Shown here: one piece after another, positions 1 through 64,000 of the stretch
Layout of the letters: each line of letters begins with the position of its first letter
Position numbering within the stretch: the first letter of the stretch is position 1
Notes under the pieces: model-generated
What the model was told of the DNA's origin: nothing
The model's database searches: none
The model's input: the letters and a program-made list of their open reading frames with translations, nothing else
Translations under genes and position numbers: made by a program
Source of the DNA: Atopsyche davidsoni
Lineage: Eukaryota > Arthropoda > Insecta > Trichoptera > Hydrobiosidae
Direction of reading: 5' to 3'
Assembly (NCBI GenBank): GCA_022113835.1
Contig: JAILWY010000014.1
Location: 6,387,501-6,451,500, forward strand
DNA: 64,000 nt

Positions 1-1161
1 GCTTCTTTAAGGCCTCCTCAAAAGACCTTTCACTGTGAGCGCTGACATTCCTGATAATATGAAGTCACAGACACAGTATCGACCGGCTCCTCTGTACAGG
101 CGCAGGCTTCGAGGCGCCTTCCATAAAAACTTCGACCATTTTCCGGGATTTTCCACGGTACAAGTTCTATGTTATTAAATCAATACGTATAACTGGAAAA
201 TATCCCAGCCGCTTCACGGGTAAACAACCGACCCGGCCGTCCGGCCCGGCGCGGTCGCGGCCGGCGCGTCCCGCGGTTCGATGTGGCGTCCTTGCTAGGT
301 ATTTTAGAATACAATACGTATTTTAATTTATTTAATGTATACGTACAATTTTAATTAAGAAAATTAATGAATTGAACCTTAAAAAAAACTTTTAATTTGC
401 TATATTGATTACAATTTCGTGACATGCATGGGACAGGTTGATATAATATTTGATTCAGTCTCGGTTAGATTTCCGGTTCAATGAAAATCCCTAATTCAAT
501 CCCTAACCTGGTAGGTGTAAGAGCTTATGAATTGTTCAGTTTGGTCGAAGACGATCTGTGCTAACATCTTAAAATCAAATTTGACGATGTGCTAAAATAG
601 AAGACTAGTTCTTGGAATTTTTTTGCGTAACAGCCATAATAATAAGATAAAATTTTAAATTACTTTATAACACAAATTTAGATAAAAAAAGTTTTATCTA
701 AATTTAACTTATACTATATTAAGACTTTATTTGATAGGAACAAGTGTCATTTTAAAATCAAATAAAAAATACTTATTTCATAATACGAATCATCACGTTT
801 CAACTTCAGAAATCTAATAATAATGAGAGAGTAGAAGTGATCAATTTTATGTTTGTTTTGGCGTGTCAATGTTTTTAAGTGATTTTAAATATATTTTGTA
901 AGTCTTAAAAATAATATAAAACAATAAATAACCATGTTTTTAAGTTTCACCGAAGATCAAACTTGAAATTTGTGCTTCCTAAGCCGCACAGTTAAATCTA
1001 GCAGAAATAAGTATGTACACCTAATGGACCTTAACTTAAGGTAACAGCTTTGAGTAATTGTATCCGTTGAGCCAATTCGGTCTACCATTTAATGTTCGAA
1101 ACAAACTAGTTCAGTTTGAGGGCGACTTTGCTGAGAGAACACATCATAACATCTTACTTAC
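1..1161. other. Presumed Camta intron, left edge
   Basis: A GC/CpG-rich island at about 60-300, peaking at CCGGCCCGGCGCGGTCGCGG, then AT-rich sequence with the hairpin at 674-705. No gene seen; the window edge cuts the region. Confidence 0.4.
674..705. repeat. Perfect 14-bp hairpin
   Basis: AAATTTAGATAAAA and its exact reverse complement are separated by AAAG. AT-only stem apart from one G/C pair; probably a small foldback relic. Confidence 0.8.
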
Positions 1162-1208
1162 CAACTGCTAAAACGCCTTTGACCACATTCGGAAGCGGTG
1201 CGACTTAC
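1162..1208 (-). promoter_or_regulatory. Candidate recursive splice site with 47-nt RS exon
   Basis: On the minus strand a strong polypyrimidine acceptor, TCTCTTTTTTTGTTCTAG, is followed immediately by GTAAGT at the junction 1209/1208. That is the ratchet-point consensus of recursive splicing in long insect introns. A second strong donor, TTG|GTAAGTAAG, lies 47 nt downstream. The strand matches Camta. The 47-nt interval is not a multiple of three and two of its frames contain stops, so inclusion in mRNA would break the frame. It could alternatively be an ordinary small exon. Confidence 0.4.
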
Positions 1209-3339
1209 CTAGAACAAAAAAAGAGATAATAATTAACATGTATAATTTTCAAATGATCATAGATATCAAATAAGTCCATGTATCCATGTTTGTTATTAAA
1301 TATTAGATTTTTTGGCTTGTTTGATAAATCAATCAATTATAGCCAAATAATAAGGACAATACTCTATGTTTGAACTTCAACGTAAATACTGTAAAATTGA
1401 CTCAATTTAAAAGCGTATAAAATAAAATCACGCTATTCAAAGAAATACATACCATGTATTTTTTTTTTTTATAATTGAATAGTAAAAGCTCAAACATTTG
1501 TGAATAGTTAAGTTAAAATATAAAAACGACACAATTGGTGAAATTAAAGACCAAAAAGTAAATTTTGATAAATGAGACGTCGAGTTAAATAATTCACATT
1601 GAAGGTACTTAACTTCTTATATTTAGGAAACTGTTTTAAATAGTATTTACAGTGTTTTGCGACTTATCCTAGTTTTAATCATAAACCTCCTTTTTTTTAA
1701 ATAAACATGACGTTGACCAATAAATCAACAATATTTCGAAATATTTCTTATTTTAAATTAAGATAAAAACAAAAGACACACATTTTTTGAATAATAAATA
1801 ATAAGATATTTATTTAACAAAATCCGAGAGCTCGCTAAATTAAAAAAAATCACACCTGTACGAAGACAACCTTACTATTTTTAGGTTCTTAAAAATTTCG
1901 AGCATAAATTAATAAAAAGCAATATATTGTATAAGCATTTAAAATGCATGTATAATTTCTTAATAAAAGTAGTTTTGATAAGCAAGTTTGTTAAAAAAAT
2001 ACTTATAATTGATATTAATACAAAGGCCAGGCAGGTTATCATTACTGGGGTAATTTCCAGTACAGGTGGACAAAATAAAAATAGAAAACAAAAAACGACT
2101 GACTTTTTAACATACAAAAATAAATGGAAATTTCAGATTTTTTATTAAGTAACATGAGATTTTTTTATTTTCAGAAGGGCGAAAGCATGTAAACAAGAAC
2201 ATTCGAAAGCGTTAGTCGGGGACATAAATATCCATGTAAACAATGCTATCAAAACAACATAAAGCTCTGGAAACACATTACTTCGTGATACAGGACACCA
2301 TCATATACAAATAATTCCAGAGGTGAATGTAAACAGATTATATAATTGTGGGATTCTCCTGGAATATAAAAAGTAAATATCCATTCCGACAATAAAAATA
2401 TATATTTGTACAAAAATTTTAATTTTTTGTGAACCTTATTTGATTTCAGTTCGGATAAATTATCATATAAATTTATGGTTCTTACAAAGGTTAGTTTATT
2501 TTATCCTAACATAATTGTGTAATTGTTTTATAATTTAAAAAAAACAGATAGTGTTTTATATATATATATTTAAATATTGCAAAACAAAAAAAATATTGTA
2601 ATTAATGATTCGATACAGCGTTTATCGAAACAGTAAATTTATAGTAAACCATTAAAAAAACCAAATAGTATATTTTACATTGCAAAACACTTATTTTATA
2701 CATTGGAGTTTTTTTTTTTCGTGATCATCATATATAATAATAATTAAAACACGGTGACGTGCTAACTAACTAACTTGGCCGGAGTTGGCACTCGGAAACT
2801 CCCCGCGAGAACTCGGACATAACGAGGAGGGAAGTCGCCGTGTTCCTCGAGAGAATTTCAAAGACTTCACTTGCAGTCTTTCAGCGGGTCTGCGGCGCAG
2901 AGCAGGTGAGCAGACTTTAAGAGAGCTTTACAATTGTGGAATGATCCATCAAATGCTCTTTAGATGGTGCACAACTACAATCGTCGTTATAAATCTGACT
3001 TCGACCTTACTTCTATGGTTGCTACACGTTCTAATACGTATCTCAGATTCTCTATATTTTATATACCCATAGTGTTTTAAGCAAAAAGCAAAAAAACATA
3101 AGCGGATATAGAACGAGTAACACAACGAAAAAAACGAATAACACAATTTTGAGCTAATACGTTCGAATGCCGCTTTGTACTCTACATAAAATATCCACAC
3201 AAATAAATATCGGTAGCGAAATACAAATATTGTTTCTATCATGATCCATCCAAGAGTATTGTTGACGAAGTATCGAATTTTTTATTTTAAAAAACCTTAC
3301 CCGTGGATGGGTTAAAAATAATACTATCGTGTGTTTGTT
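1209..3339. other. Presumed Camta intron, 1.2-3.3 kb
   Basis: AT-rich; one island at 2760-2920 (contains CTTGGCCGGAGTTGGC and TCTGCGGCGCAGAGCAGG). A short open frame there is not supported as a gene. Confidence 0.4.
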
Positions 3340-3432
3340 AAATAAAAACACTCCATGTCCTTGAATGGTATTTGAACCGACGACAACCTGTTGCGTAAGA
3401 GATCGATGCGAACTGAACCAAGTCACTCAACC
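3340..3432 (-). mobile_element. tRNA-like SINE candidate
   Basis: On the minus strand, an A-box-like TTGGTTCAGTTCG is followed about 30 bases later by GTCGGTTCAAATACC, a near-consensus B box, preceded by TTGAGTGAC. The following sequence is T-rich. Spacing fits a tRNA-derived SINE head or a decayed tRNA; no second copy was found in this window. Confidence 0.4.
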
Positions 3433-3683
3433 GGACACGGTCCTTTTTTAATATATAACAATCGTAAACACGATATTACTTTCATAGTTTTGTGTAATAC
3501 CTTAGGTGGAAATTTTTATAAACTTTAATCAAATAGCCTTTTAAATTGTACTATTTTATTCAATTCAAATGTTTATATGTAATATTTAAAAATTATGTGC
3601 CAATTTATCTTAGCTAGCCAGACAAAAAATCTACCAGAGTTTTCCCTTTCAACCAACATAGATATTCTTTTCTTTATATATTG

Positions 3684-3722
3684 CCAATACCAATGAGTAT
3701 GTTACCTCATCGGTATTGGAAA
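3684..3722. repeat. Hairpin at the edge of a repeat-like block
   Basis: CCAATACCAATGAG and CTCATCGGTATTGG form an imperfect inverted repeat (one mismatch) around a short loop. It precedes a GC-richer block at 3730-3960. Confidence 0.6.
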
Positions 3723-3729
3723 AACTCTG

Positions 3730-3960
3730 TGATGTAGGATTTCAGTGACTTGGCAAGAAGGCAAATTTCGGAATAGTAGCATGCCGAAAAACCTCACAAC
3801 TACCTTCTATGCTTTCAGCTACTCGCTTACCTGCCTCTTCCCTCGCGACCCCTAACTCAGTCTGCGAGTTGTCGGGGTGAGTGAGGCTAATGACTCCTCT
3901 CTCAGATCTGGGCTTAGATGTGTGCCGCTCGCAAAATAAATACGAAAAGCTGGATGATTC
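3730..3960. repeat. GC-richer block, probable old interspersed repeat
   Basis: The block contains GTCGGGGTGAGTGAGGCTAA and CAGATCTGGGCTTAGATGTG, which look like interspersed-repeat sequence from memory of lepidopteran genomes, but no boundaries or ORF can be set. On the minus strand it also holds a strong donor-like GCAG|GTAAGC at about 3830. No second copy lies in the window. Confidence 0.3.
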
Positions 3961-6900
3961 GACCTAAGTCGCATATAATCCGTGTGCACATTATACATTT
4001 GCATAGGGTTTTGAAAAAACATTGATATAATTTTGCAATTAAAGTTTTACAAAATAATACAGATAATAATAATTATCACATTCAGCGTAATAAATTGAGC
4101 AGCTGTTGTGACTTTTTGATAGTCGCTATCATGTGTTAACTATTTCCATTGAAAATAAATAATTACGCCTAACGAGCAACCAGATATTAGCATAAATACT
4201 TAGATACGTATGCATGGTAAACATCTTCATAAAATACAAAGCGGTTAAGCAATCGATAAACATCTGTGCAAAAAGACTACTTTCCATCAGATAAATGCAA
4301 ACAAATCTAGAAACATCCATCCGGGCTTATCCGGCCGTCGCAGTTTTCATCGGAAGTAACATTTCCGTGGCGTGCCTGAACGCCATTTTAAATTCGACAT
4401 ACACAAGCGCCCGTAAAAGTTTGTAAAACGTATTGCTTTAATTTCGATAATTGGGGAGAAACCATTCGCGCGCCGCCAACCGCGAAAAAATTAACAGCCG
4501 AAATCCGAACTTGAAACATTTTTGGTTTTATTTTTAAATATTGAGGCTAGTAGGTTTTACAGTTTTTATGGGTTTTTTTTTTCATTACAGTGTAAATAGA
4601 ATTTTACGATAACATTTTTCTCGCACGATATAAATTGAAATTTTAATAAAAATAACAGAAGTTATTATTTCCATAACATTATTCTAAGCCGGGAAAGGGT
4701 ATGTGAAAAAGAATGTGCTTTTTTTAAATATATATTAAAACAAAAAACGTAAGCTGTTATAAAAAATTTATAAATATTTGATTGGTAGTATTGAATGATT
4801 TTTGTGATATTTGTATTGGTGTATTTATAATTGTTTCCGAAGAGATTTTTCACAGATGCAAATGAAAAACTTTTAGGATAAGCAAAACATTTATGAAACT
4901 ACTCTTTCAAGAAGAACCGCGAACTACATTTACCATTCACACCCGAGTCCAAATAAATTCAATTCCCATAGATAAGAGTAAAGTTTAGCGTCGGCCGACA
5001 ACGCCACACACTCAACAGCCATAAAGCAAAAGTTTTGGAAGAACGGCCAGGCTAAATTAGCACCTCGCGTGCCGGCCACAAGAGCGATAGTGCGATGCGC
5101 CGCCTTGGCAGGATAGAAAAAGCCAACGCTCAATGCTGCCATACGTATAAAATATAGCATAACCTTGATTTCACGATATCTTCGCTTACATTTTATGTGA
5201 ATTCTTATGCAGATAAAGTACTTTAGTTAATTAAATGCTTAAAAAAGTCTACAGTTTCCGGTGAGCTCGCAAAAATATATATTTTACGAAGGAAAGCTGA
5301 GATTGCTCGTGTACTTATGAATATTTTTTGAAAACCGTTTGAATATATATTACAATGGCTGTCAGAAACTTGAATGGAGAAAGGAAGAGCGGAACCTTAG
5401 GCATAGAAAATATATGATAGAGTTAAATCAATATTGATTGATTTAGACTTCTCCGCTCGTACAATTTATCTCAAATACATAATACTCCTTACTTCTTTTG
5501 AATATTACGAAGCCATTTTTTACAGACTCATATCGAGGTCTATCTTTGCATACCATTCGTACTCAATAATCGCTTGGCATTTACCGAAAATCGCTTTTTT
5601 AGAATAAAAATACGAAATAAAATTTAAAGCTGTTGAAAAAACTGTAAATTACACCATTAGTTTATTTATATCTAAACAAAAGAAAATTATACCGGATTTC
5701 GACTTTTTTCATTTCGTAAAATAAAATGCATAACTCTTGGCTTAAAACATAAAAATAAATTGCGAAATGTAATAGTAATGTGGACGAAATATAAAAAGCA
5801 GGTAGTCATAATCGTTTACCCACGAACCCGATTCTCAAAATCGCCAATATTATGAATGCATACTATAAAATTAAATACATTTGTAAAAAAAAAAAAAAAA
5901 GAGGTACATTTATCTTGACGAAAATGGCGGGTCATCCCAATTCCTAAGCGTCACTTCATATTTAGAAAGTTGCCATTTCTAAAAATAAGACAAGAGACGG
6001 GAAGGCAAGTATGAATGTGCCACGATGGTGTCGCTTCCATCACTCCACGAGGAACGATCACGTTTGGAGATAGTGTAATATTTATAATAATATTACACGA
6101 AACAAAAATTTCAATTACATCATTAAATCATTTTTAATAATTTCTGATTTACTGTGAGGTATGAAGTATTTGGTACAAAAACTCATTATTTGATTAATTG
6201 ATATATGTTCTATCAATATCTAATACTTTTTTTTGTACTGTTAAATAATTTTTTTTTTGTATTAATCAGATAAAAAACACAGGAATGAAAACAAATGTGT
6301 TTAAGCATAAACAAAAAATACAATTCACGCAACAGTAATGATTTTATTCAAAATAAAGTAATATTCAATTTGAATATACAGAACTTGCCTTCCGGGCGTG
6401 TCATGTTGTTAAATGTCTTCGTTAAATTATTTAATGAACATTTGTGTAGGTTGTCTTATTTGGGATATAATTAGCATTTACAGTTCCTAAACATCGGGGT
6501 GATAATGAGAGGGGGTAGGTTTCGATGATTGAATTCGCGCGACTCTTCCGGGCGTCGTCGTTGCTCCGCGGGGACACCCTTTCAGGGGCGGCCAACTCGC
6601 CGACTCGCTCACTGAGCAAGCTCCTGCCAACATTTATTACGTTACGGCCATCTTGATCGTTTGCTTTTTGAAACGTGAACCGCGTGTTTTATTTTATTTT
6701 GTAAAATTAATTCATAGCTGTTTAAAAATGGCAAGTTTTTTTGCTGGTGTACTCATTTCTTCCCTCGCTGTGAAATGTTACTTTTTTTAACTTGTATAAC
6801 ATTATTTTGAAACTCTATTTATTTTATAATTATTTCAAAAATAGTTTTCTAAATATAACTACGGTGTAAATAATGTTTGTTATTTAGATCAGTATTATAT

Positions 6901-9037
6901 ATATTACCAAGCCTCGTCATGTTTATATTTATATTCAACTTGCTCACCGTTGTAGGGGTTTTGTGGTAACTTCCTTATATTACATAATATGAATACATAA
7001 ACACGTATATTACAGTATAAGTAATAAACTTTCTTCGTATTTCAATGTAGGATAATAAAAACATAACCTTGAGCTCTAAAGGTTTTTTTTTATTATGGCA
7101 GGAACAAAATAGGTCTTTTGACGATGTCTTCAAAGGCATGCAGAATTTTTTTATGTTATCCAGAGCTTCATAAGATAACTCTATTTAATTAGATAAAAAA
7201 GCGAGTTACTAGATTAAAATAATTTTGCTATTTACGTGGAGTTTAAAACATAAAATATACATTTTAAATATTTGGAATAGAAAAAAATGTATTTATATAA
7301 AGTAAATAAGATTTTTTTTTTTTTTTCATTAACTTATTTCACTTTATTTACACTTACTATTGGTGTAAATAGAAAAGACAAGATTTGATGTGATCTAAAT
7401 TCAACTATTCGATCATTTGTGTTGTTTAACATTTTATTTTTTGACCCGGCTAGTTTCACCAACATGCTAGGTTGGCATCTTCGTGCACTCTGCTTTAAAA
7501 ATAATAATATAAAAAAATAATCATTATAAAGTTTAATTTGATGTAATAGATTTTTGGTTTTCGAGATTTTTCGTATGCAATATTTATTCTCGTGCAGTTA
7601 AGAAATGTTTGATTAAGTTAGGAACGTAGCATATATAAAAAATACATATATTTTTATACAAAGTAATGTTTTAGGATTTTTTCTTTTAGGCAGCGTACGC
7701 GCTTTGGCCAGGTAAGTACATAGAAGTTTATCAAAGTTGTCCCCAGGGGCGGAGCGGGCGGTCCATTAGAGCCCCCAGCCCCCAGCCTCCAGCCCCCGCG
7801 AGGGCCGCTCCGGACCTGGATTTCGGGTGACAGAGTGCGAGCCCGTGATGAATTGTTTCGAGAATGAAAAAAATAAGAAAAAAATAACATACTATTTTTC
7901 GTGTGTTTTCCTGATATTTTTCCTATTTTAGTAAAGCGCCATTTAATTGTGCACAACACAAAAGTATTTTTGAGTATGGAAATACATAAGTTAAAGATAT
8001 TTTCTTTCACAAGCGAAAGACGAATTATTTATAAATAAGAATATGATGTCGAAATGTAAGCGTACTTGAGACCAAGTTTTTTTTCTTAGAGCATTATAAA
8101 AAGAAACAATAAATCAAACTAACTAAATTATTGCTTAGAAACTGATTTTTTAATTTTGAATTAATATTTCTATAAAAAATATATGTTGAACAAATGAGTA
8201 AAGAAAATTCATTCTTATATTATATAAAAACACATAATAAATATTTCAAAAGTAATAAAAAATATACATAAAATAGGTACTCCTACGGTTGTTTTCGAGA
8301 ATGTAAATAAGGCATATGTAGAAAATAGTTTCAAGGAAACGTGGAGCAAAACAAAAGTGGTAACTAAATAAATAAGGAGTCGAAAAATTATCACCGTCGA
8401 ATAATACGGAATTAAAGAAAATTACGCTGCGATCAATATCAAACAATGTGGCTTGTATAATTTAAATACATAAATACAGGTTCAGGTTCGCGGGCAGCGA
8501 GGGCAACAGCTCTCTCTGGGGAGAATATCGAGAATTGTAATTTAAGATTTCACACACCGGCATACATTCCAGGAGTCGAGTCCAGTACGCAATATTACAC
8601 GGTCACATATTATTTATAGAATAAATCAAAAATATCAAAGAAATAAAACCATTTACTAGACTCTGACGAATCGTTTTATTGTACGTGTGATTATTTGCTT
8701 TAACCATGAACTGTATTGCATATATAATACTGATTGTATACACGAACAAATATATTGAATTCATGCCCTGGTTACAGGAGAGAAAGTGTTATCTTTATTT
8801 CAATTTAAGTAAGGTGTCAATTTAAACACATAAAGTTTTATTTATTGATATAATAAATCATAAAATAGTAATTACTACTCAGTCAAGTGAAGAGAACACT
8901 TCGATATAGTCGAAAATCAATTAAAACGTATTTAGAGTCTAATCTTTTTAAAAAGTGACAGTTTAAGACGAGACGAAGGTGTAAACGTATACCGTTCAAG
9001 AATCTCGTCGAGCAGTGCTCATTTACGTTTCGGAAAC
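3961..9037. other. Presumed Camta intron with GC islands, 4-9 kb
   Basis: AT-rich background with islands at about 4310-4500, 4915-5160, 5925-6060, 6520-6680 (ends in GCCATCTTGATCG), 7690-7850 and 8470-8600. None carries a supported coding frame. A 22-base exon-like interval on the plus strand near 7688-7709 is probably chance. Confidence 0.4.
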
Positions 9038-9163
9038 ATGGAGGCAACGAAAAAAGGCAAAAGACCCCCTGACGCCATCGAACGTGAAATCTTGCTGCGC
9101 GTCTATGGGCTCATAAAAGACGGCGACGCTAAGAGGAGACGCTACAATGCTGAGCTGTATTAA
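9038..9163 (+). other. Small unrecognised ORF, possible gene relic
   Basis: A 41-codon frame starting in a fair context (GGAAACATGG): MEATKKGKRPPDAIEREILL, then a basic stretch AKRRRYNAELY and stop. The next 140 bp stay GC-richer than surroundings and read as broken open frames (for example LCQDGLWGLTLQDD). It has the composition of a decayed coding sequence, possibly of a mobile element, but I do not recognise the family. Confidence 0.25.
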
Positions 9164-12100
9164 CTGTGCCAGGATGGACTATGGGGATTGACGCTGCAGG
9201 ACGATACGATACTGATTTAGGACGACAAAGTGTAGTCAAGAGCATCTGTGCTTTGGGCGAGATGTACTAAGGACTAGCAGCATTGATCAAGAGAGCATTT
9301 TTTTTTATCAAAAAGACCACATAGGAACTACTACGGTTTGTAGCGCCAATGATGATAATTTTGTAAGAAATTCTAATAGTAATAAAATTAAATTGATTAG
9401 TATTCGATCGATAAGCATGAAACTAATTCTAGGCTCGAATGATCTATACGGGGATTACTCGATCCATGTCAATTAGACAAAGCAGACCGAGTGAACTGAG
9501 CAAAACCAAAGCTCGTTTAAGGCATATTAACAAGACAGATTAGATATTGTCAGTTCTGATCAAAGCTTCTGCAGGCTACGTTAATTGGTTGCCGTCTGCT
9601 GAACATACCCAAGCTTCCGATTGGATTCCTACATGTCTCTGAACTTCGATTAACCGACACCTTAATAACCACTGTGCTCGACAATTTCTCAACACCCGAG
9701 TAATTCTAATTTTATTTTTTTACTCAAAACCATAATGTGACATTTAACATTTGTAAATATATACGCGTATATGACCGAGATTCATATTAAAAATGTGCAC
9801 GCAATCACGAGGACATAAACTTATTTTGTGTTGGTGGGTAGTGTATAAATTTTACAAAACAAACTACCAAATGTATTTTTGAAGAATCAATTATTGTTTT
9901 CTGCACGTCGTAATGGAAATATTACACCCATTCAAGCAGGGTGGTAGAAGACGTCGTGTTTTTTTTTTAAATTTACTTTTTGCTCTCAAAATAAGACAAC
10001 GCTCATTTCATTATTTTTATTTGAGCTTAGTATACATGTAGTATCACCCGAATCAAATGTACAGGGAGAAGTTAAAATCACCCTGTTTGCTGGAGATACA
10101 ATTACCTAAGTTCCCCAGACAAAATAAACTCCCGAGACGCTTCAGTTTTACATAATACGACGCCATAAACTTAATGTTCCTCTTACAATTATACCGGGAG
10201 CGTACACACAATAACGGCGTCACAATGAGAGTTATTACATCCCGTATCTGCGATGCTCGTATCTCGCGTCCCGCAAGGCCCGGGCGCGGCGGGACACGTG
10301 CCGGGCCTCGGGCCTCGGGCCTCGCCACAGCCCCATCGCGTGTATTGACAGCGAGCCCAGAATATCACTTAATATCATCTGTCATAAATTAGCGTAGATC
10401 CATCCCCCGCTTCGTGACATTGCGATGGCAAAGTCGTTAAATTTTACAGCATATACGTAATGACACTATTCAGGGTACAAATTTCTTTACGCGGTTTTAT
10501 AGCGCTCGCTATTTTTTGGGTCGATTTGAAGTGAACTATTCCCTTGACCCAATGACGGTTCCCGGCCTGAAACTTCAAGAGTGCGATTATATCAAATAGT
10601 TTTGCACGGAATAAAGTTTCTCTGAATTGTTTTAAGGAGAAAAATACAACGCTGAGAATAAGATGAAAATATACATTTCGTGTTGTTTTGGTAAGCTCAC
10701 AGTTGTTTTTACTGAAAGGTTTACTATTTATAATTAACAGTTGCAGTAAATTCAGGATTACGTAAAATACCTAGAGTTAGTTATTGTAAGTATTCCAGGA
10801 TCGGTTATTAATGTGCTACAAACTGTTTTATAAGCATGAGTCTCGTATGTTGGTTAATTGTAATTTTTTAAATATGTTTACAGGAAGCTTTTTAAGCGCA
10901 ACGTATTCAATCTCGATGACATCTCCGAAATCTATAATAATTGAGTTAATATAAATCAAACCCAATATTGCAATGGATTATTAAACATAAATGGTAATCA
11001 TACCCACCTAGACACAATGCTGTCGGTAACGACAATAACAGGAAACGGCAAGGACAAAAATATATCTAGAGCATAATATAACCCGGGCGCCCATTGAAAG
11101 CAAATTCGGCAAGCGAGCCAACTTGCTTTCATGAAACTAATCGATTCTTAGTATGTGTGTGCTGTCTGTAAGAATCAAATATCAGACTGTAAAAAAAACA
11201 ATTTCAAAATATTATTTCTTATTTTTTTCATTATGTTTCTTACCGTAAAATAAGTGAAGGCACATATGTACATAAGTAGCGTTTGGAATGTGGTAATGTA
11301 AACGCAAAATATGGATCCGTTTTTTAATGGGACGCATCTACCCGCGCGCCGCACGATCTAAGGCCTGGCAGAATATTTCATCAGGCGACGCTGAAACGTC
11401 ACGTGACCCGGGCCGCCAAGGCTGCAATCATCTGGAAGTGTACCGGGAAATGTTACAAAAAACCCTGATCGGAGATATCAAATTACAGCGCCGAGGTGTT
11501 CACAAACAAATTCAAAAATGTAAAAATTCCAATACGTTACGAAAAAAAAAACTTTTAAAATAATTTTTTGCAAGAGATACTTTATGAAGTAATATTATGT
11601 TCATTATCCGCCTAGTTTCTTCGAGAAAAATTTAATTTATTTTTATGGAATCATATGAATTAAAAGTGATAGTCAGGGTAATAAATACTACGATGCAAAA
11701 CAAGTCAGGTAAGAAAGGTTAGACGATATAATTTTTTACATCAGTGATATGAACCGGCACAAAAGAAGGATCCTAACCAAAAGAAAAATAAATACATTCA
11801 GACACTCGACAATTTACAATCTCCGACAAAAGACATGTAATCAATACAAATAGTGTCTCCGGGAGGGTCTCCTTATCCCTGGCATCGGATAATAAAAGTC
11901 TCCCCGCCGGCCGCGTCCGGGGCTGCGCGTCGCCGCTCCTCGAGCATTACAGCTAGACATCAATTGTTACGATCTGAGGTCTGCGAAGAGCCCGAGTTAC
12001 TAGATTAAATTCATACCAGACCGTGAGCAGATGAATGGAGTGTGGGTACGGGAATGTCCCCATACACTGGGCCGCGTGCACAAACAGCGAGCGCGTTCTG

Positions 12101-14589
12101 TATCGTGTAGAAATATACTCCGTATATTTATCGCGGTTTAAGCAAATTCCCCCTTATGTATGAAAGTCTTCAATACTTCATTCGAGATGTGTTTGCACGT
12201 AAAACCGTACATGTAATATGAACTTCGAGAAAATAACATATGTATTCAATAAAGATATATATAATGAATTTATGTGTAGCATTAATTATCTGCATCTGCG
12301 TTAGCATCTTCATATTTCCGTATTTTAGAATAACTTTCGGTTTTTAAGGCGCCTTTGGTGTGTTTGAAAAATTATTGAACTTCGTATTGACGACTCACCT
12401 TTTTGAAGCTCTTGGATAGTGGTCGCGGTTGATATGTTAAATAATATATCAAGTATTAAAATATTATGTTTAAATATTAAATATTGAATCTTCTATAAGG
12501 ATTAGTCTTTCTGATATTAATTTCAATTCAAAAACGATTTGTTTACAGTGATAGATTATTGTGTCCTCCGTATGAAACTCAGGGGTTATAATAAATTTAA
12601 CATTTGAAAAGTCGTCCATATCAATTATAAATCGAGAAGGGCTCAGAATGAACCCTTATTTACTGGACACAAGTTATTTTAACACTAAGCTAAAACTGAT
12701 CAATACTCGTAAATATTTCAAAAGGTATAAAATTAAAGTACGTATATATATATATATATATGTGGGAGGGGGGGGGGGGGTGAATTGAGTGTTTATCAAT
12801 ATAACATTTACAAAATAATATTACGTGATTTTAAATCTATGTCACTAGTTTAAGAAAAACGTAAATAAACCTGCAAGCACGTGCAATTCCACGTATTAAC
12901 TTCCAGCGACAGATAAAAATATCAGTGCAATAAATATACTAAATGGAGTAGAGTTAAAAGAAACACCGACAAGACATTATAGCCGCACATCGCGTGAATA
13001 TTTACGCTTTGCTAAGGTTTCTTAACCTAACTAACCTAATATAACGGCGATCGATATGGTGGGCAGACACGGACAGTCTGCGAAACTGCCTTTATAAACA
13101 CGAAACGCAGGGCGGCCTTGCCGGCGCTGGCGGGCCCGCCCCTCCCGGCCGGGGAAGGTGAGGCCCGAGGGTCTAACGGAAGATACACTTCGTCGCAGCT
13201 GCCCTAACGTGATTGGATAATAAGTTTTATGGCCCCAATCCAACACACCGGCAGGACTAGCAAGTGTACAGTGTACAGCGCACAACAGAGGCGTTCAGCT
13301 CGGTCGGCCCGAACTCCAGATCACCCGATCTAGCAGAAGGTACTTTGGATATTATGCAAGCTTAGACAAAGTTATGCCTCCTCAAGGCAACATTACAATT
13401 AATAAATTATAATTTATGTACATAAAACAAGAAACATGAAATATATGCTTCAGTTTCGTTGGTTTGCTTGCAAAACACTTTAAAATACATCCTAGTGACC
13501 TTAAATAATGTAAAGCCTCTAAGATAATTTATAAAACAACATAGAACTCTTTTATTTGTTTTGGTGAGAAAATAAGTTTAATCGATACATGGAACATACC
13601 ATGTGTGATTTTTTTGTCATATCAATACTCACAATTTCACTTTGATTTTAATTATTATTACTCCCGAGATTTATTGAAAATACGTTTAAATTCTATGAAA
13701 TCATCCTGTAGACTACGCACATTTATACTATTTGCTATAAAACGCTTAAAATAAAACTATATCTCTATAAAGCTCTCGTATAATATTAAAAAAAACTTTT
13801 CCTTGTAAAGTAATCAATCAACATGCTTTTCCGCCTAATATAATATTGAATTCAATAAAATGTTATCGTTTTATTTGAAAAGTACGCTGTTTAGTTAGGC
13901 CTACCAAAAATTTCAAAATTTACTCATTCAATTAAATTTTGATATTTTCATCGAACCGACGAAGGCCCTGGGACTGTTGTCTTTTTGCGCGAACCGCTTA
14001 CATATTCTTTGCGAAAATTCTTCGCCGGAAGCGGATCGATGTTTCCTCATACAAGTCCTCGAGTAGTTCTAAAAAATAACAGGCAGTGAGAATGTATTCA
14101 AATATTTCACGGTACAATGTTAGACGTACACGATCATGAAACGCCGTCCGTCCGCCCCGTGGGTATTTACCATAAACATTCTAAAATAAACTTCAATTTA
14201 TTCCTTACAAACGTGTAATATTTCCCTTGCATAAAACAAGGGAGTCGATCTTTTAAAATGTAGAATAAGCGTGTTTGTTTTTGCATATAATGTTTGCAAA
14301 ATAATGGACGTGAGATATTTACTGCCTCGGCGTGGGAACTCATAAAAAATACATTCTGGATTTCTCAGTCAAAATAATAAGGCTATATTTAAAACGTGTC
14401 TATGGATAAATAAATTAACGCACGCACAGTGAGAACTATAAATATAATCTCAATATTTTGAAAGAAAGTATAGTATTTAATTTTGAATAAAAATCTAAAA
14501 AATGTTCAAAGATTTTTTGGTAAATATAGAAAGATTCATAATATTGTATAATTTCAAATTCTCAATTGAAAGCAACAAGAGACCGCCAG
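9164..14589. other. Presumed Camta intron with GC islands, 9-14.6 kb
   Basis: Islands at about 10220-10620, 11320-11470, 11850-12100, 13030-13330 and 13960-14170 in AT-rich DNA. At 13019-13040 there is a short run of CCTAA/CCTAAC motifs, too short to be telomeric. No supported gene. Confidence 0.4.
12743..12780. repeat. Compound (TA)n and G homopolymer tract
   Basis: Nine to ten TA units, then GTGGGA and a run of 13 G. Confidence 0.95.
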
Positions 14590-14796
14590 TTATTTTTGGT
14601 ACTCTTTTGAATGTTTTTTCTCCTTCTGATGCTTCTCTTCATAGAAGGTTTGTGACCATTTCATTGAATATATTTTTATCCTCACTAATTCGGGCGTACA
14701 TCCAACTTCCAGCCACGTAAGTTTTCTCCATCCAATACCCCTTTTTCCCTCGATTTTGCCTTGGACAATCGGCTGTAGGATAAAGTGACCAAAATA
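14590..14796 (-). pseudogene. LINE reverse-transcriptase C-terminal remnant
   Basis: The minus strand reads YFGHFILQPIVQGKIEGKRG and then IGWRKLTWL...CTPELVRIKI without a stop. YFGH...QGKIEGKRGxGRR...SWL is the signature of the C-terminal end of insect non-LTR retrotransposon polyproteins. About 10-15 residues expected between FGH and QGKIEG are missing, as is the usual segment after WL, so it is an internally deleted fragment of about 60 codons with no flanking RT domain. Confidence 0.6.
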
Positions 14797-15890
14797 GGAG
14801 ATCGTATATGTTTGAGTACTTAAAAAATATTAATTATAAATATATCGCACGTGCCACATCACAGCGTTCCACTTGATAATAATTTGATGTAAGTATACCC
14901 GTTCTGTAAAAGTTCATATATGTTCTTCTAGGCACGTGTTTCTTGGGCGTTTATTTGGTAAAATAGAAATTTTGTACGGATAGTTCTCGAAATAACGGCC
15001 CGCTAACGACATTAGAACGACTTTTGGAAATGACTACCACATTAGATCGAGGGGTTCCCAAGTCAACAAGAATATTTGACATATATGGTACGCAGAAACG
15101 CACTGAGTAACACCGCCGTGAATACGGCCGACGTATTCGTTTTAGCATTTTTATTATTCAAATAACTCAACTAATATTCAATTAATAAAACTATATTTAA
15201 GAAAGCAAGAATTTCAATTGTACAAATAGATAAGCTTGATCGGATGAACGCGCAAAGGTCGGTCGAGTAAAATTCTCTTTCAATACAAAAAGAAATTCGT
15301 GCAATTTGTAGTCGCCACAAGAATAAAATAGTTATATCGTGCCATATAAAGCGAGGCAATACATTTATTACTTTTTAGGGTCGGAAAGCAGTTCTGATAT
15401 AAAGTAACCACCATTATGGGGAGCTCGGCGGACCCTCTCGTTTGCATACATCAGCTTCGTTGAGAGTCAGTAATTGTTTAGTGGCATGATATGTATCTGC
15501 TGAAGGAATAGATAATTTTATACGGAAATTATTTAATTATACAATTTACCCCGAAGATTACAAACTTTTATTCAATATCAATAAATAACCAATTATGATT
15601 TACGTATTGATTTATTGGTTCTATGCATACGTTTTAGTACTATTATTTACTAAAACAAAATAGAAGATATAACTACAAACACTGAGGAAGAGTAAAAAAA
15701 TAAAACCGATATGTCCACTAGTAGATTAAACATGAAATTATTCATAAATTCGATTGTTACTGTATATACTTTACCAACACCCAATCATAGCACAAACAAA
15801 GATCAGAACGAAACATACCCTTATAAAGCTTTTGTACCTTCACTCCCTCCAGGCCATAGCGGGTCACGTACAGTGATCAGGGCTAGGGCA
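14797..15890. other. Presumed Camta intron, 14.8-15.9 kb
   Basis: AT-rich with moderately GC-rich stretches near 14990-15140 and 15390-15480; nothing identified. Confidence 0.35.
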
Positions 15891-16050
15891 GTGCTGCCCG
15901 CCCTGGCCCTCCCTGGCCCTCCCTGGCCCTCCCTGGCCCTCCCTGGCCCTTCTGGCCTTTCCTGGCCCGCCCTAGCCCGCCCTGGCCCTTCCTGGCCCTT
16001 CCTGGCCCGCCCTGGCCCGCCCTGACCCTCCCCGGCCCGCCCTGGCCCCG
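15891..16050. repeat. 10-bp GC-rich minisatellite
   Basis: About 16 units of CCCTGGCCCT in strict 10-bp phase. The first five full units are identical and later ones carry scattered substitutions (CCCGC, CCTTC, CTAGC). Because 10 is not divisible by three, all frames cycle through Pro/Gly/Ala/Leu and stay open on both strands, which creates spurious ORFs. Confidence 0.95.
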
Positions 16051-18179
16051 CCCGAGGGCCCGCCTACGTGGATGGGAAATCATTTCCGCCCGAGCCCGAC
16101 GGCCGCCCGATCCGTGCCCTCCCCACGAGCATTCACTACCGAGGCTTGACAGATTATTATTTTATTTGTTTTCGGCTTTCTGAGTACGGGTCAGTTAATG
16201 ATAACGTTTTTATTTTTATTTTGGTATTTTATTCGCTGGTAGTACGGCATGTTCTCAACATCTCAATAGACAAGAGATATTAATTTATACACTTGATCAG
16301 ATAATCTTTTGTTTTATCTCTGTTTAGTTAATGTGAATTTCGTGAGATACACCACATGTTTAGTATAGTCTGATTTTTACGCAATATTCACGCTTTATGA
16401 CGTAATATTACACTTTCATTATATGTTTTAATCAAAAAGGTAAAAATAGTAATAAAATACCCTTCCTTTACTTTACGTACTGTACTAAAAATATTTTTTA
16501 TTAAGTTTCATACCATTTTCATAAAACAATAACTTAAAATTACTTTTATGTCGTATTTTTATTCATAATAAAGCCTATAGAGTACCTTTACAGTTAGAGA
16601 CCCGCAAGCAATTGGTTACTGGCTGAATACTGTTGTAAAACTCTGTAAATATGAAAATTCTTCTTCATACAAATTAATCCCACAAGGAAAATACTCCATT
16701 TAAAAAGGACGAACATAATTAAATATCATAATAAAATATAAATAAATGTGAGATTTATGATCACCGTTGCCAAAAATAAGAAAAAAAACGGATATATTCA
16801 ACAATAGATTCAACAATAGTTTTAATAAAAGTAGAAAATACTCCAGTATAGTTCCCGTGAATATTCCCTATTTTTTTTATAATTTAACTTTCTGTTCTGG
16901 GCATTGAAAACAGTTGTAACATCCTAACTGCTAAACTCCAACCGGAACATTTCAATGGTTGTTCAAGTACTGACCAAGTTGTGGAGCCTAGAGAAGATTG
17001 ACTAGTCAACCGTTTACTGAATAGCTACTCCCTGACCAAGATATTTATTATAGCTGGAGATATATTATTTAACAAAAATATTTTCAATTCAATTTACGTA
17101 TATTTTTCAAGAGCGTAACAAATTTATAAACTTATCGGGTAAAATTACCAAAATATCGCATCCATCAAGTAATCAAACACCCAGGATAGTAACGAAGAGT
17201 TTGTTAGAAAAAAGCCTTTTCATTCTTATCTCTGTTAGTTTTAATTGGCAGTAGTAAATTTATACTATCACGTAGAACAGTCTCGTTACATTAATATTAA
17301 GATTGTTAATTACACTTAAAATACGCAAGATTAGAATAATTACTGATAATATTCGTGTGGTAATGAATTTGTCGGTATCAGACGCTACGTAATCAATTTT
17401 TACACGAATGTAGCTTACTACTTATGAGCTTTAAAAGTAAGACTAACATTTTTTTAAGAGTTATAAATTTGATCACATTGCCAACATAGAAACTTTTAAA
17501 AATGTATTTCCAAAAAACACATTTTATTATACAATAGCTAACATTATATAAACACATTGGTCATTTTTTTTAGTTAAGAGAACGAACGTCCAATTATTCA
17601 CTTCGCTAAGCGCTTTTTTAAAATTATAAATTGCTTATGAATAACAAAAGATTTATCAGTAACTAGAAGTAATCTAACAAATTGTCCATAAAAGCTTGGT
17701 GCTCACAGTCCTGCTTCCAGACCGCCCGTTTGCCACAACCACCCATACATGCACCGGATGCCACCCCGCGGTGACCACCAATTTTACCTCTTGAAAAATC
17801 CACCCCTAATGTCCATCCGTTTTATTAAGCCTGCTTACAGCTTAACCAATGTTTGCGTGTGTATATAGGGTCTTATGGTTTGATTTTATTGTTTAAGTTT
17901 TTTGTTGAAAAGGATGTACCGATCGAAAGAAGAGATCTTTTAAATTAGAGATACCTTTAACTTAGTATGGTGTGTAATCTATTTTATATATCAGTAACCA
18001 AGTGAAATATTTTCGATTATACAAAACACGACGCGGTCTCTTTTATTTTATTTAATATGGCAGACCGTTATATTATGCAAGTTAAAAACGGCACCCTTTA
18101 ACATCGACGTAATTTATTCCGGTTCGGAATTACATCACGCCATGGTTGTGTCGAAATTCGAAATCCACAAAATCGCGTC

Positions 18180-18443
18180 CACCCGCCGGGGCATCAAATT
18201 AAAGCATCAAAGCGGGGGTGGAATTCGCATCTTTCTTGGCTTTACAGGGAACTTTTATCCGAGGAGAGCGCGGGGGGCGGCACGGGCGCGGGGGTGAGGG
18301 GGTAAGGGAGTGAGGGGGGGGGCGCAAACTATTCCAAGATGGCGGCTCAGGAACGCGCCATGTGTGGCCGCGTCACTGAGGCCGCAGCACCACTACTTGT
18401 AGGATGCAAGCAGCAAGCCGCGGGAATGACGGATCAGACACAG
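18180..18443 (+). promoter_or_regulatory. CpG-rich island with exon-like end, possible promoter
   Basis: A GC-rich island with G-runs (18260-18320) is followed by CCAAGATGGCGGCTCAGG, which contains an ATG in good context and a YY1/Pho-type core (AAGATGGCGGC). The frame from 18339 reads MAAQERAMCGRVTEAAAPLL and stays open to a donor-like ACACAG|GTAATA at 18443/18444; unspliced it stops at 18479 after 46 codons. No downstream plus-strand gene is seen. It could be an antisense or lncRNA first exon, a Polycomb-type element, or chance. Confidence 0.3.
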
Positions 18444-18596
18444 GTAATACTGATGAGATTATATAAGACTGTGTTTTAAATTCTGTACAAATGTAAAATT
18501 TTGAAATAATTCATATATGTATTTAAAAAGCAACAAATACGCTGAGTCTATGTCTTGAGTATTTTTTTATTGAGTTTTCTTTGTGCATTGTTTCTA

Positions 18597-18608
18597 CCCC
18601 CCCCCCCC
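18597..18608. repeat. C homopolymer
   Basis: Twelve consecutive C. Confidence 0.95.
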
Positions 18609-20237
18609 TTCCCTCTCCACACCTCTAAATGTGCTTCTGGGGTTTAGAAATTTTCAGTTACGAATAAATAAACAAATCACGCTACGAGTTTGAGTTAGTA
18701 GATATATTCAAAACCAAATAAATTCATGTAAAATAACTCTACCCGGAAAAAAGCAGAGCACTTTACCTTTGAATACATATGCATGAAAACGTGGAATTCA
18801 CAGTTTTTTTATGGTGGAAATCTATAGAAACACACGATAAAAAATTAACTATGGCGTCTTAAATCGTGAGATTACTTCAGACCCGATTTAGCGAAAGACT
18901 GCCAAGTCGGTTATTGTCGCGAGCGCGGCCGTAATATTTGCAATGGGCGAGTACCACGGCCGAGGCAGGTCGCTATCCAAAACGTACGAGCCATTATTCG
19001 CAAGTTCTTAATATTGTCGATGTTTAGCCGAAAAAAAATGTCGAATAAAAGACCGAGTTAGTGGCGAATAAAATTATATTACGCCGATTTTCGACCGCTG
19101 TTTGGTCGCCGCGGAGCGCGTTAAAAGTTACAATATTTTCATACAGCTTAACTGTATAAGTTAATACATGGTGCTTCATAGCTTATGGCGTGGCCTGAAA
19201 ATAATCCACTTATCAAGTTTTTTTAAACATTATTATATTCATATTACTTACATATAATTTTCTTTTGATGTTATTTTTATTTTATAAATTGGGTAAAAGA
19301 TTTCTCATATTCCACAATGTTTTATATTTAATATACTAAAGTTTTACACTCCTAGCATACATACAAACTATATATTTTTTCTAATTGCGATACAATAAAC
19401 ACATTTTAAAAATTTATTTCTAAATATTATTTGATTCAAATTGAAAAATCAGCATATTTGATATTTTCTACATTGATTTACAAGAATAATAAAAAAATAA
19501 ACCTAATAAAACAACGAATATTGATTTAATTTTTATTTAAAAAATACAAGTACGTTCAGTACTTTAATTTGGTTACTGGTGATACATTCACAAATGAGCT
19601 CAAAGTCAAAAATGCGACAATATCGCTGATTATAAAACTATTGAAATAAAGTAAATTTGATTATTCCAGTTGATCGAGCAACGTGTAAGCTTAAATTTAT
19701 TATTTCGGTGTATTCGGTAGATTCTCAATTTTTTAAAAACCGTTAATAAAACGCAGCTACCCATATATCAAAAACTACCTTTACGACGCCTAATTTTTTT
19801 AATTTCAATTTGATTACATTTTTTCATTGATTTAAAAATATAATATTTTTATTTATCATTTGAATTGTCAACTGAAACCGTGAGTTCCATAACACTGTGT
19901 ACAAATCAAAATATGATAATTTTTTCTCGATTCTGCGTAAATTACAAAAAATCCAGACTCACTCCACTTTCAGTGGGCTCCTGAAAGTTTTTTAATGGCT
20001 TAGGCTGAAACCCGGGCTTGCGGGGACGGTCCTCTCGCGGTGCATGCGTGTCTCAGGCGGGATTCTCGGCACGGAGAATTTGTATTCGTGGCTCTACGCG
20101 CTGACGAAGCACCCGACATACTCGCTGTAGAAATATTTTCACTATGCCTCTAGTTATTTAGCCATATTATACTGTCCGAATATGTGACAATATGTTTTAA
20201 AGAAATATTTTATCTCAATAAATAAATTACATAAACA

Positions 20238-20240
<3 letters not shown>

Positions 20241-20307
<67 letters not shown>
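20241..20307. repeat. (AT)n microsatellite
   Basis: About 33 uninterrupted AT units ending 278 bp left of the YqaJ/THAP transposon. Confidence 0.98.
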
Positions 20308-20313
<6 letters not shown>

Positions 20314-20584
20314 GGTTATCAATATTTTTGATAGAGAGTACTTGGTGGAATTCCATTTTAATATTTTAAAGTTCAGTTTGATAATGCCAAACGTGAAAGG
20401 TTGGCGAAAACGGTCACCAATAAAAATTAACGTGTGGAAAAATCACTATCACTATACATTGTATTGTTAAAATAATAATAGTTTTGTTTTAATGTATGAA
20501 ATAGCTTAAATATTGTAATTATAGTTTAGTTTAGTGAGAATTAAAAAAACTAATTGGAAATCAGAATAGCCTTATATAGAGAAT

Positions 20585-20595
20585 AGGCATGACGA
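20585..20595 (+). repeat. Left terminal inverted repeat of the YqaJ/THAP transposon
   Basis: AGGCATGACGA, identical to the reverse complement of 23117-23127. Including the flanking GAAT (20581-20584) the two ends match over 15 bp. Confidence 0.8.
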
Positions 20596-20766
20596 CAGTA
20601 TCAAAGAATCAAAGAAATAATTATTTTAAGGGAAAATACATATTAAAAGGATTCAAAAAACTGATTTAGTTTTATTTAAAAATCTAAGATTAATAAGATT
20701 TTCAACAAATTAAAAGGTTAAAATACTGCAATCGGCCATTTTGACTGAAACACCAATCACAGCGCA

Positions 20767-20774
20767 TGACGTCA
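20767..20774. promoter_or_regulatory. CRE-type palindrome in the YqaJ gene promoter
   Basis: TGACGTCA (core of ATGACGTCAT), about 250 bp upstream of the YqaJ start codon. An identical octamer sits upstream of the THAP gene at 22948-22955. This is a known CREB/ATF-type binding sequence; use by the element is inference. Confidence 0.4.
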
Positions 20775-20801
20775 TACCACCGTAAGCAACTCTATGGTAT
20801 T

Positions 20802-21000
20802 CAAACTTCACTGTGTTTTGTTGTGACCTCCGTATTGCTTGCGAATTTGGATTGATTTTTTAATAATCTCAAGTGTGCTAATCTTGCAAACAAACTTCGC
20901 TGTGTTTTGTTGTGACCGTATACGCATTTGGATTGCTTTTTTAAAAGTCTAAAGTGTGTTAATCTTGCAAACAAACTTCGCTGTTTTATTGTGACCGTAT
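20802..21000 (+). repeat. Subterminal tandem repeat in the YqaJ 5' leader
   Basis: Two and a half imperfect copies of an 80-90-bp unit that begins CAAACTTCGCTGTGTTTTGT, starting near 20802, 20891 and 20972. The copies share TTGTGACC and AGTGTGTTAATCTTGC blocks. They lie directly upstream of the YqaJ start codon at 21017. Subterminal repeats are common transposase-binding or promoter arrays in DNA transposons; the role here is inferred. Confidence 0.75.
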
Positions 21001-21016
21001 TATTTACTCTCTAACA

Positions 21017-22545
21017 ATGGAATCAGGCTTTGTTAAAGCAAACAGCTCAAATTTGCCCAGGATTGATTCATCGATGGTGAGAGATTTCTTTATAACTGAT
21101 AAAGAATTTTGCTCACCCGAGTTCCGAAACGTCAAAATTTCCTTGTAAGTACATTTTGTTTATATTTATCTTTAGCACTAGATACAATCAACTTAGTAAA
21201 AATTAAACTCGTTTGAACTCATAGGAGTTTATTTTAATTAAATTACTCTCTACTCAACTAAATTATTAGTCTAGTCCGAACTAGCCTTTACGAAGCACTT
21301 CACTTATTTGGTAGACACCTAATATCTGATAATCACCAAGGCAGTGTGTATGTATTTATTATAATTAATTTCATTTCTTTCAGGTCTTCAAGACCATCAT
21401 ATGGGGATGATGCAATCAGTTACGTAGAACTAAAACGGGAAGGAAACATCTGTGTAGTAAAATGCAAGATTTGCCCAGAGCATAAAGTCCATGCAAAATT
21501 ATATGCTGTAACATTGATGGTTGATGAATATGAAGAAAGGGTAATATCAATCCAATGCCATGATTGTGTTGCTGCCCAGGGCGGATGTAAGCATGCCGCA
21601 GCGCTGCTTACGTGGGTCCATAGACGAAGCGAAGAACCTTCTTGCACTGAAGTTCTATGTTACTGGCAGAAATCGAAGTTATCAAGAGTTGGCACTACCT
21701 TGAAATTCAAATCTGCAAAAGATGTATCTAATGGTAGCCCTATACTGCCTTCTAACTCTGCAGGTCTTGAAATTTTTTTAGAAGAAGTAAAAACAAGGAA
21801 TTTAAACAACTGCGAGCTATTAGTGTATCATCATGATTGTAATAGTGATAAACTACGTAGTGTCTCAATGCACCAACTTGTGCTTACATATAAAGAAGAG
21901 TGCTGTGACTTATTTTTAAGTAAAGTGAGTTTGACGACAGTAGGACTTATCAAAAATATTGAAAATTTAACCAGGGACCAGTTCAACAATAACCTTTGGT
22001 ATGAACTGAGGTACGGCAGGGTAACAGCTTCTAGAGCTTACGAAGTGAGTCGGTGCCAGACCGCTGATGGGACTCTGATTTCTACTATCATGGGGGGGAA
22101 GATACCAGACACACCAGCAATGAAACGAGGAAGATTTTTAGAAAATAAAGTAAAACAAGTAATTAGCAAGAAACTAGGGAAAAAAATCACGAGTGCTGGA
22201 CTTTTCATATCGCAAAAACATCCAATGTTAGCAGGTTCCCCTGATGGAATATGTGGAGATAGTATTGTGGAGATAAAATGTCCCATGAGCGACAAAACAT
22301 ATCTCCAGTATATAAAAGATGGAAAACCCACCAAGAAATGCTTTGCCCAGATACAAATGCAAATGTATCTTAGTGGTCTTAAAAATTGTTACTTTTGCGT
22401 TGCAGACCCAAATTTTTCCACTAGTCAAGATGTTGAAATTTTATTTATATCTTATAATGATCAATATATGTCAGGCTTTCTTGAAAGTGTAATAATGTTT
22501 TGGAAATCCCATGTTTACCCGTTATTATATAAAAGTATAAAATAG
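21017..22545 (+). CDS. SWIM zinc finger + YqaJ exonuclease-like protein, two exons
   Basis: Predicted as join(21017..21144, 21384..22545), giving 429 residues. Exon 1 opens with ATGGAATCAGG and encodes 42 residues; donor CCTT|GTAAGT and acceptor TTTCTTTCAG|GTCTTC restore the frame through a split Leu codon. A contiguous frame also runs into the intron from 21346, but the spliced model gives the conserved N-terminus. Residues about 70-115 hold Cys pairs (KCKICPEH) and a SWIM-like finger (C101, C104, C111, H113). Residues about 250-425 form a YqaJ/lambda-exonuclease-like fold: RYGRVTAS, GRFLE (E296), SPDG (D330), EIKCP (E339, K341) and the QIQMQMY helix. All catalytic residues of the D-E-K nuclease site are present and there are no frame breaks, so the gene looks intact. 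It is the partner protein of the transposon, not a host gene. Whether it processes DNA ends during transposition is unknown. Confidence 0.85.
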
Positions 22546-22574
22546 AAATTAAAAAGGCAAAAATTTCATGTGTT

Positions 22575-22871
22575 TTATTTAATAAGAGAATCTTGTATAT
22601 TAACCAAACCACAAGCTATAGTTATCACATCATCAATAACTTTAACCAAACTTAAGTTAAGACAGTCATGTGATTTTAACATTTTGTGGTCTTCACAGAA
22701 ATAAATTGATGAATTCGTGACTACGTTTTTCGTGTTTCGCCGTGCGAGCTTAAACCACTTATATCTTATAATTTTCTTATTTGGAACATATATAAACAGC
22801 TTGTTGGGTGTTACTATCGAAGTGTTCGTACACTGAGGTACTGCACACCACTTATAGAATTTGGAATTCAT
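22575..22871 (-). pseudogene. THAP gene of the transposon, transposase core deleted in frame
   Basis: A 98-codon frame from ATG to stop. Residues 1-62 are the first two-thirds of a THAP zinc finger: C9-x4-C14, the TPNKLFIYVP segment, W39, and C59-x2-H62, satisfying the C2CH pattern. The AVPTF-type box expected about 20 residues after the His is absent. Instead the frame continues into a 30-residue tail (VIDDVITIACGLVNIQDS) that resembles, from memory, the C-terminus of THAP-DDE transposases. The simplest reading is an internal deletion that removed the DDE domain yet kept frame. An AATAAA overlaps the stop. The gene is convergent with the nuclease gene, 29 bp between stops. The product cannot be a transposase and its DNA binding is doubtful. 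Confidence 0.7.
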
Positions 22872-22947
22872 TTATACGAATTTCGTTTACTGTCTTCAAT
22901 GCAAACACAATGACATGTCAGTTAACAATGATAGTCGACAGGTGGTG

Positions 22948-22955
22948 TGACGTCA
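22948..22955. promoter_or_regulatory. CRE-type palindrome upstream of the THAP gene
   Basis: TGACGTCA, about 75 bp upstream of the minus-strand THAP ATG, mirroring the copy at the other end of the transposon. Confidence 0.4.
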
Positions 22956-23116
22956 GAGCGGACGCGATGACACTAGCGAGCGTTTTCGCGCACTTTTGAA
23001 AAAATATTATAAAAATGGCTTTAAACTTCGTTAAACTCAAGTTTTTTAACGAAATAAAGTTTTTTTCGTAAATAGTAAACGTGTACCCCCATTATGGAAG
23101 AGGATTTGAAAATCTT

Positions 23117-23127
23117 TCGTCATGCCT
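23117..23127 (-). repeat. Right terminal inverted repeat of the YqaJ/THAP transposon
   Basis: TCGTCATGCCT on the plus strand, the exact inverse of the left end; flanked by AT then TC. Beyond 15 bp the two ends show only weak similarity. Confidence 0.8.
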
Positions 23128-26100
23128 ATTCAATGCCGATATTATTTTAATAATCGCACAGATAAAAAGGATCACAAATTATATGTAGGTAAATATTACA
23201 GTATACAATAATTATATATATATATATATAAAATCCCGTTTTAAATGATCGCAATATTTATATATATTACCTTAATTAATTTTACTATCCTTTTCTGCCC
23301 CACTTTGAATTATTTTAATAATGTTTGCTAAAGCCCCCGAGAATATACATTTATTGTTCTGTTTGTCTTTCCTATCTTCTGTATCGGTACACAACATTAT
23401 TACGTTGTGTTTATTTTTAGTTTGATTTATTTATTTTCGCCCTAATAAATAGGAGAGGTATCATAAACAAAGATCTGATATCAGTCCGTAGGAGAACGAA
23501 AGCAGCTTTGATAATATAACATGATTAATATCTCCAAGTCCTTGGGAAGGTAAACAAGCTGATAACAATCAGGAAAAATTTAAAAAATTAGCGTTTATTA
23601 AACTGTACCTTTTTTTTATTAAATTAATGTAAAAACTTTAACAATAGTCTCATGAAACACTTTGTGTGGCGCCTAGTTTGATAGAATTCAGTCAGTAAAA
23701 TTATGAAAAATAATCTACTCCAGCTATTTGGTAACCTTCCATAGAAAATTTCAGATTCCGAATACGTACATTATTATTCAACAAGAGAAAGGTTATTAAA
23801 AAAATATAATATTCGGGCTTTGGGGTACATTCAAGTTTTGAATTTAAATTGTATAAATATTCTCCTTTTCTCCGAAAAAACCTTTTTAATACATTTCATG
23901 AGATATGTATTATATATACAACTACCTCTCCCAAAATAAAAAAATGTTTGCTTCTGAGGATACTTATTTCTTTAAACAAATATATAATAATTTCATAGTA
24001 AAAAAAAACTAAATTGAATCTTATGAACAACTGTAAAACACGCGAAAATCTATATTTGATAGAATTTTCTAAAAATAAGTTCTGGCTTCTCGTTACGCCG
24101 TGGTGCTGTTTGTTGTGCCCAATGCGAGACTGTTTGTATTCGGCCAAGGAAGTTTATTTGTTATTGATTTCGAATAAAATTTATAATCGCGTATCGGAGG
24201 TGATAAATACGTCCGTGCGGTGTGGTGAATGATGTTTAATGCCATGAGTTATGGCGAGGTTATGTATGGCCCATGCGTGGTACAAAACGAACATACATTA
24301 CATTTTATTGAATTATATTTATATCGATAAAAACTCCGAAGCTTGAGTAATACGTCCCTATTGGATAATTTTTAATTCAAATTACGTAAAAAGTCAAGAA
24401 CAATTGTCAAAGCAAAAATCACGTTTTAAATTATTTATCTCTTTTCTTTAAATCGTTTAATAACAATATAACTGAAAATTACTTATTTAAGGTTGGAATC
24501 ATTTAGGTTGAGTAAACGAGTTCATAGGAATTTTCAATGTATGAATAGGCTCCACTATTTGGTGAACTGATTCAGAAAATCTCGTGAAAAATTTACTATT
24601 TATAACATAAAAAAGAGGTTTTTAAAAAAAATATAAACACATTATATATTTCTCAATCTTTATTTGAAAAAATACCCTCATCATTATGACATAGTTGTAC
24701 CGATTGTGATGGATTTTAATTCTCCAAAAAAAATGCATAAGTCTTGTAATTAGATTTAAATAATATAAAATCAAATATTTTTACAAACATTCCGGTTTGT
24801 TGGCGATTTATGAATAAATATAACTGCTAATAATGAATTCGATCAAATGCTTGGACAAGTAAAAATAAATTTATTCCGAGAAATTATTTTATTCTAGGAG
24901 TATCTCTCGGCGTAGGCGGCCCAGAATTGGTATGCGTCCCGCGGCAGGCGTAAGTATCGAGAAGTCTTCCGCCCTCGGGACTAAATAATAGCGCTGCCCT
25001 TTGTGTCTCGCGCATGATCTCTCGTCACGTAAAAAACAAACTGAAACTAATTTACAATATAACAAACAAAACTACGACCCCGTCGTACGGAGGTGGAACA
25101 CGCCGTGGAACTCACCTCCCTTCCGTCGCTACGTGCGCATCTTTCATCACCATTTCATACTATTGATAAATGGACGCCAAACATACAACACCCGAGATAA
25201 AAGCAATACAGCTCACAAATACAATCATTGTACATTGTACATTGTGATTGTTAAAACTAAAACTAAAAGTATACAAATTAAAAATAAAAAAAAACAAATA
25301 AAATATTATTATAATGGAGAGTGTAACAAGTAAACGTTTTTTCACACAAGCAAGTAAGTTGCTCGGTCAGTATTTATTGGTAAACTCTAACGCAAACTTC
25401 AAAGTCGGGATCTGAAGAAGCCCTTTAGAAGCCCAGACGTCTGTCTATACATCGTTGAGGCAATAATGGTGAGGGCGTGCGTGAATTCGAAACTTCTCCG
25501 CGGAATGGCTGTTTTCGCTGAAAGCTCGAAGACAAGAAATAAATCTATTGTAAATATAGTATACATCGCCCTTGTTTGTGTGAATGTTTGGAAAGGATCT
25601 TTATGTTTGAGCTGAATCAAAAGCGCGTAGCGAAAATATTACTGCTCTGGAATAACAATAATAAAGTTAAGTTAAAAAAAAAAAATTGTGATTTACATTT
25701 ATAGTGAATTTCGAAGCCGGTGTAGGTAAACTAAATTTGTTAAAATAACTATTTGTTTGAACTAATATTTATATTTTATGTTACCGCTCTAATTGTTACC
25801 ACAATTACCACAGTTATCAATAAACCACTTAACCAACAAAAATTCAATCAAAGAACTTATTATATATCATAAAATATATTCTTGCTATGAAAATCCAACT
25901 GAAATATAAAATATTTCAGTAGCGTTTGGGTCAATGTGATACATTATGTAAGCATCTAATGATTCATCAACCAAATTCACAAAAATACATATCCTTTAAG
26001 TAGATACTTATATGAATGTAATAAACACGGCAATAAATAAGTGAGATTTTTTGGTTTTATTAGGAGAGCAGCCGGTTAAGCTGGTCTTCCCTTTTTGCAG

Positions 26101-29100
26101 CGTCCCTCCCTCGGTCTTGCCATAAAAACGGGACATTGTTCTGTATTGCCAGGAAACCTAAAGGTGCAGGCCCACCGCGCGGGGGCGGCCTGAAATATAT
26201 TTGCCGACAATTTGTCCGGTACGTGTGTAGCTGCCCCTAACCAGACACGTCCTTGGTATACTTTTTATGTGGTCGGAATAGGGTTAGAAAATAAACGTAC
26301 CTAGTTTTTTAGCATTGGTTTAGTATTATTTGCTTTCTCGTAACCGAGCGAACTCGACCGTCTTCCCGCGTAGCGAATGATTAGATAAACATGTTTTGAT
26401 TGTTTTCCAATCTAGTGTATTTGTAATTTGTGAAATATTTTTCATGCAAATAATTGCTCGAGCCAATACGATAAAGCAATTACCTAAAAAATATCTCCGG
26501 TTAGAGTAATCTTAACCAAGCATATACAAATATAATCTGCCACGTAGTTTTTGGGTGACAAAACGCGTCTGGTCTGACACAAAAGATTGAGTTTTTTATT
26601 AGATCTTCTAATAAAGAACCAAAGTGAAGAATCAAAACATCGAAAAAATACCTCAGACATGGTGTTGTATAACAAGACACAGGTGATTTTTTGGCTAAAT
26701 TTATGTTTGATCAATCAAAAAACACATGTCTACTTTATATATTTATATTTTACTTATTTATTTGCGCTCTTACTAAATATAACAAACAAAAAATATTTTT
26801 AAAAATTCTGTGTAAATATAAATTTATTAAGTTATTTGGTAAATCAGATTCATCAAATTTTTTGAATATCCAGCAGTTTTTTTGTTGCCAATAACAGAAC
26901 GAAAAATCATTAAAATGTAAAATTGTTTTTTAACAAAGTTATATGATTTTTAAGAAATATGCTTTACACAGCACAAATATATTGAACCAATCAAACCTGG
27001 TGAAATCTAAAGCGCAAAGCAATGAAGAATAAATTTCACCGCCACGATCGACAGTAAGTTGTAAAAAATAAAGTCTGTGGACTCTATCGAGGAGTCTGCA
27101 GTTCGATCTCCGTTCTGACAAATGCATAACAATCTGATGTTATAGGGTACACGCCTGTTTCAATTTATTCGAGGACGATTTGTATTGACATTACATGAAT
27201 GAATTTGACCTTTAAGAGCCCCAGCAAGAAGGAATTTTATTTATGGCTTTTATTTATATTCACACGTGGAATGATTTCTTTCTTGTAGAAAATGACTTCC
27301 CCGCCGAGTCCGGGCGGCGCACAGTAAAATCCGAGTAAGAAAAACCGCTCGTTTCCCCGCTTTTGCGCTGTCAGCGTAAAATTACAGGAAACGGTTGTTC
27401 GTCATGTCCGAGACGTAATTCTGCTTAGATTGCGTGATAAATTCCTGATTTTGTTACTGGGTCAACAATAAAAGATAGCGAATTAAATGAAAAATATACT
27501 GAGCCTAAAATGCATCGTTTTTTTTATGTTCAAGCGAATAAAAGCTCTCGGTGTCTAGGCCCGGGTGATTTGATGATCGATGGGGAGGGCTTTTACGAAA
27601 GATAACACCGATAAAAAGTCTCGAATTAAATTCGTACCTTATTCGACATCGGATATAGTGAAAGTGAGAAAATAAAACTGATTTTTTTTGTTTACAACAT
27701 TCATAAAGTATTTATTTTTAATATATGTACTTCGGCTTCATATTAACATACACCACAACATTTTAAATTTTCAATGACCCCTATAGACTTGAGAAAAATA
27801 TTAGTAGTGAGCGTTTTTGGTTGCATTTATAAATTTTTTTTTTTTTTAATTTTAACCTTACGGATTACAAATTATGAAAAAAACTCATACTCATAAATAG
27901 CTCTAGAGAACTTAACAACCACAATGAGGGTACTTATGAATAAAGTTTAAAGAGTTTTTGCAAATAAAAATAACGCAACAATTATTGACTTAATGATGCT
28001 GATTAAATGAAAGAAAAAAAACATAGAAACGGACAAAGTATCGTTAACCAACATGTCACCGTCAATCAACACGTTAACTAGCTGCAAAACGAACGTTCAC
28101 CAAAATCAAAAAAAAAAAAAAAACTTTTCAGATATTCAAACCAGTATTTCGTATTTTTCATATATATTAATTTGCATGTCTAATTATTTAAAAGAAAGCA
28201 TTGAGAAATGTTTTTTTGCTACACAGAGAAAAATTGTAGTAATTTATTATTAATAAAATTGAAAGTAATAAGTCAAGAAATTGTAAGTAATAAAATCCAT
28301 GGAAATGTCCAATAAAGATTCAGTAAAAACAAACCACAAACATAATACCCACTCGGGAGGCAATACATATATACTTTTTCGAATAGCGTCTCGGCATAAA
28401 TACATTTTTCGAAACACAACGCAATGCATTTCCTGACAATTAAAAAAAATAGCAAAAAAGCAACAAGAATTGAAGAATACTTTTCAAAAGAAAGATATGT
28501 GTTTTTTTAAGTTTTTTTAGTGTACATTAAATGACTTTTATTTCATTTTGTTGCAATGCTTCATTATTTTTTCAATTTTAAACCATACGTTTAACTTGTT
28601 ACAAAAAAAATATTTATTTATATTTCCTTTTTAAAGAAAAGGGTTTTCTCCCTAGAATAACCAATGTTTTACAATTTACAATCGTTGCAATTGTGTTATA
28701 ATAAATAAATCAAATAAAAAACATATATTAATTTTAATGCAACCAAGTATTTTATTAATATTAAATTTACATCTAACATGACTGTGTTTATTGACGATAA
28801 CAAAGCTAAACGTTAACAGGCAGTGGAAAAGTTATAACATCAATTATTTAAATAATTATTCGAGACTACTTATGACGCGAGGCTTTTTATCCAGCAATCC
28901 ACACTAAAAGAGCATATAAGATAATATTAAAACTCTAGCCGACAATAAAAAGCAGTCATGACATAATTCTTGGCCGTCTAGAGCAGCACTAATATACGAG
29001 GCGGGCAGAATGGCCAGCGTTAATCGAGGCAGTGTTTGCGCCGAGCGGCCATAACCGGCAGCCATTTCCCCTTTTAATTGACCGTCGGTTAGCTGAAGGA

Positions 29101-32100
29101 GATCCTCGCGGGATAAACTGTCAGTCGGACTGTTAGACTGGCAGTTAGCCCTAAACTGCGACCCGACCGCACGCGTGAGATATCGAGGGCCGCGCGTATC
29201 TCCTGGACCCGCCGAGGTCTGATTTACCAAAGCGTCTGCTCGGGAATATCAAACACTGCACAGTAGAAAGTATGTTAATGTCATTGATTACTGTCTACTG
29301 TATGATCGTCTCTCTTAAGGTATGTTTTTATTAATTTCAAAAATGTTAAATGGTTAGAAAATAAGACCAAAAAATTATAAATGCTTTTATAACACAATTT
29401 TATTGACTAATTATATGTGTACTCCGTCTGGCTGCCGTCGTATTCCATCGCACGAGCCCTGAGCGCGAGGGCGGCCCGCGCCTTTGGGGCCACCTCGTAT
29501 CGGCGGGTAATGGTGATACGTGAATTTGTGGCTTATTTGAAAATGGTTTAAAGCAGCCCTGTAACAGTAAAGATGTTATGAATGATATAAAAAGTAATTG
29601 GATTTTTCAAAGTAGGACGAACATTTTAGTTTCAGCGAAAAAGAGCCCTTCAGTATCTTTACTCAAAGTAAATACGCAACTCACTGGAGACATTCAAACT
29701 CAGATTAACTGGATTGATAATCAATATCTCTACTTAGTAAAAGCTGAATTTTGAAAAAAAATAAGTTTATTTAAATATATATGTGCATATAGATTCGTGG
29801 AAAACATATCAAAATCACAAATAAACAAACTTTTTTATTGGTGCTGCGTGCATGATGACTATCAAAATCTGATCTTCATAGATTACTATAAAAAAAAAAC
29901 TAAAGACACATGTACAAAGAAAATAATAAAATACCTCTGACATAAAATTAATCATTTAACATTTTACGACACTTTTGACGACGCGAACTTTCGGTCGGCC
30001 AAAAGTTAAGCATCGCGAACTCCGCGGAAACTACGGCCGAGCTGTGCGTTTTTTCCAACATTCTGACAGGGGAACGAAACACACACCCGAAACCATTATA
30101 AAAATATATAGCCTATAAAGTCAGTTATAAATTCGATTGGCCCTGGCGGAAAATAAACCCGGGATGCTTTCTATGGAAAGCGATTTGAAGCACTAAGCCG
30201 CGGAGCAAAGCGCCGCGTCGAGAATGATAATATTATGTAAATTTGGTCCCCGGGATATGGATTACTGTGTTGCGATAAAAACTTACGAGCTTATTGGTAA
30301 ACGATATATTCATTTTTTACCTAATGAGGATACTATCTGTTTCTCTTATCCCATAACACAAGTATGTCGTTCTCTGTAGAACTTTAGAAGTTTATTCATC
30401 AAAAAGTTCAGATTTAAGAAATATAAATGTATAAAAAATATTATATTTTGATTCTATGTTATATTTTCTCGTGATCATAATTAAAAGTATTTTTTTTGTC
30501 ACACTCAGTTATTTTTTGCATATATAAAACGAGTAGCAATTGAATTGACCTCGAACGGTTTGAGCTCCTTACTTAAAGGATGGCCTGAAGATTTAAATAA
30601 CTAAGCTTTATGCTAAACATCACCGTCAATTTAAAAAAATTGTTTTCTTATCTGTGCCTTGAAATAGAATTGAGGATTTTTCATTACGTGTGGATACCAA
30701 ATATTGAATATGAGATTTTATTTTATAAATTCTTAATTACAATAATATACAAATATAATATACTTTTATTTACTTACGACTCGTAAAATTCAATCTTCTT
30801 TGAAAGTGTGTATATGAGATGAAGACATTAGAACGATTCTTTGTACTGAAATAAAATCAAAACTTACGATTCTCATTTCTATTATGAACAAAGTAAAGTG
30901 CAGAAATACCGGTTTGAAAAACAAGAATATTTAATTGCTTTTCCAGCAATAAAGAAAAATATGTTATTTAGTAACCAGCGAATAATTTCGTATCTTTATT
31001 GCTTTACGAAGTTCGGGTTGGAAGGAAGAGTCAGTGGAAGTTCAAGTAAACAATAAGGAATTAAATTTTATCACAAGCGTCCAAATAGGTAGCAGAAAGT
31101 AACTTTTTCATTAGCGCCGCTGACTTCTCGTGGGGTTTTTCCGCCCAAGTTTCGTACCACTAATTTTAATTAGTTCTATAACTACCATCGTCATGGCAGT
31201 CGATCACGGAACCTAGAACTCCATTTGTGACCTTACCGCCCATACATTTATTTATAGTGCAAAGTAAATACCCAGCGTAATAAAATATTATATGCCCTCA
31301 GTTTTATGTTTGTTGTTAATGGGACGCGCCTTGAAGAGAGGGCAATTCGCCCGTTACTGATTTGTCTTTTTTCTTAGTCAATGCTTTATAAAATAAGACG
31401 AAATTTCAAAATTATGTAATTAAAAATCGGCACAATCCGAGCAAAGTGTATTATAAATAAATGATATCAGTTATATAAAAATAATACTTTTGAGTATTAG
31501 TATTAAAAGTGACCTCAAAATTATTTCCTCTGATTTCACACTTTAAGTTCATTTGGAACTGAATAATTTCAGTATTATAATAAAACAGCCTATAGGCTGT
31601 TAATACTTTGATAGTGAAATAAATATCAAGTAAACAAATTAATTTATACGTAACGCTATAATGCTATGTACACGAATACAGCGAATTCAACAAACAAAAT
31701 TCTAATAAGTATCATCCATTCTATAGATAAAGCATACATAATAAACGATATAATTTATGTTCTCACATTTGTCAAATTTCGGACATACCACCTAATTAAT
31801 ATATGAAACTAAGTTAAGCACAGTTTTATCAAGGTACTTCATGTAATCGATTCAAAGTTATTTTTTCTTCACGGAGAGTTTAACTACACGCCCAAGCGAG
31901 CTTCAGATAAATACACTATCGGTGGACTAAAACGTACGAATTCTTAAAAAAAAAAAACTAATTTACAACTTGTTGCTTAGCATACGATACTCACAGCTCA
32001 TAAACGTAATATTTAAATAATTCGAATAAATTAAATATTAATTGCGGCTTTAAAATGAACATAAATTACCATGAATTAATTTACACGAATTCTTTATTTT

Positions 32101-33602
32101 CTCGAACAAAAAATATTTCGTGCAGTGTGCTCTTAAGTACAAACGTAACGGAATATATTTATATCAACGTAACAGCATTAAATGCCAAGGAAAACCTTTT
32201 AAATTTTAAATTCACGCTGTATGAAAATGCACACGAAAGCTTATAAATTTGACAAATTCATAATGAATACGTGAAAAAAATATTCTAATTTAAACTTTTA
32301 TTTCAATTTTGTCAGTTTTCAATTAATAGCGAAGAATGAGATCTATCAAAATTATATTTTTATGCTACGAACGAGAATTTATCTCTGAAAAACAATACTA
32401 CTTTATAATAATACTTTTATATATTTTAATTACATTTTTATCGATATTCATAACTCGCCTGCAACGTTTAATTTGTAAATAATAGCTTTGTAATATTATA
32501 AAAAAACCAACGTTCACTTTCTGAGAGATAAATAAACGTAAAATATAAGTAAGGTAAGGTGAAATTACTACATAAATTAATATCCAAATATGATTTATAA
32601 CACGGGTACAAAACACCTTAATTTATATAATCATATATTTGGTTGATTAACTTTTTATAAATTGGGGGTTAAAATATATTAACCGACTAAATATTACACG
32701 TGTAAATGCAATAAAAAGTCACAGAAAATATATAATAACAATTTCTAATCCGTTGTTTCACTTCTAACTAAAGTTTCGTCAAAAGACAGCTCACCGAATG
32801 CAACATTTATGGCTAAGAAGGTTAATCGACGTTCTCAGGGTCAAATGAGTTTACTGAAAAAAGAGTAGATAAACCTGAATTGCACCTTCTCTGCCGCCGA
32901 GTGCTAATGTTCAACTTAACGGAGCCGAAATCGAACAGAGCTTTGTAGATAACTATATTAGCAGGTGCAAATGGGATTCACGCGATAAGCGATGCAGTTT
33001 TAAACAAAAACACTTTTTTTTTAAAAGCTATTAAATTTTTAACTAAGCATATCCAAAAGTTTTGCTTTAATTAAAAAATATATCTATAAATATGCATGTT
33101 TATAAATAAATTGTTAAATCATGTTAAAGTACGCACTGCCTTGTGATCACCTGCTGGTAGACTGATTAATTGCTTACTCCATCTATACATAAAATTCATA
33201 TAAAAGCTATTAACGCATTCACTCACTCTTAAAAACAATGCGAATATCTGTATTATTGAAATCAGTATTTTGATAAATAAATAAGAAGGATTCTATAAAT
33301 AAACGTAACATCACCGTACATTTTCATTCAGTTAATCTTTTAAAACCATATACTCTTCACCACTCAAACTCTTCTATAAACAAATTATTATAATGAGATG
33401 TCTTGTTACAACCAAAGTAAGATTAATCACTGTGTACTTGAGAAGAAATCACATAGAGTTATTCAAAATTTTATTGCTGAAAGTTCTAGAAACTTTTTTG
33501 TAAGGTAATAAAACCATTCATTCTATTGTCTTATATTCTACTGAATAGTCTATCTGCTCGAGAGCAATGCCAATACAAATCAAAGTAATCGCAATGATGT
33601 GA
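23128..33602. other. Presumed Camta intron with GC islands, 23-33.6 kb
   Basis: AT-rich with islands at about 24900-25160, 26070-26250, 27290-27440, 27540-27660, 28960-29240, 29420-29520, 29960-30260, 31020-31240 and 32810-32960. A perfect 18-bp palindrome, AACAGCCTATAGGCTGTT, lies at 31584-31601. A 108-codon minus-strand frame over the 28.9-29.2 kb island shows no recognisable domain and is not called. Confidence 0.4.
23212..23231. repeat. Short (AT)n tract
   Basis: Ten AT units, about 85 bp right of the transposon end. Confidence 0.9.
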
Positions 33603-33720
33603 CCGGCCATGTAAGCTTGGGGATATGGGTTCAAATCCCACACAAATCACGATGATATTTTTCTAAGAGTTTCTTTAATCAATTTTAAATATTTAAAAAA
33701 ATGTACTTAATCATTATCGA
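33603..33720 (+). mobile_element. 5'-truncated copy C of the tRNA-headed SINE
   Basis: CCGGCCATGTAAGCTTGG followed by a T arm (GGGTTCAAATCCCACAC) and ATCACGATGATATTTTTCT, matching the right half of copies A and B, then about 60 bp of a more diverged right arm ending near TACTTAATCATTAT. The left arm, A box and acceptor strand are absent, so this is a half copy. Confidence 0.65.
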
Positions 33721-36700
33721 ACAGATGACGATGAATAAATTATATTGTAGATTAATGTTTTCGAGCCCGAGCACGGTGATGCGTGTTTCGAGCGAGTCTC
33801 AACTACAGCCCATCACCGCATGCACAGAGCTTGAATATAAAATTTACAAATATAATAAACACGACAACCTTTCCGTTCAGATCAGATCGACAATCGTTCA
33901 AAGCCTCCTCGAGAACAATTGACGCGTAGAATAAGACGCGTGTCTCTGCGAGGGGCGCCCCAGTGCGAGTCTCCCTGTCGAGGGGGTGGCGGCGACCGAC
34001 CCCCCCCCCCCCCCCGCGCCCCCCGCGCCCCTCGCGCCCATCGCGTGACGCCACCCCCGCCACAATAAATCGCGTCGCTTCCGATGGGCGGGCCGGCGCA
34101 CTGGCAGGCATCATTTCTAAATATTGCCGAAAACTGAGCTGAGTGTTCCAGCTGCGGCTGTTTATTTCATTCTCACTGAATGCAATATGAGCAACTTACA
34201 CGATATCTACCAGGATATTAGGACTGGATTGTGTTATAACAATATTACTTAATATACATGTTTTTCATACAATGATCATATAAACTATATGTACATATAT
34301 GCAGCAAAGAACTGCATACGTTACAAAATGCTTTAAACTGAGAAGTCATTAATCAATAAACATAGTTATATCATCTATAGTGCTTAGTAAATAATTCATT
34401 GAATTAAAATACTCACTGTAATTCAACTCGTTAACTGGAGAATGGTCGTCGCTTGATATGTTAACGCTTATAAAACTGAAGCGCTTACTTATATGCATTA
34501 TATAACATCATTTTGCACTATGACAAAGTATACTTAATTTTAAAAACTAAATTTGTTAATTAAATTCGTTTAGACCGTGTTTGTAATAAGTCAAAACGGT
34601 ATTTATACTCATATACTTGAGAGAATTATGATTGAAAAGATACCGAGCATAACGATTATGGATAGAAGTTATATATAAATGTTTATTTTATTATAAATAT
34701 AAAAAAACTTAGACGTTCTTTTTATAATACAGAAAAAAATTAAGTTAAAGAAGCTGTCTTAAAATATTTATAAAACTTTTGAAGAAATTCAATCAAAACT
34801 TATTTTTATTAAAAAAAAAAAAAAACTTAAAATAACCATCAAAGTATAAATTTCATATTCACCCTATTTCCGAAAACAACCATTTTCAATTTCAGCCCTC
34901 ACTCTACACGGACCGCTAAAACATACACGCGCCGGTCTCACACCCTCCAGTGAATAGGTCAGTACTGGCAGGGGTTAAAAAAGCAACCTTAGACACGAAA
35001 ACTCTACTCTCTTATGCAGGTACTTGTTAATATTGGGGTGCCTTACACAAGTGACGGGCTTTACATTATTAATGTTGAGTTTTTTGTCGGTTGATTTGTA
35101 TTTCTGTTGACTTAATGCAAGTGTTTCATATTGGGCGTCTAATGTCTCCGTACATTCAACTCACGTAGGCTTTCTTTATTGATTTATCCATTACCTGGCT
35201 TTATTTGGTGTTTAGTGTTAGGACTGTCCGCACTTGCCCCGAAATCTACACCTTCTAAAGACTCGCGCGCCTCAGCATTTACCTAATCCATTAACTCGAT
35301 ACTCTAGCTTAAATAACCATTAATTTAAATATCTCACATCAGGTACGTCAAACTTAAGAATCAAATAAATAAAAAATTATTCTGAAAAGTAAATTTACAA
35401 AACAAAAATTGATAAAAATACACTTGAATATATTTATCATAAAAAAAAGAATTTTCTAGAAATATAAGAGCGTAGAGATATCCATTGTATTTGGTTTTAT
35501 TTTATAGTAGTCTGAGACTTAAACACCTTATGCTATCTCAGTAATTAATATCAGAATCCTCGTAAGCTGTTTGGTATTTTTATCAAATATTTAAATCAAT
35601 AATACCAATCAATGCTCGGTTTTGTTTTTTGGTGTCGTTAGATTCATTAATCGTTTTGGGTGTTTATTAGATATTTTAATAAACTTATATTGTATAAGAC
35701 TTTTTTGTTTGTGTTTGAGTATATTGGGATGTCCTTGAAGATTATTTCTGTCGAGCTTTCAAAGAAAAATGATTTGTTTCGAGCTGAAATCACGAGACGG
35801 TCTGTTTACTCACTTTTGTTCCGAATATTTCATTGTTTATTCTTGCTAAGCTACAAGGCCTTTCTTGCACGTGGGTGAATATTTATCCTATGATTAAAAT
35901 TAATAACCAAAATTTAAACGAGCTGAGAAGTTTAATTGTTAAACTTAAAAAAAAATTGCACGAACAAATCACAAACTGAAAAGCAGGGCACTCCCAACAC
36001 GTGATGGACGGTATAGTTTCGTGTAAGACTTCTTACGCTAAATACGCTTAAGTGATGTGAACTCACCAGGTGAATGTTTCAAAATATCGTCTTTTGGCTT
36101 TCTAAGTAAAATACTAAAAATATATAAAAACCACAAATTAAAAATATATAGTTTGTTTTCGGTTGTGTACTAAGTTTGTATTTTTTTTATCTGGTTACAA
36201 ATCACACTTTTATCTTGCAAAGTAAATATATTATGACTTTGTGAGCCTGAAGTAAATACAATATATTACTCCGAATCCGACACACTGTAGTCTAAAACAC
36301 ACGTCAGTGAAAAACTCTTATTTAAAAGAATTCTCATAATTATTTTGGTTGATTGATATATCTTAACTATAAAATAATTATATATATTTAAATTAAGCAG
36401 TACATCGTAAATGATATCTGATTTCGATAAACAATAAATAAAAAATTCAGTACCTTGTACACAGTATTTTTCACCGCACGTGCGCGGATTCAACGTTTAA
36501 AAAATACATATCCATAGCGAAAAAAAATACACATCCACTCTATTCTGGTAGCAGAGGGCATCCACTCTATCTTATCTCCCGGGTCATCGCTGTCATGGGG
36601 CAGGAGATTTACCCCAGGAAGTTAGCGCCCGCCCAGGCTGACCTTAGTCCGAGCTCGCAAAGTAACCGAATTTAAGTGGAATACAACAGATAGCTAAACG

Positions 36701-39700
36701 ACTTCCCATCGATTTTCCCAAGCGGGCCGCGGCCGCGAGGCAGCTACGCCTCTACCAACTTATTGCGAAGATTTATGGCGAAAAAATTCATTGTGAAAAA
36801 TATCCCTCCGAATTCCGACCCGAATGAGTGATTTATTAATTCATTTATGGATAAAGTCTCCGGTAGTATTATTTGACTCATTTTAAAGGAAACCAACTTT
36901 AAAAGTGGTATTTTTTCTACTGTAAACACGTTTTACTCAGCTTTATTAAAAGTCTGAATTTGTATAAACGTTACGTTATTGATTATAAAAAGTGACACGG
37001 CATTCTTTCATCGCCCCCGTTCTTCTAATGCGATTCAATACGTTGGTGAATTATTAAAAAAAATCAATAAACACACTATTTAAAACACCAATTTCTATAT
37101 CGATTAGTACATGTCTTAAGTATATCATAAGGTTATTTTATTTCTCTCTCTCATTTTTGTTATACAACAACATAATTAATTATCTTCACTATTAAATTTT
37201 ATAAAACTGTCTTCGTTCTTTTAAAATAGAAAACATAAATATAATTTAATAATATAAAAAGAATTCTTGCTTTTTAACATATAAACAAACATCCCTTTGT
37301 TCATTTTTGTCATTCTACCAGCCCGTGTGAATGTGTATCACGTACAGCTTACAGGGACAACACAAAGATATTAGAAAAGTAACTGATATGATTACTGGGT
37401 AAAATATGGGAGCTCTTCTATATTAGATTCTAATGCGAAGAACACATTTAGCATTTCAGATATTTTTACTATAATTTAATCATCTTTGCAATTATAGCAA
37501 GTTTTCCAGATCATTACAGTCCATGATTACAACAAAAATAGTAATGCGATGCTCAATGAGCCTGATAAGAAAATGTAATTGACAGAATTTAGCAGGTATT
37601 TTATTGAGAGTAAATAACTGCAACGTAAGTGTAAAACCTTCTTGTAGTATTATATAAACAATAAACTTATGACTGTGCAATTTTAGAAAGGTACATTATA
37701 AATTTCAATTGTATGTAAACCGTTTTTAATAGTACACAGAACCTTGATAACAAAAAAAAATCAATTAAGTTCACGGCTTTTTACGCTAACACAACATAGG
37801 GTTTGCAAGTACAAAATAAACGAATTGAGAAATTAAAATATCGTAATTCACACAGCAAAACTACAAATAGCGATTAGAGCGTTTATTAAATGCCCATAGC
37901 CCTGAAGACGAATAGGGAAAACAGTGCTAAGTCCGTTTATAAGTTTTTATCCGAAGATGGATAAAGCCATAAAATATTGTCTATCTAATTTTACGCCTTA
38001 AATACTTATAGATAATAATAAATTTGCTAGCAGTTTGTGGAACGACTATATAACTTTTAAATATTTGCATTGCATAATTTTTGGAAAATGTTTTAAAGTG
38101 TAATTTTATCATGACAAGCCGGTAATACGACCTCATAGGACTGACTGAAAATATCGTTAGCTTCAATTTGCGCATTCCAATAATTGTTATCTATAGCGCT
38201 TGTAGCTATAAACAACAGGAGTAAGTAATGAACTGCAAGTACGAAAACTAACATCATAGCAATCTTAAAGAGTTTACAGTGTCGACTCCTCAAAGTAAAT
38301 GAGAGAATGGGGTAAAAATCACAAGACGATTTTACGGAAGGTAATTATTTTGGGACATAAAGATGTGAAGTTTGAATGACCCCCGGGTAGTTAGTTATCC
38401 TCACAAATATTTTCCGAACACTCGCTACAAACTTGGAAGCTCTCCGACAACTTTCAACGGGGGTTTAATTTTCAATATGTAGTTACAAAGTAAATTAGAC
38501 CCCAGTTCTGACTCTATAATGTAAAGTTACTATTATTTCATGCCGACATCGGAACACTCCTTAAGTGTATTAAATCATGAAATTAATAAAATTCCAACAC
38601 AAACACTATTTCTTTTATATTGATTAAGTCTTACGACATAAGGACAAATTTAAACAGCGGATAAACGATGAAACAAAATAGTATCTTTGTGACGGAAAAA
38701 AGAAGAATATTAAAACCACATTTTATACATCCTATAAACAATAAATATACATACATTATATTATTTTTTTCTTGGTGGTGTGAGCTTAATTTGAATCAAC
38801 ACATTCCTAGTTTCATATTTGTTAACGTGAAAATAATAAACCGGTACATTTTGCACATTTAATAATTATCTTCATAAAAATTATAAGCTAAATTATAAGA
38901 ACCTAGCGGTAAAAAAGATTGCGGGGGCAATCAGGAGGTGTGCGATCGAATCACACCCCTGTTCCGATATTTTTTTAAAAGATTTGTCTTATCGTTTAAA
39001 TAGCTGAATCTGACGGGTGTTGCGGGAGTTTTAATTCCACAAAACTGCTGAGGGCGCAGTTCGGGACTCGTGCACACGAGTGTGGTGCACTTGCACGCCA
39101 GCAGGTTGCGAAACAGTCGAGCTCGGGAATACCGCATAAAAAGGAGTTCTCTTTCAGGAGGACTTCGCGATAAGGTGCACGAGGTGCTGCAGTCTATCGA
39201 ATGTTAAAAGTGTAAACTTAAATAATTTAAAGATAATTATGATATATTAAAACCCGTTATGGCTTGAAAACCGCGTCTTTTTTGGTAGCACTCTAAAATT
39301 GTAAAAAAATTAAAACAACAAAATGTAATAGTACATACTAGATACTAATAGAAACTCCTTAGGCAATAAAAAAAGAATAGATTCATCGAGGTTTAAAATG
39401 TGCAGTAATTCAAAACTCAACGCACAATTTAAATAATATATTTTTCATTCCTAGGTCAATAATAAATAAAATATATTTTATACATGTTAGAATTATTTTC
39501 GTATTTTTTCTAATAAATTATTCAGTCTCATTTCAAAAAATCTAGAGGTGAGCACATATCCTTGTATCCTATAGGGGTAAATTATAAATATTTATACTTC
39601 GGATTCAAATATCCATTATCGGTTACTCAGAATAATACACAATTAATCGGATATTCTAAAATTAATGTTGATTGACCAGTCACTTTTTTAGATAGTCGTA

Positions 39701-42700
39701 AAAAATAAGATGTTCAGGTACAAAAATGAACATAGCTGAAATATATATAATCAGCTTCATTCTTAACTTAGAATGGTGAAAAATAAACAAGGTTTTTTCA
39801 ATATATTACTATACTATGGCGCATATTTTCAATGCGAAAAAATCCACACAGAAAATTCTTGTTTCGTATAATGCATTAACAGACAACAAATGTTTCTCAT
39901 GCTAAAAAAATACGTACTTAACCTAAGTAATTCCTTTTCCGAATTTGCACCCCGAGTAAACAAGTAGGGGCGGGTAAAAGAGCCCCATACATTATATTAT
40001 TTCTTACCGTAGACAGGGGCCGCCGAGGCTGGCCCGCGGCCAAGCCCGAGGCGCACGTGCGGGCCGCCGCAGGACCGCGGCCCGCGCCGAGCAGCCCGCT
40101 AACAAGGAGACCGACCGAGGCTCATTCGGGAAATTAAAGTTGCTAGAGCATTTAAATTAAATAACGGAACGTATGCACAAGTATAGATACTTATCGCAGT
40201 ACGGCACGCCGAGCCGTTGTATTCAAAATCTTTTAATAATGTAAGTCTACGAGAGCAGCGGTTTTGTGACGATAGAGCCAGGTATTTAATACCGGAGTTG
40301 GCGAATAGCGAATTGAGACGATCTACTGTAAAATTGTGCGATAAAGAGTATTTAAACAGTAAGGTCTTTAAAAAACATTGTATTATTGTATTGGCGTCAT
40401 GTAATACTTCACTGCCATCTTTGTATGCGCTTGGGTATCATGTATTTAATATAATTAAATTTTGTAAATCTACCCATAGGTGTAGACGCGTTGCTTGTAA
40501 CTTTAATTGAGAATGTTAATTTCAATCAAGTGGAAGAACTTTTAACAAGTATGCCATTTTTTTGTCATAACTAGGTAATAAAATAAACTTTTGAAGTATC
40601 AATATCTTAATTATTTATATTGAATTTGGTCGCATTACATTTTGTCAAAATTTTGAGATACCCTTATTACTTTTTATAAATGCAAATTTTCTATTGTATC
40701 TCAGTCTTTCAAAAACCTTTGAAAGCTAGAATTGAGTAATCAAGATAAAATACATATCGATGCTGACATTTAAAACAGGTACGTAACAAATCTATTTTTT
40801 TATCGAACACTTCGACAAATTAAAACATATACTAATTGAGTATTTTGTAACAATGGTTCCGTAGCACTATCCATCAATTCAGCTAAGACACTCGTTTATT
40901 GTTACTTAACTCTGAAAAGATACTAAAGCCAGAAAACTGCTATTTTTATTGGAGGGGGGGGGACAGTATGTTCCAAGTAGATTCTTGTTTCAGATATTGC
41001 TATCTTGACCTCGCTCCAACTGAAAAAATACTTGGGTCTTAATATTTTATCACAAATAAATAAATCATGCACATTTTTTGCATGTACGCGTTCATTTTAA
41101 ATTTTAAATTTTTGTAGTTTTGATAGCAACAAAACATTTAGTCCAAAAACCTTAAAATGATACAATTGAATCAATGAAAATTTATTAGATTCAAAAGACG
41201 ATGTATATCCACTTTTTCTAACAAATGGTTGGTTTTTGTGAATAATGATGATGCCCGCCCACAGCACTCTGTGGAAAGTTGTAGAAACGCTTATTAATGT
41301 TAACGTATAATTCAAGTGGGCTTAGGCGGCGGTGAACTTGTCGTCATATTCCCATGACAGGCCATAATGTATTATTATAATTTAATAATTGCCAAATAAT
41401 TGCACAACAGCCGCATTACTTGCGAATTAGTGGTTCGTTAGAATAGCAACATTTAAACGGATTTCTCAATCGGCTTACCGGATACCTCAGCTGCTGTAAC
41501 AAACGACACCTGTTTCGGCGTAATACTAACCTCCATTTAACAGTAAAGTATACATAAATATATATCTTCCTTTTTAAATTAAAAGCTCGCAAATATGATT
41601 TTATGAACTCACACAACACACTCACTGGCTAATAATGTGATTCTATCAAACTCGAATTAAATAGATTAAAATTCTAATTAATATTACAGCTAAAAAATCT
41701 TATTTTTAATCAATATTGCACTTTAAAATTTTTTTTTTTAATGGCCGTAATTTCTTCGACAGAATAGGGAGAAATTGTGCTATTCATTTTAAAGAAACGA
41801 CTAACTTGTATTCTGCGTCAGCAGCTCATAAATTCCCATCAAATAGTAAAAAAATCAATGCGCTCAAAAAAACCTTATATGTATTATAATTCAATTTTAA
41901 TATAATATATTTTTTTAAATAACTGCGTAATAAATGTTATACATATAATAACACGAATTAAGTAATGATGTATAGTTTAAAAAATAATGAATGTTATACA
42001 TTAGGTTTCTTTTGAAGAATAATATTATTCGTAACCGAAAATTTCTGGCATGGGACATGCAACATTGACCCCTTTGTTCCCACGTCCAAGATGCATATCC
42101 GTGGGGCAAATGTTATCAGATTTATTTATAACAGAATTTATTGAAGGAAAACATTCACGTAAGACGTACGTGCAATAAAAGTGTTTTATTTTTATTAAAA
42201 TTCTACGACAATATTAAGTACTATCTCTAGTTGATCAATTTCCAGGTAAGACCTAACACATTCAATATCTTTCTTTGCAGTTTTGGATAATCACTTTTAT
42301 CTGTAACTGTGTTGAAACATTGTGCAGTGCATTATTAAAACATTCACATGTACATATCCTTTATAAAGTAATACTTTAGTGTATTCAGACCGTGAGAGCA
42401 CTGATCTAGTGGTGCATTTTCTGGCGGGTAGTCTCTCGGACACATATTGGCAGAGAACTTCCCCACCGTCTGAGGGAACTGCCTCCGAGAAGTTTGTAAT
42501 TGGATTAGCTTTTTCTTCCCCCAGACGGACTCAAGCTGGAGTCATTTAAATTCCACGTACCTACTTCTGAACGTTATAGAAACTTCCTAACAGACCAATT
42601 TTCAAATGCAGGATATTTACGAGTCTTGGAATACTTTTCCTCGTTGCAAGAGTTATTTATTTTTCATTCGCTGTTAGCCGCTTAGTGAAATTCTGATACG

Positions 42701-43157
42701 CCTGCCTTATTAAATTACTCAAAACTTATATTTACAATCCATATTGGCACACCCATTTGTGTAAACGGTTTAAAGGCATAAAAAATGATCTCATTTAGAA
42801 ACAAAAAATATGAATATGTCATAACGATTCAATAATTGCATTTCATCTATCAAACGAGACGTCATTTAAATAAATATATAATTTTCAATTATCGCTTTTA
42901 ATTTGATTTCGGTGTTGAATTCATTAAAGAGTATTACAAAACACAAAAAAGTACTTGGATTTTATTAAATAAGCCTAAAGAAAAAACATAAGTAAAAAAA
43001 TGATGACAGGCTGATTTGGCTAAATAACTACTTTTATAATAGCAGTAAAAAAAAAACACGCTTAAGTAACAAAATAATGAAATAATCTTTGGAAGAAACC
43101 GTAAAACAGAATAGGTAGAAAAAATAATTTAACTGAAAATAAACCAAGCAGCTGAAT
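33721..43157. other. Presumed Camta intron with GC islands, 33.7-43.2 kb
   Basis: Islands at about 33890-34160 (with the C homopolymer), 34880-34980, 36530-36760, 38930-39190, 39940-40140, 41320-41520 and 42400-42560. The 40-kb island ends on the minus strand in a good donor (CTACG|GTAAGAAAT). A weak tRNA-T-arm-like segment lies at 38935-38965. No supported gene. Confidence 0.4.
34000..34024. repeat. C homopolymer in a GC-rich island
   Basis: Sixteen consecutive C (34000-34015), then GCGC and further C runs, inside the island at 33890-34160. Confidence 0.95.
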
Positions 43158-43171
43158 GATATATTTTTACT

Positions 43172-43484
43172 TACTAATATGATTTGGCATATTTTTTCAC
43201 ACATTGAAAATGATTTTAAAGAAACTCTCAGAAAAATATCATCGTGATTGTTTAAAATTCTTGATTAACAGGTGACTCTTTAGTACAAGGGTCAATACAC
43301 CGGCCATGTAAGCTTGGAGATGTAGGTTCAAATCCTACACAGGTCACGATGATATTTTTCAGAGAGTTGATTTAAAATCATTTTCAATGTGTGAAAAAAT
43401 ATGCCTAATCATATTAGTAAGTAATATAAGCTTGTAAAGGTAATTAAAACGCACTTGATTGACGTTCAATCTATAAAATAGACC
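43172..43484 (+). mobile_element. tRNA-headed inverted-repeat SINE, copy A
   Basis: A 313-bp insertion flanked by an exact 14-bp duplication, GATATATTTTTACT (43158-43171 and 43485-43498), typical of LINE-driven retrotransposition. The core 43272-43347 is a 76-base tRNA-like unit: GTGACT/GGTCAC ends, A-box-like TAGTACAAGGG and a B box GGTTCAAATCC inside a perfect T stem (GTAGG/CCTAC). Arms of about 80 bp flank the core as inverted repeats (43169-43247 against 43344-43424, over 85% complementary). After the right arm comes a 60-bp tail shared with copy B. Confidence 0.75.
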
Positions 43485-44402
43485 GATATATTTTTACTCA
43501 ATGCATTCAGTAAAAGTGACATTGATGACAAAATTCTTCAACTCTACAAATACGATTGTCTTTTTAGCGTGATGATGTGAACGGTCACAACTGCATTGTC
43601 CATCTTACATTCGCGATTATCATAGCTGGTTTATGGTTATTCGTACCAAGTTGGTAAATTACTCAATCATTTAAACAAAGCATACTTGCTTTACTGGATA
43701 CTGAGACATATGCACATAGCAACCTTCAAACTTCAAGTATATAATTACAAGTTAATGCAAATTTCATTTATTTAAATTTACTAAGAATAAATTATTATTT
43801 TATGATAAGCTTACGGTAGCTAATGTACAGTTAAATACAAAAGTATTTTGTTATTTTAATATATTTTCTGCGCAAGGCAACTCGATATATTATGTTTTAA
43901 AAACATCATATAAACAGTGTACATTTGTGAGCTGTTATATGTTTATAAGTATAATTCAAGTATATATAAAATTCAAGTAATATTTGTTTTTATCTTAATA
44001 TTTTTTTAATGTATAATTAATATTCTGTTTGATCGTGTTTTATTTAGACATTCTTAGTATTTATTGTAATATATGACTCCACAGCTCACAAACATACATT
44101 ACTTATTTTTATTAAAATAAACAACAAAATATCGCGGGTACGCTTATTTAAAAAGCTATACTATGATAGGTGTAAGTTCGCAGGTTCACATAATTGAGTG
44201 AGGCTGTGCCCCCAGCAGGGCTGGACGGTTGCACCCCCCCTCCCCCTAGCAGTAAATCAGGCTTCTTGTGAACCTTGCATGGTATTTTCAGCCGTGACAT
44301 TTCTACAGAGATTCGCCGGCTGGTGCAGCCGCCAACTTTTCATCCTCCGAATTTGACTTATGCCCCCAAATAGTTTTTTTTTATCCAATTTTTAATTATA
44401 TA

Positions 44403-44511
<109 letters not shown>

Positions 44512-47500
44512 AGAAGATACATTACACTATTTATAAGTCAATATTAAAAGAAAATCAAATAATAATGCACCCTGTGAAATTATTATTATCTCTCGTTTAC
44601 TCTATCTATAACTATAAAAACATATTTTACGTATACTATGTGAGTTTTATACGACAACTTCTGACGATTCAGTTAGTAAAAAGCTCTAGAGGAACAGTTC
44701 AAAATCAACAAACAGAAATTCAATAACAGCCCTCACAATAAAGCAGCGATACTAATCTCAGAGTGCAGCCACATCCGGAACATCGGCAAACTCCGGCGGC
44801 GTTCGGGCACGTCCGCCTCGGCGCTGCTTCTAATTGGGTAATTGAATCACCCGGACCGGGATCTGAACGGCAGCCCAATTACTGGTACTAAGCTGGAAGG
44901 CTCTGCCGATGGTCTCCGAGACGGGGAGGTGAGCTTCCTGAAGAACTTTGGTATTTAAATACCGCGGTAAGAGATACCGCCCTGACTGCAAATGAACGCG
45001 GCGGACACCGGGCCGGAACTGTGTCGCTCAAGGAAGCCTTTTTGCGAGAGCTGTCTGATAATAGTTGGAAAGGGAATCACAATGAAGCCAAGCGTGCTTT
45101 ACTAAAGGATCTTAACCTAACAGGTACAAAAAACACGGACAACCCACGCAAAGTATGCAAAACAAAGATTTTACATACTTATTTATTTCAACTTGCACAA
45201 ATATCTTTATATTTAATGTTACTTTGTCAATGTATGAATCAATGTAAAACAAGAAGTTTTATTGTATTATGGAAATAAAATTAATCAATAATTCAGAAGT
45301 ATAAATCAACAATACCATAAATAATAAAAATTGTTTTCGATTTGTCAATACATTAATAACCGACGGTCTACTACATAAACTGGTAAAAAAAGAACCAATA
45401 CGTCATGTATCTTAAATGTGAAATAAAGTAATGTGTTGACGTAAACACGACAAAAAAATATTTTATTAATAGCATTTTACGGTGATAAGCAAAAGAAAGT
45501 ATCTCAAATAGCTAAAAATAAACGAAACAATAATAGAAAAAAAATAATAAAAAGCTGCTTAAAACAAAAAGTACAACAAAAAAGGCACCGCGCGACGAGG
45601 AAATATCCGATAGAAGCGGTCGCCGGGCCAAGACAAGCGCCAGGCCGCTCCATGGAGCCGATTGTCCTGGTTTATGGTCTGTTATTTTCTAGCAAGCTAA
45701 TCTGATTAGTTTATTCAACAATCAATCGTGTAGCCTTGCCAGTCTGTACAATGAAATCAACCAAACTGTCTTATAAATTATTTATGTATACAACTCTAAG
45801 GTACTAAATAAACATGACGAAAATAAATCTATATTTCAAATAAATTTTTACAAATCTCATATTAATATGTATAAATATTTTATTTATAAATTTTTTTTAT
45901 AATGCTACTACCGAAAAAAAAATTAGTTCAAAGACAAAATAAAAGTACTAGTTATTTAAACTAACGTAATGTCAGACGTAATTAATGTTTATTTCTTAAA
46001 ATTATTTCTACTCTAATAAAATATTTGTGTCAGCGTATACAAATACTTAATCAAACCAAGAAAGATACTTTTGCTAGAAACATACATAAAACACGAATAA
46101 AATATATTTTATCCAGTAGTAAACAAAATGTTAACACCACTATTTCAATGTTGAGCGCTCCCCGATATCTTGAGTACGTTTCACAAAAAGCCATTCGTCT
46201 TTTGGCAAGGGTGCCACACTTGCAGGGGCGGGTTCAGCTGATGCAGCCCCTTCGACGCCCATCTCCGCACCCCTCGAGTCGTGATCGAAGCCTTCGGGAG
46301 TACAGCCTTTATAAAATAAAAGCCTCAAGGTAACCCACTACCCCTTCCGCCCCGTTGAGAAACTAAGTGTCGGCGCCGGATGCGATAAGTCGATACATTT
46401 TTTTGGAGAAGATACTTTGATCCGAACTTTAAGTAGAGTTTAAAGTTTCAGACCTTTTTTTATATTGTCAAATAGGATGAAAATATATAGTAAAAAACGT
46501 GTTTTAAAAAACAGCTACATTATTCATAATAAAAATAAAAATAAAAACAAACACAGTAAGCACATATAAATTATTCTAGTAACGTTTCTACGCATCAACA
46601 ACAACGTGGTATTCAATTTTAAATAGTTACTTAACGACCATTGCGGTCCCAAGCTTCAATCCCGAGTGGAGCATGAAAACCATCAACAAAAATTGTTTTT
46701 TTATTTTTCATTAATTAAAATTATAGTGAAAAAAAAAACTTAACAAAAAAAGTCTGCCCAATTCATATTTATATAATTCCATTAGTATGGCTACACAACT
46801 GAAGAGTATAATAAGACAGACACATTCAAAACTGCTGTCTATAAACTATCCAATATTCAAAACATATTGATATTTAATTTTAAAAAAATGAAGTTAGAAG
46901 TCAACATTAACAGTTAAAAAGTTATTTTCTCAACAACATGTAACTTAAATAACATAAAAAATTGTAAGGAGCAACTACAAACACATCACGAGACTTGCTC
47001 GTGCTATCAAAAAAGCCCCTAATGTTCCACAATTAGCCCGCGATCCCGTGCGTAGCTTTTCGGTTCATTACATTAGTCGGAATTCATCAAAATAAAAAGT
47101 GTAAGTCCTAATGAACGCGGCGAGAATACTCGAGAGCAATGTATTAACACGCCTGTCCTATAATTCCATTACACATTTTACCCAATTATTACACTACCTT
47201 TTTACCAACCAAAAAACTTTTCATCTAACTTTTTAGTTTTACGGTACTTTTTACAAACATTTGTACATAAAATATAGAAACCTAAACACCCAGTCATCTC
47301 TAATCACCATTACAGCACTTCGAGATACGGTCATTTAAAAGTGCACTTAAATCGAAAAATTAATACAATAAAAATTAAAAATCCACACTGTTTATATTAA
47401 TATGAGATTTATGTTAAATTCACAAGAATTAAATTAACAAATCAACTGAATTTTATTTACAAAACAAATACTTCAAAAAAAAATAAAACTGATATTTAAC

Positions 47501-49602
47501 TGAAAAGTAGGATATATAATTGTTTTTAAAGATTACTGCTTCCAGTTAAAACTAAGACTTTTAAATAAAAATAATAACGCAATTTTGAATAGGTAACGTA
47601 TTAATGTATTTATCCGTGCAACTCATTTATTTACTCGCAAGAAATGAATTAAATAAAAAAATATTGAATGACATTAAAAATACAACTTTAACTCACGTTT
47701 ATAACTGGGATTGTTTTAAAATAAAACTTTACATATTTACGCTAGCATAAAAGAAAACATTAAAAATTAAAAACGGATGGCTTGCGACATTTTTGGCGTG
47801 GATGAATTGCAAAACCCTGAAGTGTAATTGAGAGACGTTTTTGTGTGGGTCACATTAATTGGTAAAAGATTTTGATCAGACATTAACGTTGGACCTTTAT
47901 TAATGAAAATAATATTACTCTAACGGACACATGCCCGCAAAGGGAGTTCTTTCATTGTGTTAGTTGTGTGTAAGTGAATTTGGTATCAAAGCAAAGTAAT
48001 TTTGTAAGAATTTACTTCATTTCTTACTTTCTTATTCTTTATACTGAGAATCTAAAACAAAATGTACCAACTCTGAAATATAAAGTATTATTAAATTAAA
48101 GTATTAAAAAATTATTGTTGAAATAATTTTAACTCATTCATTGCATTAAATTAACCTCGCATTAATTTTAAATTTTTGCTGCCTTTACAGTATCGATATT
48201 TTAAGAGATTGAAGGTGCATTTGAAAAACTGAAGAGATTCAATAATTAAAAAACCTTTTAATAAACAAAAAAATAAATAAAAACTGTTATTCCATATTTC
48301 CTACGTCATGGTAAAAAAAAACAATTATTTATAATCATCTTGTTAATTCATTATCAACGAAATCACATTGAAAGCGTCTAAATCAAATCAATTTTGAAGA
48401 TCAGATTCAATACAATCAAAATAATCAGATTTAAATGAGTCTTTTGTAAACAATCTTCAGATATGATTTTAAATAAATCAACAGAAGAAAAATTCGAGTA
48501 ATATAAATCTACGGAAAGAAATTATTTTGATTTCTGGTTATCTTTGTGTTTTCAGTATTTTTATATCGAGGTAATAAAAAATAATCTTTTCATTTTGAAG
48601 AAGAGTTTTTCAGCTGAAAATGTATTTTTTAAAAGGTAAAAGATTGAATTTTTGTAAACTTCCGTTTAATTTTTAAAAGCCGTAAAAACAATTGATAATT
48701 GGATATACTAACTTAGGAATTAAAAAGTGTAATAAGTACAATTACAAGAGTTTAAAATTATATATTGAAATAACAAATTTATTTCGCAGATAATAAAAAA
48801 AAATTAAATATATTCAAATATCATGTTAAGCTCCTATATAAAAAGAATAAAGCATTCTATACTTCTATAAGTAGCTTAGATATAAGTGTCGTTAGACTCT
48901 GTCCCGATAATTTTCAATTAAGAGCAATCGGCATTCACCACTGAGCCGAACTGAAAGTAATATTCTTAAAAATAATATACTTTTATTTTCCATTGTAGTA
49001 ACTTCATGCTTTTGATTTTCCTAGCCTTTTCTTTCCGCTTGTAAAATTTTCGTGATAACCGAGAAGCTATTCTTGTTTGGGCAAGCAAAATAATATACTA
49101 TCCTTGAAATAATTTCCATATTCTCTCCGCAAACCCCCGGCCGATGTGAAACATCGCTTCAGCAAATGGAGTACCTTGAACGGAATACCTCTGAAATATA
49201 GCGCATCCTATACAAACCCTTCTAGCAATATGACGAAGCATTCTACAGGGCTATGGAATATTCTAGAAATGGAAGCATCCCAGTAAATATGCTGACATGT
49301 TTACCCTCGCATTTTCTGACTTGCTAAAAAGGGACAGTTCTAATATAAAACTACTATCCTTTTTTGCAATTTGATAAATTAATTATTTATAGAAATCAAC
49401 CTACATCACACTGACAGCCGGGCTAAATATCATTTCAACTCCGAAATGATTACGTTCCATCAAAACAAACATCGAATTAGACACAGTCTACTGGATAGAC
49501 AGATAAACTTTTGACGAAGGCAAAATATATGACCGACTACCTAATCGGTCAAAGGAAAGAAAATACTGAGCACCAGACCGAAACTACCGAAAACAAGTTC
49601 AT

Positions 49603-49604
<2 letters not shown>

Positions 49605-49642
<38 letters not shown>
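49605..49642. repeat. (AT)n microsatellite
   Basis: About 19 AT units. Confidence 0.95.
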
Positions 49643-49645
<3 letters not shown>

Positions 49646-51256
49646 AAAAAACTTAATCTTTGAACTTTTATACCCATAGAGCACAAAAATAATCTATCTG
49701 GATTATTTTAATATTTCTGCACACGAGTATTACTTCAACGTGTCAAAATCAATTTAACAGCGGTTAATAAATTAGCGCACTTTGATAAATAATAAAATAA
49801 AAAAACCGCTAAAATCACTAAAAAATCGTGTGACTAACTCAACTACAATCCATAAAACATTGTGGTTAGGATGACACATCGCAGTCCTAATGTCAATGGA
49901 CTCGGACCCCACTTGTTGCATAAATAAATATGTGAATGCATCAATCATGTACAATTACTTTTATTTAGAAATACACATTTGTTAAAGTTATCAGTTTGTT
50001 TACAAAGACGAAAAAAATAACACCATCAAGTTGAGTTCGTTGAGATTTTCACAAAACGCATTGCGAGCTCTCGTATATTTTTTCTTGATCGGCTCGAGTG
50101 CTAACAGTCACCCGGGGACTCAAAACCGTTGAATTTATCAATTGGAAAAATTTCGCGACAGGCGGGTGCATTCGGATCCCCCTGGTAATCTGTCGCCGTC
50201 GGGGAGGCTGGGCGCTCTCCTCCCCGGGACTCGATCAATCCCCGGCCGAGATGGCAGCAGGCCACCGGCGCCGCCACGCCGCGGGGACAGCATGAAAAAT
50301 CACGCTGCAGGCACTTACCGCGCGCCTAATGGCGGATTCAGTTTTCGCAAGTGTCCGTGCTTCTTTTGTACGGAGCATCCGATAATTTTTCCGCCTTTGG
50401 GTTTTTTTTTTTTTTTTTGGCAAACTTTTTTTCAGTAGTCGTTGGTGTAATTTCAAGGATTTTATTAATCAATATATCGCTGGCTTCCTTTTGAGAATTT
50501 TTTAGTTTCAACTATCTACTATGGTAATAGCCATTGTGTGTGGGTGGGTGGGTGTGTGTGTATGTTTCATTTTTGGGTTCTCTATGGAATATCTTAAAAG
50601 AAACAACGCTGATTTTTTGCACGCAAGTTCAGTGAGATTTTCGATAGGATAATATTTTCATTCATAAACTAATTTAATAAAACTATCAAATATGCTTTAT
50701 GTACGAATTATATGATTCTGTTGTTCACAGCGAAAATTTCAAATTTAGAAATTTACTTCTAAGAAATTTACAGTTTATGTCAGCTTGACACAAGTACCAA
50801 TTTTATTTTTTAGTTGCGTTAGAAATTATTAATCACATCATTAATAACTTAAAATGCCTCCTAAAAAAATAACACCATCTAAGCACAGCAAACCTAATTA
50901 AAAAAGAATAGCACAATTGAACGTGATAAAGACTGCATCTAATAAAGTGAAAGTGATTCGATGTTTGTGACACGAAATGTGATATTTCCTAGAATGGCTT
51001 TGCTTTCAAAATTAATATCCGGTTATTAAAAAAATATGTGTACAAAATATTCATCTAATTGTCAGCCAAACATATGTTCAAAAACTATTGCATCGTTCAT
51101 CGAATACGTCATTTTATGACGGGCTACATTTCTAGTAAAAAAATAATAGTACACTGTTAGTAGCACGGGTTTCATAAAGCGCAATCAAATTATCAATTAT
51201 CAGTACTTTATATTTTTTTGTTGTAGATAAAACGATATTTTATAATTGAATAAATG

Positions 51257-51617
51257 ACTAGGCATATTTTTTCACACATTAAAAATGATTTAAAGAAACT
51301 CTCAGAAAAATATCATCGTGACTTGTGTAGGATTCGAACCTACATCTCGTGTGTAGATTATGATTGTTAAAAATTCTCAATTAACAGAGGTGACTCGTTA
51401 GTACAAGGGTCAGTACACCGGCCATGTAAGCTTGGAGATGTAGGTTCGAATCCTACACAAGTCACGATGATATTTTTCTGAGTTTCTTTAAATCATTTTC
51501 AATGTGTGAAAAAATATGACTAATAAGTAATATAAGCCTGTAAAGGTAATTAAGCCTGTAAAGATAATTATAACGCACTTGATCGACGTTCAATCCACAA
51601 AATAGACATATAAATTA
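51257..51617 (+). mobile_element. tRNA-headed inverted-repeat SINE, copy B
   Basis: Same family as the copy at 43.2 kb. The tRNA-like unit is 51390-51465 (76 bases) with a 6-bp acceptor-like stem GTGACT/AGTCAC, a D stem GTAC/GTAC, A box TAGTACAAGGG, and a canonical B box GGTTCGAATCC in the T arm. The inverted arms are longer, 51257-51348 against 51435-51522, because the left arm includes a reverse copy of the T arm (TAGGATTCGAACCTACATC). The tail has an 18-bp direct duplication (GCCTGTAAAGGTAATTAA-like, from 51535). AATAAATG on both sides (51249-51256, 51618-51625) is a likely but shorter target duplication. Confidence 0.7.
51390..51465 (+). ncRNA. tRNA-like pol III promoter unit of SINE copy B
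   Basis: 76 bases with acceptor-like, D and T stems and matches to both internal promoter boxes. The anticodon arm is poor (CCGGC/GCTTG, and A in place of the invariant T33), so it is a tRNA-derived SINE head and not a working tRNA gene. Confidence 0.55.
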
Positions 51618-51625
51618 AATAAATG

Positions 51626-54600
51626 CAAATATTGACATTAATATATGTAATATATGATAGCTACAATAAAAAAAACCATTCATAACAAAAAATATCAATT
51701 TTTATCAGTTTTACAGCATGTCAAGTTGGTTATGGTGACACAAACTCGTAATAGTAATATTAAATCAACCAAGCAATTTTTTACGTCTAAGCGTGTTTCA
51801 TTCTATAAATAATAATTTCATACTGCAAACTCAACAGATGATTCGTTTTAACAAGGATGCGGCGCCAGAAGGAGAAAATTATCTTTTGATGAACTAATCT
51901 CGACTTAATCTCAAAAAGAGTAATCGTACGAATAAAAAAGCAGACGCCCAAAAGAGGGGTAAAATAAATATTCACGAAACCGTCTGGATCAAAACCAACA
52001 ATGCCCGAGTTACGCACAAGAGATAATTTTAAAATATTGCAAATCGTTACTTAGGCCGAAATTTAAAAAAAAATCAAAGTGAAATTTATTTTTGTTCCGC
52101 GTTGAAAAATAAATAAGGAATTTTCTATAAATACAGATTTTCCAACTGATTACATTCTGAAGGTTCCTCATTGGCCCGTGTGAAGCTTATTTCGATAAAA
52201 AGGTATTCTCGAATATTCCAGGGAAAAAAACAATATTATTTTTTCTTGCAAAAAATATATTTTAATAAAACTGGATGAGATGTTACATTTCCGCGTACAT
52301 TTGGGTGATTTTATCAGTGGGTTTTTTCTCGTATGATATTTTTATACGAAGACAATCTTCATAATTTAATTACACATGAGAGCATCTAGAAACAGAGTAA
52401 TCCTAGAATTCTTGCAGTGACTGCTTTGTTTTTTAAGGCAGCGTCACATATCTATACTTAATAAATAAATTACACGAAATTAATACAATTATAAGTATTT
52501 AGCAAAACAATACGTTTTAACACATATTAAAATTTTTACATATTAAAAATATTATTTGTTTGCATTTGAAAACCTTTACTAGCACAAAAGTATTTTTAAA
52601 TAAGTCGAATGGATAAATAATTACACGCCATACTGTCACTCTAAAAAATTAAAATGTTTCTCGCGTTCAGAAAAACTTATCTGTCAAAATTATTTTTAAA
52701 TATTGTGTATAACGGCTACGTTTTATTTACTAATGGTTAATTTATGGTAAAATTATTTTTAAAAACTAAGCAACAATAAATTTGGCTACAAGATAAAGCT
52801 TAGGCGGTGACAGAGGCTGATAATACTCGCATACTCAATTATTGGGAAACTTTATGGGGTTAAATAGACGACGAATTTGTAAAGCTCGGTTTTCGTAGAG
52901 AGTGAACAAGGAAAGAACCAATCGTTAAACGAGATAAAAAAAAACATATTAGAGAAAATCGTACTGTTAGTTGGTTGCTTTTTATCATTTTCTTCAATTA
53001 ACGATGAGCAATATAAAGCTGATTGATATGTTTATATAAAAAAAATTCAATAAAGTGCTTAGAAAGAAGATTTAACTTTTTTAGGTGAACCTGCGTCCAG
53101 TAGCTCTAGCGAACGCACTCCGGCATCATACAGATGTGCTAAAGAGAGTTATAAATAAACAAATCCAAAATCTAGCGATTATAAATAGTAGCGATTAGAT
53201 TATATAGCCAGATAGATATTTTCGTATCGTGTCGAGTCCATTAAGCACGACCCACTCTCGTATTAAAAGGTAACAATATTGCGCCAATACTATCAGTCTC
53301 ATGTTAAATCCGATCGATTAACCCCAAAGAGCCGCCCGGCCGCTGGAGCAAGCCGTCAAACTGTGCGTGGAAAATAAAATACCCCGGGCGGAGCACTCCG
53401 GCCCGGGAACAAAGGCAGCGAGCTCCGGCTTGCGAGATATTTTAACATGGAGCATATTAAATAAACATAAAAAAGGCTTAGCTCGGGAAGTGGCCGATCT
53501 AATTCTGTACAAGTTAAGACGCCGTTTCTTCATCGTAAACTGTCGAAAAGTGCGTATTTTCCTGGATGTGCTTTGTTTAGTGTGCACTTTTGATTAAATG
53601 TTTTGTTTTGATGGTTGATATTAAATGAGTCAATAAAAACGTAAGAGCAGGCAATTTTGAGCTATCTAACATTTGAAGTTTCATTACGTTTATAATATTG
53701 GTTAAAGCGTTTATTATATTCATAAAATGTTTGAAGACTAAAATTATATGCACAATAACAAGAAAGTATAAAAGTTTGCTATTGACTGTGACATTTTTTT
53801 TGCCATTGCTTGCCATACAACAACTTTTGACATGGCGGAACTCTTACAGCATGCAGATATATTGCAAACAATAAAGGTCTAAGGGGTTTTGGAAGTATTG
53901 ACCGTCACTAAATTACCACTGTAAATAAGGACTGGGAAGGTTCGAGTGCTTTCTAAATAATATATAGAAGTTTTAATAAAATACTCTAGTAAGAGAGGTA
54001 ACAAACACACAGAAAATAATTAAATCCCGAGTTCGGCGCAGTAAATGACATAAGCTTCTCAATTTTATTGAGTTTTAATATAATCAAAGTCATTTTATTT
54101 GGCAAACATGATCTTTTACATAAAAAAATAGCACTAGACCTAAATATTTCTTGAAACCTCTTTGGAAACAGTAACCGATTAGCCGCCACACGTTCCTCGG
54201 CAGAGGAATGCACCGATCACCGTTACTGTTACTGCTCTCGGCGCCCTTTGTGATTGAAGAGGACTTCCAGGCTGGAACACGAGCGCCCTGAGTGATAGGT
54301 TATTTCAGCACTGGTGCCTTCGTTCTGGCTAAGCTTTTTGTATCCGACCCGGCTGAGGGATTTTTCGCTGGAAGAGCTATTGAGAAAAATGAGGGTACGG
54401 GCACGCCCCTGCGTTACCTTGCAAGTAGTCACGCCAAACTAAGCAATATTTCATAAGCCTTTAAGGCGAGAAGCTCCTTGAGATTTTGTAGCTGTTTACT
54501 GACTGTCGGTATATAATACAAATTTGAACTTTGATATTCGTGACATAGTGTGTTACTCAGAATGTTTCAAACGCTTTGTACATAGGCATTCCTTTTAAAT

Positions 54601-55000
54601 TAACTACCAAGAGATGACTGCTTTTGTGAGTACGATTACAGCTATTACACACATAACTTTAATTATAAAGCACAATATTTTATCAAGTTATTCAACTTTC
54701 ATACTTTTAAAATAATTGTAACTTTATAAACTGTTAAGTGGTCATAAAAACCAATAAAGAAATTTGAAATTATTAAAATAAGTCTAAAAAATTATTATGG
54801 TGGTTTTGGACAAAGTAGTAATAACAAGTAAAATTGTTATGTTCATTTCTCTAAAACATCATAAAAGAAAGTGAAATAAAAAATTAACACAACATACTAA
54901 GGAGGGACACTACTATTTTATTTTATTTTTTTGAGAATGAATGAACTTTTTCCAATCAAAGGCGTGGTCAAACTAAGCTAAATTTATTTATGTTTATATA
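51626..55000. other. Presumed Camta intron, 51.6-55 kb
   Basis: AT-rich with islands at 53090-53560 and 54180-54430. At 53091 a plus-strand acceptor-like TTTTTTAG is followed by 37 open codons; no family is recognised and it is not called. Confidence 0.4.
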
Positions 55001-55386
55001 ACGTAGAGCAAGGGTCCCCAACCTTTTTGCACCCAAGAGCACATTCTAGAATGCCGGTCGGGCGGCGGGCACCATATATTTTTTCAAGGTATATTTGTAG
55101 TTGGACATAGTCAATAATACATAAAATGCACAAAGAATATTTAATTCCCAAAATATAATTATAAAATATAATAATTACTATTTACATTTTAATGTAAAAT
55201 AATTAACAAGTATTTAATAATAGCATAAAAATTCTGGTAATTGGGTCAAATTGGAGCAAAAATGCAACGAATTATTACTTTTAATAACAACTTTAAAATG
55301 TACATCTATAGCTAAAAATTGTAAACGGGTTAAGATTTTAATGCACTAAGAATATTAAATTTTAATTTTAACTATCGTCCTATCTC

Positions 55387-55655
55387 AAAAATATCAGATA
55401 GACATTCACATAGCTCTCACCTCACTTGTACTACCGCAAAATTTTCAGATAGACTTTCTTATAGCTTTCTCCTCACTTTTATCAACGCAAAAATATCAGG
55501 GACATTTTCACATAGCTTTCTTCTCACTTTTTCTACCGCAAAAATATCAGATAGACTTTCAAATAGCTTTCTTCTCACTTTTATCAACGCAAAAATATCA
55601 GAGACACTTTCACGTAGCTTTCTCCTCACCTGTTCTACCGCAAAAATATCAGATT
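55387..55655 (-). repeat. 51-bp minisatellite, partly open as coding sequence
   Basis: About five tandem copies of a 51-bp unit (CGCAAAAATATCAG...CTCACTTTT on the plus strand). On the minus strand four units stay open as a 73-codon frame (55459-55680) starting MEKLLNKYKSDIFAV, with a 17-residue repeat of the form SDIFAVEKVRRKL(C/R)E. Units alternate between AVE(K/Q)V and ALIKV, so the real higher-order unit is a dimer. The frame is stopped by TAA in the fifth unit. No function is recognised; it may be a remnant of a hAT-encoded basic coil or chance openness of a unit divisible by three. Confidence 0.75.
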
Positions 55656-55979
55656 TATATTTATTCAGCAACTTTTCCATCTAGTATGTGAACAATATCG
55701 TGAAGGCATTATTAGAGGGCGTTATTACAGAGACGAAGACAAACCAAACTACACCCATTAGATGCTATTTCAACAGGCTTATATATGATTTTCTGGAAAA
55801 AATTATTATTTTGAAAATATAACGATATATTTTTTTTCGCATATATTTATCTGTTTAATTACTGAATATTCTTTTTTTCGTAACATTTTATTGTAAACTT
55901 AAATATTTTTTTATCGTGGTTGCACATCGTTGGGCACACGTAAAACGGTCGGCGGGCGCCATGGTGCTTGCGGGCATAG

Positions 55980-56013
55980 GGTTGGGGACCACTGACGTCA
56001 GTGGTCCCCAACC
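55980..56013. repeat. Perfect 34-bp palindrome at the hAT right end
   Basis: GGTTGGGGACCACTGAC is followed directly by its exact reverse complement, with no loop. It consists of the element's right terminal repeat joined head-to-head with another copy. Followed by CTACGTAG-type short palindromes before the target duplication. Confidence 0.9.
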
Positions 56014-56035
56014 GCTACGTAGGTTCTACGTAGAG

Positions 56036-59000
56036 CAAAGGAATAAAACCAATTTGTTAAAAAAATGATTATCAATATAAATTATTTACGCCTTTAACTT
56101 AAATAATCTAAATACAAAAACTACGCAAAGCCTGATCGATGAGTGAGATTTTTTTAGATTTTTGAAATCAACATTAGTTAAATTATGAATATTTTATATA
56201 AGGGTTAGCTGTTTACCACAAAATATGAAATTTAATACAAAATTATAGATTCTTAGTCATTTATTTTATTATTAAATAAATGTACCTCACAATGCCTGAG
56301 GATTCTGATTGCCTTTCATCGTGGCCGAGTTCGACAAACAATTTTCGCTATACAAAGCCCGAACATCGCTACAGCGATTACAATTTCTTTTGAGGGCTAC
56401 GGATTATTCACTAATGATAGCTAGGGGATGGATCGGGAATAAGGGTTGCTAACTCGCCCCTAATTTTCTGAATATCAAAAAACTTGTTTCCCATAAAAAA
56501 AAATATTCACACTATACCCAACAATGCAGTCTCATTTTGCAAATATTACAAATTCCAATTGAAAGCTTTTACTAAGCGAAGCCAACGTTTGGTCGTGTGA
56601 GAATTTATTTATGAATAAATGTAAATATAGCTGGGCATAATTACTATATTATATAAAAAGACGTATGTATAAACTAGCATCTTGATGAAATATTTTTTTT
56701 AAATATCCAATCAATTGATAAGATGATATTTTCTACTGTTATGGCATAAAACGAGTAAAACCTATGCATTTGTTTTCCTTCTTAGTACAAAAGTACGCAC
56801 AAAAATTTTCTTATAATAGTAAATTTATTCCGTATTCAATTTCTTTATCTTCCAATTTTATTTGACCATATTTTTCCAGTATTTCAATATTCAGGCCAGA
56901 ATGGCAACCCTTTCAGTTTCGCTGTGGGAGGGGGGGATGATCTTATTTAAGATAAATTTGGACGTTGCTCCAGGCATTGAAACCGAGGAAATAAACGATT
57001 TGCCAACAGAACGGCTTGTATTTCTCATTATGTATTTGAAAGGCTATCTTAACAAGTGATTGCGGGAAAAACTAGGTTCTTGCGTAATATGGTATATCCA
57101 ATGCTGTTTTATGCGAAGGCTTGCCTTAATTGTTGATGATTACCACTGAACTGATTAAATGCTATACATATATCTTAATTTATGCGAAGTATTTCTATCT
57201 TTCAATTATTGAAAAAAAACATTTTATTTTGTAAGTAAGCTATGAGATATGTTTTACTCGAAAATAAACTTACAATTACAAATATAAGCCTACAGGAAAG
57301 AATGACAGGAATAAAGGTTTTATTATGATAAAATATATTAATTTATAAACACTCCATGAACGGATGCGTGACTCATTTCATAAGATTTTTTTTTATTAAA
57401 AGTTTTAATAACAGATATTAAAAAATCTATCAAGATCAATTTAAATTATTTACAAGCTCACGTTAGGTTTTCGCATAAACGATATTTCTCATTGATGAAA
57501 AAAAAAATAAAGCTATCGTTAAAATCAAAGCAGCGCGTAAAAAGTACCATCAAAATAAACTTAATTATCACTTAAAAATAAGTTTCCTTGTGTAATTAAG
57601 CAACAGCAATATTCATAAACAAGCAAAGAAGATTCCAAACATAATCACGAAGCAAATCTCAATAGCAGGGCGAAACAAAGCGAGGCGACGTGAATATTCC
57701 GGCCTAAATATCTCAGGGAATTACTCGGCGGCGTCTCTCAGCTCGGAGGTCTAACTTGCAAACTCGCCTTGTGTTTTTGCCCCTGAAATTGAGTCTTCAA
57801 GCTTCTTTGGGGGGCTCCCAGGCGGTCTGAGGGCCCGGCTGCCCGCGGCGGCACCTCTAAAGGCCTGGGCCCCGCGCGCAAAGAGCAGATCTACTTTATC
57901 TATTAAGATTCTGACTTTAGAAGTGCGCAGTAAAGAAAGAATTTTACCCACGTAAATAATTATTTTTAAAAGTTTAAGAGCTTCGAAGTGGTAAGGCAAG
58001 ACTTAGAAGAGGGGAGTAACCGCAGCTTACATAAAACTATTTACTAATGTGAAATATGCACAGATGAAAATGTAATGTTATTTGTTGGAATAGCATATCT
58101 AACTAAATAGTAAACAAAACTCCGGTCGCGAAAACGTATGGGTTTATCGCTATGAAGGCCATTTTGAAAAACATCGATTGATAATAAAATATGGGTCTGT
58201 CTCGTTTAAAACGGGCATACAGTCAACCTAACTGTGTTTATTAACTATTTACTTCTCCCTTGCACCACATACCATATATGTGAACAAATTTCTGTCTCTG
58301 AGCATTCACCAACACTACGTTTTATACGCTTTAGTTACTATTCTATATATTTTTATTTGTAATTTAAATATTCGGATAGTTCCAACAAAAAACAAAACGA
58401 TCTACACTGTCCAATAGAGTTTTGCTTTCTGTCGGGCCCGTCCGTTTCATCCCTTAACTTGCTACCCTTAGTCCAACTTAGTCAATTTAACTTGCCTAAT
58501 GCCCGTCTGTTTCGAGGGGCTCCGGGTTCTGCTCCCAGAACAATGCGTGTCATTAGGACACGAGGAATTTGCTACATGTCTCATGTCCTGGCGAATAATA
58601 AACCTCTCGCTTAAGGGAGGACGCTGCGCCCTGCAAGTATTCCGAAGGGAGCCGCGGGGGCTGTTGTTTGGAGCGAGTCGCGATGTCAAAGCGAGGGATT
58701 TGTTTAGAAAATTTGAAGTTTGTATGTACTTCGTGGTCGTTGGAATGTAAACATGCGTTTCAATGTGCTTTATTTTTTTATTTTTAAACCTCAGATAAAA
58801 TTATACACACACATAAGATTTTCAAGTTAAGTATTAACAACAGTTTGAAAACAGTGAATTTCTCAATATGTTACGTCAAAGACAAAAATTACTATGCGAT
58901 TATAGTACATATATAAGTACAATTTTTAACGCGTATTCAAGTGACCGACAATTTGAATTCTCAGCAGCTAATTTTACAAAACTTATCCAGATTATTGTTT

Positions 59001-59163
59001 TCTGAATTAAAAATTACAATTTCAAAGAACCATTTTAAGCCCTTCTATTCATTTAACCTCAACCAATGTCAGGTATTTTCCGTTTGATCCCTTAGAAATT
59101 ACATGTCGTGACATGTCCAGTAGAAAATAACTATAGTTAAATGTAACTGATGAAGGTTCCTAC
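56036..59163. other. Presumed Camta intron, next to the CG-1 exon
   Basis: Begins at the donor GTAGG of the CG-1 exon at its right edge. Islands at 56290-56460, 57640-57880 and 58420-58720 in AT-rich DNA. No further CG-1 coding sequence was found. Confidence 0.45.
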
Positions 59164-59255
59164 CTCATTGGTGTTCCACCTGTGTCGTTGTATTGGGAAA
59201 TTTTCTGCCTTCGGTAGCGTCTCCAGGTTCTCGGGTAGTTTGATTGGTTCGCCAT
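59164..59255 (-). CDS. Camta: Camta exon encoding the start of the CG-1 DNA-binding domain
   Basis: A 92-base exon on the minus strand with acceptor TTTCTTTAG and donor GAG|GTAGG. After the split Asp codon it encodes 30 residues, GEPIKLPENLETLPKAENFP then IQRHRWNTNE. This is the hallmark opening of the CG-1 domain of calmodulin-binding transcription activators, nuclear Ca2+/calmodulin-responsive transcription factors. The exon ends in phase 0 exactly where family members continue EIAAxLI. The next exon (rest of CG-1, with the KKRKDGKTTREDHMKLK stretch in the family) was looked for on the minus strand to the left and not found, implying a very long intron. Identification rests on remembered family motifs. 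Confidence 0.85.
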
Positions 59256-60015
59256 CTAAAGAAAAAATTTAGTTATTTAAATTAAATGCTAATCTATTTT
59301 AAAAGGCTTAACTTATGACATAAATTTTAAAACGCTCTACACACGCTGCGAGACAACTGATAACCGAATAGTTACTAGCCAATAGTGTCCTTTTCTGGGT
59401 TAATTAATTAGAATAAACCATGAAAAGCACCCTAAACCAAGGAACGCTATTAGTTTATACCAAATAGGTTGCAAGTTGTGACTCTGCGTGTGTAGCAGGC
59501 TCAACATTTTCTCTCAATCTTAAAAATTATAAAGTATGAAGTATTTGTATTGAAGTTTTTCGTTTCACAATGCGCATGTTTTATAACATTAAATTGTTTA
59601 TTTTTGATAATAAATGTTATCAAAGTATATTTCAAAGACCGGCCTAAATACATAAAATTATCGCTGAGCAATTACGACTCAAAACAAAATTTAAGTTGAA
59701 ATGTACGAAAACTGTCAAATATTGTATCTGTTTTAGCGAAACAATATGTTTAAACCACAACATGACCGATTAAATAGTAAATATATTTAAATGTTTTATC
59801 GAGGTCAAAGATAAAAATGTAAATACATGTGGACTATTTGCAACGTTATATCATAAGAGTCATCTTTGACAAGTCATCGACGTTATATCTGAACAAGTCA
59901 TTTATTTAACTGAAACAGGTGCAAGCCCATTACGAGTACATCGGTTTGTAATAAATTGTTGGGTAAAAAAATTTAGCCGAGAATTCTCGGACAGAAGTTG
60001 AAGGTCTTAACTTAC
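59256..60015 (-). other. Camta intron between the two recognised exons
   Basis: A 760-base AT-rich intron with donor GTAAG at its 5' end and acceptor TTTTTTCTTTAG at its 3' end, phase 1. No other feature is seen in it. Confidence 0.7.
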
Positions 60016-60069
60016 CATTTTTTGTAAATATCTTGATAGTGATCGATACGTCATCATCCGTCGAACTCA
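60016..60069 (-). CDS. Camta: Camta internal exon just before the CG-1 domain
   Basis: A 54-base exon bounded on the minus strand by an acceptor (TTGTCTTCCTAG) and a strong donor (ATG|GTAAG). It enters with two bases of a split codon, then reads SSTDDDVSITIKIFTKN, and leaves one base (G) that joins the next exon's AT to make an Asp codon. Joined to the exon at 59164-59255 the frame runs KNDGEPIKLPENLETLP, the known lead-in to the CG-1 domain of insect CAMTA proteins. The in-frame codons upstream of the acceptor include a stop (TGA), so this is a spliced exon and not a start exon. Earlier exons are not identified. Confidence 0.75.
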
Positions 60070-61273
60070 CTAGGAAGACAAATGCTCAAGGCTGTCGGCA
60101 CGCCTCGGCACAATGCACCCAAGATGGATATGAATAAAAACAATTCACTATCACGTATTTCAATTAAACTTCAGATTTTGTGTTGGGATATTTTTATTTC
60201 TTATTTTCCTTCGTAGAGGTGGCGAAAACCGTGACATGTTAAACTCATTACGGAACGTAGAGTCAATTTCGTGCATGAATTTTGTATCATACTAAGTACA
60301 ATAAAAAATAAATACATCTAAAATTAATTCATAACTAATGATTTTAAATAATATATATATTTTTATAAATATTTAATTCTGGTTAATTCAATGCAAATGA
60401 GAATAAATACCAATATATTTTTAAGTTTCTGTAAGTTCTATCAGAGGCAAGACAGGGAACTTCAATACTTTATATTTGCAGCAAAAACAAAATTTTAATG
60501 CCAATAAAAAAATAGCTTATATACAAAGAAGAGTTCGGTAGATCGTCGTATCGATCGTCGATCGTAGAAATGTCGATGTGTGTGTATTTTTTTATGCATA
60601 ATACATATAATTAAACATAAGACGTGTCATTTGTTATTTTTTGCATAATGTGATATATTAAGAAGAAAAATCTTATTGTAAGGATTTATGAATGGAAATA
60701 ACTTTTTTTTTAATTTGATTTATTATTTTTTTGTAAAACACAATTACAATAAACAATGTTTGTTCACTCCCAACTTTTTACGGAAATGTAATATAAACCT
60801 ATACAAAATCATATATAAATATTTTTATCAATTTACAATAAGTTTTAAGTATAAAAAAATAAATAAGTATATATTTACAAGAGAAAAAAGTTATATCATT
60901 ATTCTAATCGTAGTTTGTTCACTCACTTCGCTCGTCAATTAAATGTACGTAAATACAATTTAGGTACATTGAAAAAAATATATTTTAAACTTTGTTGTCA
61001 AGAATATAAAACATAAAATATTAAAAATAATTTAAATATAAAAAAGAAGATAACTCGATAAATACGAATGAAGTGTAACTTAAGAGACTGGAATAAAGTG
61101 CCGGGAATTTGAAGTGTCGTTTAACTTCTGAAGATAAGATATTTCACACACGCTTGCTTCAAATAAAATGACGTAATTAGTAATGATTGCGCTAAGCACT
61201 TAGTTCCCGACGTGTTGTCGAAGCAAAACAAATATAATTGACTAAATTTGAAGCAGCCGACTATGCGAGAAGT
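60070..61273. other. Spacer between Camta exon and SLC35B4 3' end
   Basis: AT-rich sequence with no supported gene. A moderately GC-rich patch at 60060-60130 abuts the Camta exon acceptor. Around 60530-60575 there is a short cluster of overlapping GATCGTCG/CGATCG motifs. The Camta transcript must cross or start within this interval or upstream of it, because the exon at 60016-60069 begins with a splice acceptor. Confidence 0.5.
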
Positions 61274-62284
61274 TTATTTCACCTTCTGTTTTTCCGGCTG
61301 AGGTAAAACAGCAGCAACCATTTTTTGCAGGATCTCCGTGAATATCAGAGTTCCAAAGAACACGAGGAGAGTTCCGACCCAGTGCGCGATCGTGAAGGGA
61401 TTTCTAAAATAAATAATGGAGATGATGAGCGACACGAACTTCCGCAAGGTAACGGTCAAGGTCACGGTAAGCGAAGCGCACTCCGTGGTGAGCACGTACA
61501 CGCTGCCTATGCACATGAACTGAGTCAAGACGTTGGCCAGCAAGTACACCCTGGCGGTAGGCATCCCCATGAAGGACAACATAGGAATCGTCTCGCCGCT
61601 GATTTCCCAGTGCTGCCACAGGTTGGATCCTAGAAACCCGAAGAGTGGCAGCGGAAGAGCGTGGGTGTAGAAGAGAGCTTCCCAGGGAAACTTTCCGTGC
61701 TTTTGGTAGAGGGTCTCTTGGAAAATTCCCATCCGCGCCGACAAAAAGAGCGCAAAGGTCAAGATTGCGATGCCAACAGCCCACCAAAAGATGTCCATCG
61801 GTCGGAGAGCTGCCTCTTCTTCTGCCGTTCTGTTTTCTGAGCCGTGGGCTTTCACTTCCGTTCCCGACTGGATGGTGCATATCACGATTCCTGCCGTTAT
61901 CATGATCACTGATAAATACTTCAATGGCGTGTATGACTTCTTGAGAATGACGATTCCCATCACCATGTTGGCCATTAGCGACCCCGCTCGAAAGATCATA
62001 TGCAGGGGCATCGGAATGTTGAAGTCGAAAGCGTAATTGTTGGCGACGCTAGTCAGAAAGAAGAATATCACTAGAGCAAAGTAGTCCTTCATGGGAATCT
62101 GTCTCTTTTCCGTTCCAAACTTGGAAGTGAAGATGAAGCCGTACACAGCGATAAAGGCAAACTGGAGAAAGGTGAGGAGGTTTCCGCACCCTGGATCTTC
62201 CTTCACGAGCAACTCCAGAAAGATGACATTAGAGCAGCAACCAACAAACACGCCGGCGATGGCCAGCGTCGCTTTGACGTTCAT
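61274..62284 (-). CDS. SLC35B4: SLC35B4/Efr-type nucleotide-sugar transporter, complete
   Basis: A 336-residue, strongly hydrophobic protein with about ten predicted membrane segments, matching the usual length of the SLC35B4 family (UDP-xylose/UDP-GlcNAc transporter in mammals; the Drosophila member Efr is an ER GDP-fucose transporter). Recognisable family stretches are GCCSNVIFLELLVKEDPG near residue 15, FNIPMPLHMIFRAGSLMANM near 88-107, and the LTTECASLTVTL...TLRKFVSL region near 262-285, followed by IIYFRNPF and HWVGT. The C-terminus ends KQKVK, a KxKxx dilysine signal typical of ER retrieval, so an ER/Golgi location is inferred. The ATG is preceded by a good splice acceptor six bases upstream, which supports this start and an untranslated first exon. 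An AATAAA overlaps the stop codon. The substrate cannot be decided from sequence alone. The overlapping reading frames on the other strand are shadows. Confidence 0.95.
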   Translation of the reverse strand: MNVKATLAIAGVFVGCCSNVIFLELLVKEDPGCGNLLTFLQFAFIAVYGFIFTSKFGTEKRQIPMKDYFALVIFFFLTSVANNYAFDFNIPMPLHMIFRAGSLMANMVMGIVILKKSYTPLKYLSVIMITAGIVICTIQSGTEVKAHGSENRTAEEEAALRPMDIFWWAVGIAILTFALFLSARMGIFQETLYQKHGKFPWEALFYTHALPLPLFGFLGSNLWQHWEISGETIPMLSFMGMPTARVYLLANVLTQFMCIGSVYVLTTECASLTVTLTVTLRKFVSLIISIIYFRNPFTIAHWVGTLLVFFGTLIFTEILQKMVAAVLPQPEKQKVK

Positions 62285-62290
62285 CTTGGA

Positions 62291-63795
62291 CTAAAATAAA
62301 AATTATTTAATTAAAACGTTTGCATGTAACTGAATAAAAAAAAGTGTTCATGAACAAATAAAATAAAAACAAATAGATAAATAAAATCTATGTCAAGACT
62401 TATGAGGAGAAACAAAGTAATTAGAAATGTATCTATTGCATAATAATCGTTCAAGATAAGATGTAAAACCGTTTTAGCCCATTCATCCCATCCCGCTAAG
62501 ATTTGACAATTTTAATTGAAACTTGTATATTTAAAAATGAAAATTATAATATATAATATCCGAACGAAATACCGAACATAAAAATATAATTATCGTGCAA
62601 TATTTTTTTAATACGAAAACGGAAGATGTTAATAATGTGAGTTATGAAAAAAACATAAATATGTACATTTAAGTATGCATATAGCAGATTGTGCGTTCAA
62701 AGTGCTATTTATTACATTTCTATCAAAATTATTAGGCTTGTGAAAAGAAACGGCTTTATCAGGACAGCCTATTATCAACAACGTCGCAATCCAGAGCCAA
62801 AGTGTAATAACCAGGGTGGAAGTGGTTTTCTCTAGGTAAATTCAAGCTAAATCCATTATTTTAGATTTTTCTGAAAATACCGTGCATTGCAATAAAGTGG
62901 ACACCGTCAGCTCAGAAAATATTGTATTATGAAGAATTTATAATGTTTTTATTAAATTAAATACTTTGTGTACGACCTGTATAAATGAAAAATTATGCAT
63001 TTAATTATGTTACTTTTTTATCAGGTCCGTACTGATTTTTTTTGTTTGTTTTGGTTTGAATAATACCTCAGTCACTTTTAATTTTTTGATAATGCATTTT
63101 AGCATGTTTTAAAAAATAATTTCGTTTTAGTGTTTTTTTTAATAATGATTGTTACAAAATTTGTAGGATTATTAATAATTTTTATTATTAATAATCCTAC
63201 AAAATAACCAATAATTACTCCTGGAATTAGAATAGTTTAACCGGTTATATCAGTAAAATATAATAGATTCTCAGTGCCTTTATAATTGTAGAAACACAAG
63301 TTGTGTACGATTATTTTGCTTGATGTGAATAAGTAAAAATATTACAAAATACGATCAAAAGGCTTAGGCCCACTTTTTAAACATTTTATATATATAATAT
63401 AAAATCACATTATAGACGTAAATATAATACAACATAGCTGACGTTTGAAGAGCATGCGTACAAATCACTCGACAAGTTCCGCCATACTTCGGCTAGGTTC
63501 GGTCACAATATTATACGATTTACAATTTATGAAGGTTAAGCAATCGAGGAAAATAAATAAATAAACATCTTCACTATACAGTAGTACCGTGAGTCACTCT
63601 TGTCAAAACCGATCAAACAAACCACCTTGAACGATCATCGCCTTGCGACACTCAACAGCGACCGTAACAGTTATCCGTCATACATTTGCAGGTTAGAATG
63701 CTTCCCGGCCGTCATCCCGTGGACGGGGGAACTGATATTAAATATACGTACAAAATAAAAATAAAATAAGCTCAATATGCAAATAGAAGACTTAC
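62291..63795 (-). other. Predicted 5'-UTR intron of the SLC35B4 gene
   Basis: On the minus strand a consensus donor (AAG|GTAAG, junction at 63796/63795) lies upstream, and a pyrimidine-rich acceptor (TTTTTATTTTAG, ending at 62291) lies six bases before the ATG. The roughly 1.5-kb interval is AT-rich, has no open frame of note, and contains a perfect 20-bp hairpin at 63160-63203. RNA evidence would be needed to confirm the pair of sites. Confidence 0.6.
63160..63203. repeat. Perfect 20-bp inverted repeat with 4-base loop
   Basis: 63160-63179 is the exact reverse complement of 63184-63203, separated by TTTT. The stem is AT-rich apart from a CCTAC core. It lies in the predicted SLC35B4 5' intron. 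It may be a relic of a small foldback element or a replication-slippage product. Confidence 0.85.
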
Positions 63796-64000
63796 CTTAT
63801 ATTAAAACCACAAATGATTGATCGGTGGACATATAACCTAACTCAGCCGGAAGTCAAAATCTCACTGACAGAAAATACACGAACGTTCACGGCGCGGCCG
63901 CTAGAGGCGCTGCTGCAAGTCGAGCCTCGGTGTTGCCAGCGAGACAACACTAATGGTGTCGTATATTGTGCACGCCTTATATTGCCTTACTTATTTGCTC
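63796..64000 (-). promoter_or_regulatory. Likely untranslated first exon and promoter of SLC35B4
   Basis: The sequence to the right of the predicted donor becomes distinctly GC-richer (63880-63950, including GCGGCCGC and GGCGCTGCTGC), as expected for a broad housekeeping promoter. No TATA box is placed convincingly. The transcription start cannot be located from sequence; the exon is probably under 150 bases. Confidence 0.4.

Follow-up and report, generated by a model that had tools for sequence, protein, structure and literature searches.

How does a compact transposon come to keep an intact nuclease gene when the catalytic core of its own transposase is gone? The question is raised by a locus of the trichopteran Atopsyche davidsoni, which lies in a stretch of 64,000 nucleotides that we refer to as the window (assembly GCA_022113835.1, contig JAILWY010000014.1, positions 6,387,501 to 6,451,500). 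From our point of view, the element is very probably a recent non-autonomous internal-deletion derivative of an insect ISL2EU (PHIS superfamily) transposon, which was spread in trans and in which the YqaJ gene has most likely been kept because the deletion missed it.

Structure of the element and its two genes

The features of the element are collected in Table 1. Its termini, at 20585 and 23127, read AGGCATGACGA(C/A)AG in inverted orientation within the surroundings GA-AT ... AT-TC and form a terminal inverted repeat (TIR) of about 14 bp with one mismatch and AG as the first bases. Taken by itself this match is suggestive, as its local score of 33 exceeds the best score of 30 among 300 mononucleotide shuffles but is exceeded elsewhere in the window, where at least 8 of 1000 positional controls (overlapping and from three places) scored 34-39, so that the copies in the genome were used to decide. 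These copies speak clearly: the end bases are identical in 19 of 19 derivative copies, and AAT...ATT flanks are found at 20 of 20 loci if the DDE-bearing relative L027 is included. For the sister copy L021, at least 40 places in the genome match the joined flanks, and at each of the six empty sites that were read there is one AT, compared to two at the filled site. The repeat in which L021 sits, with at least 40 other genome matches, itself looks like a coding transposable element.

Table 1. Features of the ISL2EU derivative, in positions of the window
Feature	Positions	Strand	Basis or remark
Whole non-autonomous ISL2EU element	20585..23127		2543 bp; 16 other full-length copies 2538-2540 bp
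5' target site duplication AT, context A|AT|T	20583..20584		sequence and empty sites of sister copy L021
5' terminal inverted repeat AGGCATGACGACAG	20585..20598	+	AGGCATGACGA at 5' end in 19/19 derivative copies
Direct duplication (84% identity between units of about 110-120 bp)	20802..21000	+	just 5' of the YqaJ start codon
YqaJ exon 1, start codon to donor GTAAGT	21017..21144	+	alignment to annotated homologues
YqaJ intron, GT...AG, 239 bp	21145..21383	+	alignment to annotated homologues
YqaJ exon 2 up to the stop codon, with SWIM-like Cys/His stretch and PD-(D/E)xK domain of lambda-exonuclease type	21384..22545	+	Pfam, structure model
In-frame insertion of 3 bp, one extra Thr	21933..21935	+	unique to the window copy among 17 aligned
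98-codon THAP-tail frame, which joins transposase residues 1-62 and the last 35	22578..22871	-	Pfam, homologue alignment; open in 16/17 full-length copies
Junction of the 1,545-bp internal deletion	22685..22686	-	comparison with DDE-bearing L027; 1-bp microhomology
3' terminal inverted repeat	23114..23127	-	same ends in derivative copies
3' target site duplication AT	23128..23129		sequence, copies, L021 empty sites

The YqaJ gene encodes 429 aa in the window copy and 428 aa in 15 other open full-length copies, and annotated lepidopteran proteins of 428 aa are colinear with it across the splice junction. Its nearest protein relatives are lepidopteran, with at most 78% identity to annotated moth and butterfly proteins over the full length, and some relatives stem from beetles; a scan of IMG/VR for viral relatives of the nuclease returned two loci at 23-28% identity. 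Exon 2 matches the Pfam families YqaJ (E 1.2e-14) and Viral_alk_exo (E 2.9e-7) as well as the sequences of LHK-Exo and lambda exonuclease (E 4.4e-12 to 9.7e-11), with which E253, D287, E296 and K298 (exon-2 numbering) are in register. Each of these residues, which we take to be the catalytic ones, is conserved in at least 90% of 77 sequences. In addition, the nine best PDB matches of an AlphaFold2 model (mean pLDDT 85.2) are chains of LHK-Exo and lambda exonuclease. By alignment and model, the YqaJ protein has a lambda-exonuclease-like PD-(D/E)xK fold with the catalytic E, D, E and K, and would be expected to act as a 5'-3' exonuclease. The zinc motif of exon 2 has the form C-x2-C...GGC-x-H, a SWIM-like variant, and UniRef names some of the homologues SWIM-type. 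The direct duplication upstream of the gene possibly represents putative promoter or binding repeats.

The second gene, convergent to the first, is a remnant of the transposase. Residues 1-62 of its 98-aa product match the N-terminus of full-length THAP/DDE_Tnp_4 proteins (e.g. of 549-576 aa), and residues 64-98 match the C-terminus of these same proteins; for the transposase of Plutella (LOC119692329, P0122) the identities are 76% to the THAP piece and 89% to the tail. Pfam detects the THAP domain with an E value of 3.5e-5 over 57 of 87 profile positions, and the C2CH residues are retained. The deletion runs from directly after the THAP Cys-His ligands to the last 35-36 transposase codons and has thereby removed the rest of the THAP domain, the intron, the HTH and the DDE core. 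It is single, in frame and common to all derivative copies, and neither the two ends nor the YqaJ gene were affected by it. A corresponding fusion was not found among the other database proteins returned, including 18 short relatives. As the HTH and DDE parts are absent and only the cut THAP domain and the C-terminal 35 residues remain of a transposase that comprises THAP, HTH and DDE, we file the element as a non-autonomous derivative and not as a complete ISL2EU member. With one exception, a frame of 116 aa antisense to YqaJ, the remaining listed frames of at least 60 aa in the element are shorter than those of both genes. Elsewhere in the window, the longest other open frame, of 338 aa at 61274-62290 on the minus strand, presumably resembles a nucleotide-sugar transporter.

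An earlier note, made from the letters of the window, had described a compact ISL2EU-type transposon with matched terminal repeats and exactly two convergent genes, and this description is borne out by at least 17 full-length copies that end at the same bases and by the opposite orientation of the YqaJ gene and the 98-codon frame. Its claim of an intact nuclease gene agrees with the splice sites, colinear with those of annotated homologues, and with the catalytic E, D and E-x-K aligned to lambda exonuclease. The SWIM Cys/His stretch it named is present in the variant form given above. The partner gene has indeed lost its catalytic core, yet it is not merely degraded, the loss being one clean in-frame deletion common to the copies.

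Copies and relatives in the genome

The genome searched was the assembly of the window itself (370.7 Mb in 80 contigs), and all copy counts are lower bounds because the scoring covered 40 of 423 candidates. At least 17 full-length copies, the window copy included, are present at about 100% identity and all end at exactly the same bases, and two more (L026 on C11 and L028 on C1) have been split by insertions, of about 1.66 kb and about 1.0 kb. As L012 and L013 have identical 12-base flanks on both sides and were counted as a single site, this amounts to at least 19 copies at no fewer than 18 distinct sites. Among the 17 full-length copies, pairwise divergence averages 0.14% and reaches 0.39% at most. 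The YqaJ frame is open at full length in all of them except the frameshifted L018 (16 of 17), and in 16 of the 19 derivatives if L026 (frame change) and L028 (insert) are counted as broken as well, while L023 carries a replacement of the conserved proline of the SPDG motif. The single full-length copy with a broken 98-codon frame is L024. The derivative set is multi-copy, shares its ends with a full-length relative and carries the identical deletion throughout.

This relative, L027 (C28:4463889-4467934), measures 4,046 bp end to end, is about 97% identical to the derivative and keeps the segment deleted there. Its YqaJ frame is intact, its transposase is present at full length with two stops, its flanks are AAT/ATT, and its left end differs by one changed base (AGGCGTGACG). 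A second DDE-bearing copy at C28:3580190-3582166 (in L061, C28:3578500-3586500) has no stop in the matched coding stretches of its transposase, but contains an intron-like insertion of about 121 bp with stops that is absent from L027, and its frame ends two residues early. This copy has no right end, and its YqaJ gene is frameshifted, with the catalytic lysine changed. A search of the assembly with the P0122 transposase gave 73 matches, only two of which span the catalytic core, neither intact. In several other species, a transposase and a YqaJ protein are found on equal-sized contigs with close gene numbers (e.g. LOC114364789/LOC114364791 of Ostrinia and LOC112055435/LOC112055440 of Bicyclus).

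At least five further deletion structures can be mapped on L027, all without an intact YqaJ gene and two of them multi-copy. In about nine loci, of which some are incomplete or have lost more, positions 1-782 of L027 are joined to 3419-4046, and about seven loci (one incomplete) consist of 1-542, 1118-1218 and 3499-4046, whereas forms such as L030, L032 and L034 are single cases. The expected AAT or ATT is found at 35 of 40 ends of the diverged loci, of which one was entered twice (L029 is L061). Since multi-copy derivatives without an intact YqaJ gene exist, YqaJ is probably not required in cis for spread, and its survival in the derivative looks like an accident of the position of the deletion. 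Repeated fragments of the ISL2EU YqaJ region also lie close together at L041 and L042 (C29:4572500-4593300), apparently through local duplication of a dead copy.

Origin of the derivative and retention of the nuclease gene

The comparison with L027 shows that one 1,545-bp deletion took the HTH and the DDE core and brought the first THAP exon into frame with the C-terminal end of the transposase. The copies show that a founder with that deletion then settled at no fewer than 18 sites, where AT was duplicated within A|AT|T. Internal deletions from the repair of excision gaps have been described for other cut-and-paste elements, and the present one may have arisen in the same manner. As the element is without a transposase of its own, and as no intact autonomous element was found in the assembly, we infer that it moved by cut-and-paste with transposase provided in trans by an autonomous relative, which would now be lost, dead, unassembled or segregating. 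That the YqaJ gene is intact most likely reflects the position of the deletion, which spared it, and the youth of the burst, rather than a need for the gene in cis; this explanation is supported though not proven. In full-length elements, YqaJ would probably serve as a lambda-exonuclease-like nuclease on the DNA ends made by transposition, for example in donor-break resection and homologue repair; by analogy with lambda-exonuclease-like enzymes, which resect DNA ends, donor or target ends may be processed.

Too few changes have accumulated inside the burst for dN/dS, and the derivative was hence compared with L027, with the C28:3580 copy as the outgroup. The YqaJ genes differ by nine nonsynonymous and three synonymous changes (dN/dS 0.78), 11 of the 12 (8 N, 3 S) being assigned to the derivative branch. 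Under neutrality, the probability of eight or fewer nonsynonymous changes among 11 is 0.41, and under constraint it amounts to 0.002, 0.049, 0.17 and 0.45 for omega values of 0.1, 0.2, 0.3 and 0.5, respectively. The changes are thus compatible with neutrality and fit strong constraint poorly, while moderate constraint (omega 0.3-0.5) is compatible as well, all on few data. YqaJ exon 2 differs from L027 at 10 of 1158 positions and is no less diverged than the 5' non-coding part (3 of 397) or the intron (1 of 239), whereas the 3' non-coding part, with 8 of 249, is more diverged than YqaJ. As about 5.5% of single changes create a stop, a YqaJ frame that is still open after about eleven changes is unremarkable. 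Pairwise omega against other fragments ranges from 0.28 to 1.87 and was not relied on, as it mixes pseudogene branches.

One could instead speculate that YqaJ is kept by selection, such that the derivatives supply the nuclease in trans and the transposase comes from a copy with a broken YqaJ gene, for example that at C28:3580190-3582166, which would amount to a natural split into two proteins. All 17 full-length open YqaJ frames (16 in derivatives, one in L027) indeed reside on elements without a working transposase, and the one DDE frame whose coding exons are free of stops lies in the copy with the frameshifted YqaJ gene and the changed catalytic lysine. However, a diffusible helper confers no benefit on its own copy, the 8 N and 3 S on the derivative branch include one that removes a lysine present in 37 of 39 aligned homologues, and the five or more other deletion forms, two of them multi-copy, lack an intact YqaJ gene. 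Moreover, 121 positions of the C-terminal part that was compared do not vary among 11 annotated relatives, and at these the C28:3580 transposase shows 10 departures, as against 4 for L027 and 0-6 for the annotated relatives themselves (leave-one-out). The misaligned P0145, which departed at 78 of 103 leave-one-out columns, had been dropped from this set; with P0145 kept (12 relatives), the C28:3580 copy departs at 1 and L027 at 3 of 25 invariant columns. We regard such a division of labour as improbable, and likewise, if anything slightly more so, the idea that the 98-aa THAP-tail protein acts as a repressor. The latter follows the analogy of the KP-type P elements, multi-copy non-autonomous elements in which an internal deletion leaves an N-terminal product that contains the THAP domain, a domain also found in the P transposase; the protein would compete for the ends and thereby damp transposition. 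The in-frame deletion, the retained C2CH residues and the open frame in 16 of the 17 full-length copies would agree with this role, but in-frame joining has a chance of one in three, an open frame is expected at 0.14% divergence, and no such fusion occurs among the 18 short database relatives returned. In addition, the break lies directly after the last zinc ligand and leaves only 57 of the 87 THAP profile positions, and since the rest of the domain has been removed, DNA binding by the 98-aa protein is doubtful. A KP-like product would combine an intact DNA-binding domain with the loss of the catalytic core; here the core is gone and the THAP domain is cut.

That YqaJ might be a single-copy host gene flanked by coincidental repeats, the counter-case named in the earlier note, could be argued from the few other places in the window at which the TIR match is equalled or exceeded. 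It is nevertheless rejected by copy number and practically inconceivable, given 19 near-identical copies with the same end bases at 18 distinct sites and the empty sites for one copy; the multi-copy element with these ends, whose absence would have refuted the note, is indeed present. The note's statement that no DDE transposase survives applies to the window element, but its proposed search for full-length DDE copies led to the two relatives in the same genome, neither an intact autonomous element, one having two stops and the other no right end. Between the two alternatives it offered, very recent deletion and spread is favoured by the 0.14% divergence, whereas selection on the nuclease independent of the transposase finds no support in the 8 N and 3 S changes and the 3 of 19 broken YqaJ frames. 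The dN/dS of YqaJ, which it had recommended comparing across copies, came out at 0.78 against L027, and the changes on the derivative branch accord with moderate constraint as well as with neutrality. Our preferred reading thus remains that of a young deletion derivative in which the nuclease gene happened to be spared.

Comparison with known systems

As far as the available text on the ISL2EU group describes it (Han et al., 2015, PMC4482050), the window element is like its members in the AT duplication within A|AT|T, a feature of the group, in the YqaJ gene beside a THAP/HTH/DDE transposase gene in its full-length relatives, and in the animal host. It differs in that the DDE and HTH parts are deleted, in its length of 2.5 kb compared to an average of about 4.8 kb, and in its TIR, which starts with AG instead of the GG that is usual among the TIRs of 6-259 bp given there. 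By its YqaJ protein it is 78% identical, over the full length, to Amyelois LOC132903725 (P0001). In contrast to KP, the element has lost part of its THAP domain and still has another gene that is intact.

KolobokE is likewise a eukaryotic DDE transposon with a lambda-exonuclease-like nuclease, but according to the part of its description available (PMC9587614) nuclease and transposase form one protein in which the nuclease lies downstream, the transposase is a different one, and the duplication is TTAA. An assignment of the window element to KolobokE is ruled out by the different transposase and the AT duplication. In the same genome we observed a KolobokE-like transposon of 6.6 kb in nine copies (C3:7339812-7340465 and eight loci, L047 and L049-L056), with a 778-aa frame that is open in 9 of 9 copies, TTAA at either end of all four copies checked, and Mutator and YqaJ matches in Pfam in the one copy scanned, all of which agrees with KolobokE as far as described in PMC9587614. 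Our literature search for a Mutator-like transposase with YqaJ found no paper, and the search for Kolobok and exonuclease led to KolobokE.

In Spy, the sister clade of ISL2EU by transposase, the accessible description (PMC11304231) gives a solitary transposase ORF and no second gene, and reports cgSpy and cvSpy as active in human cells with the transposase as the sole helper. That two transposon lineages are paired with a YqaJ nuclease favours a role in transposition, whereas the activity of Spy with its transposase alone counts on the other side, and the literature found leaves the role of YqaJ in eukaryotic cut-and-paste elements unsettled. As such, this genome offers natural material on YqaJ function, with young copies that have YqaJ and no transposase, diverged derivatives with neither, and the KolobokE-like fusion, and its multi-copy ISL2EU derivatives without an intact YqaJ gene argue against a need for YqaJ in cis.

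Overall, ISL2EU elements with a YqaJ gene have already been described, and the element in the window is a well-supported new derivative of this known group and not a new kind of system.
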